Source: Cyclobacteriaceae bacterium
Lineage (GTDB): Bacteria > Bacteroidota > Bacteroidia > Cytophagales > Cyclobacteriaceae
DNA: 64,000 bases
Direction of reading: 5' to 3'
Assembly: GCA_019694875.1 (NCBI GenBank)
Contig: JAIBBC010000003.1
Location: 612,469 to 676,468, forward strand
A model generated the notes under the pieces. That model was not told the DNA's origin, made no database searches, and worked only from the letters and a program-made list of their open reading frames with translations. Position numbers and translations under genes: made by a program. Positions 1 to 64,000 of the stretch are shown here, one piece after another (the first letter of the stretch is position 1; each line of letters begins with the position of its first letter).

Positions 1-148
1 CACCGTATTCATCCTGGAAATCATCCTCAAGGTCATGCAGCTTTTCTTCGAGATCGTCATACTTGGGATTGTTGTAATCCAGTTTTCCCAGTTCTGATTT
101 CTGCTTGATAATTTCCTGAAGCGCCTTATCTAATGCCTTAATGTCCAT
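1..148 (-). CDS. Hypothetical protein, N-terminal part only
   Basis: The first 49 codons of a minus-strand gene cut by the window start. The peptide begins MDIKALDKALQEIIKQ and is rich in Lys, Glu and Asp with regular leucines, which suggests a charged helical or coiled-coil start. The ATG lies at 148-146. No family is recognised and no function is offered. It is divergent from the HPPD gene, and the 126 bases between them hold no clear promoter. Confidence 0.55.
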   Translation of the reverse strand, partial: MDIKALDKALQEIIKQKSELGKLDYNNPKYDDLEEKLHDLEDDFQDEYG

Positions 149-274
149 GAATACGAATTTTCACAAATATTAAAGAAAACATCGAATTACAAAAGAATAG
201 CCCAAAACTAAAGCGCATTGGCCTTTATGGATTGAAACCCAACCGTTAATTTTACCGGATAAACCGCAAGAGTT

Positions 275-1369
275 ATGGCTGAAGATTTCTTACCGCTGAA
301 CGGAACCGACTACATCGAATTTTATGTGGGCAACGCCAAACAGGCTGCTGTGTTTTACCAATATGCTTTCGGATTTGAGCTGGTGGCGTATGCAGGTCCG
401 GAAACGGGAGTTCGCGATCGTGCCTCGTATGTGCTGAAGCAAAATAAAATCAGACTCGTGCTTACCACATCACTGGTGAGAGATTCAGAAATAAGCGAGC
501 ACGTAAAAAAACATGGCGATGGCGTAAAAGTGCTTGCCTTGTGGGTTGATGATGCAGCCAAATCATTCTATGAAACAACCAGCCGCGGTGCAGAGCCCGC
601 ATCCAAACCACAGACATTAAAAGATGAATTCGGTGAAGTAGTTGTCGCTTCCATCAAAACGTATGGCGAAACACTTCATACGTTCGTGGAGCGCAAAAAT
701 TATAAAGGTGCATTCCTTCCGGGATACAAAGCCGCGAAGAGCAACATGGATATTGAACCGATCGGGTTAAAGCATATCGATCATTGTGTAGGCAACGTAG
801 AACTGGGAAAAATGAACCAGTGGGTGAAATTCTATGAAGATGTGATGGGCTTCAAGCTGCTCGTAACCTTTGACGATGAAGACATCTCAACCGAATACAG
901 CGCGCTGATGTCGAAGGTGGTATCGAACGGAAACGGATATATCAAATTCCCCATCAACGAACCGGCACAAGGCAAGAAGAAATCACAGATCGAAGAGTAC
1001 CTCGACTTCTATCATTCAGCAGGTGTGCAGCACATAGCGATTGCAACTGACGATATCATTCACACCGTGGGCGAGCTTCGCAGACGGGGCGTTGAGTTCC
1101 TGAAAGTGCCCGATGTGTACTACGATGATGTTACGGATCGTGTTGGTAAAATCAACGAAAGCCTGGAGGAACTGCGCAAGCTGAACATCCTTATCGACCG
1201 GGATGAGGAAGGCTATTTGCTGCAAATCTTCACCAAACCCGTTCAAGACAGACCAACCGTATTTTTTGAAATCATCGAGCGCAACGGGGCGAAGTCGTTC
1301 GGCAAGGGTAACTTCAAAGCGTTGTTTGAATCGATTGAACGTGAACAGGCATTACGCGGTAATTTGTAG
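275..1369 (+). CDS. hppD: 4-hydroxyphenylpyruvate dioxygenase
   Basis: Fe(II)-dependent dioxygenase that converts 4-hydroxyphenylpyruvate to homogentisate in tyrosine breakdown; cytosolic. It has two vicinal-oxygen-chelate halves: residues about 10-140 (structural) and 160-345 (catalytic). The expected 2-His-1-Glu iron site is visible: a His in LKHIDHCVGN (H167 or H170), H253 in VQHIAIATDD and E332 in FFEIIERNG. The C-terminal part GYLLQIFTKP followed by the FFEIIER strand is typical. The length, 364 residues, is normal for the family. The start is the first ATG, directly before MAEDFLPLNG. Homogentisate dioxygenase, the next enzyme, is not adjacent, so the gene may be transcribed alone. Confidence 0.93.
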   Translation: MAEDFLPLNGTDYIEFYVGNAKQAAVFYQYAFGFELVAYAGPETGVRDRASYVLKQNKIRLVLTTSLVRDSEISEHVKKHGDGVKVLALWVDDAAKSFYETTSRGAEPASKPQTLKDEFGEVVVASIKTYGETLHTFVERKNYKGAFLPGYKAAKSNMDIEPIGLKHIDHCVGNVELGKMNQWVKFYEDVMGFKLLVTFDDEDISTEYSALMSKVVSNGNGYIKFPINEPAQGKKKSQIEEYLDFYHSAGVQHIAIATDDIIHTVGELRRRGVEFLKVPDVYYDDVTDRVGKINESLEELRKLNILIDRDEEGYLLQIFTKPVQDRPTVFFEIIERNGAKSFGKGNFKALFESIEREQALRGNL

Positions 1370-1417
1370 TTTACACAGGTAAATTCTGCGGTTATAACGC
1401 CTAATAAATCGGGCAGA

Positions 1418-1451
1418 TTGCTGCGTATTACGGCAGCGAAGTCTAAATTTG
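1418..1451 (+). promoter_or_regulatory. Candidate Bacteroidota promoter for the phosphohexomutase gene
   Basis: TAAATTTG at 1444-1451 fits the Bacteroidota -7 consensus TAnnTTTG. TTG at 1418-1420 could be the -33 element, but the 23-base spacer is longer than the usual 19-21. Transcription would begin about 10-15 bases upstream of the ATG at 1471. Only the -7 match is strong. Confidence 0.33.
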
Positions 1452-1470
1452 TCGCTCTATTTTTATTTCC

Positions 1471-3201
1471 ATGAGCGATCTTCTCCAAAACGTAAAAGTA
1501 AAAGCACAGCAATGGCTTGATAGTCCGGTTATTGACTCCGAAACAAAACAGAAAGTTCAGGCGCTGCTGAATAATTCTGACACGAAAGAGCTTGTTGACA
1601 ATTTTTACAAAGATCTTGAATTCGGGACAGGCGGCCTCCGTGGAATTATGGGCGTGGGCTCCAACACGATGAATAAATACACCGTTGGAGTAGCAACACA
1701 GGGCCTTGCCAACTATTTGCTGAAAACATATCCCGGCAAAACAATTAAAGTTGCTTTGGCGCACGACAGCCGCAATAACAGTCCATACTTCACGCAGATT
1801 GTTGCCGATGTTTTTTCTGCGAATGGGATTGAGGTTTACAAATTTGCGGAGCTTCGGCCAACCCCGCTCCTGTCGTTTGCGATACGATACCTGAAATGCG
1901 ATTCTGGCGTTGTGATTACAGCTTCACACAATCCGAAAGAATACAATGGCTACAAAGCATACTGGAATGATGGCGCACAGGTAGTTCCCCCGCACGATAA
2001 AAATATTATCCGCGAGGTGAACGCGATTACTTCCTTTGAGCAAGTGAAGTTCAATGCTGACAAATCAAAAATCCACACCATCGGGCCGGAAGTAGAACAG
2101 GCATACTATGCAGAAGTAAAGAAGATCATTCCGAATCAGGATAAGATTAAAAGGCAGCATAACATTCCATTGGTGTACACCAGCATTCACGGTGCGGGTA
2201 TCACCATGGTTCCGGAATGCCTGAAGCAAATCGGTTTTACGAACATCCAGGTTGTTGACGAACAAAAAACACCCGATGGTAATTTCCCAACGGTGGCGTC
2301 ACCAAACCCGGAGGAGCGCTCGGCCATGGAAATGGTCATTGCGAAAGGTAAAGCTGTTGGCGCCACGATGGTGATGGCAACTGATCCCGATACCGACCGC
2401 GTGGGTATCGGAGTTCGCAATGCACAAAACGAATTCATTCTTCTGAACGGCAATCAGGCGTTTAGCCTGATGATGTGGTTCATCATGAAAAGTTTGAAGG
2501 ACCGCTCGAACGCCTACATCGCCAAGACGATTGTTACATCCGAGTTGGTCGACCTGATGGCAAAGAATTATAACATCGAATGCTACAATACGCTCACCGG
2601 ATTTAAATACATCGCGGAGTTAATGCGCAATCTCGAAGGCAAAAAGAAATTCATCGCAGCGGGCGAAGAAAGTTACGGCTACATGGCCGGAGACTTTGTT
2701 CGCGATAAAGATGCGGTTTCCGCATGTGCGTTCTTTGCAGCGATGGCCGCCAGCGCAGCCGATGAAGGTAAATCGCTTTACGACTGGCTTATCGAAATGT
2801 ATGCTGAACACGCGTACTACAAGGAAGCGCTGATCAACGTAACGAAGAAGGGCCAGCAGGGCGAGCAGGAAATTAAAGCGATGATGGAAAAATTCCGGAA
2901 CAATCCACCGGCTACCATCAACAATTCGGCCGTGACCCGGTTGCTGGACTACCAGACACTCACGGAAAAAGACTTGAAGTCAGGAAACGTAACAAAACTC
3001 GATTTCCCCAAGTCGGATGTGATCCAGTTCTACCTCGAAGACGGAACAAAAGTATCTGTACGTCCTTCCGGCACTGAACCAAAAATCAAATTTTATATCA
3101 GCGTTAACACAAAGCTTGCTTCGAAGAACGATTTTGACGCGGCTACGAAAAAGCTGGATGAAAAAATCAAAGGTGTTGAACAGTATCTGCAGTCGGTATG
3201 A
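1471..3201 (+). CDS. Phospho-sugar mutase (phosphoglucomutase/phosphomannomutase family)
   Basis: Interconverts hexose 1- and 6-phosphates and so feeds nucleotide-sugar synthesis; cytosolic. The four alpha-D-phosphohexomutase domains are in order. The phosphoserine loop is VVITASHNPKEYNGYK with S152, the metal-binding loop is DPDTDR from D305, the sugar-specificity loop is GEESYGYM, and the phosphate-binding loop is RPSGTEPKIKF from R531. At 576 residues it matches the long PgcA-like bacterial form. The sugar specificity (glucose, mannose or both) cannot be read from the sequence. The stop overlaps the start of the DinB-like gene by 4 bases, which suggests coupled translation. Confidence 0.9.
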   Translation: MSDLLQNVKVKAQQWLDSPVIDSETKQKVQALLNNSDTKELVDNFYKDLEFGTGGLRGIMGVGSNTMNKYTVGVATQGLANYLLKTYPGKTIKVALAHDSRNNSPYFTQIVADVFSANGIEVYKFAELRPTPLLSFAIRYLKCDSGVVITASHNPKEYNGYKAYWNDGAQVVPPHDKNIIREVNAITSFEQVKFNADKSKIHTIGPEVEQAYYAEVKKIIPNQDKIKRQHNIPLVYTSIHGAGITMVPECLKQIGFTNIQVVDEQKTPDGNFPTVASPNPEERSAMEMVIAKGKAVGATMVMATDPDTDRVGIGVRNAQNEFILLNGNQAFSLMMWFIMKSLKDRSNAYIAKTIVTSELVDLMAKNYNIECYNTLTGFKYIAELMRNLEGKKKFIAAGEESYGYMAGDFVRDKDAVSACAFFAAMAASAADEGKSLYDWLIEMYAEHAYYKEALINVTKKGQQGEQEIKAMMEKFRNNPPATINNSAVTRLLDYQTLTEKDLKSGNVTKLDFPKSDVIQFYLEDGTKVSVRPSGTEPKIKFYISVNTKLASKNDFDAATKKLDEKIKGVEQYLQSV

Positions 3202-3653
3202 TCGAACAATCATTCATCGAATCCATCGCGAAGCTCATCGACCGCGACCTCAAAAAACTGGGCGATGAAATCAGTCAGTATTCAAATGAAGAAAGCATCT
3301 GGATAGTAATGGGCGGAATAAAAAATTCAGCAGGAAACTTATGCCTGCACCTTTGCGGGAACCTGCAGCATTTTTTCGGTGCGGTACTGGGTAAGACCGG
3401 ATACATCCGTAACCGCGATAATGAATTTGCAGCCAAAGGAATCCCCAGAGCACAACTACTGACTGAGATTCAAAATGCACGGCAAGCGGTGAGTAAAACA
3501 TTACAGAGTCTTGATCCCGAACTGCTCGCAAATGAATATCCCGAAAAGGTATTCGATTACCCGATGACAAACATGCATTTCTTCATGCATCTGGTTGCAC
3601 ATCTCGGATACCATCTCGGGCAGATAAACTATCACAGAAGGTTAGTCGAATAA
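3198..3653 (+). CDS. DinB-like (DUF1572-type) protein
   Basis: A 151-residue protein with the pattern of the DinB/YfiT-like four-helix-bundle superfamily: an N-terminal helix, then LCLHLCGNLQHFFGAVLG, and a C-terminal HLVAHLGYHLGQINYHRR. The histidines at the helix centres (LHLCGNLQH and HLGYHLGQ) are where this superfamily usually binds a divalent metal. Its members include thiol-dependent transferases and many proteins of unknown role. It overlaps the preceding phosphohexomutase gene by 4 bases, so the two are probably cotranscribed, but no functional link is apparent. Confidence 0.75.
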   Translation: MIEQSFIESIAKLIDRDLKKLGDEISQYSNEESIWIVMGGIKNSAGNLCLHLCGNLQHFFGAVLGKTGYIRNRDNEFAAKGIPRAQLLTEIQNARQAVSKTLQSLDPELLANEYPEKVFDYPMTNMHFFMHLVAHLGYHLGQINYHRRLVE

Positions 3654-3742
3654 TGCTTTCATTGGCAGCAAAATGAAAAGGAATTGCATGAATCCGCTTA
3701 CTCCGGAAATCATCAAAATCCTCATTATCTTTGCGGTTCGGT

Positions 3743-5062
3743 ATGAGAAAAGTCGCGTTTTACACCCTGGGCTGCAAGCTCAATTACTCAGAAACTTCCA
3801 CGATTTCGCGGATGTTTGAGCAGAAGGGCTATATAAAAGCCGATTTTACCGATACCCCTGACATCTTCATTATCAACACCTGCTCGGTAACCGAAAATGC
3901 CGACAAGAAATGTCATAAAATTGTGCGCGAAGCGCGGGCCATTTCTCCTGACGCCTACGTGGCGATCATTGGCTGTTACGCACAGCTCAAGCCAAAAGAG
4001 ATTTCAGAGATTCCGGGTGTAGATGCCGTGCTGGGCGCTGCTGAAAAATTCAGACTGGTGGAATTACTCGATGGTTTTGTTCGCAAACCACAACCGGAAG
4101 TACATGCCTCGGAAGTAGAAGCCGCCAATACGTTCAACACCTCCTACTCCATTCATGACCGTACACGCACGTTTCTGAAAGTGCAGGACGGCTGCGACTA
4201 TTCCTGTTCGTTTTGCACGATTCCGCTGGCGCGCGGATCGAGCCGCAGCGACAGTATTATCAACATTGTGAAAACTGCGAATGAAATCGCAGGCACAGAA
4301 GTACGGGAAGTTGTATTGACGGGCGTGAACACAGGCGACTTCGGCATTCAAAATGGCGAGCGGGTTGAACGCTTTGCTGATCTTGTAAAAGCACTCGATG
4401 AGGTTGAGAACATCGACCGTTTCCGGATATCTTCCATTGAACCGAACCTCTTGTCGGATGATATCATTGAGTTTGTCGGGCAGTCAAAACGATTCGTACC
4501 GCATTTTCATGTTCCGCTTCAGTCGGGCTCTAATAAAATCTTAAAGCTTATGCGCAGGCGTTACCAGCGCGAGCTGTATGCTAGCCGGGTAGAGAAGATA
4601 AAATCCGTGATGCCGCATGCCTGCATTGGCGTTGACGTGATAGTAGGCTTCCCGGGAGAAACGAAAGAGGATTTCCTGGAGACATATCAATTCCTGAACG
4701 AATTGAACATTTCCTACCTGCACGTGTTCACGTATTCTGAGCGCGACAACACCCTCGCGGCCACGATGAGCGATTCGGTGAATCCGAAAGACCGGGCCGA
4801 GCGTTCTAAAATGCTACACATTCTTTCGGATAAAAAACGCAGAAAGTTTTACGAAGAACACCTGAGCAAAGAATACCGTGTTCTTTTCGAAAATGATGTG
4901 GAAAATGGGATGATGCACGGCTTTACCGAGAACTACATCCGGGTAACGGCCAAGTACGATCCCATCCTGATCAATGAGATTAAAAAAGTTCGGTTAACTG
5001 CCATTAACGACCGCGGTCTCGTGGAAGTTGAAGATGTGGCCGAGGAAGTCTTAGCGCATTAA
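3743..5062 (+). CDS. mtaB: tRNA t6A37 methylthiotransferase MtaB
   Basis: Radical-SAM enzyme that adds a methylthio group to t6A at position 37 of ANN-decoding tRNAs. The N-terminal domain carries the three cysteines of the auxiliary [4Fe-4S] cluster (C11 in TLGCKLN, C47 in NTCSVTE, C78 in IIGCYAQ). The radical-SAM motif is CDYSCSFC (C151, C155, C158). A TRAM-like RNA-binding domain closes the protein. The GCKLN signature and 439-residue length favour MtaB over MiaB or RimO. The ATG at 3743 is chosen because MRKVAFYTLGC aligns with the family start; a TTG four codons earlier is less likely. A -7-like TATCTTTG at 3726-3733 sits only 9 bases upstream, so the mRNA may be nearly leaderless. Confidence 0.92.
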   Translation: MRKVAFYTLGCKLNYSETSTISRMFEQKGYIKADFTDTPDIFIINTCSVTENADKKCHKIVREARAISPDAYVAIIGCYAQLKPKEISEIPGVDAVLGAAEKFRLVELLDGFVRKPQPEVHASEVEAANTFNTSYSIHDRTRTFLKVQDGCDYSCSFCTIPLARGSSRSDSIINIVKTANEIAGTEVREVVLTGVNTGDFGIQNGERVERFADLVKALDEVENIDRFRISSIEPNLLSDDIIEFVGQSKRFVPHFHVPLQSGSNKILKLMRRRYQRELYASRVEKIKSVMPHACIGVDVIVGFPGETKEDFLETYQFLNELNISYLHVFTYSERDNTLAATMSDSVNPKDRAERSKMLHILSDKKRRKFYEEHLSKEYRVLFENDVENGMMHGFTENYIRVTAKYDPILINEIKKVRLTAINDRGLVEVEDVAEEVLAH

Positions 5063-5151
5063 TTGCCAATTAAAACAACCAGCATTCGATACCTGATGTG
5101 TTATATCTGCCGCTGCAGGAATAAACGGCAAGCATGAGTTTGCATTCCCGG

Positions 5152-5814
5152 TTAGATAATCACCCCGTCCTTGATTTCCAGCCTTCTGTCGGCCATGCCG
5201 GCAAACTGCTGATTGTGCGTTACAATGATGAAGGTTTGGTTCAATTGCTTCCGCAGATCAAAGAACAGTTGATGCAGTTCCTGCGCGTTTTTTGAATCCA
5301 GGTTCCCGCTGGGCTCATCTGCCAGTACGAGAGCGGGATCATTAATCAGCGCACGCGCAACTGCGGTTCGCTGCTGTTCACCGCCCGACAATTCAGAAGG
5401 TTTATGATCGAGCCGATGAGCAATACCCAAAAGTTCCATCACCGAAACGGCTTTCTTTTTTACATCCGTTTCGCTTTTGCGGGCGATAAGGCCCGGTATC
5501 ATCACATTTTCCAGCGCGGTAAATTCCGGGAGCAGGTTATGGAACTGAAAAACAAATCCAATTGAGTGATTCCGAAATGACGCCAACGCTTTCGATGATT
5601 TGGACGAGATCGTTTCGTTGCCAATCGACAATGTTCCCGTGTCAGGAGTATCAAGCGTACCCAGAATATGAAGCAGCGTACTTTTACCCGCTCCGGAAGC
5701 TCCGACAATCGAAATTACCTCGCCCTTTTTCACTTCCATCTCAATGCCTTTCAGCACGTTAAGCGAACCGTACGATTTGCGGATGCCGGAGGCCTTTACC
5801 ATTGTTTGATTCAC
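5152..5814 (-). CDS. ABC transporter ATP-binding protein, LolD/MacB type
   Basis: A 220-residue ATPase subunit. It has Walker A GASGAGKST (38-46), Q-loop VFQFHNLLPEF, signature LSGGEQQR (142-149), Walker B LVLADEPSGNLD (162-173) and the switch His in IIVTHNQ. The LolD/FtsE/MacB subfamily is indicated by FHNLLPEFTALENVMIP. In Bacteroidota such a lone ATPase usually serves lipoprotein release (LolCDE), with the membrane partner encoded elsewhere, and no permease is adjacent here. The gene is convergent with mtaB and divergent from sucC. Confidence 0.85.
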   Translation of the reverse strand: MNQTMVKASGIRKSYGSLNVLKGIEMEVKKGEVISIVGASGAGKSTLLHILGTLDTPDTGTLSIGNETISSKSSKALASFRNHSIGFVFQFHNLLPEFTALENVMIPGLIARKSETDVKKKAVSVMELLGIAHRLDHKPSELSGGEQQRTAVARALINDPALVLADEPSGNLDSKNAQELHQLFFDLRKQLNQTFIIVTHNQQFAGMADRRLEIKDGVII

Positions 5815-5862
5815 GCGCGCGTAATTTGAAATCGACTAAACTGACTTTTCAATCCAATAATT

Positions 5863-5870
5863 TATATTTG
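5863..5870 (+). promoter_or_regulatory. Candidate -7 element for sucC
   Basis: TATATTTG matches TAnnTTTG exactly, 87 bases before the sucC ATG. No TTG occurs at the right spacing upstream (CTG lies at 5841), so the -33 support is weak. Confidence 0.3.
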
Positions 5871-5957
5871 GACTTCCCATGTGACCGTCAAAAAATAGCG
5901 ATTATCACATGAAATAAAGGTTTAAATACGGTAGTTTCACAACAAAATACAACCTCC

Positions 5958-7169
5958 ATGAACATCCACGAATATCAGGGTAAAGAAATTCTTAAAAAGT
6001 ACGGTGTAGCCATTCAGCGCGGTATTGTTGCCGATACGCTCGACAGCGCAATTAATGCAGCTAAAGAACTGCAGGCAGAAACCGGCACGAAGTGGTTCGT
6101 TGTGAAATCTCAAATTCATGCCGGTGGTCGTGGAAAGGGCACCGTAAAAGAAACCGGATCGAAAGGCGTTGTGTTGGCGAAAAGTCTGGCTGAAGTACCC
6201 GAAAAAGTAAAAGGTATTTTAGGCGGAACGCTGGTTACGCTTCAGACTGGTCCTGAAGGAAAAAAAGTTAATAAAGTTCTTATTGCTGAGGATGTTTACT
6301 ATCCGGGCGAATCTGAACCGAAGGAATACTACATGAGCATTCTCCTCGACCGTTCAACCGGTAGCCCGGTAATTATGGCTTCTACGGAAGGCGGTATGAA
6401 CATCGAAGAAGTGGCTGAAAATCACCCGGAAAAAATCATAAAAGAATGGGTTGACCCAATGGTGGGCCTGCAGCCATTCCAGGCGCGTAAGATTGCCTTT
6501 GCATTAGGTTGGGAAGGAAATGCCTTTAAAGAAGGCGTGAAATTTATCCACTCGCTGTACAACGCTTACCTCGGCCTTGACGCGTCTATGTTCGAGATCA
6601 ACCCGCTGCTGAAGACATCCGACAACAAAATTCTCGCAGTCGATTCAAAAGTTAATCTGGACGACAACGCATTATACCGTCACAAAGATCTGGCAGAACT
6701 CCGCGACATTACGGAGGAAGATCCATTGGAAGTTGAAGCTGGAAAAGCCGGTTTGAACTATGTAAAGCTTGATGGAAACGTAGGCTGTATGGTGAACGGT
6801 GCTGGTCTGGCGATGGCCACCATGGACATTATTAAGCTGTCGGGTGGTGAGCCTGCCAACTTTCTGGACGTGGGCGGTGGCGCGAACGCGGAAACCGTAG
6901 AAGCGGGTTTCCGGATTATCCTGAAAGACCCGAACGTTAAGGCGATCCTGATCAACATTTTCGGGGGTATCGTTCGGTGCGACCGGGTGGCGAACGGGGT
7001 TGTGGAAGCCTATAAAAAGATCGGAGATATCAGGGTACCCATCATTGTACGTCTGCAAGGCACCAATGCGGAAGAAGGCGCCAAAATCATCGAACAATCA
7101 GGTTTAAAGGTGTTTTCGGCCATCGTATTGAAAGACGCAGCCCAAAAGGTAAAAGAAGTTTTAGCATGA
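5958..7169 (+). CDS. sucC: Succinyl-CoA synthetase beta subunit (ADP-forming)
   Basis: TCA-cycle enzyme subunit for succinyl-CoA + ADP + Pi to succinate + ATP. The N-terminal ATP-grasp domain starts [17 protein letters not shown] and has the nucleotide-binding [12 protein letters not shown]. The C-terminal CoA-ligase domain has [20 protein letters not shown] and [16 protein letters not shown]. The 403 residues are close to the usual 388-400. The alpha subunit gene sucD is not in the window. An unlinked sucC is common in this phylum. The 143-base upstream gap carries a candidate promoter. The next gene follows after about 60 bases but is unrelated in function. Confidence 0.93.
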
Positions 7170-7229
7170 AAAACAGCGGTTTTTAATCAGGCTAATATTT
7201 CCTAAATTGTCTGCTTATTACACGTGAAG

Positions 7230-8087
7230 ATGAGGTTTTTACCCATTGCTGTCCTCTTTTTGGTTTTAGTCACTGAGCTGAGCTTTGGGCAGAGTTTTTA
7301 TGCAATCCGCAGGGAACGAAGCCTGATGGCTACCGTAGGTACGGGATCGGCAAATTACTTTGGAGAACTTGTTAACCCCGGGACATTGGGAAAAATAAGA
7401 CCCAATCTTGTTCTGGGAGCAGAGTACTATTTCTTTAACCGGATAAGCGCGCGTGCGGAATTTACCTGGTTCATGATCGCGGGAGACGATGCTAAGGCGA
7501 ACAGCGACCGGGTTGAACGAAATCTCAATTTCTTCTCCAATAACTTTGAACTCTCCGCTACGGGCGCAGTCTATCTGCTGCCAAACGGAGCTCGCTTTTA
7601 CCAGCGGCCTTTCCTGAATTTGTATGGATTTGCGGGAATTGGGTTACTGTATTTCAACCCCAAGACACGATATCAGGGTGATGTAGTAGCTCTGGCTCCA
7701 CTCGAAACAGAAGGCACGAAGTATAGCAGGGTTATTCCTGTGATCCCGTTTGGGCTGGGGGTTAAAATAAAATACGGACCCTTTTTTAACATCTTGCTGG
7801 AAGCAGGTTATCGACTTACCTTCAGCGACCACCTTGACGATGTAAGCATTACCCGTTATCCGGACCCGGCTTCGTTAAAAAGCGATCTTTCCAGAGCACT
7901 TTCCGACAGAAGACGTGAACGTGATCCGGACTACCCAATTGTTCCCGGACTGGGCAAGAGGGGAAATCCCGATACCAATGACGGATACATTCTGATGAAT
8001 GTAAAAGTTCAATACTACTTGCCTATGCAGTTCGGAAGTTCACAGCGAAAGCTCTACAATCAAAAGCGGAAGCAGTACAAACGATAA
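7230..8087 (+). CDS. DUF6089-type outer-membrane beta-barrel protein
   Basis: Begins with a signal peptide (MRFLPIAVLFLVLVTELSFG, cleavage near GQS). Strands with alternating aromatic residues follow, for example LGAEYYFFNRISARAEF, LNLYGFAGIGLLYF and IPFGLGVKIKYG. The end, VKVQYYLPMQF, is consistent with an outer-membrane barrel of the DUF6089 family, which is widespread in Bacteroidota and of unknown function. Residues about 225-255 form a charged Arg/Asp-rich loop. The start at the ATG 7230 is preferred because it begins a clean signal peptide; a GTG two codons earlier is also open. It is followed by the convergent PglF-like gene. Confidence 0.75.
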   Translation: MRFLPIAVLFLVLVTELSFGQSFYAIRRERSLMATVGTGSANYFGELVNPGTLGKIRPNLVLGAEYYFFNRISARAEFTWFMIAGDDAKANSDRVERNLNFFSNNFELSATGAVYLLPNGARFYQRPFLNLYGFAGIGLLYFNPKTRYQGDVVALAPLETEGTKYSRVIPVIPFGLGVKIKYGPFFNILLEAGYRLTFSDHLDDVSITRYPDPASLKSDLSRALSDRRRERDPDYPIVPGLGKRGNPDTNDGYILMNVKVQYYLPMQFGSSQRKLYNQKRKQYKR

Positions 8088-8127
8088 GCAAACGTTAAGG
8101 TCACAACAGATTGCAAGTTGGCATGTG

Positions 8128-10038
8128 TCACGCGTTTGTACTATCCAGAATTTCGAAGCGTGAATAATTGCTTTTAAACTCCGGCACCATCTCTTTCATC
8201 AACGCAACCATTTTTAACTCATTCTTATCATGAATGAGATCTGCAAGAAGCCCGAGGAAATTGTCGGTTTCATGATATGCGTATTCTGAAACCTTGGCTT
8301 TCAGAATTTTCTCGTGATGTGTAGGGAGTGTATTCTCATGATCATTCAGTAGCTCTTCATATAGCTTTTCTCCCTCGCGCAGACCGGTAAAAACAATGTC
8401 GATATCTTTTCCAATCGTGAGGCCAGACAGCAGTATCATTTTCTTAGCAAGGTCATGAATTCTGATAGGTTTGCCCATGTCGAAAATAAAAATTTCTCCT
8501 CCCCGACCCATAGCGCCCGCTTCCAATACAAGCCTGCATGCTTCCGGGATAGTCATAAAGTAGCGGGTAATCTCCGGATGCGTTACGGTTACCGGACCAC
8601 CTTCCGCGATCTGTTTCCTGAACAGAGGTATAACCGACCCATTAGAGCCTAGTACATTTCCAAAACGCGTGGTTACAAACAAGGTATGATTTGCCCCGCC
8701 CCTTTGAAGGTGATTGTTCAACGACTGCACGTATATTTCGGCAATACGCTTAGAGCAGCCCATAACACTGGTAGGATTAACGGCCTTATCCGTTGATATC
8801 ATTACGAAACGGCCGACTTTGTTTTCGACTGCAAGATCAGCCAAAAGTCTGGTTCCTAGTATATTACACATGGCCGCCTCAGAAGGATTACTTTCCATCA
8901 TAGGCACATGTTTGTATGCCGCTGCGTGCAAAATCAAATCGGGCCGGAACGCCTTAAATATATAACTCATCCGATCCCGGTTGCAGATGTCTGCTACAAA
9001 GATTTTAATTGGTACTGAAACGCCTTTTTGCTTGAGCTCACGTTCAATTTCATAAAGCGGGGTTTCAGCCTGATCGACTAAAACAACAACTGAAGGGTCG
9101 TACATAATTACCTGGCGGGCAAGCTCGCTGCCGATCGACCCTGCCGCACCCGTGATACAAATTACTTTTTGGTGGAGCTCGTGCATCACCTGCTCGTCAT
9201 CCATTTTAATCACCTCACGTCCAAGCAAGTCTTCAATGTTAACTTCCTTGATCTGAGTTAATTTAAATTCACCTTTCACCCACTTTTCGAAAGCAGGAAC
9301 AACTCTGACGCGTATTTGATTAGCTAATGAACGCTCAACAATATCATTTTTACGCGCCAGTGGTAGTTCCCGGATGGAAATGATAAGTTCCTTTATCGAA
9401 AAATTCTTAACCACGGTTTCAAAATCACGCGAATCATAAATCTTACAGCCGTTTACTTCATTTCCTATTTTCCGATGATCATCTTCCAAAAAACCAATAA
9501 CTCGGTAGTTACTCCTCGGATCCGCGTCTATTACTTGCTTGGCGATGACACCTGATTGACCTGCGCCATAGATCAATACGTTCATCTTATCTCCGGCTTC
9601 ACCCTTATAGTAGGCATAAATATTTTTCACCACGAGGCGATAATAAAGCAAGAACAAAAATGAAACGAAGAAGGAAATAACCACAACAGAAAAAGGAATC
9701 AGATTTCGGCCATTGTTGTAGAAATAAATCAGGTTAATAAAGCATATCCCTGCCAGATTGATAAACGATGTATACAAGATATTAATCGCGTCATCAACGC
9801 CCGTGTAACGAACAATACCCGCATAACTACGCGTAAGTAATGACGCACTCACACCCCCAAACGTAATAATTAGTGCACCTGTCACCGGATTAAAGTGCCG
9901 GATTTCTCCTATGTCAAAATTAAATCTTAGTAGGTACCCAATGATGGCTGAAAAGAGAAGAACAAAAGAGTCAATTACAATGATAATCCACCTCGGAAGA
10001 ATGGTAAGTCTTCTGATAAGATCGGAGAAATAGTTCAA
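8128..10038 (-). CDS. UDP-HexNAc 4,6-dehydratase, membrane-bound PglF/WbpM/CapD type
   Basis: Likely makes UDP-4-keto-6-deoxy-GlcNAc, the first step to bacillosamine-type or other 6-deoxy-amino sugars. Four membrane helices fill residues 15-138. A first Rossmann domain follows (GAGQSG 158-163), and then the catalytic SDR domain (GAAGSIG 297-303). The active site reads STDK (415-418), VMGCSKR, with Met (M426) in place of the SDR tyrosine and K430 kept. That change is the hallmark of the long retaining dehydratases such as PglF, WbpM and FlaA1. The 636 residues are typical. It is the last gene of the glycan cluster and only 2 bases downstream of the small exosortase-substrate-like gene. Confidence 0.88.
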   Translation of the reverse strand: MNYFSDLIRRLTILPRWIIIVIDSFVLLFSAIIGYLLRFNFDIGEIRHFNPVTGALIITFGGVSASLLTRSYAGIVRYTGVDDAINILYTSFINLAGICFINLIYFYNNGRNLIPFSVVVISFFVSFLFLLYYRLVVKNIYAYYKGEAGDKMNVLIYGAGQSGVIAKQVIDADPRSNYRVIGFLEDDHRKIGNEVNGCKIYDSRDFETVVKNFSIKELIISIRELPLARKNDIVERSLANQIRVRVVPAFEKWVKGEFKLTQIKEVNIEDLLGREVIKMDDEQVMHELHQKVICITGAAGSIGSELARQVIMYDPSVVVLVDQAETPLYEIERELKQKGVSVPIKIFVADICNRDRMSYIFKAFRPDLILHAAAYKHVPMMESNPSEAAMCNILGTRLLADLAVENKVGRFVMISTDKAVNPTSVMGCSKRIAEIYVQSLNNHLQRGGANHTLFVTTRFGNVLGSNGSVIPLFRKQIAEGGPVTVTHPEITRYFMTIPEACRLVLEAGAMGRGGEIFIFDMGKPIRIHDLAKKMILLSGLTIGKDIDIVFTGLREGEKLYEELLNDHENTLPTHHEKILKAKVSEYAYHETDNFLGLLADLIHDKNELKMVALMKEMVPEFKSNYSRFEILDSTNA

Positions 10039-10040
10039 GG

Positions 10041-10229
10041 TTACTTGTTGTTTTTAGATGACCGGATTTTGTAAATCCCAAGTCCAGCACCAATTGCAAT
10101 AAGAATTCCCAATCCTCCGAACGGCACAGGCGTACCCGGGTCTGGAGGCGGACCTCCACCGGGCTGTGCGATTACCAGGATCGGACAAATAATAAGTATC
10201 AGGCAAACTAAAAAAGTGAAACTTCGCAT
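10041..10229 (-). CDS. Mini protein with signal peptide and exosortase-type C-terminal sorting tail
   Basis: A 62-residue protein with three parts. Residues 1-21 are a signal peptide (LICPILVIA then QPGGG). Residues about 22-39 are a Pro/Gly-rich linker ending PGTPVPFGG. Residues 40-62 are a short hydrophobic stretch (LGILIAIGAGLGIYKI) capped by a basic tail, RSSKNNK. Motif, one hydrophobic helix and basic end are the plan of exosortase substrates. The PVPFGG motif resembles the PID-CTERM signal (PIDGG) known from Bacteroidota. An exosortase and its partner lie 5 kb away in the same cluster. The mature protein would be only about 40 residues. It lies between the T9SS protein and the PglF-like gene, with gaps of 12 and 2 bases. 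Being a substrate is inferred. Confidence 0.7.
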   Translation of the reverse strand: MRSFTFLVCLILIICPILVIAQPGGGPPPDPGTPVPFGGLGILIAIGAGLGIYKIRSSKNNK

Positions 10230-10241
10230 TCGCTCTACCGA

Positions 10242-13200
10242 TTATTTCTTAATGACTTTGCGCGTTAGGTGCTTCCCTCCGCCAGCAACTTGGACAATAT
10301 ACAAACCATTTTGCCAACCTCTCACATCAATCTCAATTGCTTCCTGAGGGGCAAGCGTGTAGAATGGCGTCATCTGCGCACCAACACTGTTCAGAATACT
10401 CAGCTTGGCATTAGTAAGCCCGGTCCAAGTTATGTTGACTTTTTCTGACGTTGGATTCGGGAATATTGCAACGGTTGACAAGATATCTTCAACCGCTCCA
10501 ACCTCGCCTCTCGTGAGATAGAAGCGCGCTGCGTCTGACTCTCCTCCCACAAACGGATACCGGTTATTTTTTGCAAGTGTTACATAAATATTCTCCTGGC
10601 TGTCGTAAAGTTTCCAATGGTCAAGCTTAAATCCATAATGACTCTCGAAACTCAATGTGTATGACTTCCCAATTTCAGAAGTTACGGACAAGGCGTAAAC
10701 TTCATCGTTTTGAATCTTATCCGGTGCATACATCACAAATTTTACACCTTCCGTATCGCGCAATGAAATTCCTAAATCTTCCGATTCCAGCTTTTTTGCA
10801 TTCAAATCACCCTCAAGTTTATCGCCATTCGTATCAATTAAAAACGAATTGTCTTTACGTGTGCCCTGCGAAATACTAAACATTAATTCTGGATATGATT
10901 CCCTCCTTCTGAAGAATGCGCCTGTAGCAGATGTCTTTGCCTGTTCATTGATCGTAAGGGAAGCTGATCCTGTGCCATAAACCCAAAACGATTGGCAACT
11001 GGCAATCACACCATTAGGCAAATCACCCGTGGTACCGTTCCATGTTCGGAAAACACCCGCAGGATCATCCCATACATAAATCGTTGGCGCTATATTCGTT
11101 TTTACCCATCCCGAAGCATTATCCCAATCGATGGATGATGGGTACGGGTTTCCGACAAGGTTCCACCCGTCTGCATTAGGATCAGGGGGAGAAGAAGGCG
11201 TAACTGTTATCGGTAGCGATAGTGTTCCCTTATTAATAGGCCCGGTTACATCCCATGTAATTTGAGATGCCCCCTGCCACATGTATGCCAGATAACCTCT
11301 TCCCACAGCCAACAGACTTGAGTTATTTCCTCCAATTGGAGGATACTGTACATAGCCTTTATTAAAAGGCCCAAGTGTTGGCTCATTATAATACCTAAGG
11401 GAAGGACCATTATTCAAACATCCAGTACAAGGATAACTCGTACCTGTGAAGCTTCCTGTAATTGGAAAATCATCCTGAAGATCTAGGACCCGTGCGTTGG
11501 TTACCGGTGAAGAAATATATCGGTTTACCGGACCTTCCGCACTGTGATAACGCTGCACCACCACGTCACCAACCACATTGGCTGTACCGGGCAGCGGGCC
11601 TATACTTCCATTCCCAGTTGGACCATCAGAAATTGATCGTAAAATCAAATTCCCGTTTGAAGTGACATCTATTCCGGAGGCCTGTATACTAAGCTGCCCG
11701 GTTAACCCCAATTGACTGGATAATAATACGTCAGACGCACCCAACTTATTTACTGTAAGGTTGTTAAATGTAGCTCCATTGGCCGAAATGGTTTGCAGAG
11801 TAGCACCCGTGAGTGTAATTGTGCCATTGTTTGCATTGAAAGTTGCTCCGGACTGTACTGTTATGTTTCCGGAAACACTCACGCTTCCTACAGGAAGCGT
11901 TACCGTGGCACCTGAGTTAACCAAGATTATTCCAAATGAGGGTGTGGATGTACCTCCGATGGTTGTGTTGCCGTCAAATATTACAGTTCCTGTTCCCGGA
12001 TTAAAAATTCCGGCATTATCATTCCAATTGCCCGTCTCGTCCATCGTAATGGTAAACGATCCGTTTGAGAAAGTGCCGCTATTTATGTTAAAACTTCCGT
12101 TGATAACTACGTCCTGATTCAGGTTTACCGACCCATTAACAGTAAGATCATTTAAATCTTCAGTGTTACTTGGCGCAGGCAGCTCCAGACCGGGGGTAAT
12201 CGTGCTACCCGAATAGATCAGGTTGTATGATTCGCCCGGGTCGCTGACCACTCCATTACCCAAAAGCTGGGAAGTTGGGCTTCGTACAATAGTAGCGTTA
12301 TTATCAAGCGTAAGACCACTGGTGTTGGTTAAGTCACCATTGGTAAGATTTAGTGTTGATGTTATAATGATTTGCCCATTAACTGTTGCAGAACCTGCAG
12401 AAGATCTGTTCATAGTCAGTGTACCCAACATGTTTCCAGAGGGACCAGCAAAAGGAGGCAGTGTTCCAAAGGCAGCTGATCCACCGATTGTTAACGTTGA
12501 AGCTGTATTTGAGGAGAGTCGGCCCGCAACCACCGAGCTAGTACCGTTAAGAACTAGATTCTGGCTATTAAATACCAAGTCACCTGAAGTCAAAAACAGA
12601 GTTCCTGTAGTGTTTATTGTTAATCCACTAATGAGTGTGGCTCCGGTAGCACGATTGAGTGTGAAATTTCTTACCGACTGTGCAGAAGGAGAAAATGACA
12701 ATTGGGCAATTGCACCTGCTCCGTTAATTACCAGATCAGAATTTGGCCCTGAGAACGCCAAAAAATTAGCATTCGGAACTATATCTCCTGAAAGAGTGAG
12801 GGTTCTGGCGCCCGTTGTAGATGTCACATTCAAATTACCGTTTAACAGCGTCAACGTTCCACTTATGTTAACTGCAAAAACGTTCGATGCGAAGGAAATT
12901 CCGTTCGTATTATCAATAATTACATTGACTCCTGCCGATGCGGGATGGCCGTCTCCGATAAACTGTTGCCCGGTTGTAGATCGGTAGACAACGGTAGAGC
13001 CGGAGTTAAATACACGAGTAGCGAATGGAGTACGAATATTGCCAAGCGTATTTCCATTGCGGATAGCACCCAACAAGTCCGTTGATTCTGCTACCAATCT
13101 TCCATTAACAGTAAGATCAGAGGTTACTCCCGTTCCGTTTGTACCACCCAAATAAGACGGGTCGGTAATTACCAATTCATCATTAACCGCAATGTTGTAG

Positions 13201-14240
13201 TCAAAGGTACCTGTGAGCGTGCCTGTATTCACGAACGTGTGCACAGATGAATTACTGAAATTCATCACAACCTGTGATGAACTACCATTTTCCCGAATAG
13301 TACCGGCTATGAGTGAGAAATTACTTCCCACATTAAAAGTTGCAATTCCGGTACTTGGATCACCGGCACCGGTATACAGTAGCCCTCCCGGGGCGTTCAT
13401 CGAAAAATGTCGGGTCAGGTTGAGCGTGGTATTTCCAAAAGAACAGATGTATGATCCATTTGCATTTGTGGAGTTATAGATAAAATCTCGTCCAATATTA
13501 ACGGTTGCATCACCATTGATGTTAAGATACAATCTGCATGTACCGAGCACGCTAAAGTCACCTCCAATGCTAAGGGTGCGAGTTTGACCGTTCCCGACAA
13601 TTTGAACCGGCTGTGAATTCGAATTCTGAACAATAAAATCACCTTGAATATTCGTGAGTAGTCCGTTAAAGCTGATCGTTGAAACTTGTGCAGGACAGTT
13701 GTAGATCAAGTGCCCGAACGACTGAGACCATGTTGGTGAAGATAACGTTTTACTGGCCGTCCATGACGTGATCTCAAGCGTTGAATTTGCATCCCAGGTT
13801 GCCAAAGGTACCGCACCTTCAGAGGCTGTATTGAGATGTTGATATCGCGATCCGCTTCTGAAATTCGTATTACCTGCTGTTGTACCAAGGATTACGGCAA
13901 GATCTTGTTTGCTTACTGTACCAGTCACATCCAGTGATCCTGCCCCCGTTAACGTCAAATCATTTCCAGTGCCATTCGCAACGTCCAGAATTCCCCCTGA
14001 ACTCACAATTATCGAACCGGCAACTGTTACCTGATCGACCGTAGCCGTAAAACCATTTGGCACAGTAACTGCGTGATTGACAACAATGGATGTCGAATTG
14101 GCAGCGCTGGGAACACCAGCACCTCCCCAGGTTGACGCCACGTCCCAGGGACCCGGCTGACTGCTGGTAAAAGTCTGTCCAAAACTGGCAGCCGAAAGGC
14201 AGATGAGTAGGAAAAGCAGGCCAACCGAACGATTAAGCAT
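10242..14240 (-). CDS. Large secreted protein with beta-helix-like repeats and T9SS sorting domain
   Basis: A 1332-residue protein with a signal peptide (LLFLLICLSAASFG). Near the N-terminus is WDVASTWGGAGVPSA, a motif seen at the start of many large Bacteroidota surface proteins. About 900 residues of Gly/Asn/Thr/Ser-rich repeats follow, patterned like LTLTGAGSLDVTGT and ITVQSGATFNANNGTI, which suggests a right-handed beta-helix or beta-solenoid. After about residue 950 come YHSAEGPVNRYISSPV and WNLVGNPYPSSIDWDN, a module often placed before the anchor. The last 75 residues (FPNPTSEKVNITW, WQNGLYIVQV, then RKVIKK) are a type A T9SS sorting signal. Secretion across the outer membrane is expected; an adhesive or structural role is a guess. 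A weak -7-like box (TATATTTA, 14268-14261) suggests its own promoter. Confidence 0.88.
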   Translation of the reverse strand: MLNRSVGLLFLLICLSAASFGQTFTSSQPGPWDVASTWGGAGVPSAANSTSIVVNHAVTVPNGFTATVDQVTVAGSIIVSSGGILDVANGTGNDLTLTGAGSLDVTGTVSKQDLAVILGTTAGNTNFRSGSRYQHLNTASEGAVPLATWDANSTLEITSWTASKTLSSPTWSQSFGHLIYNCPAQVSTISFNGLLTNIQGDFIVQNSNSQPVQIVGNGQTRTLSIGGDFSVLGTCRLYLNINGDATVNIGRDFIYNSTNANGSYICSFGNTTLNLTRHFSMNAPGGLLYTGAGDPSTGIATFNVGSNFSLIAGTIRENGSSSQVVMNFSNSSVHTFVNTGTLTGTFDYNIAVNDELVITDPSYLGGTNGTGVTSDLTVNGRLVAESTDLLGAIRNGNTLGNIRTPFATRVFNSGSTVVYRSTTGQQFIGDGHPASAGVNVIIDNTNGISFASNVFAVNISGTLTLLNGNLNVTSTTGARTLTLSGDIVPNANFLAFSGPNSDLVINGAGAIAQLSFSPSAQSVRNFTLNRATGATLISGLTINTTGTLFLTSGDLVFNSQNLVLNGTSSVVAGRLSSNTASTLTIGGSAAFGTLPPFAGPSGNMLGTLTMNRSSAGSATVNGQIIITSTLNLTNGDLTNTSGLTLDNNATIVRSPTSQLLGNGVVSDPGESYNLIYSGSTITPGLELPAPSNTEDLNDLTVNGSVNLNQDVVINGSFNINSGTFSNGSFTITMDETGNWNDNAGIFNPGTGTVIFDGNTTIGGTSTPSFGIILVNSGATVTLPVGSVSVSGNITVQSGATFNANNGTITLTGATLQTISANGATFNNLTVNKLGASDVLLSSQLGLTGQLSIQASGIDVTSNGNLILRSISDGPTGNGSIGPLPGTANVVGDVVVQRYHSAEGPVNRYISSPVTNARVLDLQDDFPITGSFTGTSYPCTGCLNNGPSLRYYNEPTLGPFNKGYVQYPPIGGNNSSLLAVGRGYLAYMWQGASQITWDVTGPINKGTLSLPITVTPSSPPDPNADGWNLVGNPYPSSIDWDNASGWVKTNIAPTIYVWDDPAGVFRTWNGTTGDLPNGVIASCQSFWVYGTGSASLTINEQAKTSATGAFFRRRESYPELMFSISQGTRKDNSFLIDTNGDKLEGDLNAKKLESEDLGISLRDTEGVKFVMYAPDKIQNDEVYALSVTSEIGKSYTLSFESHYGFKLDHWKLYDSQENIYVTLAKNNRYPFVGGESDAARFYLTRGEVGAVEDILSTVAIFPNPTSEKVNITWTGLTNAKLSILNSVGAQMTPFYTLAPQEAIEIDVRGWQNGLYIVQVAGGGKHLTRKVIKK

Positions 14241-14332
14241 AATCAGGCATTCTAAACGTGTAAATATAGGTAAAATAAAACTGAGGTTAACCCGTATAAA
14301 TGAATCGGAGGACAGTTTTGTAACCGGTTTAA

Positions 14333-15472
14333 TCAGCTCATTACCTGCCGTCTAAGCGCTTCAGCGACCCGTGTCCGCTGGCTGTCGGTAAGGTTGGAAC
14401 CAGAAGGTAAGCAAAGCCCTTTTTCAAACAGGCTCTGAGCGACACCGCTGATATATGCAGGACACTCACTGAATACTGGTTGCAAGTGCATAGGCTTCCA
14501 CAAGGGCCTTGACTCAATATTGTCACGCTCGAGCGCCTGCCTAATGGATTCTGGATTAATTGACTGGTTATCAGCGGATTCGAACGTTATAGTCGTAAGC
14601 CACCTGTTCGATTTCATACCTTTCGGTTCCTCCAGGAATTTGACGGGTCCGAATGATCCAAGGGCATCTTTATAAAATTCAAAATTGGCCCTGCGAGACT
14701 TCACACGATCATCCAGAACCCGCATTTGGCCTCTGCCTATTGCTGCAGAAATATTGCTTAACCGGTAGTTATAGCCGATCTGTGAATGTTGGTAATAAGG
14801 GGCTGGATCGCGTGCCTGGGTTGCCAAAAACCTGGCTTTCTGAATCGAGGATTCCGATTTTGAAGCCAGAGCCCCTCCACCGGAAGTCGTGATAATTTTG
14901 TTTCCGTTAAAAGAGTAAATCCCAAAATCTCCAAACGTGCCAAGTTTCTGTCCCTCAAATGTTGATCCCAATGCTTCAGCTGCATCTTCTATTATCGGAA
15001 TCTCGAATTTTTTTGCAACAGACTGAATATCAGCGATTTTAGAAGGCATACCATACAAATGAACAATGATTATCGCTTTAGGTTTTTTACCTGTTTTCTT
15101 GATCCGGTCGGTTATCGCATGCTCCAGCAGTATTGGATCCATGTTCCATGTGTCGGCTTCCGAATCGACAAATACAGGTATCGCCCCGGTGTAGGCGATT
15201 GGATTACATGAACCTGAAAAAGTGAAAGTCTGGCAAATCACTTCATCCCCTGTTCTTACTCCCAGGATAATCAATGCGAGGTGAATGGCTGCGGTACCTG
15301 AACTAAGCGCAGCCACGTGATCGATGCCGTTATAGGCTGCCAGCTCTTTTTCGAATGCGGTGATATGTGGGCCAACCGGAGAAATCCAGTTTGCCTGAAA
15401 AGCTTCCTCAATAAATGGCAATTCCTCTCCGCCCATATGAGGAGATGAAAGCCAAATTCTTTCCTGCGTCAT
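14333..15472 (-). CDS. DegT/DnrJ/EryC1 aminotransferase, PglE/LegC-like
   Basis: PLP-dependent sugar aminotransferase that would aminate a 4-keto-6-deoxy UDP-sugar. The PLP lysine is K192 in YSFNGNKIITTSGGG, the Asp pairing with the pyridine nitrogen is in IIEDAAEALGS, and the substrate side has SSGTAAIHLAL. The N-terminal WLSSPHMGGEELPFIEEAF and the long SFNGNKIITT loop are typical of the PglE/PglC-neighbour subgroup that works in UDP-bacillosamine synthesis. With the PglF-like gene and the NeuD/PglD-like genes it completes a three-step UDP-diacetamido-sugar pathway (inference). The length, 379 residues, is normal. Confidence 0.85.
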   Translation of the reverse strand: MTQERIWLSSPHMGGEELPFIEEAFQANWISPVGPHITAFEKELAAYNGIDHVAALSSGTAAIHLALIILGVRTGDEVICQTFTFSGSCNPIAYTGAIPVFVDSEADTWNMDPILLEHAITDRIKKTGKKPKAIIIVHLYGMPSKIADIQSVAKKFEIPIIEDAAEALGSTFEGQKLGTFGDFGIYSFNGNKIITTSGGGALASKSESSIQKARFLATQARDPAPYYQHSQIGYNYRLSNISAAIGRGQMRVLDDRVKSRRANFEFYKDALGSFGPVKFLEEPKGMKSNRWLTTITFESADNQSINPESIRQALERDNIESRPLWKPMHLQPVFSECPAYISGVAQSLFEKGLCLPSGSNLTDSQRTRVAEALRRQVMS

Positions 15473-15504
15473 AAAATTTAAATCAGCCTTAAAATTATGA
15501 CATT

Positions 15505-15530
15505 AAAACTTGTTTCGCGCCTGGCGCAAG
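15505..15530 (-). terminator. Possible hairpin between the exosortase partner and the aminotransferase gene
   Basis: On the minus strand, CTTG-CGCC pairs with GGCG and, after a bulge, CAAG, and is followed by TTTT. The stem is short and bulged and the U tract is only four bases, so it may attenuate rather than stop transcription. It occupies the only sizeable gap (65 bases) in this stretch of the operon. Confidence 0.25.
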
Positions 15531-15537
15531 CTGTTTC

Positions 15538-15957
15538 TTAACTCTTGTGATGAGTCGAACGCTGATAGTAGAATGCCGGGATGAGCAGTAGGATCAGCGT
15601 TGGATTCAAAATCAACCGGTGAAGAAATGATAATAACGGTCCGTTGTATGAAGGGAAGTTAAGTTTGAGCACAAAGTATGGCAACAAAATAAAGACCGTT
15701 CCAAAGAGTTGAGTCCATAACGCAAAAACAACATATTGGCGTACCGGAAAAAGTGCGTAAATCAATAAGATGGCAAAAAGGTCATTCAGGAAGAATCTGA
15801 TTGAGCGGTTGATAAGAAACTGAACAATCGGTTTTGCATCCGGCATTACAAACGAAGCAGCATTGATATTTTGAAACAGGAATACCAGCAGCAATCCGAG
15901 CACTCCTGCTGCCCCGATCATCGAGCGTAGCAGCACATTAGGGTCAGGTTGTCTCAC
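15538..15957 (-). CDS. Exosortase F system-associated membrane protein
   Basis: A 139-residue integral membrane protein with about four hydrophobic helices. Its motifs, INRSIRFFLNDLFAILLIYALF in two parts (NRSIRFFLND and AILLIYALF) and the C-terminal RLILNPTLILLLIPAFYYQ, fit the small partner that accompanies XrtF exosortases in Bacteroidota. Its role is unknown; constant pairing suggests it assists the protease/transpeptidase in the inner membrane. The start overlaps the end of the exosortase gene by 14 bases, so the two are translationally linked. The family assignment is from memory of motifs, not a search. Confidence 0.75.
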   Translation of the reverse strand: MRQPDPNVLLRSMIGAAGVLGLLLVFLFQNINAASFVMPDAKPIVQFLINRSIRFFLNDLFAILLIYALFPVRQYVVFALWTQLFGTVFILLPYFVLKLNFPSYNGPLLSFLHRLILNPTLILLLIPAFYYQRSTHHKS

Positions 15958-16483
15958 GTTTTTTCAGGTTTCGGATCCACCATAACCAAAGCAGAAGCAC
16001 AACAACATAAATTGCTGCGGTAAACAAGTACTTATGGAAAAAGTACAGCGCGTTAGAATAATAATAGGCAACGAAAAACAAAACACAAACACGGATAAGG
16101 TTGGCCACATGAATTATTAGTGCTCCCGTCACGGCAAAAAATATCAGCCGTTTTCCCCATGGACCAAAAGCAAATAGAAACGACCAGAAAATAATGATCA
16201 CGTTTATCCCGCTGCAGCCTTCATAGACGGATATTATTGATTTGACCTCCAGCACAACTGAAACCGTTGGAACATGTTGACTATACATGGCAACAACATT
16301 CCATCCAAGCACGCGAATTAGGAAGGCCGTTTGATTGGTGACCCAGATCGTAACCGGATCGGGAGCGGGATTATAATACGTAACGAACCAACCGTACAGC
16401 AAACTTCCCGCGACATACATCCCCAGAAATTTCACCAGGAAAAGAATCGTTGGTTTAAACTGTGAAATCAGCGTGGTCTTCAT
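15944..16483 (-). CDS. xrtF: Exosortase, XrtF-like
   Basis: Membrane-embedded cysteine transpeptidase/protease that processes C-terminal sorting tails. The 179-residue protein has about five helices and the exosortase triad: C90 in VYEGCSGINV, R131 in ANLIRVCVLF and H150 in YFFHKYLF. Small size and the adjoining partner gene point to the XrtF subgroup; longer exosortases such as XrtA carry extra N-terminal helices. The start overlaps the stop of the upstream acetyltransferase as ATGA. Location in a glycan cluster is usual for exosortases and suggests that substrate anchoring is tied to the polysaccharide. The only sorting tail seen here is in the 62-residue protein at 10041-10229. Confidence 0.85.
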   Translation of the reverse strand: MKTTLISQFKPTILFLVKFLGMYVAGSLLYGWFVTYYNPAPDPVTIWVTNQTAFLIRVLGWNVVAMYSQHVPTVSVVLEVKSIISVYEGCSGINVIIIFWSFLFAFGPWGKRLIFFAVTGALIIHVANLIRVCVLFFVAYYYSNALYFFHKYLFTAAIYVVVLLLWLWWIRNLKKRETT

Positions 16484-17109
16484 TTTATTGTTCTTGCTGG
16501 AACTCCTACGGCAGTTGTTCCGGAGGCAATATTTGTACGGACTACCGCTCCTGATCCAATTATTGCATCATCTCCTATTTCGGCCCGGTTAATGATGTTA
16601 ACGCCTGAGCCAATAAGGACACGTTTGCCCAATGTAATGCCTCCTGCCAGGTTAACCCCGGGCATGATCGAACAGAAATCATCGATCCTTGTGTTATGTC
16701 CGATTGTACTGTTCAGATTTACGAGGACATGAGAACCTAATTCAATATCAACTGTGAGCTTTACGCCAGCAGTAAGAACTGTCCCTTGTCCAAAGCGGAT
16801 TGTTGACGCATCTCCCAGTACAACTGAAGGGTGAATAATCACCGGAAATTGTACCAATTCTGGTAACATTGAAACAATCTTTTGTTTTATCCGCGGGTCG
16901 CCAATGGCAACAACGGCCTGTGCAGCTTCGGATGTTGAAGCAAGTTGCCTGATGCTTCCGAGAACTTGTAATCCCATTATTGTGGTTCCAGAAGGAACGA
17001 TGTCGTCATAAAAACCGGCAGTCTCGAATTGTTCCGGAAGGGCGCGTATCAGCGCTGCCAACTCCCGCCCAAGACCACCTGCTCCAATAATGAAAATTTT
17101 CTTTTTCAT
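16480..17109 (-). CDS. Sugar acetyltransferase, NeuD/PglD family (copy 1)
   Basis: The N-terminal Rossmann-like PglB_N domain (KKKIFIIGAGGLGRELAALI) is followed by a left-handed beta-helix of hexapeptide repeats (IGHNTRIDDF, VNLAGGITLGKRVLIGSGV, DDAIIGSGAVVRTNI) and ends GVPARTIK. The family transfers acetyl from acetyl-CoA to amino or hydroxyl groups of sugars. The usual catalytic His position is IGHNTRIDDF. With the second copy next to it, one may act on the UDP-4-amino sugar (PglD role) and the other may O- or N-acetylate another sugar such as a nonulosonic acid. Which is which cannot be decided. Confidence 0.83.
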   Translation of the reverse strand: MKKKIFIIGAGGLGRELAALIRALPEQFETAGFYDDIVPSGTTIMGLQVLGSIRQLASTSEAAQAVVAIGDPRIKQKIVSMLPELVQFPVIIHPSVVLGDASTIRFGQGTVLTAGVKLTVDIELGSHVLVNLNSTIGHNTRIDDFCSIMPGVNLAGGITLGKRVLIGSGVNIINRAEIGDDAIIGSGAVVRTNIASGTTAVGVPARTIK

Positions 17110-17723
17110 CAGGCTGGCTTATTGTAGCGGATTATTCTTGCCGGGTTGCCAACAGCTACAGCATGATCCGGAATATCGCGCGTGACAACCGATCCCGCAC
17201 CGACAGTACACCACGCACCGATTTTGATACCCGGGATAATGATTGATCCAGCGCCTATTAATGCACCTTCTCCTACGGAAATTCGACCACATAATGAAGA
17301 CCCAGGTGCGATATGAGCGAAATCGGAGATTTTACAGTCATGATCGATATGGGCCGCGGTATTTACAATTACATGTTTACCGAGAACTGTGCCCTGCTGG
17401 AGAATTACTCCATGCAGCACCATACTCCCTTTCCCGATCGTGGCATATCGTGAGACAATTGCGGTTTTATCAATTGAAGTGGTGAACGGATGTTTGATGT
17501 CCTGACTAAGTTGTTGACGTACATGATTTGCTCCGATGGCTACAATTGCCTCGCTTTCCGGATACAGTTCGGATTTGTAAAAACCAAGCACCGGAGTATT
17601 CATAAACTGCTGTCCGTCAAACTTAGGATCAATCATGGCCAGTACAGTGCGGCCGGCAGCATGCAGCGAATCGAGTACTACCCGCGCATGTTCACCCGCA
17701 CCGATGAGGATAACGTTATGCAT
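17109..17723 (-). CDS. Sugar acetyltransferase, NeuD/PglD family (copy 2)
   Basis: Same architecture as its neighbour: MHNVILIGAGEHARVVLDSL, then hexapeptide repeats with AAHIDHDCKISDFAHIAPGS and GAGSIIIPGIKIG, ending VAVGNPARIIR. The AAHIDHDC motif matches the catalytic His region of PglD, making this copy the better candidate for the bacillosamine-type N-acetyltransferase. It lies directly after the PglC-like transferase gene, which it overlaps by 8 bases, as in classical pgl order. Start and stop of the two NeuD-like genes share one base. The copies differ widely in sequence, so this is not a recent duplication. Confidence 0.85.
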   Translation of the reverse strand: MHNVILIGAGEHARVVLDSLHAAGRTVLAMIDPKFDGQQFMNTPVLGFYKSELYPESEAIVAIGANHVRQQLSQDIKHPFTTSIDKTAIVSRYATIGKGSMVLHGVILQQGTVLGKHVIVNTAAHIDHDCKISDFAHIAPGSSLCGRISVGEGALIGAGSIIIPGIKIGAWCTVGAGSVVTRDIPDHAVAVGNPARIIRYNKPA

Positions 17724-18321
17724 TTCCTTTAAACTTTTCCATAGTCACTGATTGTTCGCTACTAATGCCTTCTGCTCGCAACACCTTGAGCACTGTCAGT
17801 AACAGGATTTTAATATCCAGAAAAAAAGACACATGATCAACGTACCATGTGTCATATTCAAACTTTTTCTCCCAACTGATTGCATTACGTCCGTTTACCT
17901 GAGCCCAACCGGTGATTCCGGGCTTCACCTCGTGTCGCCTGCGTTGCCGGGCATCATATAACGGCAAATATTCTGTGAGAAGCGGTCGTGGGCCTACGAA
18001 AGACATGTCGCCTTTGAGTACATTAATTAATTGGGGAAGTTCATCAAGCGATGTTTTGCGAACAAATTTACCGACACCCTTCAGGCGTTTTTCGTCTGGA
18101 AGTAAGTTTCCTGACGCATCGCGTTCATCGGTCATCGTTTTAAATTTTATAACGTAAAACGTTTTGCCTTTCAAGCCCGGTCTTGCCTGTACAAAAAAAG
18201 ATTGCCCTTTATTCGCAAAAAACAATCCGATGAATACAAATAACGTAATTGGCAAAGTAATAAACAGCGCTGCAGCCGAAAACAAGACATCAAAAAATGG
18301 CTTTATAAAACGGATGTACAT
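17716..18321 (-). CDS. Undecaprenyl-phosphate sugar-1-phosphate transferase, PglC-like
   Basis: Initiating phosphoglycosyl transferase that loads the first sugar-1-phosphate on undecaprenyl phosphate at the inner membrane. It is the short monotopic form: one re-entrant hydrophobic helix (PFFDVLFSAAALFITLP), then FVQARPGLKGKTFYVIKFKTM, the catalytic Asp-Glu pair in RKTSLDELPQL, GDMSFVGPRP, and PGITGWAQVNGRN. Size (201 residues) and context with PglD-, PglE- and PglF-like genes favour UDP-diNAc-bacillosamine or a relative as donor; UDP-Gal or UDP-GlcNAc cannot be excluded. Confidence 0.88.
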   Translation of the reverse strand: MYIRFIKPFFDVLFSAAALFITLPITLFVFIGLFFANKGQSFFVQARPGLKGKTFYVIKFKTMTDERDASGNLLPDEKRLKGVGKFVRKTSLDELPQLINVLKGDMSFVGPRPLLTEYLPLYDARQRRRHEVKPGITGWAQVNGRNAISWEKKFEYDTWYVDHVSFFLDIKILLLTVLKVLRAEGISSEQSVTMEKFKGNA

Positions 18322-18325
18322 GGTG

Positions 18326-19456
18326 TCAGCGTATGTTCATGAATTTAAGCATCGCATTGTTAACTGCAGAGACGTCAAACTTCTCTTTGGCAAGCCGGAC
18401 ACTTGCCTTTCCCATCATCTCAATTTTTTCGGGATCTTCCAAGAGAGCTTTCATTGCATTTACCAAGGGCTCAAGTTGTTTCTTAGCAATCAGGAAACCG
18501 TTTACCCCCGGCTGAACAGTTTCCCGACAGCCGGTGTTATCGGTGGTGATTACAGGCTTTCCCATCGCCAACGCTTCCAGGATTGTTCTTGGAACGCCTT
18601 CGCGATACCACGAGGGCAAAACAAATACCGATGCCATCCTCAAAAACGGCCTGACATCATTCTGAAATCCATGAAAGATAATAATTCCCGAGTCGATTGC
18701 CGACTTAAGTTCCCCCGTTGAAATCGAATCCGGATTGTGCTCGTCAATCTGTCCGATCAGGTGAAATTCCGTTTCAGGTGAAATGCGTTTGATTTCCTGA
18801 GCAGCCTTCAAATACAAACCAACTCCTTTCGCGTGAATAAGCCTCGCGATAAGAATGAAGCGCACGGGATTTTTAACAGCCGGTGTAACTTCAAACTGCG
18901 AAAGATTAACACCCGACCCGTTTACAACTTCTGTTGGTGTTGTATTGCCAATAAGCTTTTCAGTCAGGAAATAAGTCCGATCATCGTTATTCTGAAACAT
19001 CACCCCTGCACTTTTTCTCAGGCCTATGCGGTATAACTTCAGGATAAACATCCTGATTACCTTTTTGAACGCTCCGCCTGTTTCTGTTTCCAGATAGCCG
19101 AGACCTGTAATCAGCGCATACATTTTCGTATTGAAAAAGCGTGAGGCCATGCCGCCATAAATTACCGGTTTGATCGTATACGCGAGTACATGGGTTGGTT
19201 TATAGGCTTTGATTATTTGAGTGAGCCGAATGAAGAAACCCAAATCCCGGAACGGATTAAAGCCCGTTCGTGAAAGTGGCACTGACTGATACCGGATTCC
19301 AAGCGCTTCAAGCGCGGGACCAACCTCGGGTGAGTCGTTGTGGGCGACCGCGAGCACCTCGTAACCCTCTTTCCTGAATTCCAAAAGAAGATCCTTACGA
19401 AATAACAGGATGGACCGGTTATAGCTTGCGATAAGGAGCAGTCTTTTCTGTTTCAA
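18326..19456 (-). CDS. Glycosyltransferase family 4, PglA-like
   Basis: GT-B retaining glycosyltransferase of 376 residues. The N-terminal domain starts KRLLLIASYNRSILLFRKDL and includes TGLGYLE. The C-terminal donor site has FILIARLIHAKGVGLYLKAA, a lone aromatic plus VLPSWYREGVPRTILEALAMG (the EX7E motif begins at the Glu of YREGVP) and GKPVITTDNTGCRETV. The YREG and TDNTGCRE forms are typical of PglA/WbpH-like HexNAc transferases that add the second sugar. It overlaps the upstream Wzy-like gene by 38 bases, which is long for this cluster. No alternative ATG nearby would remove the overlap. Confidence 0.86.
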   Translation of the reverse strand: MKQKRLLLIASYNRSILLFRKDLLLEFRKEGYEVLAVAHNDSPEVGPALEALGIRYQSVPLSRTGFNPFRDLGFFIRLTQIIKAYKPTHVLAYTIKPVIYGGMASRFFNTKMYALITGLGYLETETGGAFKKVIRMFILKLYRIGLRKSAGVMFQNNDDRTYFLTEKLIGNTTPTEVVNGSGVNLSQFEVTPAVKNPVRFILIARLIHAKGVGLYLKAAQEIKRISPETEFHLIGQIDEHNPDSISTGELKSAIDSGIIIFHGFQNDVRPFLRMASVFVLPSWYREGVPRTILEALAMGKPVITTDNTGCRETVQPGVNGFLIAKKQLEPLVNAMKALLEDPEKIEMMGKASVRLAKEKFDVSAVNNAMLKFMNIR

Positions 19457-20666
19457 CTGACGGATAAGGATTGGTGGGTGATAATTTTCTTTTCGGCACG
19501 GGTAAAAGCCGAAAGCTGTAAGCAGCTAAAAACAGGAATGGAAAAATGATGGATCGATGGCGGGCGATCAGCCCAATGTTATTTTCAAACAACCCAGCTG
19601 ACACAACATAGATAAGCGTGAAAGCGCCCACAAACGTTGACAAACGATTGGTAAGCATACTTTGCACAAAACGTTTTAGTGACTCCCGCTTTATGATGAG
19701 TATAGATAGCATAAAGGAAATCTCCAGGGAAGCAAGGAGTGTTGTTATGTCTTTAGTTTCCCATATGAACGGTCGTGCCAAAACGTCAACAATCCCCCTC
19801 GGGATAGACGACAATCCCCCACTCTTTTCTTCCAGCGCTCCGCTTCCGTAGTCATTATTGCGCAACGTTGATCTTTGCAGACCCTCTATCGTCTCCACAT
19901 CGAAACTTTCCAACTTCCAGTCTGCACTGATGAAATCTAACAGAAGAACCGCCAGATAAACACCTATTCCAATCTTCAAAAGTTTGAGCAGAAACGGATC
20001 TTTAAAGTTAAAAATAAAAAGTGCCGACATAGAAAGCAGTAACATATAGGCAACCGGTGGTCGGAACGCATAAACGATAGCAACGCCGATAATGAACTTC
20101 AGATAGTTCAGTGAATTAACCCTAAAACCAGAACAAATGATTCCAATTCCTAAAAAAACGAAGGCATCCTTTCCAATCGTTGACGTCCAAAACCATACTG
20201 CCGGAAACAGTAACACATACAATGTAACACGGTATCGGTCAATTCCCGGGAAATTAACATAGAAAGACTTAACCATCAGCACGAGGCCAATGAAACACAC
20301 TGTTGAGAACAAAAGATAAATGCCAAAGGTAGAGTTACCCGTCACGATAAGAAAAAATGCAGCAGGATACGCAACAAAGTTTGTGTAGAACAATTGTCCG
20401 CCCCTGTAAAATGAAGAATCCGTAAAGGGTGAGAAATCGCCCCTCAAAAAGTATTCAGCAAAGCGTTGGGCCCAGTTATCGTACACAAAAGCATCCACAT
20501 TACCTGAAGTAAGGTAAAATGCGTAGAACATGTAAGCTAACGTACCCAACACTCTGAATGCTGTACCCCAGTTATAAACCGTTCGCAATGCAGGCATACC
20601 CGTCCAATCGGGACGCATAACGTAGCTCACAATAACCAAAACAAATAGCGCAATAATTGCTCCCAT
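19419..20666 (-). CDS. Polytopic membrane protein, candidate Wzy-type repeat-unit polymerase
   Basis: A 415-residue protein with about 10 predicted membrane helices and a central soluble loop of about 50 residues (SADWKLESFDVETIEGL through GLSSIPRGIVDVLARP). The loop and the following RPFIWE are seen in oligosaccharide polymerases and in related Bacteroidota membrane proteins. Length, topology and place between two glycosyltransferases fit Wzy, a family with little sequence conservation. No other candidate polymerase exists in the window. Stop of the upstream gene and this start share one base (TGATG). Confidence 0.6.
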   Translation of the reverse strand: MGAIIALFVLVIVSYVMRPDWTGMPALRTVYNWGTAFRVLGTLAYMFYAFYLTSGNVDAFVYDNWAQRFAEYFLRGDFSPFTDSSFYRGGQLFYTNFVAYPAAFFLIVTGNSTFGIYLLFSTVCFIGLVLMVKSFYVNFPGIDRYRVTLYVLLFPAVWFWTSTIGKDAFVFLGIGIICSGFRVNSLNYLKFIIGVAIVYAFRPPVAYMLLLSMSALFIFNFKDPFLLKLLKIGIGVYLAVLLLDFISADWKLESFDVETIEGLQRSTLRNNDYGSGALEEKSGGLSSIPRGIVDVLARPFIWETKDITTLLASLEISFMLSILIIKRESLKRFVQSMLTNRLSTFVGAFTLIYVVSAGLFENNIGLIARHRSIIFPFLFLAAYSFRLLPVPKRKLSPTNPYPSVETEKTAPYRKL

Positions 20667-21802
20667 CAGTTGACGCTTTTATAAAACGATTCGGTTTGGT
20701 CTGTCATCCGTTTCAGTGTAAAATATTCTTTCAGCATTCTGTTCGCGGCACGACCGATGTCATCGGCTTCTTGTGGTTCATTCAGTAATTTACAGATAGT
20801 TTTTGAAAGCATTGCCGTATCGAAAGGTTCGACAAGTAAACCGGTTTTATTATGCTGCATGAGTTCATTGCATGCTGGCACATCGAAAGCAACAACCGGT
20901 TTCGAGCAATTGAACGCTTCCAGCAAAACAACACCAAATCCTTCCGATATAGAAGGAACACACACAACCTGACTATTGTACATCCACTTTACAACATCAC
21001 TGCTATAACCGGTGAACCGAACATGTTTATCCATTTGCAGTTCCGAGACCAGCGCTTTTAGTTCCGCCTCAAGTTCACCGGAACCAACAATCACCAGGCC
21101 CGCATCCGGATTCTGCCGGACGATTTCAGGCATAGCTTCGATCACAAAACGATGCCCCTTGAAGCGGACCAGCCTCCCGGCAATTACAAGTTGCTTTTGA
21201 AAAATCCTGAACCGTTCATCCACCCACGACAATTCTGGTGGCGCAAAGTCAAACCCATAATGAATGGTCGACATTTTTGCTGCGGTTGTAAGTCCCGTCT
21301 GAATAAAAAAGTTTCTCAGCGAATTCGTGATTGTGAAAGATTTCGTCATAAGATTCTCAGCAAACCGGCTTATCACAAAGTAAGGCGTACGGGTTTGTTT
21401 ACCCGGATTAAAACCATGCTTAGCCGTAAATGCATTATCGTAACCATGCTTCGTAGACACAACCTTCATTTTCCGGTTGAGCAGTAATTTTATCAGGGCC
21501 AGATGAATATCCGCATGAATCAGATGTGTGTGAATCAGATCGTATTTTTCAGATTTTATTATTTGATTGATCCTGAAAAGGTTTACGGGATTAATAAATC
21601 GACCGATATTATTTTCAAAGGTTTTGACACCAAATGAATTCAGCAGGTCAATAAACCTGCCCCCTTTACCGCCCTGATAATTCGTATACAGACGTAAAAA
21701 GTGAATTGTGTAACCTCGTCTGATGAGTTCGGGAATTATTTTAAGCTGATAATTCTCCGCACCGAATATCCCGCCTTCCTTTTGAACAAATAAAATCTTC
21801 AT
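20666..21802 (-). CDS. Glycosyltransferase family 4
   Basis: GT-B enzyme of 378 residues. The N-terminal acceptor domain has KILFVQKEGGIFGAENYQLK and VSTKHGYDNAF. The donor domain has LVIAGRLVRFKGHRFVIEAM, LVIVGSGELEAELKAL and the EX7E motif SEGFGVVLLEAFNCSKPVVA. The substrate cannot be inferred beyond a nucleotide sugar. It is the first gene of the minus-strand run that continues through the Wzy-like and PglA-like genes. The 172 bases upstream also hold the divergent acyltransferase promoter. Confidence 0.85.
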   Translation of the reverse strand: MKILFVQKEGGIFGAENYQLKIIPELIRRGYTIHFLRLYTNYQGGKGGRFIDLLNSFGVKTFENNIGRFINPVNLFRINQIIKSEKYDLIHTHLIHADIHLALIKLLLNRKMKVVSTKHGYDNAFTAKHGFNPGKQTRTPYFVISRFAENLMTKSFTITNSLRNFFIQTGLTTAAKMSTIHYGFDFAPPELSWVDERFRIFQKQLVIAGRLVRFKGHRFVIEAMPEIVRQNPDAGLVIVGSGELEAELKALVSELQMDKHVRFTGYSSDVVKWMYNSQVVCVPSISEGFGVVLLEAFNCSKPVVAFDVPACNELMQHNKTGLLVEPFDTAMLSKTICKLLNEPQEADDIGRAANRMLKEYFTLKRMTDQTESFYKSVN

Positions 21803-21911
21803 GTATACAGTACCTGCCTGCCTATCTCCGTCCTGTTAGTGACAGACAAATCAATAGTCGCGAATTTACATTTAAAATCGTTTCAACAGGCATACCCGAT
21901 CCATAAGAACC

Positions 21912-21943
21912 TTGCCTTCAGGTTAAAAAAATGAATAGTTTTG
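21912..21943 (+). promoter_or_regulatory. Candidate Bacteroidota promoter for the acyltransferase gene
   Basis: TTG at 21912-21914 and TAGTTTTG at 21936-21943 are separated by 21 bases, within the accepted range for the phylum. Initiation would fall about 25 bases before the ATG. It lies in the divergent gap between the GT4 gene and the acyltransferase. Confidence 0.45.
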
Positions 21944-21974
21944 TCTTTACACTGATAACCCTAGACAATCAAAA

Positions 21975-23024
21975 ATGACAGTTACCAGCAGGCTTCATAA
22001 CCTTGACTATTTACGCGGTCTGGCTGCCTCATCCATTATGTTCTACCACTTTACAACCTGGAGTTTTGGAGAATATGACGCTGACACGTTAATCCGGAGA
22101 ATTGGAATTTACGGGGTTGCTATCTTTTACGTACTTAGCGGCCTGACGCTTTACCATGTTTATTTCAAAAAACTCTTTATAACCGAAACTCTCCCTTCAT
22201 TTTTTAAAAAGCGAGTGCTAAGAATTTTTCCGCTTTTGTGGCTCGCAACGCTGGCAACTATTGTCCTTAACCTCGAATCTCCTGATATAACAAAACTTGC
22301 CCTGAATTTATCAGGACTGTTCGGGCTGGTTGCCTGGGATAAGTATTTTGCAGTTGGAGCCTGGTCCATTGGCAATGAACTTGTGTTTTATTTACTATTT
22401 CCATTCTTTATCATAATTGCCCGGTATTCGAAAATGCTATTCCTGGCATGTTCACTGCTGTTTCTTGTCATATATATTGTATTCGCCTTTCAAATACTTG
22501 ATCCTTCAGTTGAACTTTCAATGCAATGGAAAAATTATGTGAACCCTCTGAATCAGGCATTTCTATTTCTGGGAGGATTTGCTATCGGCTTGTACGTTGA
22601 AAACCAAAAAGTTTCTTTTCCGGCAACTCTATTTCTCTTGGCCGCAGGATTTGCATTATTTATCCTGTATCCCGCAAGCGGAGACGCATCGCAACTAGTA
22701 ACTGGTTTCGCGAGGCTGACTTTCACCTTATCCTGTTTTCTTATTTGCGTAGGTTTCTATAAAATTGAATTCAGCACAATAAACCTGATCACAAAAATTC
22801 TTGAGATAGCTGGTAAATCAAGCTATTCGATTTACTTGTTACATCCGTTAGTGTGGGGCGTCACAGGCTTTATTCTGGCCCGAACCAACACCGGTTCATC
22901 ACACTTGATGACAGTTAAGCAGGTAGTGGCTGTCGCGATAACATTTACAGTAAGCTATTTCGTATATGAGAAGTTCGAAAAATATTTTATGAAACTCGGG
23001 AGCCGGAAGGTTTCGGGTAAATAA
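21975..23024 (+). CDS. Membrane acyltransferase, OafA/YrhL family (acyltransferase 3)
   Basis: A 349-residue protein of about 10 hydrophobic helices. It starts TSRLHNLDYLRGLAASSIMFYH, which contains the R-G and H motif of acyltransferase-3 enzymes. It continues with GVAIFYVLSGLTLYH, KKRVLRIFPLLWLAT and GAWSIGNELVFYLLFPF, all family landmarks. Such proteins O-acetylate cell-surface sugars at the inner membrane. There is no fused SGNH domain. It is one of only two plus-strand genes inside the glycan cluster and has its own candidate promoter, so the modification may be controlled separately. Confidence 0.87.
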   Translation: MTVTSRLHNLDYLRGLAASSIMFYHFTTWSFGEYDADTLIRRIGIYGVAIFYVLSGLTLYHVYFKKLFITETLPSFFKKRVLRIFPLLWLATLATIVLNLESPDITKLALNLSGLFGLVAWDKYFAVGAWSIGNELVFYLLFPFFIIIARYSKMLFLACSLLFLVIYIVFAFQILDPSVELSMQWKNYVNPLNQAFLFLGGFAIGLYVENQKVSFPATLFLLAAGFALFILYPASGDASQLVTGFARLTFTLSCFLICVGFYKIEFSTINLITKILEIAGKSSYSIYLLHPLVWGVTGFILARTNTGSSHLMTVKQVVAVAITFTVSYFVYEKFEKYFMKLGSRKVSGK

Positions 23025-23047
23025 TCTTTAGAAACTTTAGCGTACGG

Positions 23048-24085
23048 CTATAGGGATTTTAAGAGGTCCTCAAAATTTGTTGCCGTATGTTCCCATGTAA
23101 ACTGTCGAGCCTGGTTGACTCCGGCCTCTATCAATTGTTCTCGAAGCAGATTGTTATTAGCGATATCTAAGAGTGCTCTTGTCAGTTCTTCTTTGTTTGT
23201 TGGATCGATATATATCGCTGCCTGTCCACAAACTTCCGGAACGCTTGCTTTGTCGGATGCAATTACCGGACATCCACATGCCATCGCCTCAAGTGGCGGC
23301 CAGCCGAACCCTTCGTGCAGGGAAGGAAAAATTAAAGCTGTTGCATGTTGATACAGCCACTTCAACTCATCGTCTGCTACGTATTTCTCATGCCGAATCA
23401 CGTGCGTCATTCCCGCTGAATGAACTTGCTGCAAATGCTCCGCTGAGATAGCCCCAATCTTCACCAGACGGTATCCCATTGTATCAATAACGCTCAATTG
23501 CTCAATTATGCTCTGAAAGTTTTTATTCCAAGCATCTGTCCCGATCGCTAAGAAAAATTTATTTCCTGCATATTTTGACTCAAATCTCCGTTCATCTTCA
23601 AATTCCTGGACATTTGTATTCCAAAATCGTTCAATACCATTATGAATAACTTTTATCTTATTGGGATTTATACCTGGAACAAACTTTAACAGATCGTTAC
23701 GGGTGCTTTCGGAAATACAAACGATAAAACGGGCCCGGCTCATAATCCGCAGTTGCATTTTATACCAAATCTTATTAAAAAATGATTGCTTCTCATAGTG
23801 AAGAGTTATGAGGTCATGGCAAACCACTACCGATCTGCGTTTGACCATCACAGCCAGCAGGAACGAAAATCGCTCAGATAAGATCAAGTTACTGAAAGAA
23901 CCAGCTCGAAATGCCTTCCATAAGTACCCCGGGTAGCGTTGCCAAAAAGAAAGGTTATCAGTTGAGCCCATGACGCGGGTGGTCACTCCAACGTGTTTTA
24001 GCGCAGGAATAAGACCGGAGGCATAACGTGCCATGCTTCTGGCTGAAGACAAATGCGGATAGACATTAATTTCCACCGGGGGCAT
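23048..24085 (-). CDS. Glycosyltransferase family 4, mannosyltransferase-like
   Basis: GT-B enzyme of 345 residues. It has INVYPHLSSARSMARYASGL at the start, VVCHDLITLHYEKQSFF in the acceptor domain, FIVCISESTRNDL, FFLAIGTDAWNKNFQSII, and the EX7E motif HEGFGWPPLEAMACGCPVIA followed by SVPEVCGQAAIYIDP. The HEGFG-PPLEAMA-CPV form is common in mannosyl- or rhamnosyltransferases of O-antigen clusters, but donor identity is not proved. The start overlaps the end of the upstream capsule-like gene by 20 bases. It is convergent with the acyltransferase gene. Confidence 0.85.
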   Translation of the reverse strand: MPPVEINVYPHLSSARSMARYASGLIPALKHVGVTTRVMGSTDNLSFWQRYPGYLWKAFRAGSFSNLILSERFSFLLAVMVKRRSVVVCHDLITLHYEKQSFFNKIWYKMQLRIMSRARFIVCISESTRNDLLKFVPGINPNKIKVIHNGIERFWNTNVQEFEDERRFESKYAGNKFFLAIGTDAWNKNFQSIIEQLSVIDTMGYRLVKIGAISAEHLQQVHSAGMTHVIRHEKYVADDELKWLYQHATALIFPSLHEGFGWPPLEAMACGCPVIASDKASVPEVCGQAAIYIDPTNKEELTRALLDIANNNLLREQLIEAGVNQARQFTWEHTATNFEDLLKSL

Positions 24086-25595
24086 CTTTCATAACTTCTG
24101 AAGTATACCACTGCACAGCAGCAACGAGGTTTTGGATGTTTTCCGCGCTGTTAATTTTCACCGGATATTCGGGAGTAAGTTTAGCAGAAAATGAAACACG
24201 GAATATTTTCTTCAGGAAATTAACTACGTCATCATCATTAAATTTATAACCCCCTTCAATTTCCGACCACGCAGTCTGGAGAGACAACGAATCAGGTGTA
24301 TAAAAAACACCGGGTAATGACCGATACCAGCAACCCGGGCCGAACACCAATACAGGCTTCCTGCGGACTACTGCTTCCAGACCGGCCGTACCGGTGAGAG
24401 TTGCCAGGCAAGTGCACTTGTCAATCAAATCGAAAGAAGGGTAGTTTTCCGACACAAGGTATACATTTGGCAGGGCCGCAATGTCGCGATAGTTGAACTC
24501 AAAACGCCCCAAATGTCCATCCATGCGGGGATGAAATTGAGCAGAGTGTTCTTTCACAAAAATAGCCACATGCGTAGGCAAGTGTTTTCGGAGCAGGTTG
24601 ATCATAAGAAATTGATCCACATATGCGCCTCCGTCAGGCGATGAAGTTCGCTCCGGCTGATACTGTAAGGGCACGAACACGAATTGTTTCTGCATGTCAG
24701 GTGAACGCGTTATCAACTGATGATAGAGGTTACGTAATTTCTTTTTTCGAACACTTCCTTTGAGCTTTATCCAATACAATTGTAACCGGGAAGGTGACGA
24801 TTCTTCCAAACTACGATCCTTGAGTTTAAGGATATTTGTAGACGTAGCAGGATCTACCAACTGCTTCCAATTACTGACATTTAACAGCTTAACCGCGGTT
24901 TTGAACATTGTGCGGGAATGGCTCGATGTACGGATAGCCTGCTTCATATAGTCAGGCGCACCCACACTGTAATCGCTGTTTAATCTTTTTATATATGCCT
25001 TAATTTGCTCGACTACATGCGTATCCGGTTCAGGCTGAAGGGTAAAATTACCTGCTGTAACAACCGGATCATCATCCACACCGTTGTAGATGAGCAGCCT
25101 CATGTCAAAAATAAAAACAGGTTTGAACATCAGTGTCTTAACCCCATTTTTCTTCAATACCGCATATAAAATATATTGCGTAGCGTGATGCGGGGTCTCT
25201 GTAAACACTATAAGTTGCGGTTTGAACGTGTCATATACGTTCAAAGCATAATTCAGAATTTTAATGAAATATCGCTTGCGCTCGTTGTATGAAAATGCGT
25301 CTCCCGAGTCAAGCCGATCCATCATCTTAATAGCCTGATCCATTTCGAATGCATACTCCCGCATCACATTCGCATCAATGCCATTTGACTTGTTCAAATC
25401 ATAACCGGAAGGAGAAACACCACGAATGATCTCAAGAAATTGATGCCGCGTACAGTCCGGAAAATTATCCTTTACCAGGTTATTTGTATACTGACTGGTT
25501 AGCCAATACACAGGTTCCCATCCTAATCGGTTTTTCATTTCTTTGGCAAATCCGATCCAGTCGGGCAAATGAGAAAGCGAATAAATAACGTTCAT
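24066..25595 (-). CDS. Capsule-biosynthesis-like GT-B protein, possible CMP-sugar or Kdo-type transferase
   Basis: A 509-residue protein. The N-terminal half has no clear motif; LIVFTETPHHATQYILYAVL looks like a GT-B sugar-binding fold. The C-terminal half has FVPLQYQPERTSSPDGGAYV, then VKEHSAQFHP (about 347-356) and LTGTAGLEAVVRRKPVLVFG (about 400-419). The last two resemble the paired donor-site motifs of KpsC/KpsS-type capsule proteins. Transfer of a CMP-activated acid is therefore possible, but the match is by eye. The ATG at 25595 is chosen because it avoids overlap with the flippase gene and starts MNVIYSLSHLPDW; an in-frame start at 25631 exists. Confidence 0.6.
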   Translation of the reverse strand: MNVIYSLSHLPDWIGFAKEMKNRLGWEPVYWLTSQYTNNLVKDNFPDCTRHQFLEIIRGVSPSGYDLNKSNGIDANVMREYAFEMDQAIKMMDRLDSGDAFSYNERKRYFIKILNYALNVYDTFKPQLIVFTETPHHATQYILYAVLKKNGVKTLMFKPVFIFDMRLLIYNGVDDDPVVTAGNFTLQPEPDTHVVEQIKAYIKRLNSDYSVGAPDYMKQAIRTSSHSRTMFKTAVKLLNVSNWKQLVDPATSTNILKLKDRSLEESSPSRLQLYWIKLKGSVRKKKLRNLYHQLITRSPDMQKQFVFVPLQYQPERTSSPDGGAYVDQFLMINLLRKHLPTHVAIFVKEHSAQFHPRMDGHLGRFEFNYRDIAALPNVYLVSENYPSFDLIDKCTCLATLTGTAGLEAVVRRKPVLVFGPGCWYRSLPGVFYTPDSLSLQTAWSEIEGGYKFNDDDVVNFLKKIFRVSFSAKLTPEYPVKINSAENIQNLVAAVQWYTSEVMKDAPGGN

Positions 25596-25605
25596 TCCTT
25601 GGCGC

Positions 25606-27075
25606 TTAAAATCGCAATTTGCTTCGTACAAACGCGATCACCTGTAAAAACTCTCCTTTAAACAGTGTAAAGATAAAAACCCCCGCCAAACCTCCCGCTG
25701 CGAGCGTGGCGTATTGATAATGGAATGGAAACAAGTGAACAAGTGCGAGTGCCAGCACGGCAGCCACACCCAGCGCAACTGATAACCATTGGTATTTTCC
25801 AAGATCAAAAATTTCCTGTTCATAATAGCCGCGCTTCTTAACAACCCAATACGTACTGTACGCGAACAACAGGTTTTTCCCGAGCACTGCGAGCGCAACA
25901 CCATAAATGCCAATTATTGGAATCAATGCAACATTCAGCGCTATCGCGCTCACAAGTGTGACAATGCTTAGCCAGGGAAGAAGTTTTGATTCGTAGTGAT
26001 AGAATAGCAAAATTCCATACATGTTCTGATAAATCATAGGAATAAACGCGAGCATAAGAATCGGCAGGTACTCGATGATGCTTCTGTACTCCTCCCCAAC
26101 GTAAAACATGATGAACAATCCTGAAAAAGTAAGCATGCTCCACAATACTACACACATGAAAAGGAGCATAACTTTAAAGTTGGAGTTAATTTCATGATAA
26201 TTCGCAGCCTTATTCTCCCCCTTTGATGTTTCCAGAAGTTTAATCACCCCCGGATTAACAGATGACTGAAATGAATTGAGCAGAATAAATGGAATGGTGC
26301 TGATCAAAAAAGCTATGTTATACTGACCCAACATGCTTAGATCAAAATACCGTTCAATGAAAAAACGATCGAGGTTATTAATCGTGATATTCAACAAACC
26401 GAAGGGAATCAGCGGCAACCCGTATGCCAGCAGCGGCTTAACCAACCGCACCTCAAATCTAAATCCGCTCCGAAAAAAGAAACCTATCAGAAAAACAGAA
26501 ACGACTAATACACCCCCTGCGGTTTTGCCCAGAATATTCCCCTGTGCTCCATATCGGTAAACAACAACTCCGATAATTGCCCCGATCATCATCATAAAAA
26601 ATGTTCCGAGCGAAACAAATGCGTATTTTTTTAGATTTTCTTCATTGCGGTAATATGTAAGTATAACTGAGTTGAGCAGCGCAGTCAATGCAAGTACGCA
26701 CACAAACTGTCCATACTGCTCGAACGTAAAGAGCTTATTCTTGAAGATGAGGCCAAATATCCAGTCGCCAAAGAAAAAAAAGAAAATAAAGATCACCGCA
26801 GCAACTCCCAGCGTGAAGAGAATTACCGTTGACAACAAAGACCTGACGATTTGAGGTTGTTTGAAATATCTGAAGTAATACCTGCTAAACGACCCTTTAA
26901 GGCCGAGATCAATTACAACGTTCAGATAATTTTGAAATAGCGAAGCCAGGGCAATCAACCCATATTCAACCGGGTTAAGAAAACGCGTAAATAAAGGAGC
27001 CAGCAAAAAGTTGGACGCCAGCGGCAGAAAGCCAAGAACCAGATAGAACGAAGTCTTTTTTAATGTGGATCTCAA
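25606..27075 (-). CDS. Oligosaccharide flippase (Wzx-like, MOP superfamily)
   Basis: A 489-residue protein with 12-14 hydrophobic helices. It starts FYLVLGFLPLASNFLLAPLFTRFLNPVEYG, where the F-L-x-P-x-E-Y-G end of the first helix pair is characteristic of polysaccharide flippases. Later LPLIPFGLLNITINNLDRFFIERYF gives the second repeat of the fold. It should move the undecaprenyl-linked repeat unit to the periplasmic face. It is the only flippase in the window and pairs logically with the Wzy-, Wzc- and Wza-like genes. It begins 13 bases after the PIG-L gene. Confidence 0.88.
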   Translation of the reverse strand: MRSTLKKTSFYLVLGFLPLASNFLLAPLFTRFLNPVEYGLIALASLFQNYLNVVIDLGLKGSFSRYYFRYFKQPQIVRSLLSTVILFTLGVAAVIFIFFFFFGDWIFGLIFKNKLFTFEQYGQFVCVLALTALLNSVILTYYRNEENLKKYAFVSLGTFFMMMIGAIIGVVVYRYGAQGNILGKTAGGVLVVSVFLIGFFFRSGFRFEVRLVKPLLAYGLPLIPFGLLNITINNLDRFFIERYFDLSMLGQYNIAFLISTIPFILLNSFQSSVNPGVIKLLETSKGENKAANYHEINSNFKVMLLFMCVVLWSMLTFSGLFIMFYVGEEYRSIIEYLPILMLAFIPMIYQNMYGILLFYHYESKLLPWLSIVTLVSAIALNVALIPIIGIYGVALAVLGKNLLFAYSTYWVVKKRGYYEQEIFDLGKYQWLSVALGVAAVLALALVHLFPFHYQYATLAAGGLAGVFIFTLFKGEFLQVIAFVRSKLRF

Positions 27076-27088
27076 AATCCTAGCAGGC

Positions 27089-27799
27089 TTATTGAATACT
27101 TCTTATCAGGCAAAAAGCTTCAGCAAATTCGCATCCCACAACAACACCCCATCGCTGCGCTTGTATTTTCAATGCTTCAGGGGAGCGTGGATGAGGATAA
27201 TTCCTCCGTTCGAATTCATAGTGCTCCATTCCTGCAATTTTTGCCTGAACATTCGCCATTGATACACTCACGAACAAATTTGGAATGAAATGATGCGGGT
27301 CAGAAGAAGCTCGCCATTCGGTTCCGGAAGGCGTTTCGAACGTGATGATTGTCTTAACCGTTTCATGCTGCATAGGCCGGGTGGCGGTAATCACTGCTTC
27401 GAATGTACGTTGATGGTCTATATTTACATCGCCACCATGATGCGTAAAGATTACGTCCGGCTTAAACTGCCCCTTCTCTTTTTCAATGACCTTAATGATA
27501 TCAAGTAAGGGCACTGAGTCGAACCGATTATCCGGAAAATCATGAGAATTTACACTACCATATCCGATAGCCTTTTGTGCTTTTTGAATGTTAGCACGAT
27601 GAATATTCAGTTGTTGTTCCCACATTTTCACATCACGCTTGTCGGACCGGGATGTTATGCCTTCACCAAGAATTACAACATGTGTACTGACATTCATTTC
27701 AAAAATCAGGCGATTCATGGTTGCCCCGAGCCCAAGCAGCTCATCGTCAGGATGGGCTACTACAACCATAATTTTCTTATTTCTTAACGATTCTAACAC
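27089..27799 (-). CDS. PIG-L family N-deacetylase
   Basis: Zinc-dependent deacetylase of 236 residues. The metal motif AHPDDE (15-20) and a second site HHGGDVNIDHQ (about 116-126) are intact. Relatives remove N-acetyl groups from GlcNAc-like residues. Here it is encoded directly after a sugar formyltransferase, whose 3' end it overlaps by 23 bases. A plausible sequence of events is removal of an acetyl group from a nonulosonic-acid precursor, then N-formylation at the freed amine. That order is inferred from neighbourhood only. Confidence 0.85.
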   Translation of the reverse strand: MLESLRNKKIMVVVAHPDDELLGLGATMNRLIFEMNVSTHVVILGEGITSRSDKRDVKMWEQQLNIHRANIQKAQKAIGYGSVNSHDFPDNRFDSVPLLDIIKVIEKEKGQFKPDVIFTHHGGDVNIDHQRTFEAVITATRPMQHETVKTIITFETPSGTEWRASSDPHHFIPNLFVSVSMANVQAKIAGMEHYEFERRNYPHPRSPEALKIQAQRWGVVVGCEFAEAFCLIRSIQ

Positions 27800-28454
27800 G
27801 TGCTTCGAGGGTTTGATCTGCGTTTAATTTTGCTTCTGTGAATTCATAACGAATTGAATCAGACTCCAGGTATGCCGGGGGGTAGCCCTCACAATCCAAC
27901 ATCCGAATGTAATCATAGATTTTCAGGAGTTCACTCAGACCGGCAAGATTACCGTCTTCTTGTTTTCTACGCTTGAATTTGACCTCCGTTCCTTTCTGGG
28001 GCAACGGCTGAGGATTGTCTGAAATGATTTGACGGATCATAGACATAATTACACCGGCTGCCCGCTCGAAAATCTCTCGGGCCGTTCCCTCAAGTGACAA
28101 ATCCCGCTTCAGATAAACAGGACCGGTATCAATACCTTTCTCCACCCGAATTGCTGAAATCTTCGTCTGCTGAAACCCGCGCACGATCAGATTTTGCAAT
28201 GGGCTGCCTCCTCGTCCAAATGGAACATCAGTCATATGAAAAACGATGCACTCGAAACGTTCGTAAATTTCTTTCGGGATCAGGTAAGACCAATGTGGGA
28301 TAAATACAGTATGGGGATTTAATTGAATTAACCTGTCGGCCGTTAAGTCGTTTGGGTTTGAAATACGAATCCATCGCTGTTCAGGAAATTGTTGCAGGCT
28401 TTCGAACATCGAATCATGCCAGTTTTTTTCCGTAAGCAGCACATACGTTTTCAT
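27777..28454 (-). CDS. Formyltransferase-family protein (sugar N-formyltransferase-like)
   Basis: A 225-residue protein with the formyltransferase core: VFIPHWSYLIPKEIY, the active-site loop VFHMTDVPFGRGGSPLQNLI with H73, and the conserved Asp D109 in GIDTGPVYLKRDL. The Asn normally two residues before the catalytic His is replaced by Val (V71), as I recall also for relatives in nonulosonic-acid loci, so the mechanism may vary. The protein lacks the tRNA-binding C-terminal domain of methionyl-tRNA formyltransferase. It is encoded just after PseI, with an ATGA overlap, and before PIG-L. N-formylation of pseudaminic acid or its precursor is the best guess. Confidence 0.75.
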   Translation of the reverse strand: MKTYVLLTEKNWHDSMFESLQQFPEQRWIRISNPNDLTADRLIQLNPHTVFIPHWSYLIPKEIYERFECIVFHMTDVPFGRGGSPLQNLIVRGFQQTKISAIRVEKGIDTGPVYLKRDLSLEGTAREIFERAAGVIMSMIRQIISDNPQPLPQKGTEVKFKRRKQEDGNLAGLSELLKIYDYIRMLDCEGYPPAYLESDSIRYEFTEAKLNADQTLEARVRIVKK

Positions 28455-29494
28455 AGTGCATCCCAGTTTAACGGAGTACCTGCCGCGTAATCGCGGTTAG
28501 CAGTCTTCCCTAACACTTTTTCAAAAAATTTCGGAGGAAGTCCATCACCCGGCCGGATCACGCGTAAGTTGTCCTCTGTAAATTTTTCACCCGCCCGAAC
28601 AGGCTTTGTCACATACACAGAACGCTTGAATTTCAAGCTGTTTTGTTCAGCTGGCAAAACATCGAGGCTTACCTTACCGAGCGACTGGAATGCCCGCTCG
28701 GATTCGATCACCAGAAGTTTAAATTCACCGGGCTCCATCGAAAATGCGCTATCAACTCCACCATCGGCCCTTCGTAATGTAAAATGTTTCTCAATTACTC
28801 GTGCTCCCAAGGCAACGGAGGCAATTGCTGCACCTACCCCCATCGTGTGGTCCGACAAGCCGATGATACAGTCACTGAAAACTTCCTGAAATACAGGAAT
28901 GGTCATTAAATTTGTATTTTCAGGTGTGGACGGATAGGTGCTGGTGCATTTCAGCAAAATCAGTTGCTCACATCCATTGTCCCGTAAAACCGCAACGGAT
29001 TCGTACATATCGGCCAGAGTGCTTACACCGGTCGACATAATTACCGGTTTCTTTGTTCTGGCTATTTTCTTCAGCAATGGGTGATCGGTATTTTCGAATG
29101 ATGCAACCTTATACACAGGTACGTTCAACGACTCAAGAAAATCTACTGAAGTAGCATCGAACGGAGAGCTAAACGCGACCATGCCCAGTTCGTTTGCATA
29201 CTTGAAAATCTGTTGGTGCCACTCCCACGGAGTATAGGCAAGTTTGTATAAGTCATGAAGTTCCTTCCCGTCCCAAAGTGAATTTTTATCATCTATCCGA
29301 TAAGCACCTTTAATGGTCATTGTATCGGCTGTATAGGTTTGTAACTTAATCGCATGCGCTCCCGCATCGGCCGCAGCTTTTACGATTGCTAATGCCCGAT
29401 CGATCGATTGATTGTGGTTCCCTGACATCTCGGCAATTAAAAAAGGCTTGTGATTTTTGCCGATCACATGCTTACCGAGTCTAATATCTTTCAT
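28451..29494 (-). CDS. pseI: Pseudaminic acid synthase
   Basis: Condenses 6-deoxy-AltdiNAc with phosphoenolpyruvate to form pseudaminic acid. The N-terminal NeuB TIM barrel starts after PFLIAEMSGNHNQSIDRAL and includes AGAHAIKLQTYTADTMTI, AFSSPFDATSVDFLE, VYKVASFENTDHPLL, ILLKCTSTYPSTPEN and GLSDHTMG. The C-terminal SAF (antifreeze-like) domain is at about 285-347. The EMSGNHNQS and KCTSTYP forms are typical of PseI rather than NeuB or LegI. Length, 347 residues, is normal. It overlaps the PseG/PseH fusion gene by 14 bases. Confidence 0.92.
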   Translation of the reverse strand: MKDIRLGKHVIGKNHKPFLIAEMSGNHNQSIDRALAIVKAAADAGAHAIKLQTYTADTMTIKGAYRIDDKNSLWDGKELHDLYKLAYTPWEWHQQIFKYANELGMVAFSSPFDATSVDFLESLNVPVYKVASFENTDHPLLKKIARTKKPVIMSTGVSTLADMYESVAVLRDNGCEQLILLKCTSTYPSTPENTNLMTIPVFQEVFSDCIIGLSDHTMGVGAAIASVALGARVIEKHFTLRRADGGVDSAFSMEPGEFKLLVIESERAFQSLGKVSLDVLPAEQNSLKFKRSVYVTKPVRAGEKFTEDNLRVIRPGDGLPPKFFEKVLGKTANRDYAAGTPLNWDAL

Positions 29495-30932
29495 AGTTTA
29501 AAATATACTTTTCAGCGTCAAACTTATCATCGTGAACGAAGTTGAATCCAAGTTTTTGAAAAACCCGTTTCGAACTCATATTTTCACGTTTTACGTATGC
29601 AATGATCGGTCCGGTAAACCCTGAGTCGCTCCGAAACTTCTTGATCCCCTTTCGTACAATTTCAACACCCAGGCCCATTCCTCGATAGTGCTCATCCAGC
29701 GCATAGGTAATCGCGGCACTTTCTGAAATATCGAATCTGATTTGACCAACAGGAGTGTTTTCGAATTCAAATATATACAGATAAGCATTTGGATCAGCGT
29801 TTTTTTTATTGAACCATGTCCGGTGACTTTCAAGTGAAATCGGTTCTGAATTGAACGACAACCTTCGTGTGAGCGGGTCATTAGCCCAATGGAACAACAA
29901 GACAAGATCGCCCTCGTTTGCCTTTCGCACAGCGGACCGTTTCTGGTAAACCAGTGTATTGAACACCGCTAATAAGCGACTAGCTGAGTTGCCGTCAACT
30001 ACGGATGCCTGACGAACGTCTGTCGCCTCAATTTTCCGTTTGTCAGTTACCCGAAAGTCCCCGAATGAAAAAGCAAGGCCAGCATCCAGTAAAAAGCGTT
30101 TGATATCCGATTGATTGTCTGCCGTTTGGTGCACATATAACTCACCCCCAACGCACAAATATTCATATGCTACACCACTCGGGGCACAGATCGCCACCGC
30201 GCATTTAATCATGAGCGAGAGCATTTCAGACGTTGATAAATTTACATATCTAACAACATGCAGTTTAGTAGTAGCCATAAATTGCTGTAAAGCCTCATGG
30301 TGCCGATAGGCTTCCCCTACCACCACGTTTATCGGAAGATTGACCTGTTTTTCCGCAAGGCGTTTCAACACGAACAATGTATCATTATTCATATCTGCTC
30401 CGCCAATACTTATAAAGATTTCGGGGGTCCGGGCTTGACCTGATCGCATTCGCGCTGCTTCCAGAAACGGTGCCTTCACCAACAAATACGGAATTCCCAA
30501 GCAAAGACGGGTGTAAAGCTCTCTGTCATACAATTCAGGCTGGGCGTTTCCTGCATGATTAATAATAACATCTGCCACAAAATGATCGCGGTGTAGATCA
30601 TCAATACACACCAGCCCGGGACCGGCCGAACGAATGGTTCGTTGGTATTCACCATCAAACTCATATCCGTCAAGCACAACAATATCGAACGAAGAGATTA
30701 AGGGCACAAGGTTCACAGCTTCATCGCGGATACTGCATGCGTCATTCAGAACGTGTAAGTGTCCATTTAACTCCTCAACCATCTGCCGGGTACGGGCAGA
30801 TGGATTTCTGGTTAGCAACGAAACATCGAACGCATCAGCAAGCATTCCGGCAAGTGCAAGGGATCTATGGATGTGACCCAGTCCGATCTGGCTATTTCCA
30901 TCTGCCCGAAATGCTACGCTAGGTTTTGTCAT
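29481..30932 (-). CDS. PseG-PseH fusion: UDP-AltdiNAc hydrolase with GNAT acetyltransferase
   Basis: Two consecutive steps of pseudaminic-acid synthesis in one chain. Residues 1 to about 325 form the GT-B-like PseG hydrolase, with VAFRADGNSQIGLGHIHRS carrying catalytic H20 and FISIGGADMNNDT. Residues 334-483 form a GNAT domain, with ANEGDLVLLFHWANDP and the acetyl-CoA loop YRGMGLGVEI (about 416-425), which matches PseH, the 4-N-acetyltransferase. PseH acts before PseG, so the fusion could channel substrate. The ATG at 30932 is chosen because MTKPSVAFRADGNS aligns with PseG; the frame is open 23 codons further. It overlaps the SpsF gene by 14 bases. Confidence 0.9.
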   Translation of the reverse strand: MTKPSVAFRADGNSQIGLGHIHRSLALAGMLADAFDVSLLTRNPSARTRQMVEELNGHLHVLNDACSIRDEAVNLVPLISSFDIVVLDGYEFDGEYQRTIRSAGPGLVCIDDLHRDHFVADVIINHAGNAQPELYDRELYTRLCLGIPYLLVKAPFLEAARMRSGQARTPEIFISIGGADMNNDTLFVLKRLAEKQVNLPINVVVGEAYRHHEALQQFMATTKLHVVRYVNLSTSEMLSLMIKCAVAICAPSGVAYEYLCVGGELYVHQTADNQSDIKRFLLDAGLAFSFGDFRVTDKRKIEATDVRQASVVDGNSASRLLAVFNTLVYQKRSAVRKANEGDLVLLFHWANDPLTRRLSFNSEPISLESHRTWFNKKNADPNAYLYIFEFENTPVGQIRFDISESAAITYALDEHYRGMGLGVEIVRKGIKKFRSDSGFTGPIIAYVKRENMSSKRVFQKLGFNFVHDDKFDAEKYILNYERY

Positions 30933-31764
30933 CTCCAAGTTTCTGCGCTGCGCGATAAAATTCAAGTTTCTGTAAGATAGCTTTAGCTTGCGCCAACTCA
31001 ACCTCGTAGCTGATATTAGGGTTCTTTTGAATATTTGCGTTGTTAACTTCTAACATCCAGGGGCTGATGTCTTTTATCTTTCCGATAAATTCCAATCCCG
31101 GGAACTCACCGGGTTGAAGTTGAGCAAAAATTAGTGAAAGCGCAGCAAAATCGGACGGATAGTCTACTGTTAGCCTAAGACTACTCCACTGCTCGTCCTT
31201 AAAGAAAAAAACTTCTTCTTTTTTGAACTTGGAGCTATTACGAATAAACAGCGTAACATGTTCTTGATCGGCCGAGGTTAATGTCTCTTTTTCCAATGAT
31301 AGCAATGCTGGTGCAGAAACAACTTCAAAATTCATCCCCATAGGAAGACCTGTAGTATGCGTGTAGTCGTTCTTATTGCGTATGTGGCGTTCTATCACTT
31401 CGTCCAAAATGCGGGTATCTACGATCGGGTTATCGGCCGTAAGACGAATAACAACATCCAACTTCTGAACACGCGATACAGATGTGTATCGGCTCAACAC
31501 ATCATTCTCGCTGCCGCGGAATAAGTTAACCCCAAGTTTCACACTAAGCGATTCCAGGATATCGTTTTCGGCTCCCGTGCTCGTAGCAATCGTTACTGCT
31601 GACACAAATGTAGATCGTTGGGCAGAGGCGACAATCCACGACAGAAGTGGCTTGCCGAAAGGATGTGGTAAAGGCATAACGATTTTTCCCGGAAGCCTTT
31701 CGGATTTCATCCGCGCCTGGATAATCGCACCAACTACCGGTTTACCTGATTGTCCAACCGCCAT
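30919..31764 (-). CDS. SpsF-type cytidylyltransferase-like protein
   Basis: Nucleotidyltransferase-fold protein of about 281 residues with the SpsF signature IIQARMKSERLPGKIVMPL and the metal-site motif RLTADNPIVD, then HTTGLPMGMNFEVVS. SpsF proteins accompany NeuB-type synthases and are presumed to make CMP-sugars. Here it sits where PseF, the CMP-pseudaminic acid synthetase, would be expected, yet it lacks the PseF/NeuA opening PARGGSK. It may therefore supply CMP-Pse in a non-orthologous way, or PseF activity may come from the fusion at 39953-41578. A start three codons earlier (31773) is also possible. Confidence 0.78.
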   Translation of the reverse strand: MAVGQSGKPVVGAIIQARMKSERLPGKIVMPLPHPFGKPLLSWIVASAQRSTFVSAVTIATSTGAENDILESLSVKLGVNLFRGSENDVLSRYTSVSRVQKLDVVIRLTADNPIVDTRILDEVIERHIRNKNDYTHTTGLPMGMNFEVVSAPALLSLEKETLTSADQEHVTLFIRNSSKFKKEEVFFFKDEQWSSLRLTVDYPSDFAALSLIFAQLQPGEFPGLEFIGKIKDISPWMLEVNNANIQKNPNISYEVELAQAKAILQKLEFYRAAQKLGDDKT

Positions 31765-32518
31765 CAACAGCAATATTTTGTCCTGTAATAAAATTGGCTG
31801 CCTCCGAACTCAGGAAGACAAAAAGGCCTGACAACTCTTCCGGTGATCCAATTCGGCCCAACACAGTTCGTTCGCGTAGCCTTGCTATAAAATCCTGATC
31901 GGCCTGCACAGCCTGTGACGGGAAAGGCCCGGGTGAAACGCAATTTACCGTAATCCCATCCTTGCCAAGATAGCTGGCGTAGTAGCGCGTAACTTGAATT
32001 ACGCCTGCTTTGGCTGCACCATAATGCGGAGGGTTCAGAAAATTCGGGGAGTTATCATATGCCCTGAAATCCGGAGCAACCATACCATACATCGAAGCTA
32101 CATTAATGATCTTTCCGCTGCGCTGATTTTTCATAATTGGGATGATCGCCCGAATGCAACGGAATACGCTGCCCAACGCACCATCCATGCCTACCGACCA
32201 TTCATCATCCGTCATTTGCTCTGGAGATTGGCCCGCAGAATAAAACGCATTATTAATCAACACGTCAATCCGATTATACTCTTTTACAGTCTCCGCAAAA
32301 ACTTCTTCAATGTCGGATGAAGATGACACATCACCTTTTCGAAATAAAATGTTGCCCGAAACGCGACCAAACGTTTCAGAAAATTTGCTCTGATCGCGTC
32401 CGATAACTAATACGGTCGCTCCGTGAGCCTCGAGGTCACGAACAATTGCTTTGCCCAGGTGACCGTATCCTCCGGTTACCAGGATAATTTTACCGGACAC
32501 GTTTATTGGATTACTCAT
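31742..32518 (-). CDS. Short-chain dehydrogenase/reductase in the pseudaminic-acid operon
   Basis: Classical SDR of 258 residues. The NAD(P) motif GGYGHLGKA follows ILVT, NNAFYS matches the NNAG motif, and the active-site Ser (VASMYG) and YGAAKAG (Y-x3-K) are intact. The end, FITGQNIAVDGGWTIR, is typical. The ATG at 32518 forms an ATGA overlap with the aldo/keto reductase stop, which decides the start over one six codons upstream. It is not one of the six canonical Pse enzymes. It could reduce or epimerise a keto sugar for a Pse variant; the substrate is unknown. Confidence 0.83.
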   Translation of the reverse strand: MSNPINVSGKIILVTGGYGHLGKAIVRDLEAHGATVLVIGRDQSKFSETFGRVSGNILFRKGDVSSSSDIEEVFAETVKEYNRIDVLINNAFYSAGQSPEQMTDDEWSVGMDGALGSVFRCIRAIIPIMKNQRSGKIINVASMYGMVAPDFRAYDNSPNFLNPPHYGAAKAGVIQVTRYYASYLGKDGITVNCVSPGPFPSQAVQADQDFIARLRERTVLGRIGSPEELSGLFVFLSSEAANFITGQNIAVDGGWTIR

Positions 32519-33393
32519 GGTTCTGTTACCGGCCAATTATATGGTAGTAAAACTTTCTCATCAATATTAATCGCGTGATGAAAACCGGCCAAACGGGGTT
32601 TTGCTCTTAAAGCCCGGACATTTTGAAGTAATTGGTCGGTGGTATTCACGCCCGCTATGACACGATCAATCATGCGATTATCCGTACAAAAGTACAACAG
32701 CGCACCCGACAACAAACTATTTTCGGGATATTGTGAACGGATACTTCTTAAATGGGGTTTAAGGGGATCGAAAAAAGCCGGCAAGGTATCGGGATCGACA
32801 AAAAATAGCCCTTGCAAAAAAGCGGAACGAACATGTATCTCGGTGTTGTATTTCTTTAATTCCGGAAACAGCGCCTCAAACCTGCGATCCAGTACGTTGT
32901 AGGGCACCTGTACCAGATCCGGAATCATGCCAAGTGACAATAGCTTTTCGGCCTGCTGAAGCGTATACAATGAGTATCCGATTTTCCTGACATATCCGTT
33001 TTCTCGCAAACTAACCAGTTCGTCCCACTGACCCGGATTCGCAATCAACTCATCTGCCTGGTGTGCCATATATCCATATAGCGACCTAACCACGAGGCGT
33101 TCGCTCGACTTGCGAAAAAAAGATGTCACGGTCGAGTCCCCGATTGACGGAAATTTAGAGACAATGTTAAAAGAATGAGATTTCGGCAATATACCCCCCA
33201 CCACTTCTTCGCTTATTCCATACGCACTGGCGGTATCTATCAAGTTAATTTTTTCATTGGCGGCAATCCTGAGAATTTCCTGCACTTCTTTTCCAGGAGT
33301 TCTTCCGAATGTGTTACTGATGCCGTACTTGAGACCGAACTGAACGGTTCCAAGACCAAGTTTGGAAACAGGATCGTTAGCAGAGTCAGTCAT
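32515..33393 (-). CDS. Aldo/keto reductase in the pseudaminic-acid operon
   Basis: NADP-dependent AKR fold of 292 residues: LGLGTVQFGLKYGISNTFG at the start, INLIDTASAYGISEEVVG with the catalytic Asp and Tyr, FNIVSKFPS with the Lys, and VRSLYGYMAHQADEL with a His in the usual region. Similar genes recur in nonulosonic-acid loci of Bacteroidota, where the reaction is undefined. It overlaps pseC by 8 bases upstream and the SDR by 4 bases downstream, so it is cotranscribed with both. The two reductases may act together on a keto-sugar (inference). Confidence 0.83.
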   Translation of the reverse strand: MTDSANDPVSKLGLGTVQFGLKYGISNTFGRTPGKEVQEILRIAANEKINLIDTASAYGISEEVVGGILPKSHSFNIVSKFPSIGDSTVTSFFRKSSERLVVRSLYGYMAHQADELIANPGQWDELVSLRENGYVRKIGYSLYTLQQAEKLLSLGMIPDLVQVPYNVLDRRFEALFPELKKYNTEIHVRSAFLQGLFFVDPDTLPAFFDPLKPHLRSIRSQYPENSLLSGALLYFCTDNRMIDRVIAGVNTTDQLLQNVRALRAKPRLAGFHHAINIDEKVLLPYNWPVTEP

Positions 33394-34576
33394 TTAGAAA
33401 TTGCCGTATTACATCGATAACATAGCGCTGTTCACTATTCGTCAGAGAGGGATACATCGGCAGGCTAAGGCAGCATTGATAATACGCTTCTGCACAAGGG
33501 AAGTCGCCTTGCCTCCACCCCTTCCGTTGGTAATATGGCATAAGATGCGCTGGAATGTAATGCACCTGAGCAAAAATGCCCTTCTCCCGAAGATGATTGT
33601 AAAGTTCCAGTCGCCTGTCAGTTTCAATAATGTAAAGATGGTACGCGTGCCCTTCAACAATTCCCGATTGATGTCTGATACCTGGAATATCCCTAAACGT
33701 CTCAGCATACTGCGCAGCAATTTCCTGCCTTCGTTTTAAACCTGCATCAGCAGATTTTAATTGCGATATACCCAACGCTGCCTGAAAGTCAGTAAGCCTG
33801 TAGTTATAACCCAATTCCTGCATTTCCATATACCAGCCGGGGTATTGAGTCGAATCGCTTTCACCTGTAGCCAGACTGGCCGGATTTTCAAATGCACTTG
33901 TTTCGCGGGTTATTCCGTGTGTCCGCAGAACTTTTAGCCGCTCATACAAATTGCGATCGTTGGTTGTAATCATCCCGCCTTCACCGCACGCAATATGCTT
34001 TACAGGATGAAACGAGAAAATCGCAAGTTCTGCAAACTGCCCATTTCCACAACGTTGTTCCCCTCCATCAGTATCCTTAAAGAAACCTCCGGGAGCATGA
34101 CATGCATCTTCTAATATCCATAATCCATGCTGATCAGCAAGTTTCCGAAAAGCCTGCAGGTTAACTGCGCGGCCTGCAAAATCAACCGGAACAATTCCGG
34201 CATATGTTCCGCGCGGTGATGCTGCAAGTAATTTCTGAACGGAATGTATATCGATCAGATACGTTTGCGGATCAATGTCAGCGAACACGACCTCGCCACC
34301 ACAATAGCAAATACAGTTTGCTGATGCAGCAAATGTTATCGGAGTGGTTATTACTTTTTGACCCGGACTAACATTCAACGCCAGAGCACTTAGATGAAGC
34401 GCAGCTGTGCCATTTGCTACGGCTACCGCATATGTACAACCAATGTAACTGGCAAACGCCTGTTCAAATTCAGCAATGCGCGGTCCTTGAGTAAGGAAGT
34501 CAGATTGCAATGCTTCTGTTACTGCCTGAATATCGGACTGCGTAATATTTTGCTTGCCGTAGGGAATTGGTTTCAT
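33386..34576 (-). CDS. pseC: UDP-4-amino-4,6-dideoxy-N-acetyl-L-altrosamine transaminase
   Basis: PLP aminotransferase that converts the PseB product into UDP-4-amino-4,6-dideoxy-AltNAc. It starts IPYGKQNITQSDIQAVTEAL, has VANGTAALHLSALAL, the ILEDACHAPGG Asp and K193 in IFSFHPVKHIACGEGG. The FSFHPVKHI form is characteristic of PseC and differs from the PglE-like SFNGNK enzyme at 14333-15472. At 396 residues it is about family size. Its start overlaps the methyltransferase stop as ATGA. Confidence 0.92.
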   Translation of the reverse strand: MKPIPYGKQNITQSDIQAVTEALQSDFLTQGPRIAEFEQAFASYIGCTYAVAVANGTAALHLSALALNVSPGQKVITTPITFAASANCICYCGGEVVFADIDPQTYLIDIHSVQKLLAASPRGTYAGIVPVDFAGRAVNLQAFRKLADQHGLWILEDACHAPGGFFKDTDGGEQRCGNGQFAELAIFSFHPVKHIACGEGGMITTNDRNLYERLKVLRTHGITRETSAFENPASLATGESDSTQYPGWYMEMQELGYNYRLTDFQAALGISQLKSADAGLKRRQEIAAQYAETFRDIPGIRHQSGIVEGHAYHLYIIETDRRLELYNHLREKGIFAQVHYIPAHLMPYYQRKGWRQGDFPCAEAYYQCCLSLPMYPSLTNSEQRYVIDVIRQFLND

Positions 34577-35463
34577 AAATGGTTTTTACTGGTGAGCACT
34601 GCATTAAAGGGCGCCAGGCAAGGAACGGAATTGATTTTAGGATATGATAAAAACGATTCTGGTGAGAAAAAGTGGTCGGGATATTCCGTTAATACTTTCT
34701 TGGAATATGGGCACGCAGGTTTTATTTGATTGACAGGCTTTGCAGAAGCATTTTTCTCAATAACATACAAAGCTGTTGGATTGCTGGCCCGCACAGAATG
34801 TTCAAACAACCGGTGGCTAACAAGCTTATAGCCAAGTTCCTCGATAGTACCTTTAAGGTTTCGTACGTATCCATTGCGAATCATCCGCTGTTGATCTTCA
34901 GGTGATGCCATTTCAAATGAAGGCTCAAGCAAAACCAAATATTGATTGGTGATGCGATAAAGTTCCGCTATCGCTTCTGCTTCGCGACCACCGTTAGGCT
35001 CAATCGAATGTGATGTATAGACAATATCGATGGAATTATCAGGAAACGGACTGCAAAATAAATCGCCCGTGCACAGAAATGCACTTACCCCCAGTCCCCT
35101 CGTATACTTTTTTGCATAGTAAATTCTTGACCAGGAAATATCAAATCCGCCAAATGCAACTTGTTCCGAAAACTCGAGCGCCACGTTGCCCAGTTTAGTT
35201 GCTTCCCCAACACCGACCTCCAAAATGGATTTAGGGGCGCCAAGTTTTTTGATCTCCGAAGCAATTGCTTTAGCATACGCGCTGGCAAACTCCTGATGAT
35301 CTTCCGCATGAGCTATGTATGATCCCGCCTGAAAATCATAACTGATTAATATATCTTCAAGCGTATTACTGTCCCGTTGGTCCAGGTTTTTTAAATAGCC
35401 AATTATATTTTCTCCCCGGTCGTAAAGTTTCTTGATACGATCAAGGATATCGAACTTTTTCAT
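34573..35463 (-). CDS. SAM-dependent methyltransferase with C-terminal Trm112-like segment
   Basis: A 296-residue protein. SAM motif I is ILEVGVGEATKLGN, followed by GGFDISWSRIYYAKK, and SIDIVYTSHSIEPNGGRE is the post-I acidic region. After about residue 245 comes a segment with PACPYSKKVL, then FFSPESFLSYPKINSVPCL and APFNAVL. Its CP, YP and (I/V)P-L spacing recalls a Trm112-like (PF03966) module. That module normally activates methyltransferases as a separate protein. The gene sits between pseB and pseC with 2-base and ATGA junctions, so O- or N-methylation of a Pse intermediate is plausible. Confidence 0.75.
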   Translation of the reverse strand: MKKFDILDRIKKLYDRGENIIGYLKNLDQRDSNTLEDILISYDFQAGSYIAHAEDHQEFASAYAKAIASEIKKLGAPKSILEVGVGEATKLGNVALEFSEQVAFGGFDISWSRIYYAKKYTRGLGVSAFLCTGDLFCSPFPDNSIDIVYTSHSIEPNGGREAEAIAELYRITNQYLVLLEPSFEMASPEDQQRMIRNGYVRNLKGTIEELGYKLVSHRLFEHSVRASNPTALYVIEKNASAKPVNQIKPACPYSKKVLTEYPDHFFSPESFLSYPKINSVPCLAPFNAVLTSKNHL

Positions 35464-35465
35464 AG

Positions 35466-36482
35466 CTATTCAAGGTCAAACGAAGGGTCAACATGTTTCC
35501 GAATCAATTTCCGAAGTTCCGACACAGTAAGCCAGTCTGTATTTGTGCCTGAATTGTATTTGAACCCTGGCTCTACTTCTTTGCAATTGTTAACCTTGTA
35601 GTAGTCCTGCTTTGACCAAACCGGGACTTGCGGAAGAATTGCATAGTATTTACCGAGATCAACCGTAAAAAAAGAATCGGCTTCAGTAATCATCTCCTCA
35701 TGTATTTTTTCGCCCGGTCTTATTCCCACAATATCTTGTTTGCAATCCGGACCAACAGCCTCCGCTACATCTGTTATTTTATAAGAAGGAATTTTTGGAA
35801 CGAATATCTCACCACCCCAGTGGCGCTCAAGTGCATGCAAAACCATTTTTACACCTTCGCCAAGTGAAATATTAAAGCGCGTCATTTCAACATGCGTAAT
35901 GGGTAGTACCCCATCTTTGCGTTTAGCAAGAAAGAACGGTACAACCGAACCGCGCGAGCCTAAAACATTTCCGTACCGAACAACTGAAAACTTAATATCC
36001 CTGTTTCCACGAATATTGTTAGCCGCTACAAATAGTTTGTCCGAGCAAAGTTTTGTGGCGCCATACAGGTTGATTGGTGCAGCAGCCTTATCGGTTGAAA
36101 GTGCCACTACGTGCTTAACCCCGTTAGCCAATGCCGCGTTGATAACATTTTCGGCACCCAGAATATTTGTCTTGATTGCCTCCATCGGGTTGTATTCGGC
36201 AGCCGGCACTTGCTTCAGCGCTGCCGCATGAACAATAACATCTGTACCCTCACATGCTTTTTTAAGACGCTCTGCGTCACGAACATCGCCAATGAAATAC
36301 CTCATCTGACCACCGGGTCGCTGTGGAAACAGCTGACCCATTTCGAATTGCTTGAGTTCGTCACGGGAGTATACAACCAATCGTTTTATTTCAGGGAATT
36401 CCTGCAATACAGTTTCAACAAACTTTTTCCCAAAAGAGCCGGTTCCACCGGTAACCAGAACCGACTTTCCATTTAAATCCAT
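35466..36482 (-). CDS. pseB: UDP-GlcNAc 4,6-dehydratase (inverting)
   Basis: First step of pseudaminic-acid synthesis: UDP-GlcNAc to UDP-2-acetamido-2,6-dideoxy-L-arabino-hexos-4-ulose. It is a soluble SDR of 338 residues with GGTGSFGKK (12-20), STDK (129-132) and the intact LYGATK with Y140 and K144. This contrasts with the Met-bearing PglF-like enzyme in the same cluster. YNPMEAIKTNILGAENVI and KIPSYKITDVAEAV are typical of PseB. It is the first gene of a tight operon that runs to the flippase at 25606. The promoter is expected in the 102-base divergent gap, which holds a perfect palindrome. Confidence 0.93.
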   Translation of the reverse strand: MDLNGKSVLVTGGTGSFGKKFVETVLQEFPEIKRLVVYSRDELKQFEMGQLFPQRPGGQMRYFIGDVRDAERLKKACEGTDVIVHAAALKQVPAAEYNPMEAIKTNILGAENVINAALANGVKHVVALSTDKAAAPINLYGATKLCSDKLFVAANNIRGNRDIKFSVVRYGNVLGSRGSVVPFFLAKRKDGVLPITHVEMTRFNISLGEGVKMVLHALERHWGGEIFVPKIPSYKITDVAEAVGPDCKQDIVGIRPGEKIHEEMITEADSFFTVDLGKYYAILPQVPVWSKQDYYKVNNCKEVEPGFKYNSGTNTDWLTVSELRKLIRKHVDPSFDLE

Positions 36483-36518
36483 GCTATCTAAAAAACTTAG
36501 TGATTCGTAAAGGTCACT

Positions 36519-36534
36519 TTACTTTGCAAAGTAA
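36519..36534. promoter_or_regulatory. Perfect 16-base palindrome in the pseB/methyltransferase divergent gap
   Basis: TTACTTTGCAAAGTAA reads the same on both strands and lies 37 bases from the pseB start and 51 from the methyltransferase start. Each arm resembles a -7 box with one base too few (TA-C-TTTG). It could be an operator, or overlapping -7 elements for two divergent promoters. No -33 TTG is found at standard spacing on either side. Confidence 0.4.
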
Positions 36535-36584
36535 TTAATTAATTTTGATTCGATCATCACGACAACTCGGGTAACCGTAAAAAT

Positions 36585-37703
36585 ATGACCAACTGGACCC
36601 GGCTCACTTCCTTCGAGCCTCAAGCTAAAAAAACTGAAACTTGGATATACTCAAATGGGCGTACTGAGAAAAGGCATATAGTCGATGTTACTTTTGGAAA
36701 ACCGGTTGATATTCTTTCCCTGAAACTGAATATGACCGAAGACTATGCGGCAAGTGTGGCTCAGGTGAAGTCCTCCAGAACGGCCTTGTTTGCCTCAACG
36801 GATCTCGATCATCTAGAACAATGCCCTGTCTGCGGTGAAACGGCCGACCGGGCGAAGGAGATTTTCAGTGTATACGGAGCACCCTATTTCCAGTGTCCTT
36901 CGTGCTCACACTATTTTATTAAATCAAGACCTTCGCGGGAGGCACTTGAACGCTTTTATGGATCTGACAAGAGTTACCAAAAAACATATGCTGACAGAAG
37001 GACCACCGAAATCCGCGTTCAACAGGTAGCAATGCCAAAGGCTACATGGATGCTCTCACAGTATGAAAAAGAATTTGGGCGCAAGCCGGTTAGGATTCTC
37101 GATGTAGGGGCCGGCAGCGGCCACTTTGTTTATGCCTGCCGCCAGTTGGGATTACAAGCCGATGGCATAGAAATTAGCGAATCCGGCCGCGATTTCAGCA
37201 AAAATGTGCTGGACGTTGAGTTGGGTAATATTGACTTCATTGCTCAATTAGACAAAATCGCGACTGACTATGACGTAATAACATTCTGGGGTGTGATTGA
37301 GCACGTTCCATTCCCTATGAAAATGCTCGAAGCAGCATACAAGTTGCTTTCAAAACGAGATGGATTAGTTATCGCTGAAGTTCCGCGCTGGGATTGTTTT
37401 GGCAGTTCGCTACAAGAACAATTTACCGATTCGATTGTACGGCATCTCGACCCGCTCGGCCACATTAATTGCTTTACCGATTCATCTCTTGCAACTGCAT
37501 TTCAGCATAATCATTTTAATATCGTATCAGCCTGGTATTTTGGAATGGACGTGTACGAGCTGATTACGCAACTTGCTTACACCCGAAAGGACAACAAAAT
37601 CATTGAAGAATTAAAGCGACTAATTCCACCGATGCAGGAGGATTTAGAGCGTGCCCGTTTTTCGGACGAGATGGTGTTTGCAGCCAGACCGGCAATGAAT
37701 TAG
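36585..37703 (+). CDS. Class I SAM-dependent methyltransferase with zinc-ribbon-like N-terminal region
   Basis: A 372-residue protein. Residues 1-80 are of unknown fold. At about 83-110 two CxxC pairs (CPVCGE and CPSCSH) suggest a zinc ribbon. The methyltransferase core follows: RILDVGAGSGHFVYACRQLG, DGIEISESGRDF and VITFWGVIEHVPFPMKML. This Methyltransf_23 plan is common in surface-polysaccharide clusters. It is the second of two plus-strand genes embedded in the minus-strand cluster and stops 1 base from the convergent GT-B gene. The substrate is unknown, presumably a sugar or lipid-linked sugar. Confidence 0.8.
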   Translation: MTNWTRLTSFEPQAKKTETWIYSNGRTEKRHIVDVTFGKPVDILSLKLNMTEDYAASVAQVKSSRTALFASTDLDHLEQCPVCGETADRAKEIFSVYGAPYFQCPSCSHYFIKSRPSREALERFYGSDKSYQKTYADRRTTEIRVQQVAMPKATWMLSQYEKEFGRKPVRILDVGAGSGHFVYACRQLGLQADGIEISESGRDFSKNVLDVELGNIDFIAQLDKIATDYDVITFWGVIEHVPFPMKMLEAAYKLLSKRDGLVIAEVPRWDCFGSSLQEQFTDSIVRHLDPLGHINCFTDSSLATAFQHNHFNIVSAWYFGMDVYELITQLAYTRKDNKIIEELKRLIPPMQEDLERARFSDEMVFAARPAMN

Positions 37704-37704
37704 T

Positions 37705-38877
37705 TTACTGCATCAGGATATCACCCAGCCGGTCGAAGGAATTACCGGTTTTAAAGTGAAGGTATCGATTCACAAAAGCGCCTACCCCATGTTTGGAAAC
37801 ACCGGAGAAATCGATTTCGTCAAATGTGAATGTATTGTAGTCCAGTAATTGCGCCATACCCCATGTGTGAGCGTCTGTCACCAGATCGTGATTAACAACT
37901 TTGAACAATACGCATCGGTTAAAATAGAGCGCAGGAACGATTAGTGATGAGAAGTATCCGAAGCAACCTTCTGCATGATGGATCAGGGCTGGTAAATCTC
38001 CATCTTTAATCCAATCTATATTTTCATGCCGTGGAAGCCAATTGCTGTGATAACTTTCCGGATGTAGTTTTACTTTCATCCTCGCCCCCTTCGACAGACA
38101 AAACGCATTCAACTTCAGGTAAAAATTAATTGCCTGTTGGATGGTGTAAATAACCTGGCCATACCTGTTATCTGCCATAGCCTGATCAATCAATAAGTAA
38201 TACTTCCCGGTAAACGGATTAGGCGGAACAGGGGCAAAAAACGGATCCATATCCGGGTTACCGATAAACAACAATTGATCCTTTTCCGGCCGCTCGGTTT
38301 CTTCGAAATATCGTGCCGTATGAGGCGTATAGCTGATGTAATAGGACGGCTTTTTGGCATTAAATGTAAACCAATAGTTCGCATAAAAGACACCTTGTGA
38401 ACGTTTGGCAAAAAGGTAAAAGGGAAATTTGATGAAGCTAAAAACGTCTTTCAGTTTAAGAGACGCTTTAAAAAATCCAAATGCATTCGTTCTGACTACA
38501 GGGATTGTTTGCTTCTTTTCTTCGATTTTTTTTGTCCGTTTGTCGCGCTGGCGGTATTCTTTGTACGTGCTGTACACTCCATGCTGAAGTATGAATGTCT
38601 CGATACCCCGCTTATGCGCCACAAAATTAAGCGTGATCGAATAAATCGAGTCGATTGACATAAAGACTATGCGCTCGGGAGCAATTTCGTCCAAGAGGTG
38701 CTGAGCGGATGTAAAATCATCCCAATAGATTACTCGGTGCGAGGTAAATTTTTCAAGTTCCTGATCGGGTGACGTGTAAAAAATATAGACTACTTCTATT
38801 TCCGGACCCAGCGATTCGATGGGAGCAATCCACCCTTTCCGGTAGTATCCGAAGTTAAATAAGATACGTCTAGGCAT
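37705..38877 (-). CDS. GT-B protein with sialyltransferase-like HP and SS motifs, putative nonulosonate transferase
   Basis: A 390-residue protein with no confident family by name. It has FILQHGVYSTY (QHG 98-100), VKLHPESYHS (HP at 272-273) and CFGYFSSLIVPAL (SS at 310-311). A K-x-HP motif about 40 residues before an SS motif is the donor (CMP) binding pair of bacterial sialyl- and polysialyltransferases. The gene lies 9 bases upstream of the NeuB-type gene, so a role in transferring a CMP-nonulosonic acid fits both motif and place. The assignment is inference from short motifs; a CDP-glycerol-type transferase is the main alternative. Confidence 0.58.
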   Translation of the reverse strand: MPRRILFNFGYYRKGWIAPIESLGPEIEVVYIFYTSPDQELEKFTSHRVIYWDDFTSAQHLLDEIAPERIVFMSIDSIYSITLNFVAHKRGIETFILQHGVYSTYKEYRQRDKRTKKIEEKKQTIPVVRTNAFGFFKASLKLKDVFSFIKFPFYLFAKRSQGVFYANYWFTFNAKKPSYYISYTPHTARYFEETERPEKDQLLFIGNPDMDPFFAPVPPNPFTGKYYLLIDQAMADNRYGQVIYTIQQAINFYLKLNAFCLSKGARMKVKLHPESYHSNWLPRHENIDWIKDGDLPALIHHAEGCFGYFSSLIVPALYFNRCVLFKVVNHDLVTDAHTWGMAQLLDYNTFTFDEIDFSGVSKHGVGAFVNRYLHFKTGNSFDRLGDILMQ

Positions 38878-38886
38878 GAATCGATA

Positions 38887-39948
38887 TCAGGAAAAAAGAT
38901 TCCAAACCAAAACAGTATCCTCCTCGATATCAACCAATGCTTCTTTTCCGAGTAAGGCATCAATGTCCTTTGGACTTATGCCTGAGGCAGGACGTTTCCA
39001 GGTAAGATCAGCCATTTCGATTACCTTACCTTTAGCAATATTTCTCGCTGCCACCAGGCTTCGTCTGGCATTAGCAATCGCCGGCTTCTCCGACTCCAGG
39101 CTTTTCACCTCAAAGTCACCAAGTAGCGAAAAAACACGCTCCATATTGGCATGGAAAAGCTTTAAATCCTCTTTATCCATCGCATGATAGTGATCGTTGC
39201 CCGGCAGTGACTTATCGTGCGTAAAATGCTTTTCTAAAATTACAGCACCCAGCAGCGTGGCTGCCTCAAGCGACCTCATATCTTTGGGCAACGTATGATC
39301 CGAATAGCCGATCATAACTCCGGGAAATTCATCCTGAAGCCCGAGAATCATGCCTAGATTGGCATTTTGATCTTCGGTTGGATAGTTAAGTACGCAATGA
39401 AGTAAACAAAACGGTACCTGCGACTTCTTAATCCAGCCAACCGCCTGCTGAACTTCATAGAGTTCACTTGCTCCGGTTGAGAGGATAACCGGCTTACCGA
39501 AAGCTGTCATAAACTCAATAAACGGCTTATTTGTAATGTCGGAAGAAGAAATTTTAAACACATCCATTAGGTCGTTCAGGAATGTGGCGGATTCGGTATC
39601 AAAGGGGGTGCTTAAAAATTCAATTCCAACGCGATCACATTCCGTTTTCAAAAGTTCAAACTCATTTTTCCAGAATTTATCATACTTTTTAAAGAGTTCG
39701 AATTGACTTCGGGTAGGTTCCTTCGATAAATCCCAATAAGAAGGCGAATGACGTGACGCTATGGTATGAGCTTTGTAGGTTTGGAACTTAATCGCATCAG
39801 CTCCTCCCTCTCTGGCTTCCGCAATCAGTCGTTTTGCGAGGTCAAGACTGCCTTCGTGATTGACACCGGCTTCGGCGATGACATAAGGCTTTATCCTTTT
39901 TTGATAGACACCCGGCCTGTAAGTTTCAATTAGTTCATTCAGTTTCAT
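38887..39948 (-). CDS. NeuB-family nonulosonic acid synthase (second copy)
   Basis: PEP-dependent 9-carbon acid synthase of 353 residues. The barrel is marked by PYVIAEAGVNHEGSLDLAKR, GADAIKFQTYKAHTIAS, EFLSTPFDTESATFL, FKISSSDITNKPFIE, LLHCVLNYPTEDQNANL and GYSDHT. A SAF domain ends the chain. EAGVNHEGS and HCVLNYPT place it with NeuB/LegI-like enzymes, distinct from PseI in the same cluster, so a second nonulosonic acid is probable. The ATG at 39948 is preferred (MKLNELIETYRPG); one at 39963 would overlap the previous gene by 11 bases. Confidence 0.87.
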   Translation of the reverse strand: MKLNELIETYRPGVYQKRIKPYVIAEAGVNHEGSLDLAKRLIAEAREGGADAIKFQTYKAHTIASRHSPSYWDLSKEPTRSQFELFKKYDKFWKNEFELLKTECDRVGIEFLSTPFDTESATFLNDLMDVFKISSSDITNKPFIEFMTAFGKPVILSTGASELYEVQQAVGWIKKSQVPFCLLHCVLNYPTEDQNANLGMILGLQDEFPGVMIGYSDHTLPKDMRSLEAATLLGAVILEKHFTHDKSLPGNDHYHAMDKEDLKLFHANMERVFSLLGDFEVKSLESEKPAIANARRSLVAARNIAKGKVIEMADLTWKRPASGISPKDIDALLGKEALVDIEEDTVLVWNLFS

Positions 39949-39952
39949 ATTT

Positions 39953-41578
39953 CTATTTCGCAATAAGATCTTTCAATAACTTTAATACGCGCGATTTACC
40001 ACTTCGCAAATCGATTTCATTCATAGAATCAAATAACTTTTTTCGTATTGCCGTTTGGTCAACAATTTCAAGGAATGCATTTTGAATCGCATTCCGTGTT
40101 AGAACCGAACCCAAACCTAAATGAATAAAGCCATTTTTCCGTTCAGCAAACACGTGGCTTAGTTCGCGATCGTTCTGAGCCATAACTATTGAAGGCGTTT
40201 GCGTGAGCGCTAGCTCGTAAATCGTCCGGCCAGCTGATGAAAAAGCGATATCCGCGTTCTGCATAAACTGCGAAATTCGTTTTGAATTTCTACTGATCTC
40301 TACGTTCACAAACCGTTGGAGCGATTCCTCCTTTTTATAACCCAATCCAAGCACCACAGTTATTTTTATACCCTCTTTAACGCAGTAGTCGTAGATGGCA
40401 TCTAACGTTTTTTCCGTTAGATTGTTAGGATCCACTCCGCCAAAAGTTATTAGAACCGATTTTACATCGTTGCTGAATTTCTTTGGTTTCAACAGGTAAA
40501 ACTCGTCACGCGCACAAAAAAAGTTGCTTCCCACATAATGTCCCGGCAAAGCTTCTGATTCCGGATAGATTGCATTAAAAACCATATCAGCATAACGCGC
40601 GCCAGAGCCTAAGTCCTCAATGTTAACAACTTTAAAAGCTCTGCTTTTTAACGCCCGGATATAATCTTCGCTTGTATCGAGGCGGTCGTTGATGACTACC
40701 GCAGGCGAAAAACTGGAAATATCTTCAATGATGTTCGCTGAGGTTTGGATGTATACCTCGTAGTTCATTTCGCTTATCTTATCAAACGCAAGCTGACTTT
40801 TCGAATCAACCAAAAAAACTATTTTATGATCAAGTATTTCATTTGCCAGAATCAAGCAGTTGTAAACATGCCCGAGGCCGATTTCCGGATAACCTGAAAC
40901 ACAAAACAAAATAGTTTTACGCCTCAGTAAATATTCACAAATTGACCAATCTGCATGTGAATCAATGTCTATAGCTTCTTCTTGCGGAACAACATACAAA
41001 TCCACCCGGGATCCAATGCGCGAGACGTTAGAAATTAGTTCTGCACGCGACATAAGAAAGCCACCCGTTTCCCGGTATGTTTTAGGGAGTGAATAGTGAT
41101 TAACCCGAGCTTCATAAAGCGGTATAAACGCATCGCCCTCCTTCCGCCAAGTTAAATAGCGTTCCTCACCCACTGAAATAACTGTATCAACACCTTTGTT
41201 GATCAGTCTGTTAAGTGCATTGTCAAACGACAAAACAGAAAGCAGCGGAGCTGTTGGCTGAAGTGTCGCAACAAAATCATACACATTTTGTTTGCCTCCA
41301 GCTGTCTTAACATATGCTTCGTAAATAACCGGATCCAATGGCACGTCATCGTCTCCAAGTGCTTTATCACGATAGTGAACAGTTGCTCCCAATTGCGTAG
41401 CGAAGTAGCCAATCTCTTCATCATCGGTTGTCACTAACACGTGAGGCTTGTATTTGGACGACAGCGCCAGATGAATGGCGTAATGAAGTAATGGTTTGCC
41501 ATTAAGCGGCCGCAGGTTTTTTCTCGGGATTCCCTTAGATCCACCCCGGGCTGGAATTATAACAAGAATAGATGGCAT
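39953..41578 (-). CDS. Fusion of NeuA-type CMP-acid synthetase and PseG-like hydrolase
   Basis: A 541-residue two-domain enzyme. Residues 1 to about 220 are an acylneuraminate cytidylyltransferase (PARGGSKGIPRKN, 9-21; VATLQPTAPLL; TGGFLMSRAELI; IDIDSHADW). Residues about 222-541 are a PseG-like GT-B hydrolase with the catalytic-His loop SGYPEIGLGHVYN (H237), ITFGGVDPNNLTE and FSSAGRTIYELAL. The hydrolase releases the sugar before the NeuB step and the synthetase activates the product after it, so the enzyme flanks the NeuB reaction on both sides. It is followed 4 bases later by the NeuB-type gene. Confidence 0.88.
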   Translation of the reverse strand: MPSILVIIPARGGSKGIPRKNLRPLNGKPLLHYAIHLALSSKYKPHVLVTTDDEEIGYFATQLGATVHYRDKALGDDDVPLDPVIYEAYVKTAGGKQNVYDFVATLQPTAPLLSVLSFDNALNRLINKGVDTVISVGEERYLTWRKEGDAFIPLYEARVNHYSLPKTYRETGGFLMSRAELISNVSRIGSRVDLYVVPQEEAIDIDSHADWSICEYLLRRKTILFCVSGYPEIGLGHVYNCLILANEILDHKIVFLVDSKSQLAFDKISEMNYEVYIQTSANIIEDISSFSPAVVINDRLDTSEDYIRALKSRAFKVVNIEDLGSGARYADMVFNAIYPESEALPGHYVGSNFFCARDEFYLLKPKKFSNDVKSVLITFGGVDPNNLTEKTLDAIYDYCVKEGIKITVVLGLGYKKEESLQRFVNVEISRNSKRISQFMQNADIAFSSAGRTIYELALTQTPSIVMAQNDRELSHVFAERKNGFIHLGLGSVLTRNAIQNAFLEIVDQTAIRKKLFDSMNEIDLRSGKSRVLKLLKDLIAK

Positions 41579-41622
41579 AGATCACTATAACAACTTACTG
41601 TCTACGTGCGCAGAACGGCTTA

Positions 41623-44049
41623 TTATTTCTTTCTACCAAAGAAATTCCTGATGCGCCCGGATACTGCCGAACCATTCTCAGGCTCTTCGTAATATTCCTG
41701 ATACCCGTAACCGTAGCCATATCCGTAGCCATATCCGTAACCGTAACCATACCCATAGCCAATGCCATTTGTTTTGATGTCATTCAGCAACAAACTAATG
41801 TTACGCAATTTTCCAGTCCGATAAAATTCCTCTATGGAATTCAACATGGTTTTTGGAGTATAATTCTGTCGAATAAGGAAAATCGTGTGATCAGCATACC
41901 GCGTCAACACGAATCCATCAGTAATCAATGCAATCGGTGGCGTATCAATCAGCACAAAGTCATACATCGTTCTAAGTTTTACCATCAGTTCGTCCATCCG
42001 CGCATTCAAAATCAATTCGCTTGGGTTCGGAGGTACAGGTCCGCTGCTGATCAGATCCAGGTTTGCCTGCCCGGTCTTCTGGATAATCGAATCCATAGGC
42101 GCAATACCTGATAAGTAATTACTTAATCCCACATCATTATTCAAGCCAAAGTCATTAAAAATCTTCGGCCTGCGCATATCTGCACCGATGATAACCGTGC
42201 GCTTACCCGACAAAGCAAACACCATCGCCAGGTTGATAGTTGTAAATGTCTTACCTTCTCCACTTAGGGAAGAGGTGATTATAAATACTTTATGGTCTTT
42301 GCCTTCGGTAAAGTAGTTAAGATTTGAACGCAATGCGCGAAACGACTCAGCAAGTGACGACTTCGGTTTTTCTAGAATCACCAGGTTTCCATCAATACTT
42401 TTATGGCCGAGAGCTCCGATGAATGGAACGCTGGTCAGACGTTCAATATCTTCTTTCGACTGAACCTTATTATTCAGCAGCTCAAACAGATAGAAAATAA
42501 TAAACGGTAAAAGCAGGCCTACGCTTCCGAAAATCAAATAGTTCTGAACTACTTTTGGCGTGATGGCGTTACCGGCAAGACGCGGAGGATTTACAATAAG
42601 AATATCCGATGTTTTGGCTGCATATGAAATCCCCGCTTCTGCGCGCTTTTGCATCAGAAAAATGTAGATATTCTCATTGAGCGAATAATTTCTTCGAATA
42701 TTTACCAACATGCGCTCAGCCTCCGGTAGTCCACCGAGTTCGCGGTCAATGCGATCGATTTGTTGTTGTAAGAATTTACGTTTAATCTTATCGGTGCCGC
42801 GCAGATTATTGAGGCTCTCTACGATACTACCCTTGGCTTGGGTAATCATCCGTTGATTACTTTCCACCAGGGGATTCCGTATTCCTTCCGGTAAGGGTTT
42901 CTGTATTTTTAACTCAGATTGAACATTAATCAATTTAATAATAAGATCATTGAGCACCGGATCACTAACACCTATGCTTGACGGAAGAATAACCTGATCC
43001 ATATCACGCCCTTCCTGCAAATACTTTTCAAGATATTGATAGTAACTCTCAGAAACCTGCAAGTCTACCTTTTGTTTCTCCAGCTGTTCAATCTCCTGAT
43101 AAAGCCGGACGGTTTCATCGCTCAAGTCGGTCAAAACATTTTGCTTTTTGAATCGCTGCAACTGACGTTCGAAAAACGCCAATGAATCGCCAATGACATT
43201 GAGTTGACCGTCAATAAATCTGATCGAACGCTCGGCCGCCTGATTCTTTTTATTCAGATCATATTCCTGATAGTTCTCAATAAGCTTGGTAAGAAAATCG
43301 ATTTCCTTCGATGGTATCGGTCCATTGATGCTCAAATCCACCACAGATGCTCCCTGCAGAGCCCAATCAACCTTTAAACGTGCTATGTAGGAAGAAGCAA
43401 CCCGCTCGGGATTCAGAATATTTACAATGTAACGGTCGCCTCGAATCCGGCTCACATCACCTTCCTTCTTCACAACCAGTGTATTGCTTTTACAATTAAT
43501 GGTATCTCCGAAATTAAAAGTGTTTCTGTCAGCCGCTTTTTCCTCCAAATCAAGACATGCAAATGTGTTCTCGTCAATTACTTCAAATATGAACGAAGCG
43601 GGAACAACATCATCAGGCGACACAACTTTAACGGAAATAGGCAGCGTTCTATACTGCTCGGTTATTTTAATGTTGCCTTCTTTCTGAATAACTACATGGA
43701 AATTTAGATCTTCAATAACACCCTGGATTAATGGGTATGATTTAAGGATATAAGGCTCGTTAAAGAAATTCCGGTAAGGATTTGCCAAGGGATTGTCTTT
43801 ATACAACAGTCGCGCATCTGTGCGCTCCTCCGATTCACGAATTATGATGGAAGACGTTACCGGATATATCCGCACAGCATAACGGTTATATAAGAACGCA
43901 CTGGTTATACAAATCAATAAACTCAAAACAACGAGATACCAGTAACGCAATGCCCTAAACAGGACACGCTTATACTCTACTGTAACAGGAGCATGTTGCA
44001 CTGAGTCTCGCCCAGTAAATTCATTTCCGGAATTAAGGCCTGTTTCCAC
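41623..44049 (-). CDS. Wzc-like polysaccharide co-polymerase and tyrosine autokinase
   Basis: An 808-residue inner-membrane protein. It has a Wzz-type domain with a first helix near residue 35 (YLVVLSLLICITSAFLY) and a large coiled-coil periplasmic region (about 255-480). A second helix lies near 518-540. The BY-kinase domain has Walker A SGEGKT (596-601), Walker A' IIGADMRRP and Walker B FVLIDTPP. The C-terminus has ten Gly-Tyr repeats (764-783), then QEYYEEPE: a tyrosine cluster that would be autophosphorylated in trans. It should control chain length and export with the Wza-like protein encoded 2 bases upstream. Confidence 0.92.
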   Translation of the reverse strand: METGLNSGNEFTGRDSVQHAPVTVEYKRVLFRALRYWYLVVLSLLICITSAFLYNRYAVRIYPVTSSIIIRESEERTDARLLYKDNPLANPYRNFFNEPYILKSYPLIQGVIEDLNFHVVIQKEGNIKITEQYRTLPISVKVVSPDDVVPASFIFEVIDENTFACLDLEEKAADRNTFNFGDTINCKSNTLVVKKEGDVSRIRGDRYIVNILNPERVASSYIARLKVDWALQGASVVDLSINGPIPSKEIDFLTKLIENYQEYDLNKKNQAAERSIRFIDGQLNVIGDSLAFFERQLQRFKKQNVLTDLSDETVRLYQEIEQLEKQKVDLQVSESYYQYLEKYLQEGRDMDQVILPSSIGVSDPVLNDLIIKLINVQSELKIQKPLPEGIRNPLVESNQRMITQAKGSIVESLNNLRGTDKIKRKFLQQQIDRIDRELGGLPEAERMLVNIRRNYSLNENIYIFLMQKRAEAGISYAAKTSDILIVNPPRLAGNAITPKVVQNYLIFGSVGLLLPFIIFYLFELLNNKVQSKEDIERLTSVPFIGALGHKSIDGNLVILEKPKSSLAESFRALRSNLNYFTEGKDHKVFIITSSLSGEGKTFTTINLAMVFALSGKRTVIIGADMRRPKIFNDFGLNNDVGLSNYLSGIAPMDSIIQKTGQANLDLISSGPVPPNPSELILNARMDELMVKLRTMYDFVLIDTPPIALITDGFVLTRYADHTIFLIRQNYTPKTMLNSIEEFYRTGKLRNISLLLNDIKTNGIGYGYGYGYGYGYGYGYGYGYQEYYEEPENGSAVSGRIRNFFGRKK
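41701..41760 (-). repeat. Ten tandem hexanucleotides encoding (Gly-Tyr)10 in the Wzc-like tail
   Basis: Exactly 60 bases made of ten 6-base units of form GGN-TAY on the coding strand. Six use TAC/TAT alternately after GGA or GGC, and the rest use GGT, GGC or GGG. Copy change by slippage would add or remove Gly-Tyr units without shifting the frame. Confidence 0.9.
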
Positions 44050-44051
44050 GC

Positions 44052-44834
44052 TTATTTTGAAAGGCTAATAACAAGTAACAATACTGAGACCGATGAGAGT
44101 ACAATAGATAAATTCTGACCAAAGTATTTCCGGAATGGACGCTGGCGAAGCGGTGGCACTACAAACACATCATTCTGGTGCACGAAGTAATAGGGTGAAT
44201 TAACGAAATCTTCATCCAGCAAATTAAGATACGTGATCGTTGTCTGCCCGTTCTCTATTCGAACCAACTTAATTTTTGATTTATCAGCAAGATCATCGAG
44301 ACCCCCCGCCAATCCAATCGCTTCGGGCACACTGATCCGGTTATTAAACGATGTAATGGTACCCTCTTGCTTAACTTCGCCCATAAAAGTAAACCGGAAG
44401 TTTACCATACGTACCTTAACAACTGCCGATTCAAGATACTGGTTGGCCAACCCCTGAAGCTTTTCCTGAGCCTCAAAGACAGTTAATCCGCCTACTCGAA
44501 CTTTACCTATTACCGGATAGGTTATGTCTCCGTTGATATCAACCAACTCACTCCGGATACCGAGATTTTGACCTGACGCTGCCGAAGCCTGATCATCAGC
44601 ATTCAGGAAATCAAACTTCTTGTCTGTTAAACTTCTGAATTGGGTATACAATGCGTCATGCGGCTGTATCCTATAATCGTACAGTGCACTCGTGTATTTC
44701 CGGACTACGGTGTCAGTCGGCAGGTCTCTGGCTTTAACATCATCATGCTGTAAAAGAACATATCGCTTGTTCGATACACACGAGCTGAGGGAGATAACGG
44801 CACCTGCCAGAAACCACCAAAAAAATCGCATCAT
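44052..44834 (-). CDS. Wza-like polysaccharide export lipoprotein
   Basis: Outer-membrane export protein of 260 residues. It has a lipoprotein signal peptide (MMRFFWWFLAGAVISLSSC, lipobox LSSC), then the polysaccharide-export domain (YRIQPHDALYTQF; GDITYPVIGKVRVGGLTVFE; QEKLQGLANQYLESAVVKV). An SLBB-like segment follows (FTFMGEVKQEGTI; NRISVPEAIGLAGGL). A C-terminal hydrophobic helix (LSIVLSSVSVLLLVISL) could insert in a membrane. The ATG at 44834 is chosen because it begins the signal peptide; an upstream in-frame ATG (44909) would add 25 residues without one. It is directly followed by the Wzc-like gene. Confidence 0.9.
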   Translation of the reverse strand: MMRFFWWFLAGAVISLSSCVSNKRYVLLQHDDVKARDLPTDTVVRKYTSALYDYRIQPHDALYTQFRSLTDKKFDFLNADDQASAASGQNLGIRSELVDINGDITYPVIGKVRVGGLTVFEAQEKLQGLANQYLESAVVKVRMVNFRFTFMGEVKQEGTITSFNNRISVPEAIGLAGGLDDLADKSKIKLVRIENGQTTITYLNLLDEDFVNSPYYFVHQNDVFVVPPLRQRPFRKYFGQNLSIVLSSVSVLLLVISLSK

Positions 44835-44905
44835 GGGCTCTTGTCTAAATGAGGCTACAAATATAGAAATATAACCGTATTTGGCCTTTTTAGTAGAAAG
44901 AGCTG

Positions 44906-45895
44906 TCAACGGACGTATTTCTCAAAGTTTTTGTAATCGCGCTGAAAAAGCAGGTCCCGCGACAGTGATTTGAAGTATTCGTATGTAATCTTAAGACCCT
45001 CAGCACGTGACACCTTAGGTTCCCACCCTAGTAATTCTTTTGCCCGGGTGATATCGGGCTGACGTTGCTTGGGGTCGTCCTGCGGCAAAGGGCGCCTAAT
45101 AATTTTTTGCTGTGTTCCCGTAAGTTTTATGATCTCCTCTGCAAACTGCAGTATCGTTATCTCATCTGGATTACCGATGTTCACCGGAAAATGATAATCC
45201 GACATGAGCAATCTGAATATTCCCTCCACCTGGTCGGACACATAACAGAAGGAACGTGTTTGTGAACCATCGCCAAAGACTGTCAAATCTTCACCGCGTA
45301 ACGCCTGCCCAATAAAAGCCGGAAGAACACGCCCGTCATTAAGTCTCATCCGAGGGCCATATGTATTAAAAATACGAACGATACGCGTATCAAGACTATG
45401 ATAGGTGTGATACGCCATCGTCATAGCCTCCTGAAATCGTTTAGCTTCATCATACACACCTCTCGGCCCTGCCGGATTAACATTCCCGTAGTACTCTTCA
45501 GGTTGCGGGTGGACGAGCGGATCGCCATAAACCTCCGAAGTCGAAGCAATTAGTATTCTCGATTTTTTTACACGTGCCAAACCTAACAGGTTATGAATTC
45601 CAAGTGAACCCACCTTAAGTGTTTGGATCGGAATCTTTAGGTAATCGATCGGACTGGCGGGTGAAGCAAAATGAAGAATGTATTTTAATTCGCCCGGAAC
45701 ATGAACAAACGTTGAGACATCGTGATGATAGAATTCGAAGTCGGGATGCTTAAAGAGGTGCTCGATGTTACTGAGGTCGCCCGTAATCAGGTTATCCATT
45801 GCAATAACATGGTATCCTTCCTTAATAAATCTGTCACACAAATGCGACCCAAGGAATCCTGCTCCTCCGGTAATCAGTACACGTTCTTTTTTCAT
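44906..45895 (-). CDS. UDP-glucuronate decarboxylase (UDP-xylose synthase)
   Basis: NAD-dependent extended SDR of 329 residues. It has [15 protein letters not shown] (10-24), [36 protein letters not shown], the catalytic Tyr and Lys in [10 protein letters not shown], and [10 protein letters not shown]. The SPASPxxY and RGxYDEAKR motifs define the UXS group, which makes UDP-xylose from UDP-glucuronate; a UDP-4-keto-pentose product is the alternative. Xylose may thus be a component of the polysaccharide. UDP-glucose dehydrogenase, needed for the substrate, is not in the window. Confidence 0.9.
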
Positions 45896-45916
45896 TGTTG
45901 GCCCGAAGTTAGCGGA

Positions 45917-46687
45917 TCAATAGCAAATAAAATAAGGATTCAGTAAATCCGGTTTGTTATACAGGAGTTCCTCCTCACTGCCCTGCCTAAATACCCTCAA
46001 TCCAACCTCATTTATCACCGCATGCGCAGCGGCCGTGTCCCACTCCATTGTAGGTGCGAAGCGCGGGTACACATCGGCATTGCCGAGCGCGAGCAGCATA
46101 AACTTCAAACTGCTCCCGGCAGAAATTAACTCAGGTGAATCAAGCCTTTGAATAAACATTTCCGTCTCTTCGTTCATGTGTGAACGTGAGGCCACTATTC
46201 GCAAACCCTTTCTCGACAAATCTGCCGGTGTTCGTTTAGAAATGGGCGATATAAAATCCGGACGCTTCAGGTACGCCCCTGCTCCGCGCGATGCGTAATA
46301 CACATCTCCGGTTACCGGAACAGCAACCACCCCAAGGATCGGTGTTTGATTTTCTATGAGCGCGATGTTTACGGTAAATTCACCATTGCGTTTGATGAAC
46401 TCTTTCGTTCCGTCAAGCGGATCGATTAACCAGAAGTGTTTCCACTGCTTACGGGTTTCATATGGAATACTTTTACCCTCTTCACTTAATATCGGGAGAC
46501 CTGTACCTTTCAACAATGCTTCAATCGCACGATGCGATTCCCGGTCAGCTAATGTCAAAGGAGACTTGTCATCTTTCAGATTAACCTGGAAATCGGAAGA
46601 GTTATAAACTTCAAGGATTTTAATGGAAGCAACTTCGGCCGCGCGTATGGCAATTTTAAGGAGTTCCTGCAATTGATTCTGATCCAT
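45917..46687 (-). CDS. cysQ: 3'(2'),5'-bisphosphate nucleotidase CysQ
   Basis: Mg-dependent phosphatase that hydrolyses 3'-phosphoadenosine 5'-phosphate (PAP), the by-product of PAPS use. It is an inositol-monophosphatase-family fold of 256 residues with KDDKSPLTLADRESHRAIE, ILSEEGK, the metal motif WLIDPLDGTKEFI, and EWDTAAAHAVI. It lies 4 bases after cysN, so it is part of the sulfate-activation operon. PAP removal is needed both in reductive assimilation and in sulfation. Confidence 0.9.
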   Translation of the reverse strand: MDQNQLQELLKIAIRAAEVASIKILEVYNSSDFQVNLKDDKSPLTLADRESHRAIEALLKGTGLPILSEEGKSIPYETRKQWKHFWLIDPLDGTKEFIKRNGEFTVNIALIENQTPILGVVAVPVTGDVYYASRGAGAYLKRPDFISPISKRTPADLSRKGLRIVASRSHMNEETEMFIQRLDSPELISAGSSLKFMLLALGNADVYPRFAPTMEWDTAAAHAVINEVGLRVFRQGSEEELLYNKPDLLNPYFICY

Positions 46688-46691
46688 ACGT

Positions 46692-47936
46692 TTACACGAT
46701 CATGCCTGCTGCGACCGTTTCATTTGTTCCTTCGTCAACCAGAATAATGCTTCCGGTGATGCGGTTTTTCCGATAGCTGTCGAATGCCAGCGGTTGCGCA
46801 GTTCTGATCTTTACCCGCGCAATGTCGTTCATGGTTAGCTGATCAACATTCTCAAGGCGCTGCAGGCTGTTGATATCAAGCTTGTACTGAATTTCCTTCA
46901 GCACGCCTTTCACTTCTTTTGTTGTATGACGAACAAAGAATTTGGTATTCAGATTTACCGCCCGTTGATTCATCCAGCACAGCATCACATCAACATCCTG
47001 CTCGGATTGCGGATGGTTGTTCGGCTTGGCAATAATATCCCCGCGACTGATGTCAATTTCATCTTCGAGCGTTATCGTCACCGACATTGGAGCAAACGCC
47101 TGCTCAATCACCTCCTCGCCCACCTGGATCGATTTAATCTTTGAAGTAAACCCGGAAGGAAGAACAAGAATCTCATCGCCTGCGCGGAAAATTCCACCTG
47201 AAATTCTGCCGGCATAGCCCCGAAAATCCTGGTGCGATTGCGTTTGCGGCCTCACGACATACTGAACCGCAAAGCGGCTGTCGATATGATTATGATCGCT
47301 TTCGATGTGAACGGTTTCCAGCATGTGCAAAAGCGTAGCCCCCTGGTACCAGTCCATTTTTTCGGAACGATTCACAACATTATCGCCCGCCAGTGCACTG
47401 ATCGGAACAAACTGAATGTCATGAATTTCTAGCTTTGAAGAGAACGCTTTGTAGTCATTCACGATTTTTTCAAAGACTTCTTCCTGATAGTCCACGAGGT
47501 CCATCTTATTCACACATACAATCACGTGCGGAATCTTCAGCAGCGAAGCAATGAATGAGTGACGATACGTTTGCTCAACAAGTCCTTTGCGCGCATCAAT
47601 CAGGATCAACGCCAGGTTGGCTGTTGATGCACCTGTAACCATGTTCCGCGTATACTGAATGTGGCCGGGTGTATCGGCAATAATAAATTTGCGCTTTGGT
47701 GTGGCAAAGTATCGATAAGCGACATCGATTGTAATCCCTTGCTCCCGCTCCGACTTAAGTCCATCGGTCAGCAATGAAAGATCAACATAATCGAAACCCT
47801 TCTTTGCGCTGGATGCTTCCACAGCTTCCAACTGGTCCTCAAAAATCGACTTGCTATCGTATAACAAACGCCCGATCAGGGTACTCTTACCATCATCAAC
47901 GCTTCCGGCTGTTGTAAATCTCAGTAACTGGTTCAA
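46692..47936 (-). CDS. cysN: Sulfate adenylyltransferase subunit 1 (GTPase)
   Basis: GTP-driven subunit of ATP sulfurylase. It is EF-Tu-like with P-loop GSVDDGKSTLIGRLLYD (11-27), the G2 region EREQGITIDVAYRYF, DTPGHIQYTRNM (G3) and NKMDLVD (G4). Two beta-barrel domains follow. At 414 residues it lacks a fused kinase; CysC is encoded separately. cysD lies upstream but is separated by a four-helix-bundle gene with its own flanking repeats, and cysQ follows. Confidence 0.93.
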   Translation of the reverse strand: MNQLLRFTTAGSVDDGKSTLIGRLLYDSKSIFEDQLEAVEASSAKKGFDYVDLSLLTDGLKSEREQGITIDVAYRYFATPKRKFIIADTPGHIQYTRNMVTGASTANLALILIDARKGLVEQTYRHSFIASLLKIPHVIVCVNKMDLVDYQEEVFEKIVNDYKAFSSKLEIHDIQFVPISALAGDNVVNRSEKMDWYQGATLLHMLETVHIESDHNHIDSRFAVQYVVRPQTQSHQDFRGYAGRISGGIFRAGDEILVLPSGFTSKIKSIQVGEEVIEQAFAPMSVTITLEDEIDISRGDIIAKPNNHPQSEQDVDVMLCWMNQRAVNLNTKFFVRHTTKEVKGVLKEIQYKLDINSLQRLENVDQLTMNDIARVKIRTAQPLAFDSYRKNRITGSIILVDEGTNETVAAGMIV

Positions 47937-47951
47937 AATCTTAAGTTAAAA

Positions 47952-48432
47952 GTTCAAAGTTTCTGGTTCAAGGTTTGATTTGAAGATCCGGACAAGTAAG
48001 GTTCATCGGGTTCTTTCACAAATTTTGTCCCTTTAAGGTCACTATTCCGCAGATACGTCATCAAAGCGGAAATTTGTCTACTGATTTTAAGCGCTTCTTC
48101 TTTCAAGGATTCAAGTTCTTGTTCAGCAATGTATCCCCTATCAAATGCTCGATACAGCTGGGACCTCGTTTCCCCTGCAGACCCTTTAGCAACGGACAAA
48201 AATTGAATAAACTCGCGGTTGCCTCCACGTTCAAAGCCCTCTGCAATGTTATCCATAATTGATCCGGAAGATCCGTTTATCTGATCGCGCAGCTTATAAT
48301 CTTTTGAAAAGGCACCTTCTGAAGAAATCTTATAAATTCTTTGCGCAAACTGTCGAGCCGCATTCCATGAATCAATATCTTCAAAAGACCTAAACGTTGC
48401 CATCTTTACACTTTGAACATTAAACTTTGAAC
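47952..48432. repeat. Inverted repeats flanking the four-helix-bundle gene
   Basis: GTTCAAAGTTT at 47952-47962 recurs as its exact complement AAACTTTGAAC at 48422-48432. Related copies lie beside both: TTCAAGGT at 47967-47974 and ACCTTGAA at 48431-48438, and ACTTTGAAC again at 48410-48418. The left repeat supplies the gene's last codons and stop. The pattern looks like the ends of a small inserted module. Confidence 0.65.
47954..48403 (-). CDS. Four-helix bundle protein (23S rRNA intervening-sequence-like family)
   Basis: A 149-residue protein starting MATFRSFEDIDSWNAARQFA, with YKLRDQINGSSGSIMDNIAEGF and RGGNREFIQFLSVAKGSAGE. These are hallmarks of the family first seen in intervening sequences of 23S rRNA (TIGR02436). 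The function is unknown. The ATG at 48403 is fixed by the conserved start; the frame stays open 71 codons upstream, but that part is antisense-quality sequence overlapping cysD. The last residues (NQTLNQKL) are encoded by the flanking repeat, a common trait of these genes in Bacteroidota. It interrupts cysD-cysN. Confidence 0.88.
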   Translation of the reverse strand: MATFRSFEDIDSWNAARQFAQRIYKISSEGAFSKDYKLRDQINGSSGSIMDNIAEGFERGGNREFIQFLSVAKGSAGETRSQLYRAFDRGYIAEQELESLKEEALKISRQISALMTYLRNSDLKGTKFVKEPDEPYLSGSSNQTLNQKL

Positions 48433-48452
48433 CTTGAATCTGGTAAGCACTA

Positions 48453-49358
48453 CTAAAAATACCCCGACTTTTTCCGGTCCTCCATCGCTGTTTCCGAACG
48501 CTTGTCATCGGCACGGGTTCCGCGTTCGGTTTTCCGGGACGCAGCAACTTCTTCAATAATTTTTTCGATCGTATCAGCAGTCGATTCAACCGCACCGGTA
48601 ATGGGCATATCGCCACAGGTTCTGAAACGCACAGTTCTGATGGACGGAATTTCGTTTGGCTTTAACTTCAGCCAGGGTGATGTTGACAAAATCGCGCCAT
48701 CGCGTTCAATCACTTCGCGCTGATGCGCGTAGTAAAGTTTTGGAATCGGAATTCTCTCCGACTGAATATATTGCCACACGTCCATTTCCGTCCAGTTGGA
48801 AATCGGGAATACCCGGAAATGTTCGCCCTGATGTTTCCGACCGTTAAATAAATTCCAGAGTTCAGGCCGTTGGTTTTTCGGGTCCCATTGTCCGAACTCA
48901 TCTCGGTGTGAAAAGAATCTTTCTTTTGCGCGTGCTTTTTCTTCGTCTCTCCGCGCACCACCCATCGCTGCATCAAACTTATACTGCTCAATGGTATCCA
49001 GGAGTGTAACGGTTTGCAATGCATTTCGGCTTGCGTTAAAACCGGTCTCTTCTTTTGCGCGGCCTTTGTCAATGCTCTCCTGCACGGAGCCGACAATCAG
49101 CTTCACCCCTAACTCGTTGACTAGCCAGTCGCGATACTCCATGGTTTCCGGAAAGTTATGACCCGTATCAATGTGCACGAGCGGAAACGGAATACGGGCC
49201 GGATAAAACGCCTTTCGGGAGAGGTATGCCAAAACAATCGAATCCTTTCCGCCAGAAAACAGTAAGGCAGGCTTTTCGAATTGCGCCACCACTTCACGGA
49301 TTACGAAAATGGCTTCCGACTCGAGTTCTTTTAAATGACTGAGGTAATACTGACTCAT
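48453..49358 (-). CDS. cysD: Sulfate adenylyltransferase subunit 2
   Basis: ATP-pyrophosphatase subunit that forms adenosine 5'-phosphosulfate. It has the PP-loop [55 protein letters not shown] in two parts ([19 protein letters not shown]), [15 protein letters not shown] and [14 protein letters not shown]. Length (301 residues) and the C-terminus (KKSGYF) are those of intact CysD, so the insert downstream has not truncated it. It overlaps cysC by 4 bases. Confidence 0.94.
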
Positions 49359-49954
49359 GATGTACGCAGCGCAATCTTCTTGTCCACTGCGCTGAACAAC
49401 AAATCTAATGAATCATTCACACTTAGAATGTGCGTTTGAATGATAATATCCGGGCTTACCGGAATTTCATAAGCGGAATCGATTCCGGTAAAATTTTTAA
49501 TCTCTCCTGCGCGGGCTTTCTTGTACAATCCTTTCACATCGCGTTGTTCACAAACTTCTAACGGTGTATCGACAAACACTTCGAAGTAACTGTCGGCACC
49601 GACAATCTTCTTCACCTGATCGCGGTCGGCCTGAAAGGGCGAAATAAATGCCGACAACACAACCACTCCTGCGTCCAGCATCAGGTTGGCGACTTCACCA
49701 ATCCTGCGGATGTTTTCGATCCGGTCAGCATCGGTAAACGAAAGATCTTTATTAATGCCTGCGCGGATGTTGTCACCATCAAGCAGGTAAGTTTTATAAC
49801 CCTTGCCATGAAGAACTGCCTCGAGCTGAACCGCCAACGTGGATTTACCCGAACCTGACAGTCCGGTAAACCAGATCAGCAATGGCTTTTGTTGTAACAA
49901 TTCTGCACGCTGCGCCCGGGTGACTTTCGTTTGTATCGGAAAAATATTGCTCAA
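49355..49954 (-). CDS. cysC: Adenylyl-sulfate kinase
   Basis: Phosphorylates APS to PAPS. It has P-loop [15 protein letters not shown] (about 32-46), [35 protein letters not shown] with FISPF, and [20 protein letters not shown]. The 199 residues are normal. cysH (PAPS reductase) is absent from the window and CysQ lies in the same operon, so a use of PAPS in sulfation is worth considering. It starts 12 bases after the stop of the E1 gene, which may drive its transcription. Confidence 0.93.
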
Positions 49955-49966
49955 CGCGCGATCAGA

Positions 49967-52378
49967 TTAATAGATCGAAGGAAATTTGTTCGGGTTTACT
50001 TCACGCATCAGATTGTAAATCTTGTCGAAGATTTCTTCCGCATTTGGTTTTGTGAAATAATCACCGTCCGATGCATACGCTGGACGATGTTCTTTTGCAG
50101 GAATTGTAAGCGGTGCAGAATCCAGGTACTGAAATGCCTGCTGTTCTTCGAGAACTTTTTGCATCATGAACGCAGTAGCCCCACCCGGTACATCTTCATC
50201 TGTGAATACCACACGATTGGTTTTCTTTACCGAATCAGCAATCACATAATGTAAATCGAAGGGCAATAACGTCTGCACATCAATCACCTCGCATGAAATT
50301 CCAAATTCTTCCAGGTCAGCAGCAGCCTGCATTACGATGCGGCACATTGATCCGTACGTAACGATGGTTACATCATCGCCCTCTTTCAGGATTTCGGGCT
50401 TGCCTAACGGAACAGTAAACTCACCGATGTTATCCGGCAGTTGTTCTTTCAAACGATAGCCGTTCAGACATTCAATAATGATGGCAGTATCGTCAGACTT
50501 CAACATCGTGTTATAAAACCCTGCTGCCTGCGTCATGTTCCGCGGAACGAGAATATAGATTCCGCGCAAGCTGTGCAGCATCATACCGATCGGAGAACCG
50601 GCATGCCACACGCCTTCCAGCCGGTGGCCACGGGTGCGAATGATCACAGGGGCCTTTTGACCGCCTTTCGTCCGGTACTGTAAACACGCGAGGTCATCGC
50701 TCATAATTTGCAGCGCGTATAACAGGTAGTCTAAATATTGTATTTCGGCAATGGGGCGCAAGCCACGCAATGCTGTTCCAATGCCCTGACCAAGAATGGT
50801 ACATTCGCGAATCCCGGTATCGGTTACACGCAACTCTCCAAACTTGGCCTGCAGTCCGGCAAAGCCCTGGTTAACATCTCCGATTTTACCTACGTCTTCG
50901 CCAAAAGCAAACACACGCGGATCGCGCGTTAATGCGGCAGTAAAACAAGCCTGCAAAAGTTCGCGGCCGTCAACCTGGATAGAAGCATCCGAATAATGCG
51001 GAGCAACCTCTTCTACTTTTAATGCCGATAAGTCAGATTCACTGTAGAGGTTCGAACTGTAGCGGTCGTGATTTTTTGCTTCAACATCACGAATCCAGTC
51101 GATCAACTCCTGACGGGCGGATATTTCCTCATCACGCAATAACCGCACGCTTCTTTTTGCGGCCCGCACACAATCCATCCGGATCGGGTTGACAGTTGTG
51201 CGCAAGGTGTCTTTGATCTCGGTAAGCTCATCGCTGTGACGGCTTTCTTCAATGGCGCTTTCAAGAATCTTCGTGAGCGATTTCAGGTCTTTTTGAATAT
51301 CCGTATTGAAGGCTTTCCATGCACGGTCTTTCGCATCGCGTGCGGCTTGCCTCGCTTCTTTTTCGATCTCATCGACCTCTTCAGGCAGCACCAGTACTTC
51401 GTTGATGATCCACTCACGCATCTTCAGCAGGCAATCATGTTCCGCTTCCCACTGAAGACGTTCTTTTGATTTGTATCGCTCGTGTGAACCGGAAGTTGAG
51501 TGGCCCTGCGGCTGCGTTACTTCATCCACATGCAGCAAAACAGGCACATGTTCTTCACGACACACCTTCTCTGCTTTCTGATATGTGGCAATCAGGCCCG
51601 GATAATCCCAGCCTTTCGCGTTAAAGATTTCGTAGCCTTTTTCGGTATCAGTTCTTCTGAAGCCTTCCAGCACCTTCGATATGTTACTCTTGGTAGTGTG
51701 GTACTCGGCCGGAACAGAAATCCCGTAGGCATCGTCCCAAACCGAAACAAGCATCGGTACCTGCAGCACTCCGGCAGCATTAATTGCTTCGAAGAACATT
51801 CCTTCGGAGGTTGAAGCATTACCAATGGTTCCGAAAGCGATTTCATTTCCGTTAACGGAAAGATTCTTAAACTGCTTTAAGTCGGGATTCTGACGGAATA
51901 ATTTTGACGCATATGCGAGGCCTACCAGTCGCGGCATTTGAGCCGCTGTCGGTGAAATATCAGCGCTGCTGTTTTTAGATTGCGTAAGATCATGCAGTTG
52001 ACCGGCTTCATTCACCATGCGGGTAGCATAGTGACCGGTCATCAGCCTTCCGGCCGAAGCAGGTTCCGCTTCCATGTCGGTATGCGCATATAATTGAGCG
52101 AAGAACTGCTGAACAGTTAACTGCCCGATGGCAAACATGAAGGTCTGATCGCGGTAGTAGCCTGAACGGAAATCTCCATTCTTGAAAACTTTCGCCATTG
52201 CAATCTGTGCAACCTCCTTACCATCACCGAATATGCCGAACTTAGCTTTACCCATGAAAACTTCCTTGCGGCCCAGCAAACTTGCTTCGCGACTTTCCCA
52301 GGCAAGGCGGTAGTCTGCGAGGATTTCTTTCACCTTCGTTTGCGAAAATTTTACTTTCGTTTCTTTTGTCGTGCTCAC
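49967..52378 (-). CDS. 2-oxoacid dehydrogenase E1 component, fused alpha and beta subunits
   Basis: Thiamine-diphosphate enzyme of 803 residues that decarboxylates a 2-oxoacid and passes the acyl group to E2. The alpha half (about 1-400) has FAQLYAHTDMEAEPASAGRL, the ThDP motif IGNASTSEGMFFEAINAAG and HSTSGSHERY. The beta half (about 465-803) has VFAFGEDVGKIGDVNQGFAG, ECTILGQGIGTALRGLRPIA and IIRTRGHRLEGVWHAGSP. E2 and E3 are not encoded nearby. The fused form is frequent in Bacteroidota and is usually assigned to branched-chain or other 2-oxoacids; the exact substrate is uncertain. Confidence 0.88.
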   Translation of the reverse strand: MSTTKETKVKFSQTKVKEILADYRLAWESREASLLGRKEVFMGKAKFGIFGDGKEVAQIAMAKVFKNGDFRSGYYRDQTFMFAIGQLTVQQFFAQLYAHTDMEAEPASAGRLMTGHYATRMVNEAGQLHDLTQSKNSSADISPTAAQMPRLVGLAYASKLFRQNPDLKQFKNLSVNGNEIAFGTIGNASTSEGMFFEAINAAGVLQVPMLVSVWDDAYGISVPAEYHTTKSNISKVLEGFRRTDTEKGYEIFNAKGWDYPGLIATYQKAEKVCREEHVPVLLHVDEVTQPQGHSTSGSHERYKSKERLQWEAEHDCLLKMREWIINEVLVLPEEVDEIEKEARQAARDAKDRAWKAFNTDIQKDLKSLTKILESAIEESRHSDELTEIKDTLRTTVNPIRMDCVRAAKRSVRLLRDEEISARQELIDWIRDVEAKNHDRYSSNLYSESDLSALKVEEVAPHYSDASIQVDGRELLQACFTAALTRDPRVFAFGEDVGKIGDVNQGFAGLQAKFGELRVTDTGIRECTILGQGIGTALRGLRPIAEIQYLDYLLYALQIMSDDLACLQYRTKGGQKAPVIIRTRGHRLEGVWHAGSPIGMMLHSLRGIYILVPRNMTQAAGFYNTMLKSDDTAIIIECLNGYRLKEQLPDNIGEFTVPLGKPEILKEGDDVTIVTYGSMCRIVMQAAADLEEFGISCEVIDVQTLLPFDLHYVIADSVKKTNRVVFTDEDVPGGATAFMMQKVLEEQQAFQYLDSAPLTIPAKEHRPAYASDGDYFTKPNAEEIFDKIYNLMREVNPNKFPSIY

Positions 52379-52415
52379 TGCCTTTAGATTACGTGAAACA
52401 GAAATCCCACAGGCC

Positions 52416-52449
52416 CAAAAATAGCCAATTACCTCTAATATAATAGCAA
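52416..52449 (-). promoter_or_regulatory. Candidate promoter for the E1 fusion gene
   Basis: On the minus strand TATTTTTG (52423-52416) fits TAnnTTTG exactly and TTG (52449-52447) is 23 bases upstream, slightly more than usual. The leader would be about 30 bases. Confidence 0.38.
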
Positions 52450-52470
52450 GCGGGCAGCCTGCATTTCCGG

Positions 52471-52500
52471 TTGACTATTCCCAAATGCCAATTATCTTTG
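52471..52500 (+). promoter_or_regulatory. Bacteroidota-type promoter of the alanine dehydrogenase gene
   Basis: TTG (52471-52473), a 19-base spacer, and TATCTTTG (52493-52500) match the phylum's consensus in both boxes and spacing. The start of transcription would lie near 52507, about 18 bases before the ATG at 52525. It is the best promoter in the window. Confidence 0.65.
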
Positions 52501-52524
52501 CAGCCTGTTTAAAACGATTGTTCT

Positions 52525-53640
52525 ATGATTATTGGCGTTCCCAAAGAGATAAAAAACAATGAAAACCGCGTTGCCTTAACCCCTGCCGGAGCGCAGGAAC
52601 TTGTTAAGCGCGGCCACACCGTTCATGTTCAGAAAAATGCAGGTGCCGACAGCGGTTTCAGCGATGAAGAATACGCAAAAGCGGGCGCCAAAATAACCGC
52701 CACTGCCGAAGAAGTTTTCAGCCTGGCAGAAATGATCATTAAAGTGAAAGAGCCGATTGAGCAGGAATACAAGCTCATTAAAAAAGATCAGCTCGTTTTT
52801 ACATATTTCCACTTTGCATCGTACGAACCGCTCACAAAAGCGATGATTGCTTCAGGCGCTGTGTGTCTGGCGTATGAGACGGTAGAGCGTGAAGACAGAA
52901 GCCTTCCATTGCTGATTCCTATGTCGGAAGTGGCCGGCAGAATGGCGATCCAGGAAGGTGCCAAGTATCTCGAGAAACCATTGAAGGGCCGGGGCATTTT
53001 GTTGGGCGGTGTACCGGGCGTGAAACCTGCCAAAGTTTTAGTACTGGGTGGCGGAATTGTAGGTGCGAATGCAGCCAAGATCGCAGCCGGCATGGGCGCT
53101 GACGTAACGATTATGGATGTTAACCTGAACCGTTTGCGTTACCTCGATGATGTAATGCCAAAGAACGTTCACACAATGGTGTCGAACGAATACAGCATTC
53201 GTGAAATGGTGCGTGATCATGATTTGATTGTTGGTGCGGTATTGATTCCAGGAGCAAAAGCTCCGATGCTCGTTACACGCGACATGTTAAAGACAATGCG
53301 TCCGGGTACGGTATTGGTTGATGTTGCCGTTGATCAGGGTGGCTGTATCGAAACCTGCAAGCCGACAACGCACGAGAACCCAACCTTTATCATTGACGAT
53401 GTTGTGCACTACTGCGTAGCAAACATGCCGGGTGCAGTTCCATACACGTCTACCCTTGCATTAACGAATGCAACGTTGCCTTACGCAATCCGTCTCGCAA
53501 ACCTCGGTTGGAAGAAAGCGTGTCAGGAAAGTGCAGATCTAAGAAAAGGTTTGAATGTTATTAAAGGCGAAGTGGTTTATAAAGGCGTTGCGGATACATT
53601 TAACCTTCCACTGACTGATGTAAACAAGTTTCTTCAATAA
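52525..53640 (+). CDS. ald: Alanine dehydrogenase
   Basis: NAD-dependent L-alanine to pyruvate plus ammonia. It starts MIIGVPKEIKNNENRVALTP with the substrate Arg, then IIKVKEPIEQEY with the catalytic Lys, FTYFHFASYEPL with the catalytic His, and the Rossmann motif LVLGGGIVGANAAKIAAGMG. DQGGCIETCKPTTHENP and HYCVANMPGAVPYTST are family-specific. The 371 residues are standard. It is a single gene with its own promoter and terminator. Confidence 0.95.
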   Translation: MIIGVPKEIKNNENRVALTPAGAQELVKRGHTVHVQKNAGADSGFSDEEYAKAGAKITATAEEVFSLAEMIIKVKEPIEQEYKLIKKDQLVFTYFHFASYEPLTKAMIASGAVCLAYETVEREDRSLPLLIPMSEVAGRMAIQEGAKYLEKPLKGRGILLGGVPGVKPAKVLVLGGGIVGANAAKIAAGMGADVTIMDVNLNRLRYLDDVMPKNVHTMVSNEYSIREMVRDHDLIVGAVLIPGAKAPMLVTRDMLKTMRPGTVLVDVAVDQGGCIETCKPTTHENPTFIIDDVVHYCVANMPGAVPYTSTLALTNATLPYAIRLANLGWKKACQESADLRKGLNVIKGEVVYKGVADTFNLPLTDVNKFLQ

Positions 53641-53660
53641 ACACTGAATACTTAAAAATA

Positions 53661-53690
53661 AAAAGAGGTCTCGCAATGCGGGACCTTTTT
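53661..53690 (+). terminator. Intrinsic terminator after ald, probably bidirectional
   Basis: AGGTCTCGC pairs with GCGGGACCT over a 3-base AAT loop with one G-U pair. It is flanked by an A run on the left and TTTTT on the right, so it can also end minus-strand transcription from 54187-53744. Confidence 0.8.
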
Positions 53691-53743
53691 ATTATGGGGT
53701 GTATCACATGGTATATTCGTCCAGCCTTAGCATTACTTGTACA

Positions 53744-54187
53744 CTACCGATACTCCGGAAAGCTCTTTAACAACTCCGTTTCCGAAACGTTATCCCGCAC
53801 CTCGTAGCACACGTGTTTCATTCCGTTTGATACAGCAATGTACTTTGCGCGAATGTTCTGATTATAAACAGCAGCCTGCAGGATGGTGTTTTGATTCAAC
53901 TGAAGATCGGGCGCCTTACACTCCATCAGAAGCCAGGGTTTTCCTTCCCGGTTGTGCACCACAACATCCGACCGTTTCTGAAGCCGGTTGTAGGTTAAAC
54001 CACTTTCGATTTTGATTAGCGATTTGGGGTAGTTAAGCTGATTGATGAAAAAATGAATGATATGCTGGCGTACCCATTCCTCAGGTGTAAGCACTACCCG
54101 CTTCTTCCGAATAATATCAAAAATCCATATTTTGCCTTCAGCTTTACTGACCTGATAGTCGAACCCCGGCAAATCCAGCTTAACCAT
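53744..54187 (-). CDS. HsdR N-terminal-like PD-(D/E)XK domain protein
   Basis: A 147-residue stand-alone nuclease-fold domain like the N-terminus of type I restriction subunits. The active site is D74 in RSDVVVH, then E89 and K91 in LLMECKAP; an acidic residue, about 15 residues, then E-x-K. Similar short proteins are common in Bacteroidota without any methylase or specificity subunit, and none is nearby here, so this is not evidence of a restriction system. Its function is unknown. It is divergent from the AMP nucleosidase gene, with 18 bases between starts. Confidence 0.78.
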   Translation of the reverse strand: MVKLDLPGFDYQVSKAEGKIWIFDIIRKKRVVLTPEEWVRQHIIHFFINQLNYPKSLIKIESGLTYNRLQKRSDVVVHNREGKPWLLMECKAPDLQLNQNTILQAAVYNQNIRAKYIAVSNGMKHVCYEVRDNVSETELLKSFPEYR

Positions 54188-54205
54188 TCTGTAAAGTAAC
54201 TAAAC

Positions 54206-54976
54206 ATGAAGACAAAAAAAGAAATCGTAGAGAACTGGCTCCCACGCTATACCGGCCAGCCTCTGAACAAGTTTGGTGAGTACATTCTCCTGACGAATTT
54301 TGACAATTACGTACACATGTTTGCTGACTGGCACAACGTACCTGTAATTGGGTTAGATAAACCGATGCGCAGCGCCACAGCCGAAGGCATAACGATTATC
54401 AACTTCGGGATGGGCAGCCCGAATGCAGCAACCGTAATGGACTGCCTGAGCGCTATTCAGCCGAAAGGCGTGTTGTTCCTGGGTAAATGCGGGGGCTTGA
54501 AAAAGAAAAACAGTGTGGGTGATCTCATCCTTCCGATTGCGGCTATTCGCGGAGAAGGAACATCTTCCGACTACTTTCCTGATGAAGTGCCTTCTCTACC
54601 ATCATTCGCATTACAAAAAGCAATTTCAACAACCATCCGTGACTACAACCAGGATTACTGGACCGGTACTGTTTATACAACAAACAGACGTGTATGGGAA
54701 TGGGATGAAGAATTTAAGGAGTATCTCAGAAAGATTCGTGCGCAAGCCATTGACATGGAAACGGCTACTATTTTTACCACCGCTTTCTTTAACAAGATTC
54801 CGGCAGGTGCACTGTTACTTGTTTCAGATTCGCCTATGGTACCGGAAGGTGTTAAAACCGATGTAAGCGATGTTTCGGTGACGAAAAATTATGTTGAGCA
54901 GCATTTGAAGATCGGTATTGACTCGCTTAAGCAATTGATCAACAATGGAATGACGGTGAAACACTTGAGGTATTAA
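54206..54976 (+). CDS. amn: AMP nucleosidase
   Basis: Hydrolyses AMP to adenine and ribose 5-phosphate; cytosolic. It is the short, 256-residue nucleoside-phosphorylase-fold form found in Bacteroidota. It has WLPRYTGQPLNKFGEYILLT, INFGMGSPNAATVMDCLSA, FLGKCGGLKKKNSVGDLILP, IRGEGTSSDYFPDEVPSLP, IDMETATIFT and LLVSDSPMVPEGVK. The ligands for the base and ribose lie in the last two motifs. It is followed after 3 bases by the MORN-like gene, so these are probably cotranscribed. Confidence 0.9.
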   Translation: MKTKKEIVENWLPRYTGQPLNKFGEYILLTNFDNYVHMFADWHNVPVIGLDKPMRSATAEGITIINFGMGSPNAATVMDCLSAIQPKGVLFLGKCGGLKKKNSVGDLILPIAAIRGEGTSSDYFPDEVPSLPSFALQKAISTTIRDYNQDYWTGTVYTTNRRVWEWDEEFKEYLRKIRAQAIDMETATIFTTAFFNKIPAGALLLVSDSPMVPEGVKTDVSDVSVTKNYVEQHLKIGIDSLKQLINNGMTVKHLRY

Positions 54977-54979
54977 AAC

Positions 54980-56122
54980 ATGCGATTTGTGCGGTTGGGG
55001 ATTTTCTTTTCGGTAATCTTTGTTTGTTGCATCAATAGGCTTGCAGCTCAAAGTTCCATTGTTTACTACGAGCTGATTCAGGGCGACAGCGTGGCGTTAT
55101 TTTTCAACAAGAACTTCATGTTCACTGAAAAAGATTGCTACGACTATGTGAGGCGCGTCCGCGTTACGGATAACGGAGATTTTAACGGATACTTTGAAGA
55201 TCGTGGCGTGGACAATAAACTGTTAGGTCGCGGTGCGTATCGCAACGGGCTGAAGCACGGATACTTTGAAGTGTTTTATCCGCACGGTAATATTTTCTGT
55301 CGCGGATACTATGAAAACAACAGACCGGTTGGCAACTGGGAATACTACTACCCCAATGGCTTGCTCGAACGCATTTTAAGAGCAACCGATACGGCCATCT
55401 TAATGGAAAGATTCATCGACCCCACAGGCACCGTTCAGGTTGAGAACGGCTCCGGTGATTTTTATGGACTGGTACGCGGAATTCCTGAATTTGAAAATCT
55501 GCCGATGTTGACAAACAACGACAACGGCATTATGGCATCGGGGCAAATCGCAAATGGCAAGCCGGTTGGAAAATGGATTATCCCTGACCGAAATAAGCAA
55601 GCTTACTACATGGAAAAGTATGACAGTGGCAAGCTTGTAAAAACAAGTAATGTGTCGAAAAGGAAAATGAAAACACGCGGTGCGGTTCCACGACTCAATA
55701 CTTTTTTCCTCGGCAATTACCTGACCAGCATTGAAACCTTTGAACGGGAAAGCTGCAGCGAATCGCAGCAATATTTTTTTAACCGGTATCCGAACGACCT
55801 GCGCGAATTCAGCTACGACCTGCGGCAAAAAATGAATTACATCATCAATACCGATCTGAAGTCGCCACGAAAGGACTATTACCAGCTTGGTGAGAACTAT
55901 ATGTCGATTAAATTCTCGGTCGACAACAAAGGCAAACCGTATGATATCACCTTACTCACCGACTGGGGAGTGCCCTTTTTAAAAGTTGCCAAGAACTCGC
56001 TGAACAAAACGGTGTTTTCCAACAATAACAAAGTCATGTATTTCCACCTGAAACTTTCGTATGCAGGCGGGTACCGCTACAAATACAATTTCAGGTTTTC
56101 GAAACGCGATCGGGTTCGTTAG
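54980..56122 (+). CDS. Secreted MORN/YwqK-like repeat protein
   Basis: A 380-residue protein with a signal peptide (LGIFFSVIFVCCINRLAAQ). The N-terminal half has MORN-like units (GRGAYRNGLKHGYFEVFY, CRGYYENNRPVGNWEYYY, ASGQIANGKPVGKWII), the pattern annotated as YwqK-type. The C-terminal 120 residues (NYMSIKFSVDNKGKPYDITL, FLKVAKNSLNKTVFS) look like a TonB C-terminal-like fold, as in many Bacteroidota exported proteins. It is likely periplasmic or surface located; function unknown. The stop overlaps the end of the convergent MFS gene. Confidence 0.7.
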   Translation: MRFVRLGIFFSVIFVCCINRLAAQSSIVYYELIQGDSVALFFNKNFMFTEKDCYDYVRRVRVTDNGDFNGYFEDRGVDNKLLGRGAYRNGLKHGYFEVFYPHGNIFCRGYYENNRPVGNWEYYYPNGLLERILRATDTAILMERFIDPTGTVQVENGSGDFYGLVRGIPEFENLPMLTNNDNGIMASGQIANGKPVGKWIIPDRNKQAYYMEKYDSGKLVKTSNVSKRKMKTRGAVPRLNTFFLGNYLTSIETFERESCSESQQYFFNRYPNDLREFSYDLRQKMNYIINTDLKSPRKDYYQLGENYMSIKFSVDNKGKPYDITLLTDWGVPFLKVAKNSLNKTVFSNNNKVMYFHLKLSYAGGYRYKYNFRFSKRDRVR

Positions 56123-57453
56123 CCTGTAACTTCAGTTCCTTTGCGTAATTGCTGGCGGTACGTGATCGAAAGCGCGGCAAATCCAAGTACGAAAAATACA
56201 ATCAGCGAGAGTACTGAATTCTTCATCCCAAGCAATTCATCGATATACCCAAAGGTGAAAACTCCGATTACAATAGCAACCTTTTCTGTTACATCATAAA
56301 AACTGAAAAAAGAAGCAGTATCATTTGTTACAGGCATCAGTTTGCTGTAGGTACTTCGGCTTAACGACTGAATTCCACCCATCACCAACCCCACCGCCAC
56401 CGCAAGTCCGTAAAAATAGAATTCAACATTATGACCCGACTCTTTCAAAGATGCCATTAGGTAAGCCGCCACGCAAATCAAAATCCAAAACAGCACTACC
56501 CCCATCAATACATGCAGGTTGCCATACTTCTCCGATAATTTCGACATCAGGAACGCACCCGCAATTGCTACAAGCTGGATGAGAACAACCGTGATAATCA
56601 GTTTGTCGGTTGGAAGTCCCAGCATCTTGCTTCCAAAAATGGTTGCAGCCAGCATAACAGTTTGAACGCCCATGTTATAGAAGAAGAATGCTACGAGGTA
56701 CCACTTGAGTACGGTTAGTTTACGCACCTGGCGCCAAACTTTTCCCAATTCTATAAATCCTGCGGTAAGGAATCCGTAACTGAACTTTTCAGCAGATGGT
56801 TTGTTCGTGGGAAGTTTTCTGAATGTGAATTGCGCAAATCCAATCCACCATAATCCTACCAGAAAAAAAGTTACCAATGGCCCCATCAATTTCAATTCGT
56901 TATTGGATTGTGCTTCTGCTTGCGAATTAAAATACAACACGAGCCCAAAGCCAACAATTTGCAAGATCACGCTGCCGGCATACCCCATGGCGTAACCGCG
57001 TGCACTGATTTTGTCGCGGTCTTCAGGCGCGGCAATCTCGGGCAGGTAGGAATTATAAAATACAAGTCCGCCTGCATAGCCGATCACCGCGAAGATAAAA
57101 CAGGTGATACCCCAGCCGACATTGTCACCTCGGAACCAGAACATGCCGATACATGCGAGGCCGCCTACATACGTGAAGAACTGCATGAAACGTTTCTTGT
57201 TTCCCTGGCTGTCGGCAATGGACGACAGAATCGGTAGTAACAGTGCAATAAACAGGTACGCAAATGCGAGCGCATAGTCGTAGAGTGCTGAGTTTTTAAA
57301 CACCCGCCCCAGGAATGGCACATCATCTTTTGTGACGGCCAGAAAATAAATCGGGAAGAATGTTGTGGTGATAACAAGATTATATACTGAGTTCGCCCAG
57401 TCGTACATACACCAGGCTTTTACAGTTTCGGGGTTTTTATAGGTTAGTTGCAT
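56119..57453 (-). CDS. MFS transporter, UMF1/Atg22-like
   Basis: A 444-residue inner-membrane protein with about 12 helices. The N-terminal WCMYDWANSVYNLVITTTFF and IYF is the signature of the UMF1 family (YDWANSAF...P-Y). Also seen are the cytoplasmic loop SIADSQGNKKRFM, YLPEIAAPEDRDKISARGYA, and GGIQSLSRSTYSKLMP in the second half. Homologues in this phylum are of unknown substrate; amino acids or peptides are possible because Atg22 exports amino acids. A single gene convergent with the MORN-like gene. Confidence 0.88.
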   Translation of the reverse strand: MQLTYKNPETVKAWCMYDWANSVYNLVITTTFFPIYFLAVTKDDVPFLGRVFKNSALYDYALAFAYLFIALLLPILSSIADSQGNKKRFMQFFTYVGGLACIGMFWFRGDNVGWGITCFIFAVIGYAGGLVFYNSYLPEIAAPEDRDKISARGYAMGYAGSVILQIVGFGLVLYFNSQAEAQSNNELKLMGPLVTFFLVGLWWIGFAQFTFRKLPTNKPSAEKFSYGFLTAGFIELGKVWRQVRKLTVLKWYLVAFFFYNMGVQTVMLAATIFGSKMLGLPTDKLIITVVLIQLVAIAGAFLMSKLSEKYGNLHVLMGVVLFWILICVAAYLMASLKESGHNVEFYFYGLAVAVGLVMGGIQSLSRSTYSKLMPVTNDTASFFSFYDVTEKVAIVIGVFTFGYIDELLGMKNSVLSLIVFFVLGFAALSITYRQQLRKGTEVTG

Positions 57454-57537
57454 AGATCAAAGCTTTGCCAAGATAGGAAATACGGAATAATTCCCGTCAC
57501 TGAAAAATCTCAACCAAAAAAAATGTTATAATGCGGC

Positions 57538-58035
57538 ATGATCAAATTACTGCTATTCATATCGATTGCACTTGTTGGAACTGCAATCGTAATCAAGAGA
57601 AAAATTTCCTCCGCAGCAAGGAGTCAGTCACAGGCACTTTTGATTAATAAAATCAAGCGAGATCCTTCCGCTGGTCAAGCGTATGCAGGTAAGCTGGATA
57701 TGCCGATGTATAAGAAAGGAAATGTTTCTCACGCGGCATTTGATTTGATTAAGGAGAAAATTCAGTCTTCCGCCACAATCGGTGATTACAAAATTCTATA
57801 CACTGCCCCGGTCAGCGACCAGCTTTTGATATTTACAGAAATAACCTTTACTGATTTTGACGTTACCATGATTGGCGATGCTGGAGATGTTAAAAAGAAA
57901 GGACATTGTAATTTCCTGATGCGCCACCATGCTGAACTAAACGAACTGGAACTTTATTCAACCATGTATGCCGATTTAAACGAAAAACTTCACATGCAGG
58001 GATTTATTGACGCGTTAATGAAAACAACCGCATAA
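57538..58035 (+). CDS. Hypothetical membrane-anchored protein
   Basis: A 165-residue protein with one N-terminal membrane helix (IKLLLFISIALVGTAIVI) followed by a basic segment, KRKISSAARSQ, then a soluble domain. The domain has strands IGDYKILYTAPV and LLIFTEITFTDFDVTMIG and ends in a helix, LHMQGFIDALMK. It is not recognised. The region upstream has no clear -7 box. Its codon use looks like that of its neighbours, so it is likely a real gene. Confidence 0.55.
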   Translation: MIKLLLFISIALVGTAIVIKRKISSAARSQSQALLINKIKRDPSAGQAYAGKLDMPMYKKGNVSHAAFDLIKEKIQSSATIGDYKILYTAPVSDQLLIFTEITFTDFDVTMIGDAGDVKKKGHCNFLMRHHAELNELELYSTMYADLNEKLHMQGFIDALMKTTA

Positions 58036-58127
58036 AATCAGACTGACAACTACTGTCAATCTTCTGGTTTCCTGTTGCTATTGAAATTCATGTTTATCTA
58101 ACTTCGCTTCTCAATAGTTCAGGTAAT

Positions 58128-58379
58128 ATGAAAACGATAGAAAATAATCAGCACCCGGTGGTTGCTCCGGAAATCAGAATTGAGTCGAACGACACGCTGA
58201 TGCATGTATTCAATACAATCAACGAAGAAAAAGAAAGTCAGGTTTTTATTTACAAAGGCGTAAAGTTCTGGCGTGAGGATTATGAGTTTATTATGTCGTA
58301 TAACGAAGATGCGTTTCTCGCAGGTGTTGTTACCGACTTTGACGAATTCAAAGAGATGCTTCTCGATCAAAAGCTATGA
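58128..58379 (+). CDS. Hypothetical small acidic protein
   Basis: An 83-residue soluble protein, rich in Glu and Asp, without signal peptide or membrane segment. Its pattern is strand-helix-strand (IRIESNDTLMHVFNTI, SQVFIYKGVKFWREDY, FDEFKEMLLDQKL). No family is recognised. TAACTTCG at 58099-58106 with TTG 21 bases before it is a one-mismatch promoter. The next gene starts 34 bases after its stop. Confidence 0.55.
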   Translation: MKTIENNQHPVVAPEIRIESNDTLMHVFNTINEEKESQVFIYKGVKFWREDYEFIMSYNEDAFLAGVVTDFDEFKEMLLDQKL

Positions 58380-58413
58380 GCCGCGAAGTTCAGCGAGTTT
58401 TGTAATTTGCGCC

Positions 58414-58803
58414 ATGCATCGCCTGATTTGGATGTTGTTACTGACTTTAACCACCGCGTGTATGGACCAGACGTATTATCAGTATGCCGATGGAAGCGCT
58501 AACGTTTATGTTCTCACATCCGATTCACTGGAGTATATCCCGGTAAAGCCGGAAGAAAGCTCAACCGGATTCTATAGCGGAGGAGATTCTAAAAAAGTTG
58601 CCATCACACCTCAACAGTTCCGGATGATTCGCGCGATGTTCGAGACAGTCAAAACGAAACATGAGATTCACCTCCCCGACCGCATCAAAACAAGCGGCAT
58701 GATCACAACTTTCAATGGCACCGAAAAGAATTCGATCATTATTAAACCCGGGAGTCAGCAGATGATGCAGATCGAAAAAGAGTTGAAAGAATTATTGAAC
58801 TGA
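58414..58803 (+). CDS. Hypothetical lipoprotein
   Basis: A 129-residue protein with a lipoprotein signal peptide, MHRLIWMLLLTLTTAC (lipobox TTAC), then MDQTYYQYADGS. The rest includes ITPQQFRMIRAMFETVKT and ends in a lysine-rich helix. It is not recognised. The frame is open to 58273, but that extension overlaps the preceding gene and lacks a signal peptide, so the ATG at 58414 is chosen. Confidence 0.6.
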   Translation: MHRLIWMLLLTLTTACMDQTYYQYADGSANVYVLTSDSLEYIPVKPEESSTGFYSGGDSKKVAITPQQFRMIRAMFETVKTKHEIHLPDRIKTSGMITTFNGTEKNSIIIKPGSQQMMQIEKELKELLN

Positions 58804-58989
58804 TCAGAAATCGATATCCGAAACATCGGAATCAAGATCGGAGTCAAAATCCCCATCGTCAAAAACAAGGTCAAGGAAAAACATTGTCACAACAAAATTC
58901 CGGAATGACGTGTACCGGCCTTTATAAAATGATCTCCCCAGGCCTGCGAGCAGGAGAATTCCACCGACAACGAGCGCAATCATCAGCAT
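58804..58989 (-). CDS. Small membrane protein with Asp-rich tail
   Basis: A 61-residue protein: one helix (LMIALVVGGILLLAGLG), a basic loop (RSFYKGRYTS), a second weak hydrophobic stretch (FVVTMFFLDLVF) and a tail, DDGDFDSDLDSDVSDIDF, in which about half the residues are acidic. On the minus strand TAACTTTG (59049-59042) fits the -7 consensus about 53 bases upstream and supports a gene. Its function is unknown; the tail could bind cations. It stops next to the convergent lipoprotein gene (1 base). Confidence 0.5.
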   Translation of the reverse strand: MLMIALVVGGILLLAGLGRSFYKGRYTSFRNFVVTMFFLDLVFDDGDFDSDLDSDVSDIDF

Positions 58990-59181
58990 GATTTAAAGGT
59001 AGAAAAAAATCCCATTCTGCATCTTAGCCACAGGTGCATATCAAAGTTAAACGACTTGGGCATACTCTATTAAAATTCACTCCTCACCCGGTGAAGAATC
59101 CGCGTTTGTAGTGACTTTACGGCATGACCTCCGAATCATAGTGCTTCCTGACACATCATCCCTGAAAGTAATCCTATCATC

Positions 59182-59213
59182 GTTGATAAAAATCAATTTT
59201 TGATTTGATCAAC
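59182..59213. repeat. AT-rich stem-loop
   Basis: GTTGAT pairs with ATCAAC on the outside and AAATCAA with TTGATTT inside over a 3-base T loop, with a small bulge between. Thirteen pairs in total. The T tract is inside the stem, so it is not a standard terminator. Confidence 0.55.
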
Positions 59214-59270
59214 CTCTTGTCTCAAAAAATTATACTAAAAGACTATGTAAGATATTCAACATGTTTAACG

Positions 59271-59290
59271 GTTTCAGCAATCGTTGAAAC
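59271..59290. repeat. Hairpin upstream of the response regulator
   Basis: GTTTCA and TGAAAC (6 pairs) enclose an 8-base loop, about 85 bases before the TTG start codon. A 10-base palindrome lies just downstream. Confidence 0.45.
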
Positions 59291-59373
59291 AAATGATTTA
59301 ATATAACCGGTTAAAACGTTACCCATATTTCAGTTAATTTGCAGTTGTCTAACCTCTACTGCAAAAGTTACAT

Positions 59374-59787
59374 TTGGAGCCACGCAAGAACTATACTGTT
59401 ATCCTCGCTGACGATGATTTTGATGACGCAGAGTTGTTCCAGTCGGTACTGTCGGACGTTGCACCGCAAATTAAATTCGTCCATGTCGAAGATGGCAGCG
59501 ATTTGCTCCGACTCACTGAGAAATTGTTACCGGATGCGGTTTTCCTTGATATCAATATGCCCCGCGTTGACGGATGGCAGTGCCTCAAGCAATTAAGAGA
59601 ATCGGCAATTGGCGAGCGGATACCGATTTTCATGTACTCTACTTCTTCACACTCGCGTGATCAGCAATTATCGAAAGATTTGGGCGCATCCGGATTTATT
59701 ACCAAGCCTTCCGAAATCAAGGTACTGCAGCAGGTGCTGACGAACATCACGCAGAAATTATTGGACGGAGATGGTTTGGCCGTTTAA
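59374..59787 (+). CDS. Single-domain response regulator
   Basis: A 137-residue CheY-like receiver with no output domain. The acidic pair is DDD in VILADDDFDDAELFQ, the phosphoacceptor is D59 in VFLDINMPRVDGW, the Ser/Thr switch is in MYSTSS and the Lys is K111 in FITKPSE. The start is TTG (59374), the only one that gives a complete first strand with no in-frame ATG nearby. TAATTTG at 59335-59341 resembles a -7 box. A PAS histidine kinase gene follows after 112 bases, and receivers of this kind (Rcp1-like) commonly pair with such kinases. Confidence 0.85.
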   Translation: MEPRKNYTVILADDDFDDAELFQSVLSDVAPQIKFVHVEDGSDLLRLTEKLLPDAVFLDINMPRVDGWQCLKQLRESAIGERIPIFMYSTSSHSRDQQLSKDLGASGFITKPSEIKVLQQVLTNITQKLLDGDGLAV

Positions 59788-59899
59788 TATGTTGCAAGAG
59801 ATGCGGGGCGGTAATCTGGCTCTGTGACATAGATAAATTTGGTGTAAGTTCTGGAAGGAATCTTACGTGTTTTTAGGTTCAATAATCAGAACAGGAACA

Positions 59900-61834
59900 A
59901 TGAGTCACGCTGACGATAAGAACAACACCGGACAAAATCCACGACAGGCATTTTCCAACAGCGAAAATTATTTTCGCCAGCTCACCGACACCATTCCGGC
60001 CATTGTCTGGATTACGGACCCTTCAGGATACTGTACCTATCTGAATCAAAGTTGGTATGAATTTACCGGGCAAAATGAACAAGAAGCGCTCGGCTACGGA
60101 TGGCTTGATGCCACACATCCTGACGACAAACAATTATCGGCAGACGTATTTCTAACAGCCAATGCAGAACGGAGGCCCTTCCGCATGACGTATCGGTTAA
60201 AGCGCAAAGACGGTCAGTATCGCTGGTGTACGGACAGTGGCCGTCCGAAATTCAATGCCGCAGGTGAATATGAAGGAATGATTGGCAATGTGGTTGATGT
60301 ACACGAGGAGCGAATGGCTACGGAAAAGCTCAGAAACATTTCTGCCCATTTACAACTCGCGACAACAGCTTCTAACACCGGTACCTGGCAGCTTGACGTA
60401 CAAACCCGTGCATTAACATGGTCGGACTATCACAAGGAAATGTGGGGTTACGATCCCGCCTTACAGAATCTCGTATACGAGGATTGGCATAAGGTAATTT
60501 TTCCGGAAGATCGTACGGAAGCTTTTTATCGGGTGGAGCGTGCGTTACAGACCCGTGAGCAGTATGAAGCAGTTTACCGGATAAAGCGTGCCGGAGATGG
60601 CGTGGTTCGCTGGATGAAATCACTCGGCCGGTATGACTATGATGACAACGGTACGCCACTAACCTTAACAGGTATCACGATTGACATTACCGAGGAACGC
60701 AATGCCATGGAAGTGATTCGTCAGAAGGAACAAAAATTCCGCCTTCTTGCCGAAAACCTTCCACAAATTGTGTGGGTAAGTGATTTTTTCGGGAATCATG
60801 AGTACCGGTCAAGCCGCTGGGTGGAATATTTCGGTGCTGAGGATCTTGAAAACGGATGGATCAGCCGGTGTCACCCGCAGGACCGGGATCGTGCAGAATC
60901 GGAATGGAATCGTGGCAAGGATGAACAACGCCCCTTTCAGTTTGAAGTAAGAATAAAAGATTTGAACGATAATTATCGCTGGCATCGCTCAGTAGCGGAA
61001 CCCATCACAGATGATCAGGGCTCGATTGTGAAGTGGGTGGGCGCTTTCATTGACATTCACGACATGAAAACTCTGGAAGATCAGCTTAATACACTCGTAA
61101 CAAAGCGTACATCTGAGCTCGCTCGAAGCAATGAAGATCTTCAGCAATTTGCGCACGTGGCCAGTCATGATCTTAAAGAGCCCGTACGAAAGGTCAAGAC
61201 TTTTATTGATCGCCTGCTTTTTGAATTTAAGGATGAGTTGCCTGAGCGGGCTGTGAATTACCTGAGCAGAATAAACAGAGCCTCCGACCGAATGCAGGCC
61301 ATGATCAATGGCGTTTTAGATTTCGCGCGTATTGACAACTCCCGAATCATCCATGAGAAAATTGATTTTGACGATTTGTTATTAAAAATCAGGGAAGATC
61401 TGGAACTGGTAATTGCTGAATCAAAAGCACAGTTCGTTTACAGTGACTTGTTGCCGTTGAAAGGCACCCCCATCCTGCTCTATCAACTGTTTTATAATCT
61501 CGTGAGCAATTCGTTGAAATTTACCCGGGAGGGGGTAGCCCCTGTTATCAGGATATCAACAGAAATTATTCAGCACGACACAACAACTGCTGATTCAACA
61601 AAACCAAAACAGTTTATCAGGATAATTCTCCGTGACAATGGTATCGGATTCCCGAACGCGCATGCGGAGGATATTTTCAAAACATTTGTCCGGCTTCATT
61701 CCAGAGACCGGTACGAAGGCACCGGGCTCGGTCTGGCGCTGTGCCGAAAGATTGTCGACCGCCATGAAGGCAAGATTGTAGCTGAGGGTATTGAAGGCGA
61801 AGGCGCTAAGTTTACCATTGAACTGCCGGAGTAG
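59900..61834 (+). CDS. Soluble PAS-domain sensor histidine kinase
   Basis: A 644-residue cytosolic kinase with no membrane segment. Three PAS/PAC domains are recognisable by repeats of IVWITDPSGYCTYLNQSWYE, GTWQLDVQTRALTW and IVWVSDFFGNHEYRSSRW, each followed by a PAC-like strand (for example GMIGNVVDVHEER). A HisKA domain follows (FAHVASHDLKEPVRK, H423), then the HATPase (NLVSNSLKF, DNGIGFPN, GTGLGLALCRK). There is no fused receiver, so the regulator upstream is a likely partner. The ATG at 59900 follows an AGGA; a GTG 11 codons earlier is less likely. TAAATTTG at 59834-59841 is a -7-like match without a -33 partner. Confidence 0.9.
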   Translation: MSHADDKNNTGQNPRQAFSNSENYFRQLTDTIPAIVWITDPSGYCTYLNQSWYEFTGQNEQEALGYGWLDATHPDDKQLSADVFLTANAERRPFRMTYRLKRKDGQYRWCTDSGRPKFNAAGEYEGMIGNVVDVHEERMATEKLRNISAHLQLATTASNTGTWQLDVQTRALTWSDYHKEMWGYDPALQNLVYEDWHKVIFPEDRTEAFYRVERALQTREQYEAVYRIKRAGDGVVRWMKSLGRYDYDDNGTPLTLTGITIDITEERNAMEVIRQKEQKFRLLAENLPQIVWVSDFFGNHEYRSSRWVEYFGAEDLENGWISRCHPQDRDRAESEWNRGKDEQRPFQFEVRIKDLNDNYRWHRSVAEPITDDQGSIVKWVGAFIDIHDMKTLEDQLNTLVTKRTSELARSNEDLQQFAHVASHDLKEPVRKVKTFIDRLLFEFKDELPERAVNYLSRINRASDRMQAMINGVLDFARIDNSRIIHEKIDFDDLLLKIREDLELVIAESKAQFVYSDLLPLKGTPILLYQLFYNLVSNSLKFTREGVAPVIRISTEIIQHDTTTADSTKPKQFIRIILRDNGIGFPNAHAEDIFKTFVRLHSRDRYEGTGLGLALCRKIVDRHEGKIVAEGIEGEGAKFTIELPE

Positions 61835-61868
61835 CGGAAGTCACATTATTCCTTCAGAAGAATAGAAA

Positions 61869-62213
61869 TCACTTTTTTCTCTTTTTCGCAGCCTTGGCCT
61901 TCTTGTTGAATTCCAAACAAATGTTAATCCAATAGTCGAGTTGCTTTTGGGTTTTCATGCCATCCTGTGAAACAAAAACGTAACCTCGCATCGGCTTACC
62001 GGTAAAATCCATCGGCCGGCAGCCGGGTTTCTCAAGCGCTACCTCGTACAGATCGTGATCTATCCGGCACATCATTTCATCGCCTATCACACCAACGCAC
62101 ATTTTGCCGTTTACCATGTAGCAAGTACCTCCAAACATGTGCTTCTCCTCCACCTTTTTAATCGCGGATAACGCCTCACGAATCCGGTTATTCAGTTTTT
62201 CATCGAAAGCCAT
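61869..62213 (-). CDS. TfoX/Sxy N-terminal-domain protein
   Basis: A 114-residue protein with VEEKHMFGGTCYMVNGKMCVGV and DEMMCRIDHDLYE, and a lysine-rich end, KKAKAAKKRKK. This matches the stand-alone TfoX N-terminal domain; the full-length protein regulates competence in gammaproteobacteria, but short versions in this phylum have no known role. It is the last gene of a minus-strand trio (VOC, SRPBCC, TfoX) that is often found together. Confidence 0.8.
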   Translation of the reverse strand: MAFDEKLNNRIREALSAIKKVEEKHMFGGTCYMVNGKMCVGVIGDEMMCRIDHDLYEVALEKPGCRPMDFTGKPMRGYVFVSQDGMKTQKQLDYWINICLEFNKKAKAAKKRKK

Positions 62214-62227
62214 TTCAGACTCGTTTA

Positions 62228-62686
62228 TTATACCTCCAACAAACCCTTCAGGTTATTCAATATACGACCCTGAATTTTACCCATCATTCTTTTCATCATT
62301 AATATATTCATGATGGAAACCAGGAAATTTGCCGGGGTATAGTACGATTCATTAATCACCCGGGTCTCGTGGTCATTGATCTTTTCGAGATAGAAACAGA
62401 ACCGGGTATCCGTTAGCATTTTGCTCATGCCCATGGTATCCGTTTCGATCGTCCAAACGGTCTTCTTTTCAGGCTCAAACTCAATTAGTCGTTCAGTCAT
62501 GGTTCCCTTCTTACCTTTGTTCTCCATCTCACAGGTTCTTATACCGTTTAACTGATTCATAACACCTGTGGCTTTTATAACACCAGGATTAATCCTGGGA
62601 AGTTTGTCGATGTCGGTTATCAGCATCCACACTTTTGTGGCGGGCGCTTTGATCACGAGTTCGTTTCTTGCCTGTAATGTTGCCAT
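62228..62686 (-). CDS. SRPBCC (START-like) family protein
   Basis: A 152-residue protein of the polyketide-cyclase/START fold. The N-terminal strand is ARNELVIKAPATKVWMLITD, then IDKLPRINPGVIKAT, TERLIEFEPEKKTVWTIET, and the long C-terminal helix ends MGKIQGRILNNLKGLL. Such proteins hold hydrophobic ligands; the ligand is not predictable. It lies 14 bases from the TfoX-like gene and 1 base from the VOC gene, in one transcript. Confidence 0.78.
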   Translation of the reverse strand: MATLQARNELVIKAPATKVWMLITDIDKLPRINPGVIKATGVMNQLNGIRTCEMENKGKKGTMTERLIEFEPEKKTVWTIETDTMGMSKMLTDTRFCFYLEKINDHETRVINESYYTPANFLVSIMNILMMKRMMGKIQGRILNNLKGLLEV

Positions 62687-62687
62687 G

Positions 62688-63056
62688 TTATTTCATCGAG
62701 TGAAATGCAACTTTGTTTCCTTCCGTATCTTCAAAATGTGCCATGAAACCATTTTTACCAATGGCGGTTTTAGGTAAAAGAATTTTGCCGCCTGCTTTTT
62801 CAACCCGTGCAAGCATAACAGATAAGTCATCTCCCCCATTTAGATAAACCAGTGACCCGGCTTTAGAAGGTTCGTATCCGTTTGCCTGCGTAATACATCC
62901 CCCAATACCATTTTGTAAGTCAGCAGGAAAGAAGGCCGATCTCATGCCCGGCATTTCCATGGGTTGCATGCCCGCCCCTAAAATAGTTTCGTAGAATTTT
63001 TTTGCCTTATCGAAATTTTTAACCGGAATTTCAAACCAGTTGATTGCGTTTTTCAT
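62688..63056 (-). CDS. VOC-family (glyoxalase-like) protein
   Basis: A 122-residue vicinal-oxygen-chelate domain: INWFEIPVKNFDKAKKFYET, MQPMEMPGMRSAFF and FMAHFEDTEGNKVAFHS. This subgroup is widespread in Bacteroidota and its substrate is undefined; metal-ligand positions include the Glu in NWFEIPV and the Glu of DTEGN. It is the first gene of the trio and is divergent from the GlxA-type regulator. Confidence 0.82.
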   Translation of the reverse strand: MKNAINWFEIPVKNFDKAKKFYETILGAGMQPMEMPGMRSAFFPADLQNGIGGCITQANGYEPSKAGSLVYLNGGDDLSVMLARVEKAGGKILLPKTAIGKNGFMAHFEDTEGNKVAFHSMK

Positions 63057-63158
63057 TGATGTAATGGTTAAGAATGAAGTAAAAGTATTGTCTAAAGAAT
63101 AAATTCAGGGCGTGAAAATTAGACAATCTCGGGGGCTGTTTTGGCCAACTCATTTTCC

Positions 63159-63166
63159 TAGCTTTG
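63159..63166 (+). promoter_or_regulatory. Candidate -7 element for the GlxA-type regulator gene
   Basis: TAGCTTTG fits TAnnTTTG and ends 8 bases before the ATG. TTTG at 63140-63143 is only 15 bases upstream, so the -33 spacing is poor. If real, the mRNA has almost no leader. Confidence 0.3.
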
Positions 63167-63174
63167 TTGCCGCT

Positions 63175-64000
63175 ATGAAACATTTAACCATTCTCGTTCC
63201 GGACGGGCAACCCAATCCGATCACCATCATCAGCACGTATATGGCATTTATGCAAGCTGAAAAGCATCGCGCCATGAAAGGTGGAAATCCGGTGTTTGAA
63301 AAAATTACACTCGCGGGCATATCATCGAAAGTTGACGTTTACAACAACCTCTTTTCGGTAACACCCATTGAAGATATTTCCCGGATAAAAAAAACTGATC
63401 TCATTATCATTCCGGCTTTTTTACCTCAGACTGATCCTGAAAAAAATATCAAACAAAACACAAAGATTCTTCAATGGGTAGAAAGTCATTATAAGAAAGG
63501 GGCGGAAATTGCCACGCTGTGCACCGGAGCTTACATTCTGGCATCCACCGGGTTGGTTGATGGCAAGAAATGCTCGATACATTGGAATGATGCGCAAGCC
63601 TTCAGAAGGATGTTTCCGCAAGTGCAGGTGGTCGCTGATCAGGTTATTACCCATGAGCATGGGTTATACACCAGCGGGGGCGCCTTTTCATTTATGAATT
63701 TGGTTCTTTACCTGTTGGAAAAACACTACGGACGGGAGATGGCGATTCTTTGCTCAAAGCTCTTTCAGGTTGACATTGATCGCAGCAGTCAGTCGCCATA
63801 CATCGTTTTTAATGGTCAGAAATCTCATGGCGATGAGGTTGTTCTCAAAGCACAGGAGCTTCTCGAAAAAAATTCGACCGATAAGTTTTCGACCGATAAG
63901 CTAGCAAAAAAGCTTGCCATCAGTCGCAGAAATCTGGACAGGCGATTCTTCAAAGCAACAGGAAACACTCCGATAGAATATATGCAGCGGATCAAGATGG
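63175..64000 (+). CDS. GlxA-type transcriptional regulator (DJ-1/PfpI plus AraC domain), 3' end missing
   Basis: 275 codons before the window end. The N-terminal DJ-1/PfpI domain starts KHLTILVPDGQPNP, with the nucleophile-elbow Cys in IATLCTGAYILAS and TSGGAFSFMNLVLYL. An AraC-type helix-turn-helix follows (STDKLAKKLAISRRNLDRRF, then FKATGNTPIEYMQRIKM). The second HTH helix and stop lie outside. Such proteins are transcription factors, with the DJ-1 part as a possible sensor. A tandem 5-residue duplication (STDKF, STDKL) sits at the domain linker. Confidence 0.88.
   Translation, partial: MKHLTILVPDGQPNPITIISTYMAFMQAEKHRAMKGGNPVFEKITLAGISSKVDVYNNLFSVTPIEDISRIKKTDLIIIPAFLPQTDPEKNIKQNTKILQWVESHYKKGAEIATLCTGAYILASTGLVDGKKCSIHWNDAQAFRRMFPQVQVVADQVITHEHGLYTSGGAFSFMNLVLYLLEKHYGREMAILCSKLFQVDIDRSSQSPYIVFNGQKSHGDEVVLKAQELLEKNSTDKFSTDKLAKKLAISRRNLDRRFFKATGNTPIEYMQRIKM

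Follow-up and report, generated by a model that had tools for sequence, protein, structure and literature searches.

A 62-residue candidate substrate of the exosortase XrtF, encoded next to a T9SS cargo gene in Cyclobacteriaceae

Introduction

Which protein does an exosortase act on when its operon holds sugar genes and a protein that is little more than a sorting signal? This question is raised by an xrtF locus in a 64,000-nucleotide stretch of a Cyclobacteriaceae genome (contig JAIBBC010000003.1, positions 612,469 to 676,468), hereafter the window. In Flavobacterium johnsoniae, XrtF and its partner are required for biofilm formation, and mutants deleted for xrtF or the partner gene share one set of biofilm, zorb, and sand phenotypes with mutants deleted for the T9SS genes porU or porZ; in the sections drawn on here, this 2024 paper defers the search for the exosortase substrates to later studies (PMC10936215). 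We propose, with a probability of roughly 0.6, that a 62-residue protein in the window is a dedicated XrtF substrate that becomes conjugated and acts at the cell surface together with a T9SS cargo protein.

Results

A preliminary description of this DNA had recognized an XrtF-like exosortase with a Cys-Arg-His triad and a partner membrane protein, about 5 kb from the small protein. Both genes pass the cut-offs of their models:

15944..16483, minus strand: exosortase XrtF (TIGR04128, 116.1 bits, cut-off 90; C90, R131, H150)
15538..15957, minus strand: XrtF-associated membrane protein (TIGR04127, 48.7 bits, cut-off 35)

The three triad residues are invariant in an alignment of 66 XrtF proteins, the enzyme is the only exosortase over cut-off in this genome, and TIGR04128 matched none of 14 named control genomes. 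A fold search of an XrtF model against the PDB gave a best E of 0.97, and the XrtF profile had no match among PDB sequences at E ≤ 1. The small protein, whose previously given coordinates and sequence were exact, is encoded 5.3 kb downstream of xrtF and has the following parts:

10041..10229, minus strand: 62-residue candidate XrtF substrate (PID_CTERM, 20.9 bits, cut-off 26)
10167..10229, minus strand: signal peptide, residues 1-21 (by eye and by a helix model, helix 2-20; predicted cut before Q22)
10113..10166, minus strand: predicted mature peptide, residues 22-39, QPGGGPPPDPGTPVPFGG, an 18-residue Pro/Gly stretch
10044..10112, minus strand: hydrophobic helix and basic tail RSSKNNK, residues 40-62 (predicted helix 38-60)

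The layout claimed earlier, a signal peptide, a Pro/Gly linker, and a sorting tail, was thus borne out. The gene lies 12 nt after the cargo gene described below and, assuming the listed TTG start to be correct, 2 nt before a PglF-like gene. In all 43 aligned XrtF-type small proteins, Q follows the hydrophobic N-terminus, and the mature stretch measures 15 to 26 residues, too short for an enzyme, as had been argued before; the length of the linker varies. According to the Q-rule paper, Bacteroidetes proteins cut by signal peptidase I reportedly have Q right after the signal peptide. The consensus of the motif is VP[ILF]xG[ILV], with V in 42 of the 43 sequences (I in one), P and G in every one, and E as the next residue in 38, which upholds the earlier distinction between PVPFGG and PIDGG.

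Between the window and locus L130, 19 codons differ over residues 22-62 without a single amino-acid change (9 of 18 codons within the mature stretch), while the 21-residue signal peptide carries nine amino-acid changes. Since these changes are silent and pN/pS was 0.17 to 0.41 across the seven pairs tested, the gene is real; the selection test rules out a chance open reading frame. The mature peptide is under purifying selection.

Comparison with known sorting signals pointed to the PID-CTERM family. The protein matched PID_CTERM (NF046080) over residues 38-56 with 20.9 bits and E 2.4e-4, under the curated cut-off of 26, and is the sole PID-CTERM-like match in this genome; a Pfam search of the protein returned no match. 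A hit to sorting-signal models, a check named in the preliminary description, therefore exists, but it stays under the cut-off, and only 15 of the 43 sequences match the model at E ≤ 0.01. Among the 14 named control genomes, one matched at E ≤ 0.05 and nine at E ≤ 10, none over cut-off. Profile-profile comparison with hhalign (A4 against A6, with one A6 residue mistyped) gave a probability of 99.3% and E 4.4e-20. The PID(G)G signature is absent, its place taken by PVPFGG, and the general layout of an exosortase substrate (signal peptide, here by eye, then motif, hydrophobic helix, and a basic tail at the C-terminus) is present. The hhalign match supports common descent of the small proteins and the PID-CTERM proteins.

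The small protein and the exosortase occur together across genomes. In a family set of 148 genomes, it was found in 49 of 54 exosortase-positive and 3 of 94 exosortase-negative genomes (49/5/3/91; Fisher p = 1.3e-29), and a class set of 295 genomes gave 143/17/21/114 (p = 1.6e-40); relatedness is uncorrected in both, so these values overstate independence. By genus, 33 of 84 have the exosortase and 35 of 84 the small gene. All 39 genomes that pass the XrtF cut-off encode the small protein, and most of the family genomes that are positive for it show a single match. The co-occurrence that the preliminary description had proposed to examine thus holds for 49 of 52 family and 143 of 164 class genomes with the small gene. 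Its occurrence without an exosortase, which had been named as evidence against the proposal, was seen in 3 of 52 family genomes, and 21 of 164 class genomes lack a TIGR04128 match. The three family genomes are assemblies of 140 to 570 contigs, and in 11 of the 21 class genomes an exosortase-type match passes the TIGR04178 cut-off, in two cases within a frame of ~450 residues. Such exceptions are mostly incomplete assemblies or weak matches, but G410 (98% complete) and G433 (96%) stand.

For the 148-genome table, we kept 52 genomes at E ≤ 1e-6 from 58 at E ≤ 0.01, which dropped G045, G083, G086, G105, G131, and G147 (four in frames of at least 172 residues). Absences are soft because the profile search scored no more than 20 first-look candidates from any one genome in the class set and no more than 41 in the family set; four of nine flavobacterial genomes with XrtF above 200 bits (G363, G337, G167, G436) yielded no convincing small protein. 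Looking for small proteins by hydrophobicity proved unproductive: It picked up many fragments of XrtF and of the partner protein, and many copies that a profile detected escaped it.

Directly upstream of the small gene lies a gene for a large secreted protein:

10242..14240, minus strand: T9SS cargo, 1332 residues, ending 12 nt before the small gene
10245-10466, minus strand: C-terminal type A sorting domain of the cargo (Por_Secre_tail, 38.4 bits, cut-off 23)
10500..11570, minus strand: conserved cargo domain of ~300-357 residues, single copy in this genome

The sorting domain has 44 matches in this genome, 43 over cut-off, the window cargo among the 44, and the conserved domain matched nothing in Pfam or NCBIfam. 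We collected 87 loci of the small gene (family-level profile-search rows plus two rows from the PID_CTERM search). Such a cargo gene lies directly upstream at 79 of 82 loci, or 64 of 67 distinct copies, the two counts differing because L043-L102 and L130-L209 overlap in part (the same species in two collections), and the conserved domain is present in the cargo of all 79 paired loci. Copies unlinked to xrtF (L100, L101) retain the cargo, which rejects the small gene as a mere neighbor of xrtF: It follows T9SS cargo even where XrtF lies elsewhere. In three genomes with 10 to 12 copies each, the domain is found upstream of 31 of 33 small genes. Conversely, the domain has no such neighbor in 54 of 127 copies from exosortase-positive genomes and 15 of 17 from negative ones (6 short fragment rows being left out of 150 domain matches), so we rejected the idea that it strictly marks the system. 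Outside the family, pairing was seen at 11 of 20 loci; in the flavobacterial genomes G211, G246, G389, and G278 (XrtF above 200 bits), the small gene is not beside T9SS cargo. That the small gene usually comes right after T9SS cargo suggests that two surface-sorting systems cooperate.

These data bear on another reading, in which the protein stays uncleaved as a two-helix membrane microprotein that regulates or stabilizes XrtF, the polysaccharide machinery, or the T9SS. Its two predicted helices with a short coil between them, the tight gene spacing (12 and 2 nt), and a helix and tail conserved as much as the mature stretch between the window and L130 would suit such a role. We nonetheless regard it as unlikely, given the invariant Q that recalls Bacteroidetes signal peptidase I substrates, a tail related to PID-CTERM sorting signals, and the 10 to 12 similar copies, 31 of 33 beside cargo, which would be odd for a regulator.

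The remaining genes of the locus resemble a sugar-synthesis pathway:

8128..10038, minus strand: PglF-like UDP-GlcNAc 4,6-dehydratase (5bju, E 1.2e-93)
14333..15472, minus strand: PglE/LegC-like DegT aminotransferase (1o61, E 5.1e-102; 4ztc, E 2.8e-101)
16480..17109, minus strand: NeuD/PglD-type acetyltransferase 1 (TIGR03570, 178.1 bits, cut-off 160.8; 4-nt overlap with xrtF)
17109..17723, minus strand: NeuD/PglD-type acetyltransferase 2 (TIGR03570, 218.8 bits)
17716..18321, minus strand: PglC-like phosphoglycosyl transferase (8g1n, E 1.9e-74)
18326..19456, minus strand: glycosyltransferase-like gene (assigned by eye; a homologue occurs in 37 of 80 named loci)

The Campylobacter Pgl pathway makes diacetylbacillosamine. 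PDB matches to Pgl-type enzymes were strong for PglF, PglE, and PglC and weak for PglD, and by this similarity the xrtF operon would encode enzymes for a diacetylbacillosamine-type sugar. The order PglC-NeuD(-NeuD)-XrtF-partner-PglE-T9SS cargo-small protein-PglF recurs with variations. At 55 named loci, not counting the window, the sequence extends 9 kb or more beyond xrtF in the downstream direction; the small gene is present at 42 of these, and in 41 cases it lies downstream of xrtF in the same orientation. Four loci (L077, L079, L080, L083) have cargo, small protein, and exosortase without PglC-, PglE-, or PglF-like neighbors, and L101 has no PglF-like gene after the small one. Because Pgl-type genes do not accompany every small gene, the acceptor may be something other than what they make.

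The same loci weigh on the possibility that the peptide primes or terminates the operon polysaccharide, as a peptide-glycan polymer, with the T9SS cargo a merely co-regulated neighbor. Although the PglC-like initiating enzyme and the other sugar genes would fit, we consider it improbable, as cargo and small protein stay together in the four loci just named, and the cargo link is stricter than the sugar-gene link. A secreted signal or pheromone, merely trimmed by XrtF, seems very unlikely to us: The product is very short and conserved, its N-terminus is probably blocked, and most positive family genomes have a single match, but some genomes hold many similar copies, most adjoining T9SS cargo, the linker varies in length, and among the conserved neighbors identified (part of the open reading frames was classified) we recognized no receptor or regulator. 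That the protein is a decoy or junk, degenerated from a longer sorted protein, has nothing but the minimal size in its favor and is scarcely credible in view of the pN/pS values, the unchanged residues 22-62 despite 19 changed codons, and the wide conservation.

Discussion

Our preferred reading, a conjugated XrtF substrate acting with the cargo, has parts of different strength. That the 62-residue protein is a substrate of XrtF is highly probable, and a functional link to the cargo is likely. Signal peptidase I would expose Q22, which would probably cyclize to pyroglutamate, and XrtF would cut at the VP-x-x-G motif or immediately behind it and hand the new C-terminus of the 18-residue peptide to an acceptor. 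Such conjugation to a lipid or glycan is plausible at slightly less than even odds, with a product of the xrtF operon (a diacetylbacillosamine-type polyprenyl-linked sugar) the most likely acceptor. At the cell surface, the conjugate might then anchor, dock, or cap the T9SS cargo encoded upstream; we advance a docking or anchoring role tentatively. If the peptide docks, a synthetic peptide QPGDPGGDPDVPITG would be expected to bind the cargo domain.

Of the roles suggested in the preliminary description, that of an anchor fits the cargo context best, and primer and decoy were unsupported guesses. It had missed the pairing with T9SS cargo, the Pgl-type sugar genes, and the common descent with PID-CTERM proteins. 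More speculatively, the locus may encode a two-part surface-attachment device that couples the two sorting systems, in which a probably pyroglutamyl peptide of 12 to 26 residues, ligated by the exosortase to a lipid or glycan, is a generic anchor or dock that T9SS cargo engages through the conserved domain. The cargo-peptide pair would then move and multiply as a unit (10 to 12 copies in some genomes), with exosortase and acceptor genes elsewhere.

The small protein offers a concrete XrtF substrate candidate whose short, defined product can be sought by mass spectrometry, which makes the question of XrtF substrates, left as future work in that part of PMC10936215, testable. Its locus connects the exosortase with T9SS cargo as well as with a sugar pathway and, if the link is real, exosortase and T9SS sorting in Bacteroidota are not separate routes.

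Among known systems, the window enzyme and its partner are full members of the XrtF system (TIGR04128 with TIGR04127); the substrate is unnamed in the sections of PMC10936215 drawn on here, whereas the window has a candidate, with Pgl-type genes and T9SS cargo in the operon. PID-CTERM proteins (NF046080) share the C-terminal motif, hydrophobic helix, basic tail, small size, and an exosortase in the genome, but the motif here is VP[ILF]xG[ILV] instead of PIDGG, at 20.9 of 26 bits. The PglF, PglE, and PglC homologues (E 1e-74 to 1e-102) recall the Campylobacter Pgl pathway, from which the locus differs in that the acetyltransferase tested is closer to perosamine N-acetyltransferase than to PglD. 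As in the PEP-CTERM/EpsH system, in the portion of PMC7468200 used here, the exosortase sits within a polysaccharide locus and the C-terminal signal is tripartite; here, in contrast, there is one nearly all-signal substrate in place of larger proteins, and the PEP motif is absent. Last, the type A cargo of Porphyromonas, with A-LPS as linking sugar, likewise carries a C-terminal sorting domain, and its sugar-synthesis genes are discussed together with sorting systems (same portion of PMC7468200), whereas here the cargo has a partner of its own, a separate gene for an exosortase-type peptide.

Single exosortase and candidate substrate

The exosortase XrtF and its candidate substrate lie in the following arrangement:

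10041-10229, minus strand: small gene (62 residues), 12 nt past the end of the gene for a 1332-aa T9SS cargo
10242-14240, minus strand: T9SS cargo gene
10500-11570: conserved domain of the cargo, ~300-357 aa, consensus DGWNLVGNPYPSxIDWD...GQAFWV
15538-15957, minus strand: partner membrane protein (TIGR04127)
15944-16483, minus strand: XrtF (TIGR04128)

In profile searches, each of the two membrane proteins was a clear member of its own family, XrtF scoring 116.1 bits and the partner 48.7. The structure model of XrtF was confident (pLDDT 94.5), and its C90, R131 and H150 were invariant among 66 aligned sequences. Across the whole source genome, a single exosortase exceeded the cut-off, and the small gene was the sole PID-CTERM-like match at E ≤ 10.

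In the small-gene product, a signal peptide precedes a Pro/Gly stretch of 18 residues with a terminal PVPFGG, and this stretch is followed by a hydrophobic helix and then a basic tail; the structure model (mean pLDDT 80.4) predicted helices at residues 2-20 and 38-60 with coil in between. It had no Pfam match. The suspected likeness of its tail to PID-CTERM sorting signals held in part: it did match PID_CTERM (NF046080), the nearest curated model, but at 20.9 bits, under the cut-off of 26. Compared with the nearest relative (L130), the mature stretch differed in 9 of its 18 codons and the helix plus tail in 10 of 23, without a single amino-acid change in either, and the 21-residue signal peptide carried 9 amino-acid changes. 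Across 43 aligned small proteins, the segment that runs from Q22 to the conserved G measured 15-26 residues (median 17), and conservation was nearly complete (Q 43/43, V 42/43, P 43/43, G 43/43); the residue after the motif was E in 38 of the 43 and G in the window protein.

Locus organization and sugar genes

We scanned named genomes, mostly Cyclobacteriaceae and relatives, with an XrtF alignment and found the small gene in 44 of the best 80 of 97 confirmed loci. The recurrent order was PglC-like, one or two NeuD-type, XrtF, partner, PglE-like, T9SS cargo, small gene, and PglF-like, with variants such as PglE-like ahead of XrtF; in the window, the PglF-like dehydratase gene starts 2 nt after the small gene (listed TTG start). 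Among the 55 named loci that reached 9 kb or farther past xrtF on its downstream side, 42 had the small gene, downstream on the same strand in 41 (3.0-8.2 kb, median 6.5, window included) and upstream in one (L145). It was absent from the other 13 loci (L134, L136, L157, L161, L174, L176, L177, L187, L188, L193, L194, L196, and L209), some of which have a small gene elsewhere in apparently the same genome: ~27 kb off for L157 (L100, G024), just beyond the locus edge for L161 (G122), and on a different contig for L174 (L101, G055) and L136 (G136).

The PglF-like (5bju, E 1.2e-93), PglE-like (1o61, E 5.1e-102), and PglC-like (8g1n, E 1.9e-74) assignments were strong. Together with the NeuD-type matches, these sequence similarities point to a probable diacetylbacillosamine-type, polyprenyl-linked sugar. 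The NeuD-type protein at 17109-17723 matched perosamine N-acetyltransferase at 6.1e-39 versus ~4e-18 for UDP-N-acetylbacillosamine N-acetyltransferase. Two NeuD/PglD-type acetyltransferase genes stand in tandem beside xrtF (16480-17723); both are retained in Marivirga loci L174, L187, L188, and L196, with no other Pgl-type genes nearby.

Co-occurrence across genomes

Among 148 family genomes, TIGR04128 matched 54 at E ≤ 1e-5, 39 of them over the cut-off. A profile built from 28 small proteins matched 58/148 at E ≤ 0.01, and the 52 at E ≤ 1e-6 were used for tabulation. Both genes occurred in 49 genomes, the exosortase only in 5 (G032, G066, G083, G131, and G147), the small gene only in 3 (G044, G056, and G129, assemblies of 140-570 contigs), and neither in 91 (p = 1.3e-29, kinship ignored). 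All 39 genomes with an over-cut-off exosortase had the small gene. The PID_CTERM model matched 42/148 at E ≤ 0.05, 38 of these being exosortase-positive. This co-occurrence, with the single exosortase and single candidate in the source genome, supports the preliminary description of a minimal substrate candidate for XrtF.

In 295 class genomes, both were found in 143, the exosortase only in 17, the small gene only in 21, and neither in 114; the 17 exosortase-only genomes, in which the profile search gave no small gene, are counter-examples. The same gene in genomes without exosortase had been named as evidence against the proposal, and it was indeed seen in 3 family and 21 class genomes lacking a TIGR04128 match, but the general exosortase model (TIGR04178) matched 12 of these 24 at E ≤ 0.01. 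Of the 12, 11 exceeded its cut-off; these 11 all belong to the class set of 21, and two of them (G148 and G367) lie in frames of ~450 aa. Notable counter-examples are G410 (98% complete) and G433 (96%), with four and two small-gene matches and no exosortase found.

Pairing with a T9SS cargo

The same-strand gene immediately upstream of the small gene was a homologue of the window cargo in 79/82 loci (64/67 by distinct sequence), and all 79 paired cargos carried the conserved domain. The pairing was kept without xrtF nearby (L100 and L101) and with a more distant exosortase (adjacent in L077, L079, L080, and L087; two ORFs off in L083). For 75/87 small genes in the 148 genomes, coordinates placed the domain ≤ 4 kb upstream in the same orientation, and closer reading added 3 domain-paired genes.

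Three genomes held 12, 10, and 11 small genes, of which 31/33 were preceded by a domain-bearing cargo. Their mature products were often ~12 residues and near-identical (QGAPPATPIDGG), suggesting a generic peptide that accompanies differing cargos. The tiny PID-type genes of these genomes (L230-L262; G007, G112, and G133), 10-12 in each, are dispersed families whose members mostly form two-gene cassettes with a T9SS cargo.

In the scanned cargo proteins, neither Pfam nor NCBIfam matched the conserved domain, which is single-copy in the source genome, versus 44 T9SS sorting-domain matches there. It occurred in 65/148 family genomes, of which 14 had no exosortase match, and some of its copies had no small gene with them.

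In the wider class, 11/20 loci had a cargo (sorting domain, conserved domain, or both) directly upstream, disregarding small opposite-strand ORFs, and 10 of these 11 cargos bore the conserved domain. The flavobacterial G308 had one cargo pair and a second small gene with its cargo neighbour in opposite orientation; four further flavobacterial genomes had the small gene away from any cargo, and in four with strong XrtF no small gene was found. Six class-level loci (L217, L219, L221, L224, L226, and L228) contained a tiny gene with the motif CWPPPC[VI]P[IV]DGG; there, the nearest large upstream gene encodes an opposite-strand ~790-810-aa protein, not a T9SS cargo, and an exosortase was labelled adjacent in five.

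Proposed mechanism and known systems

The observation is confirmed and proves stronger than its original description. As a candidate for the missing substrate of XrtF, the small protein is strong; it scores under the threshold of the closest curated model, and it is genetically bound to a T9SS cargo. Past the substrate step, we infer that XrtF would transfer the peptide to lipid or glycan and that the conjugate would serve the cargo. XrtF is encoded beside acceptor-type synthesis genes and the small gene beside the cargo, the arrangement expected if XrtF conjugates a peptide serving that cargo.

Published support is indirect: in a Flavobacterium johnsoniae study, deletions of xrtF and its partner share a table row with the T9SS mutants porU and porZ (sand colonisation reduced, biofilm much reduced, zorbs abolished), and its authors leave exosortase substrates to future work (PMC10936215). 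Within the mostly open-access literature covered on exosortases, PID-CTERM, and type IX secretion, we found nothing on small gene-cargo pairing.

The small protein-XrtF system is a variant of exosortase sorting. In L087, the T9SS cargo preceding the tiny gene (L087:10483-12600) matches part of the cyanobacterial PEP-CTERM protein ScyF, which bears its own exosortase signal, at 108.9 bits, under the cut-off of 350.
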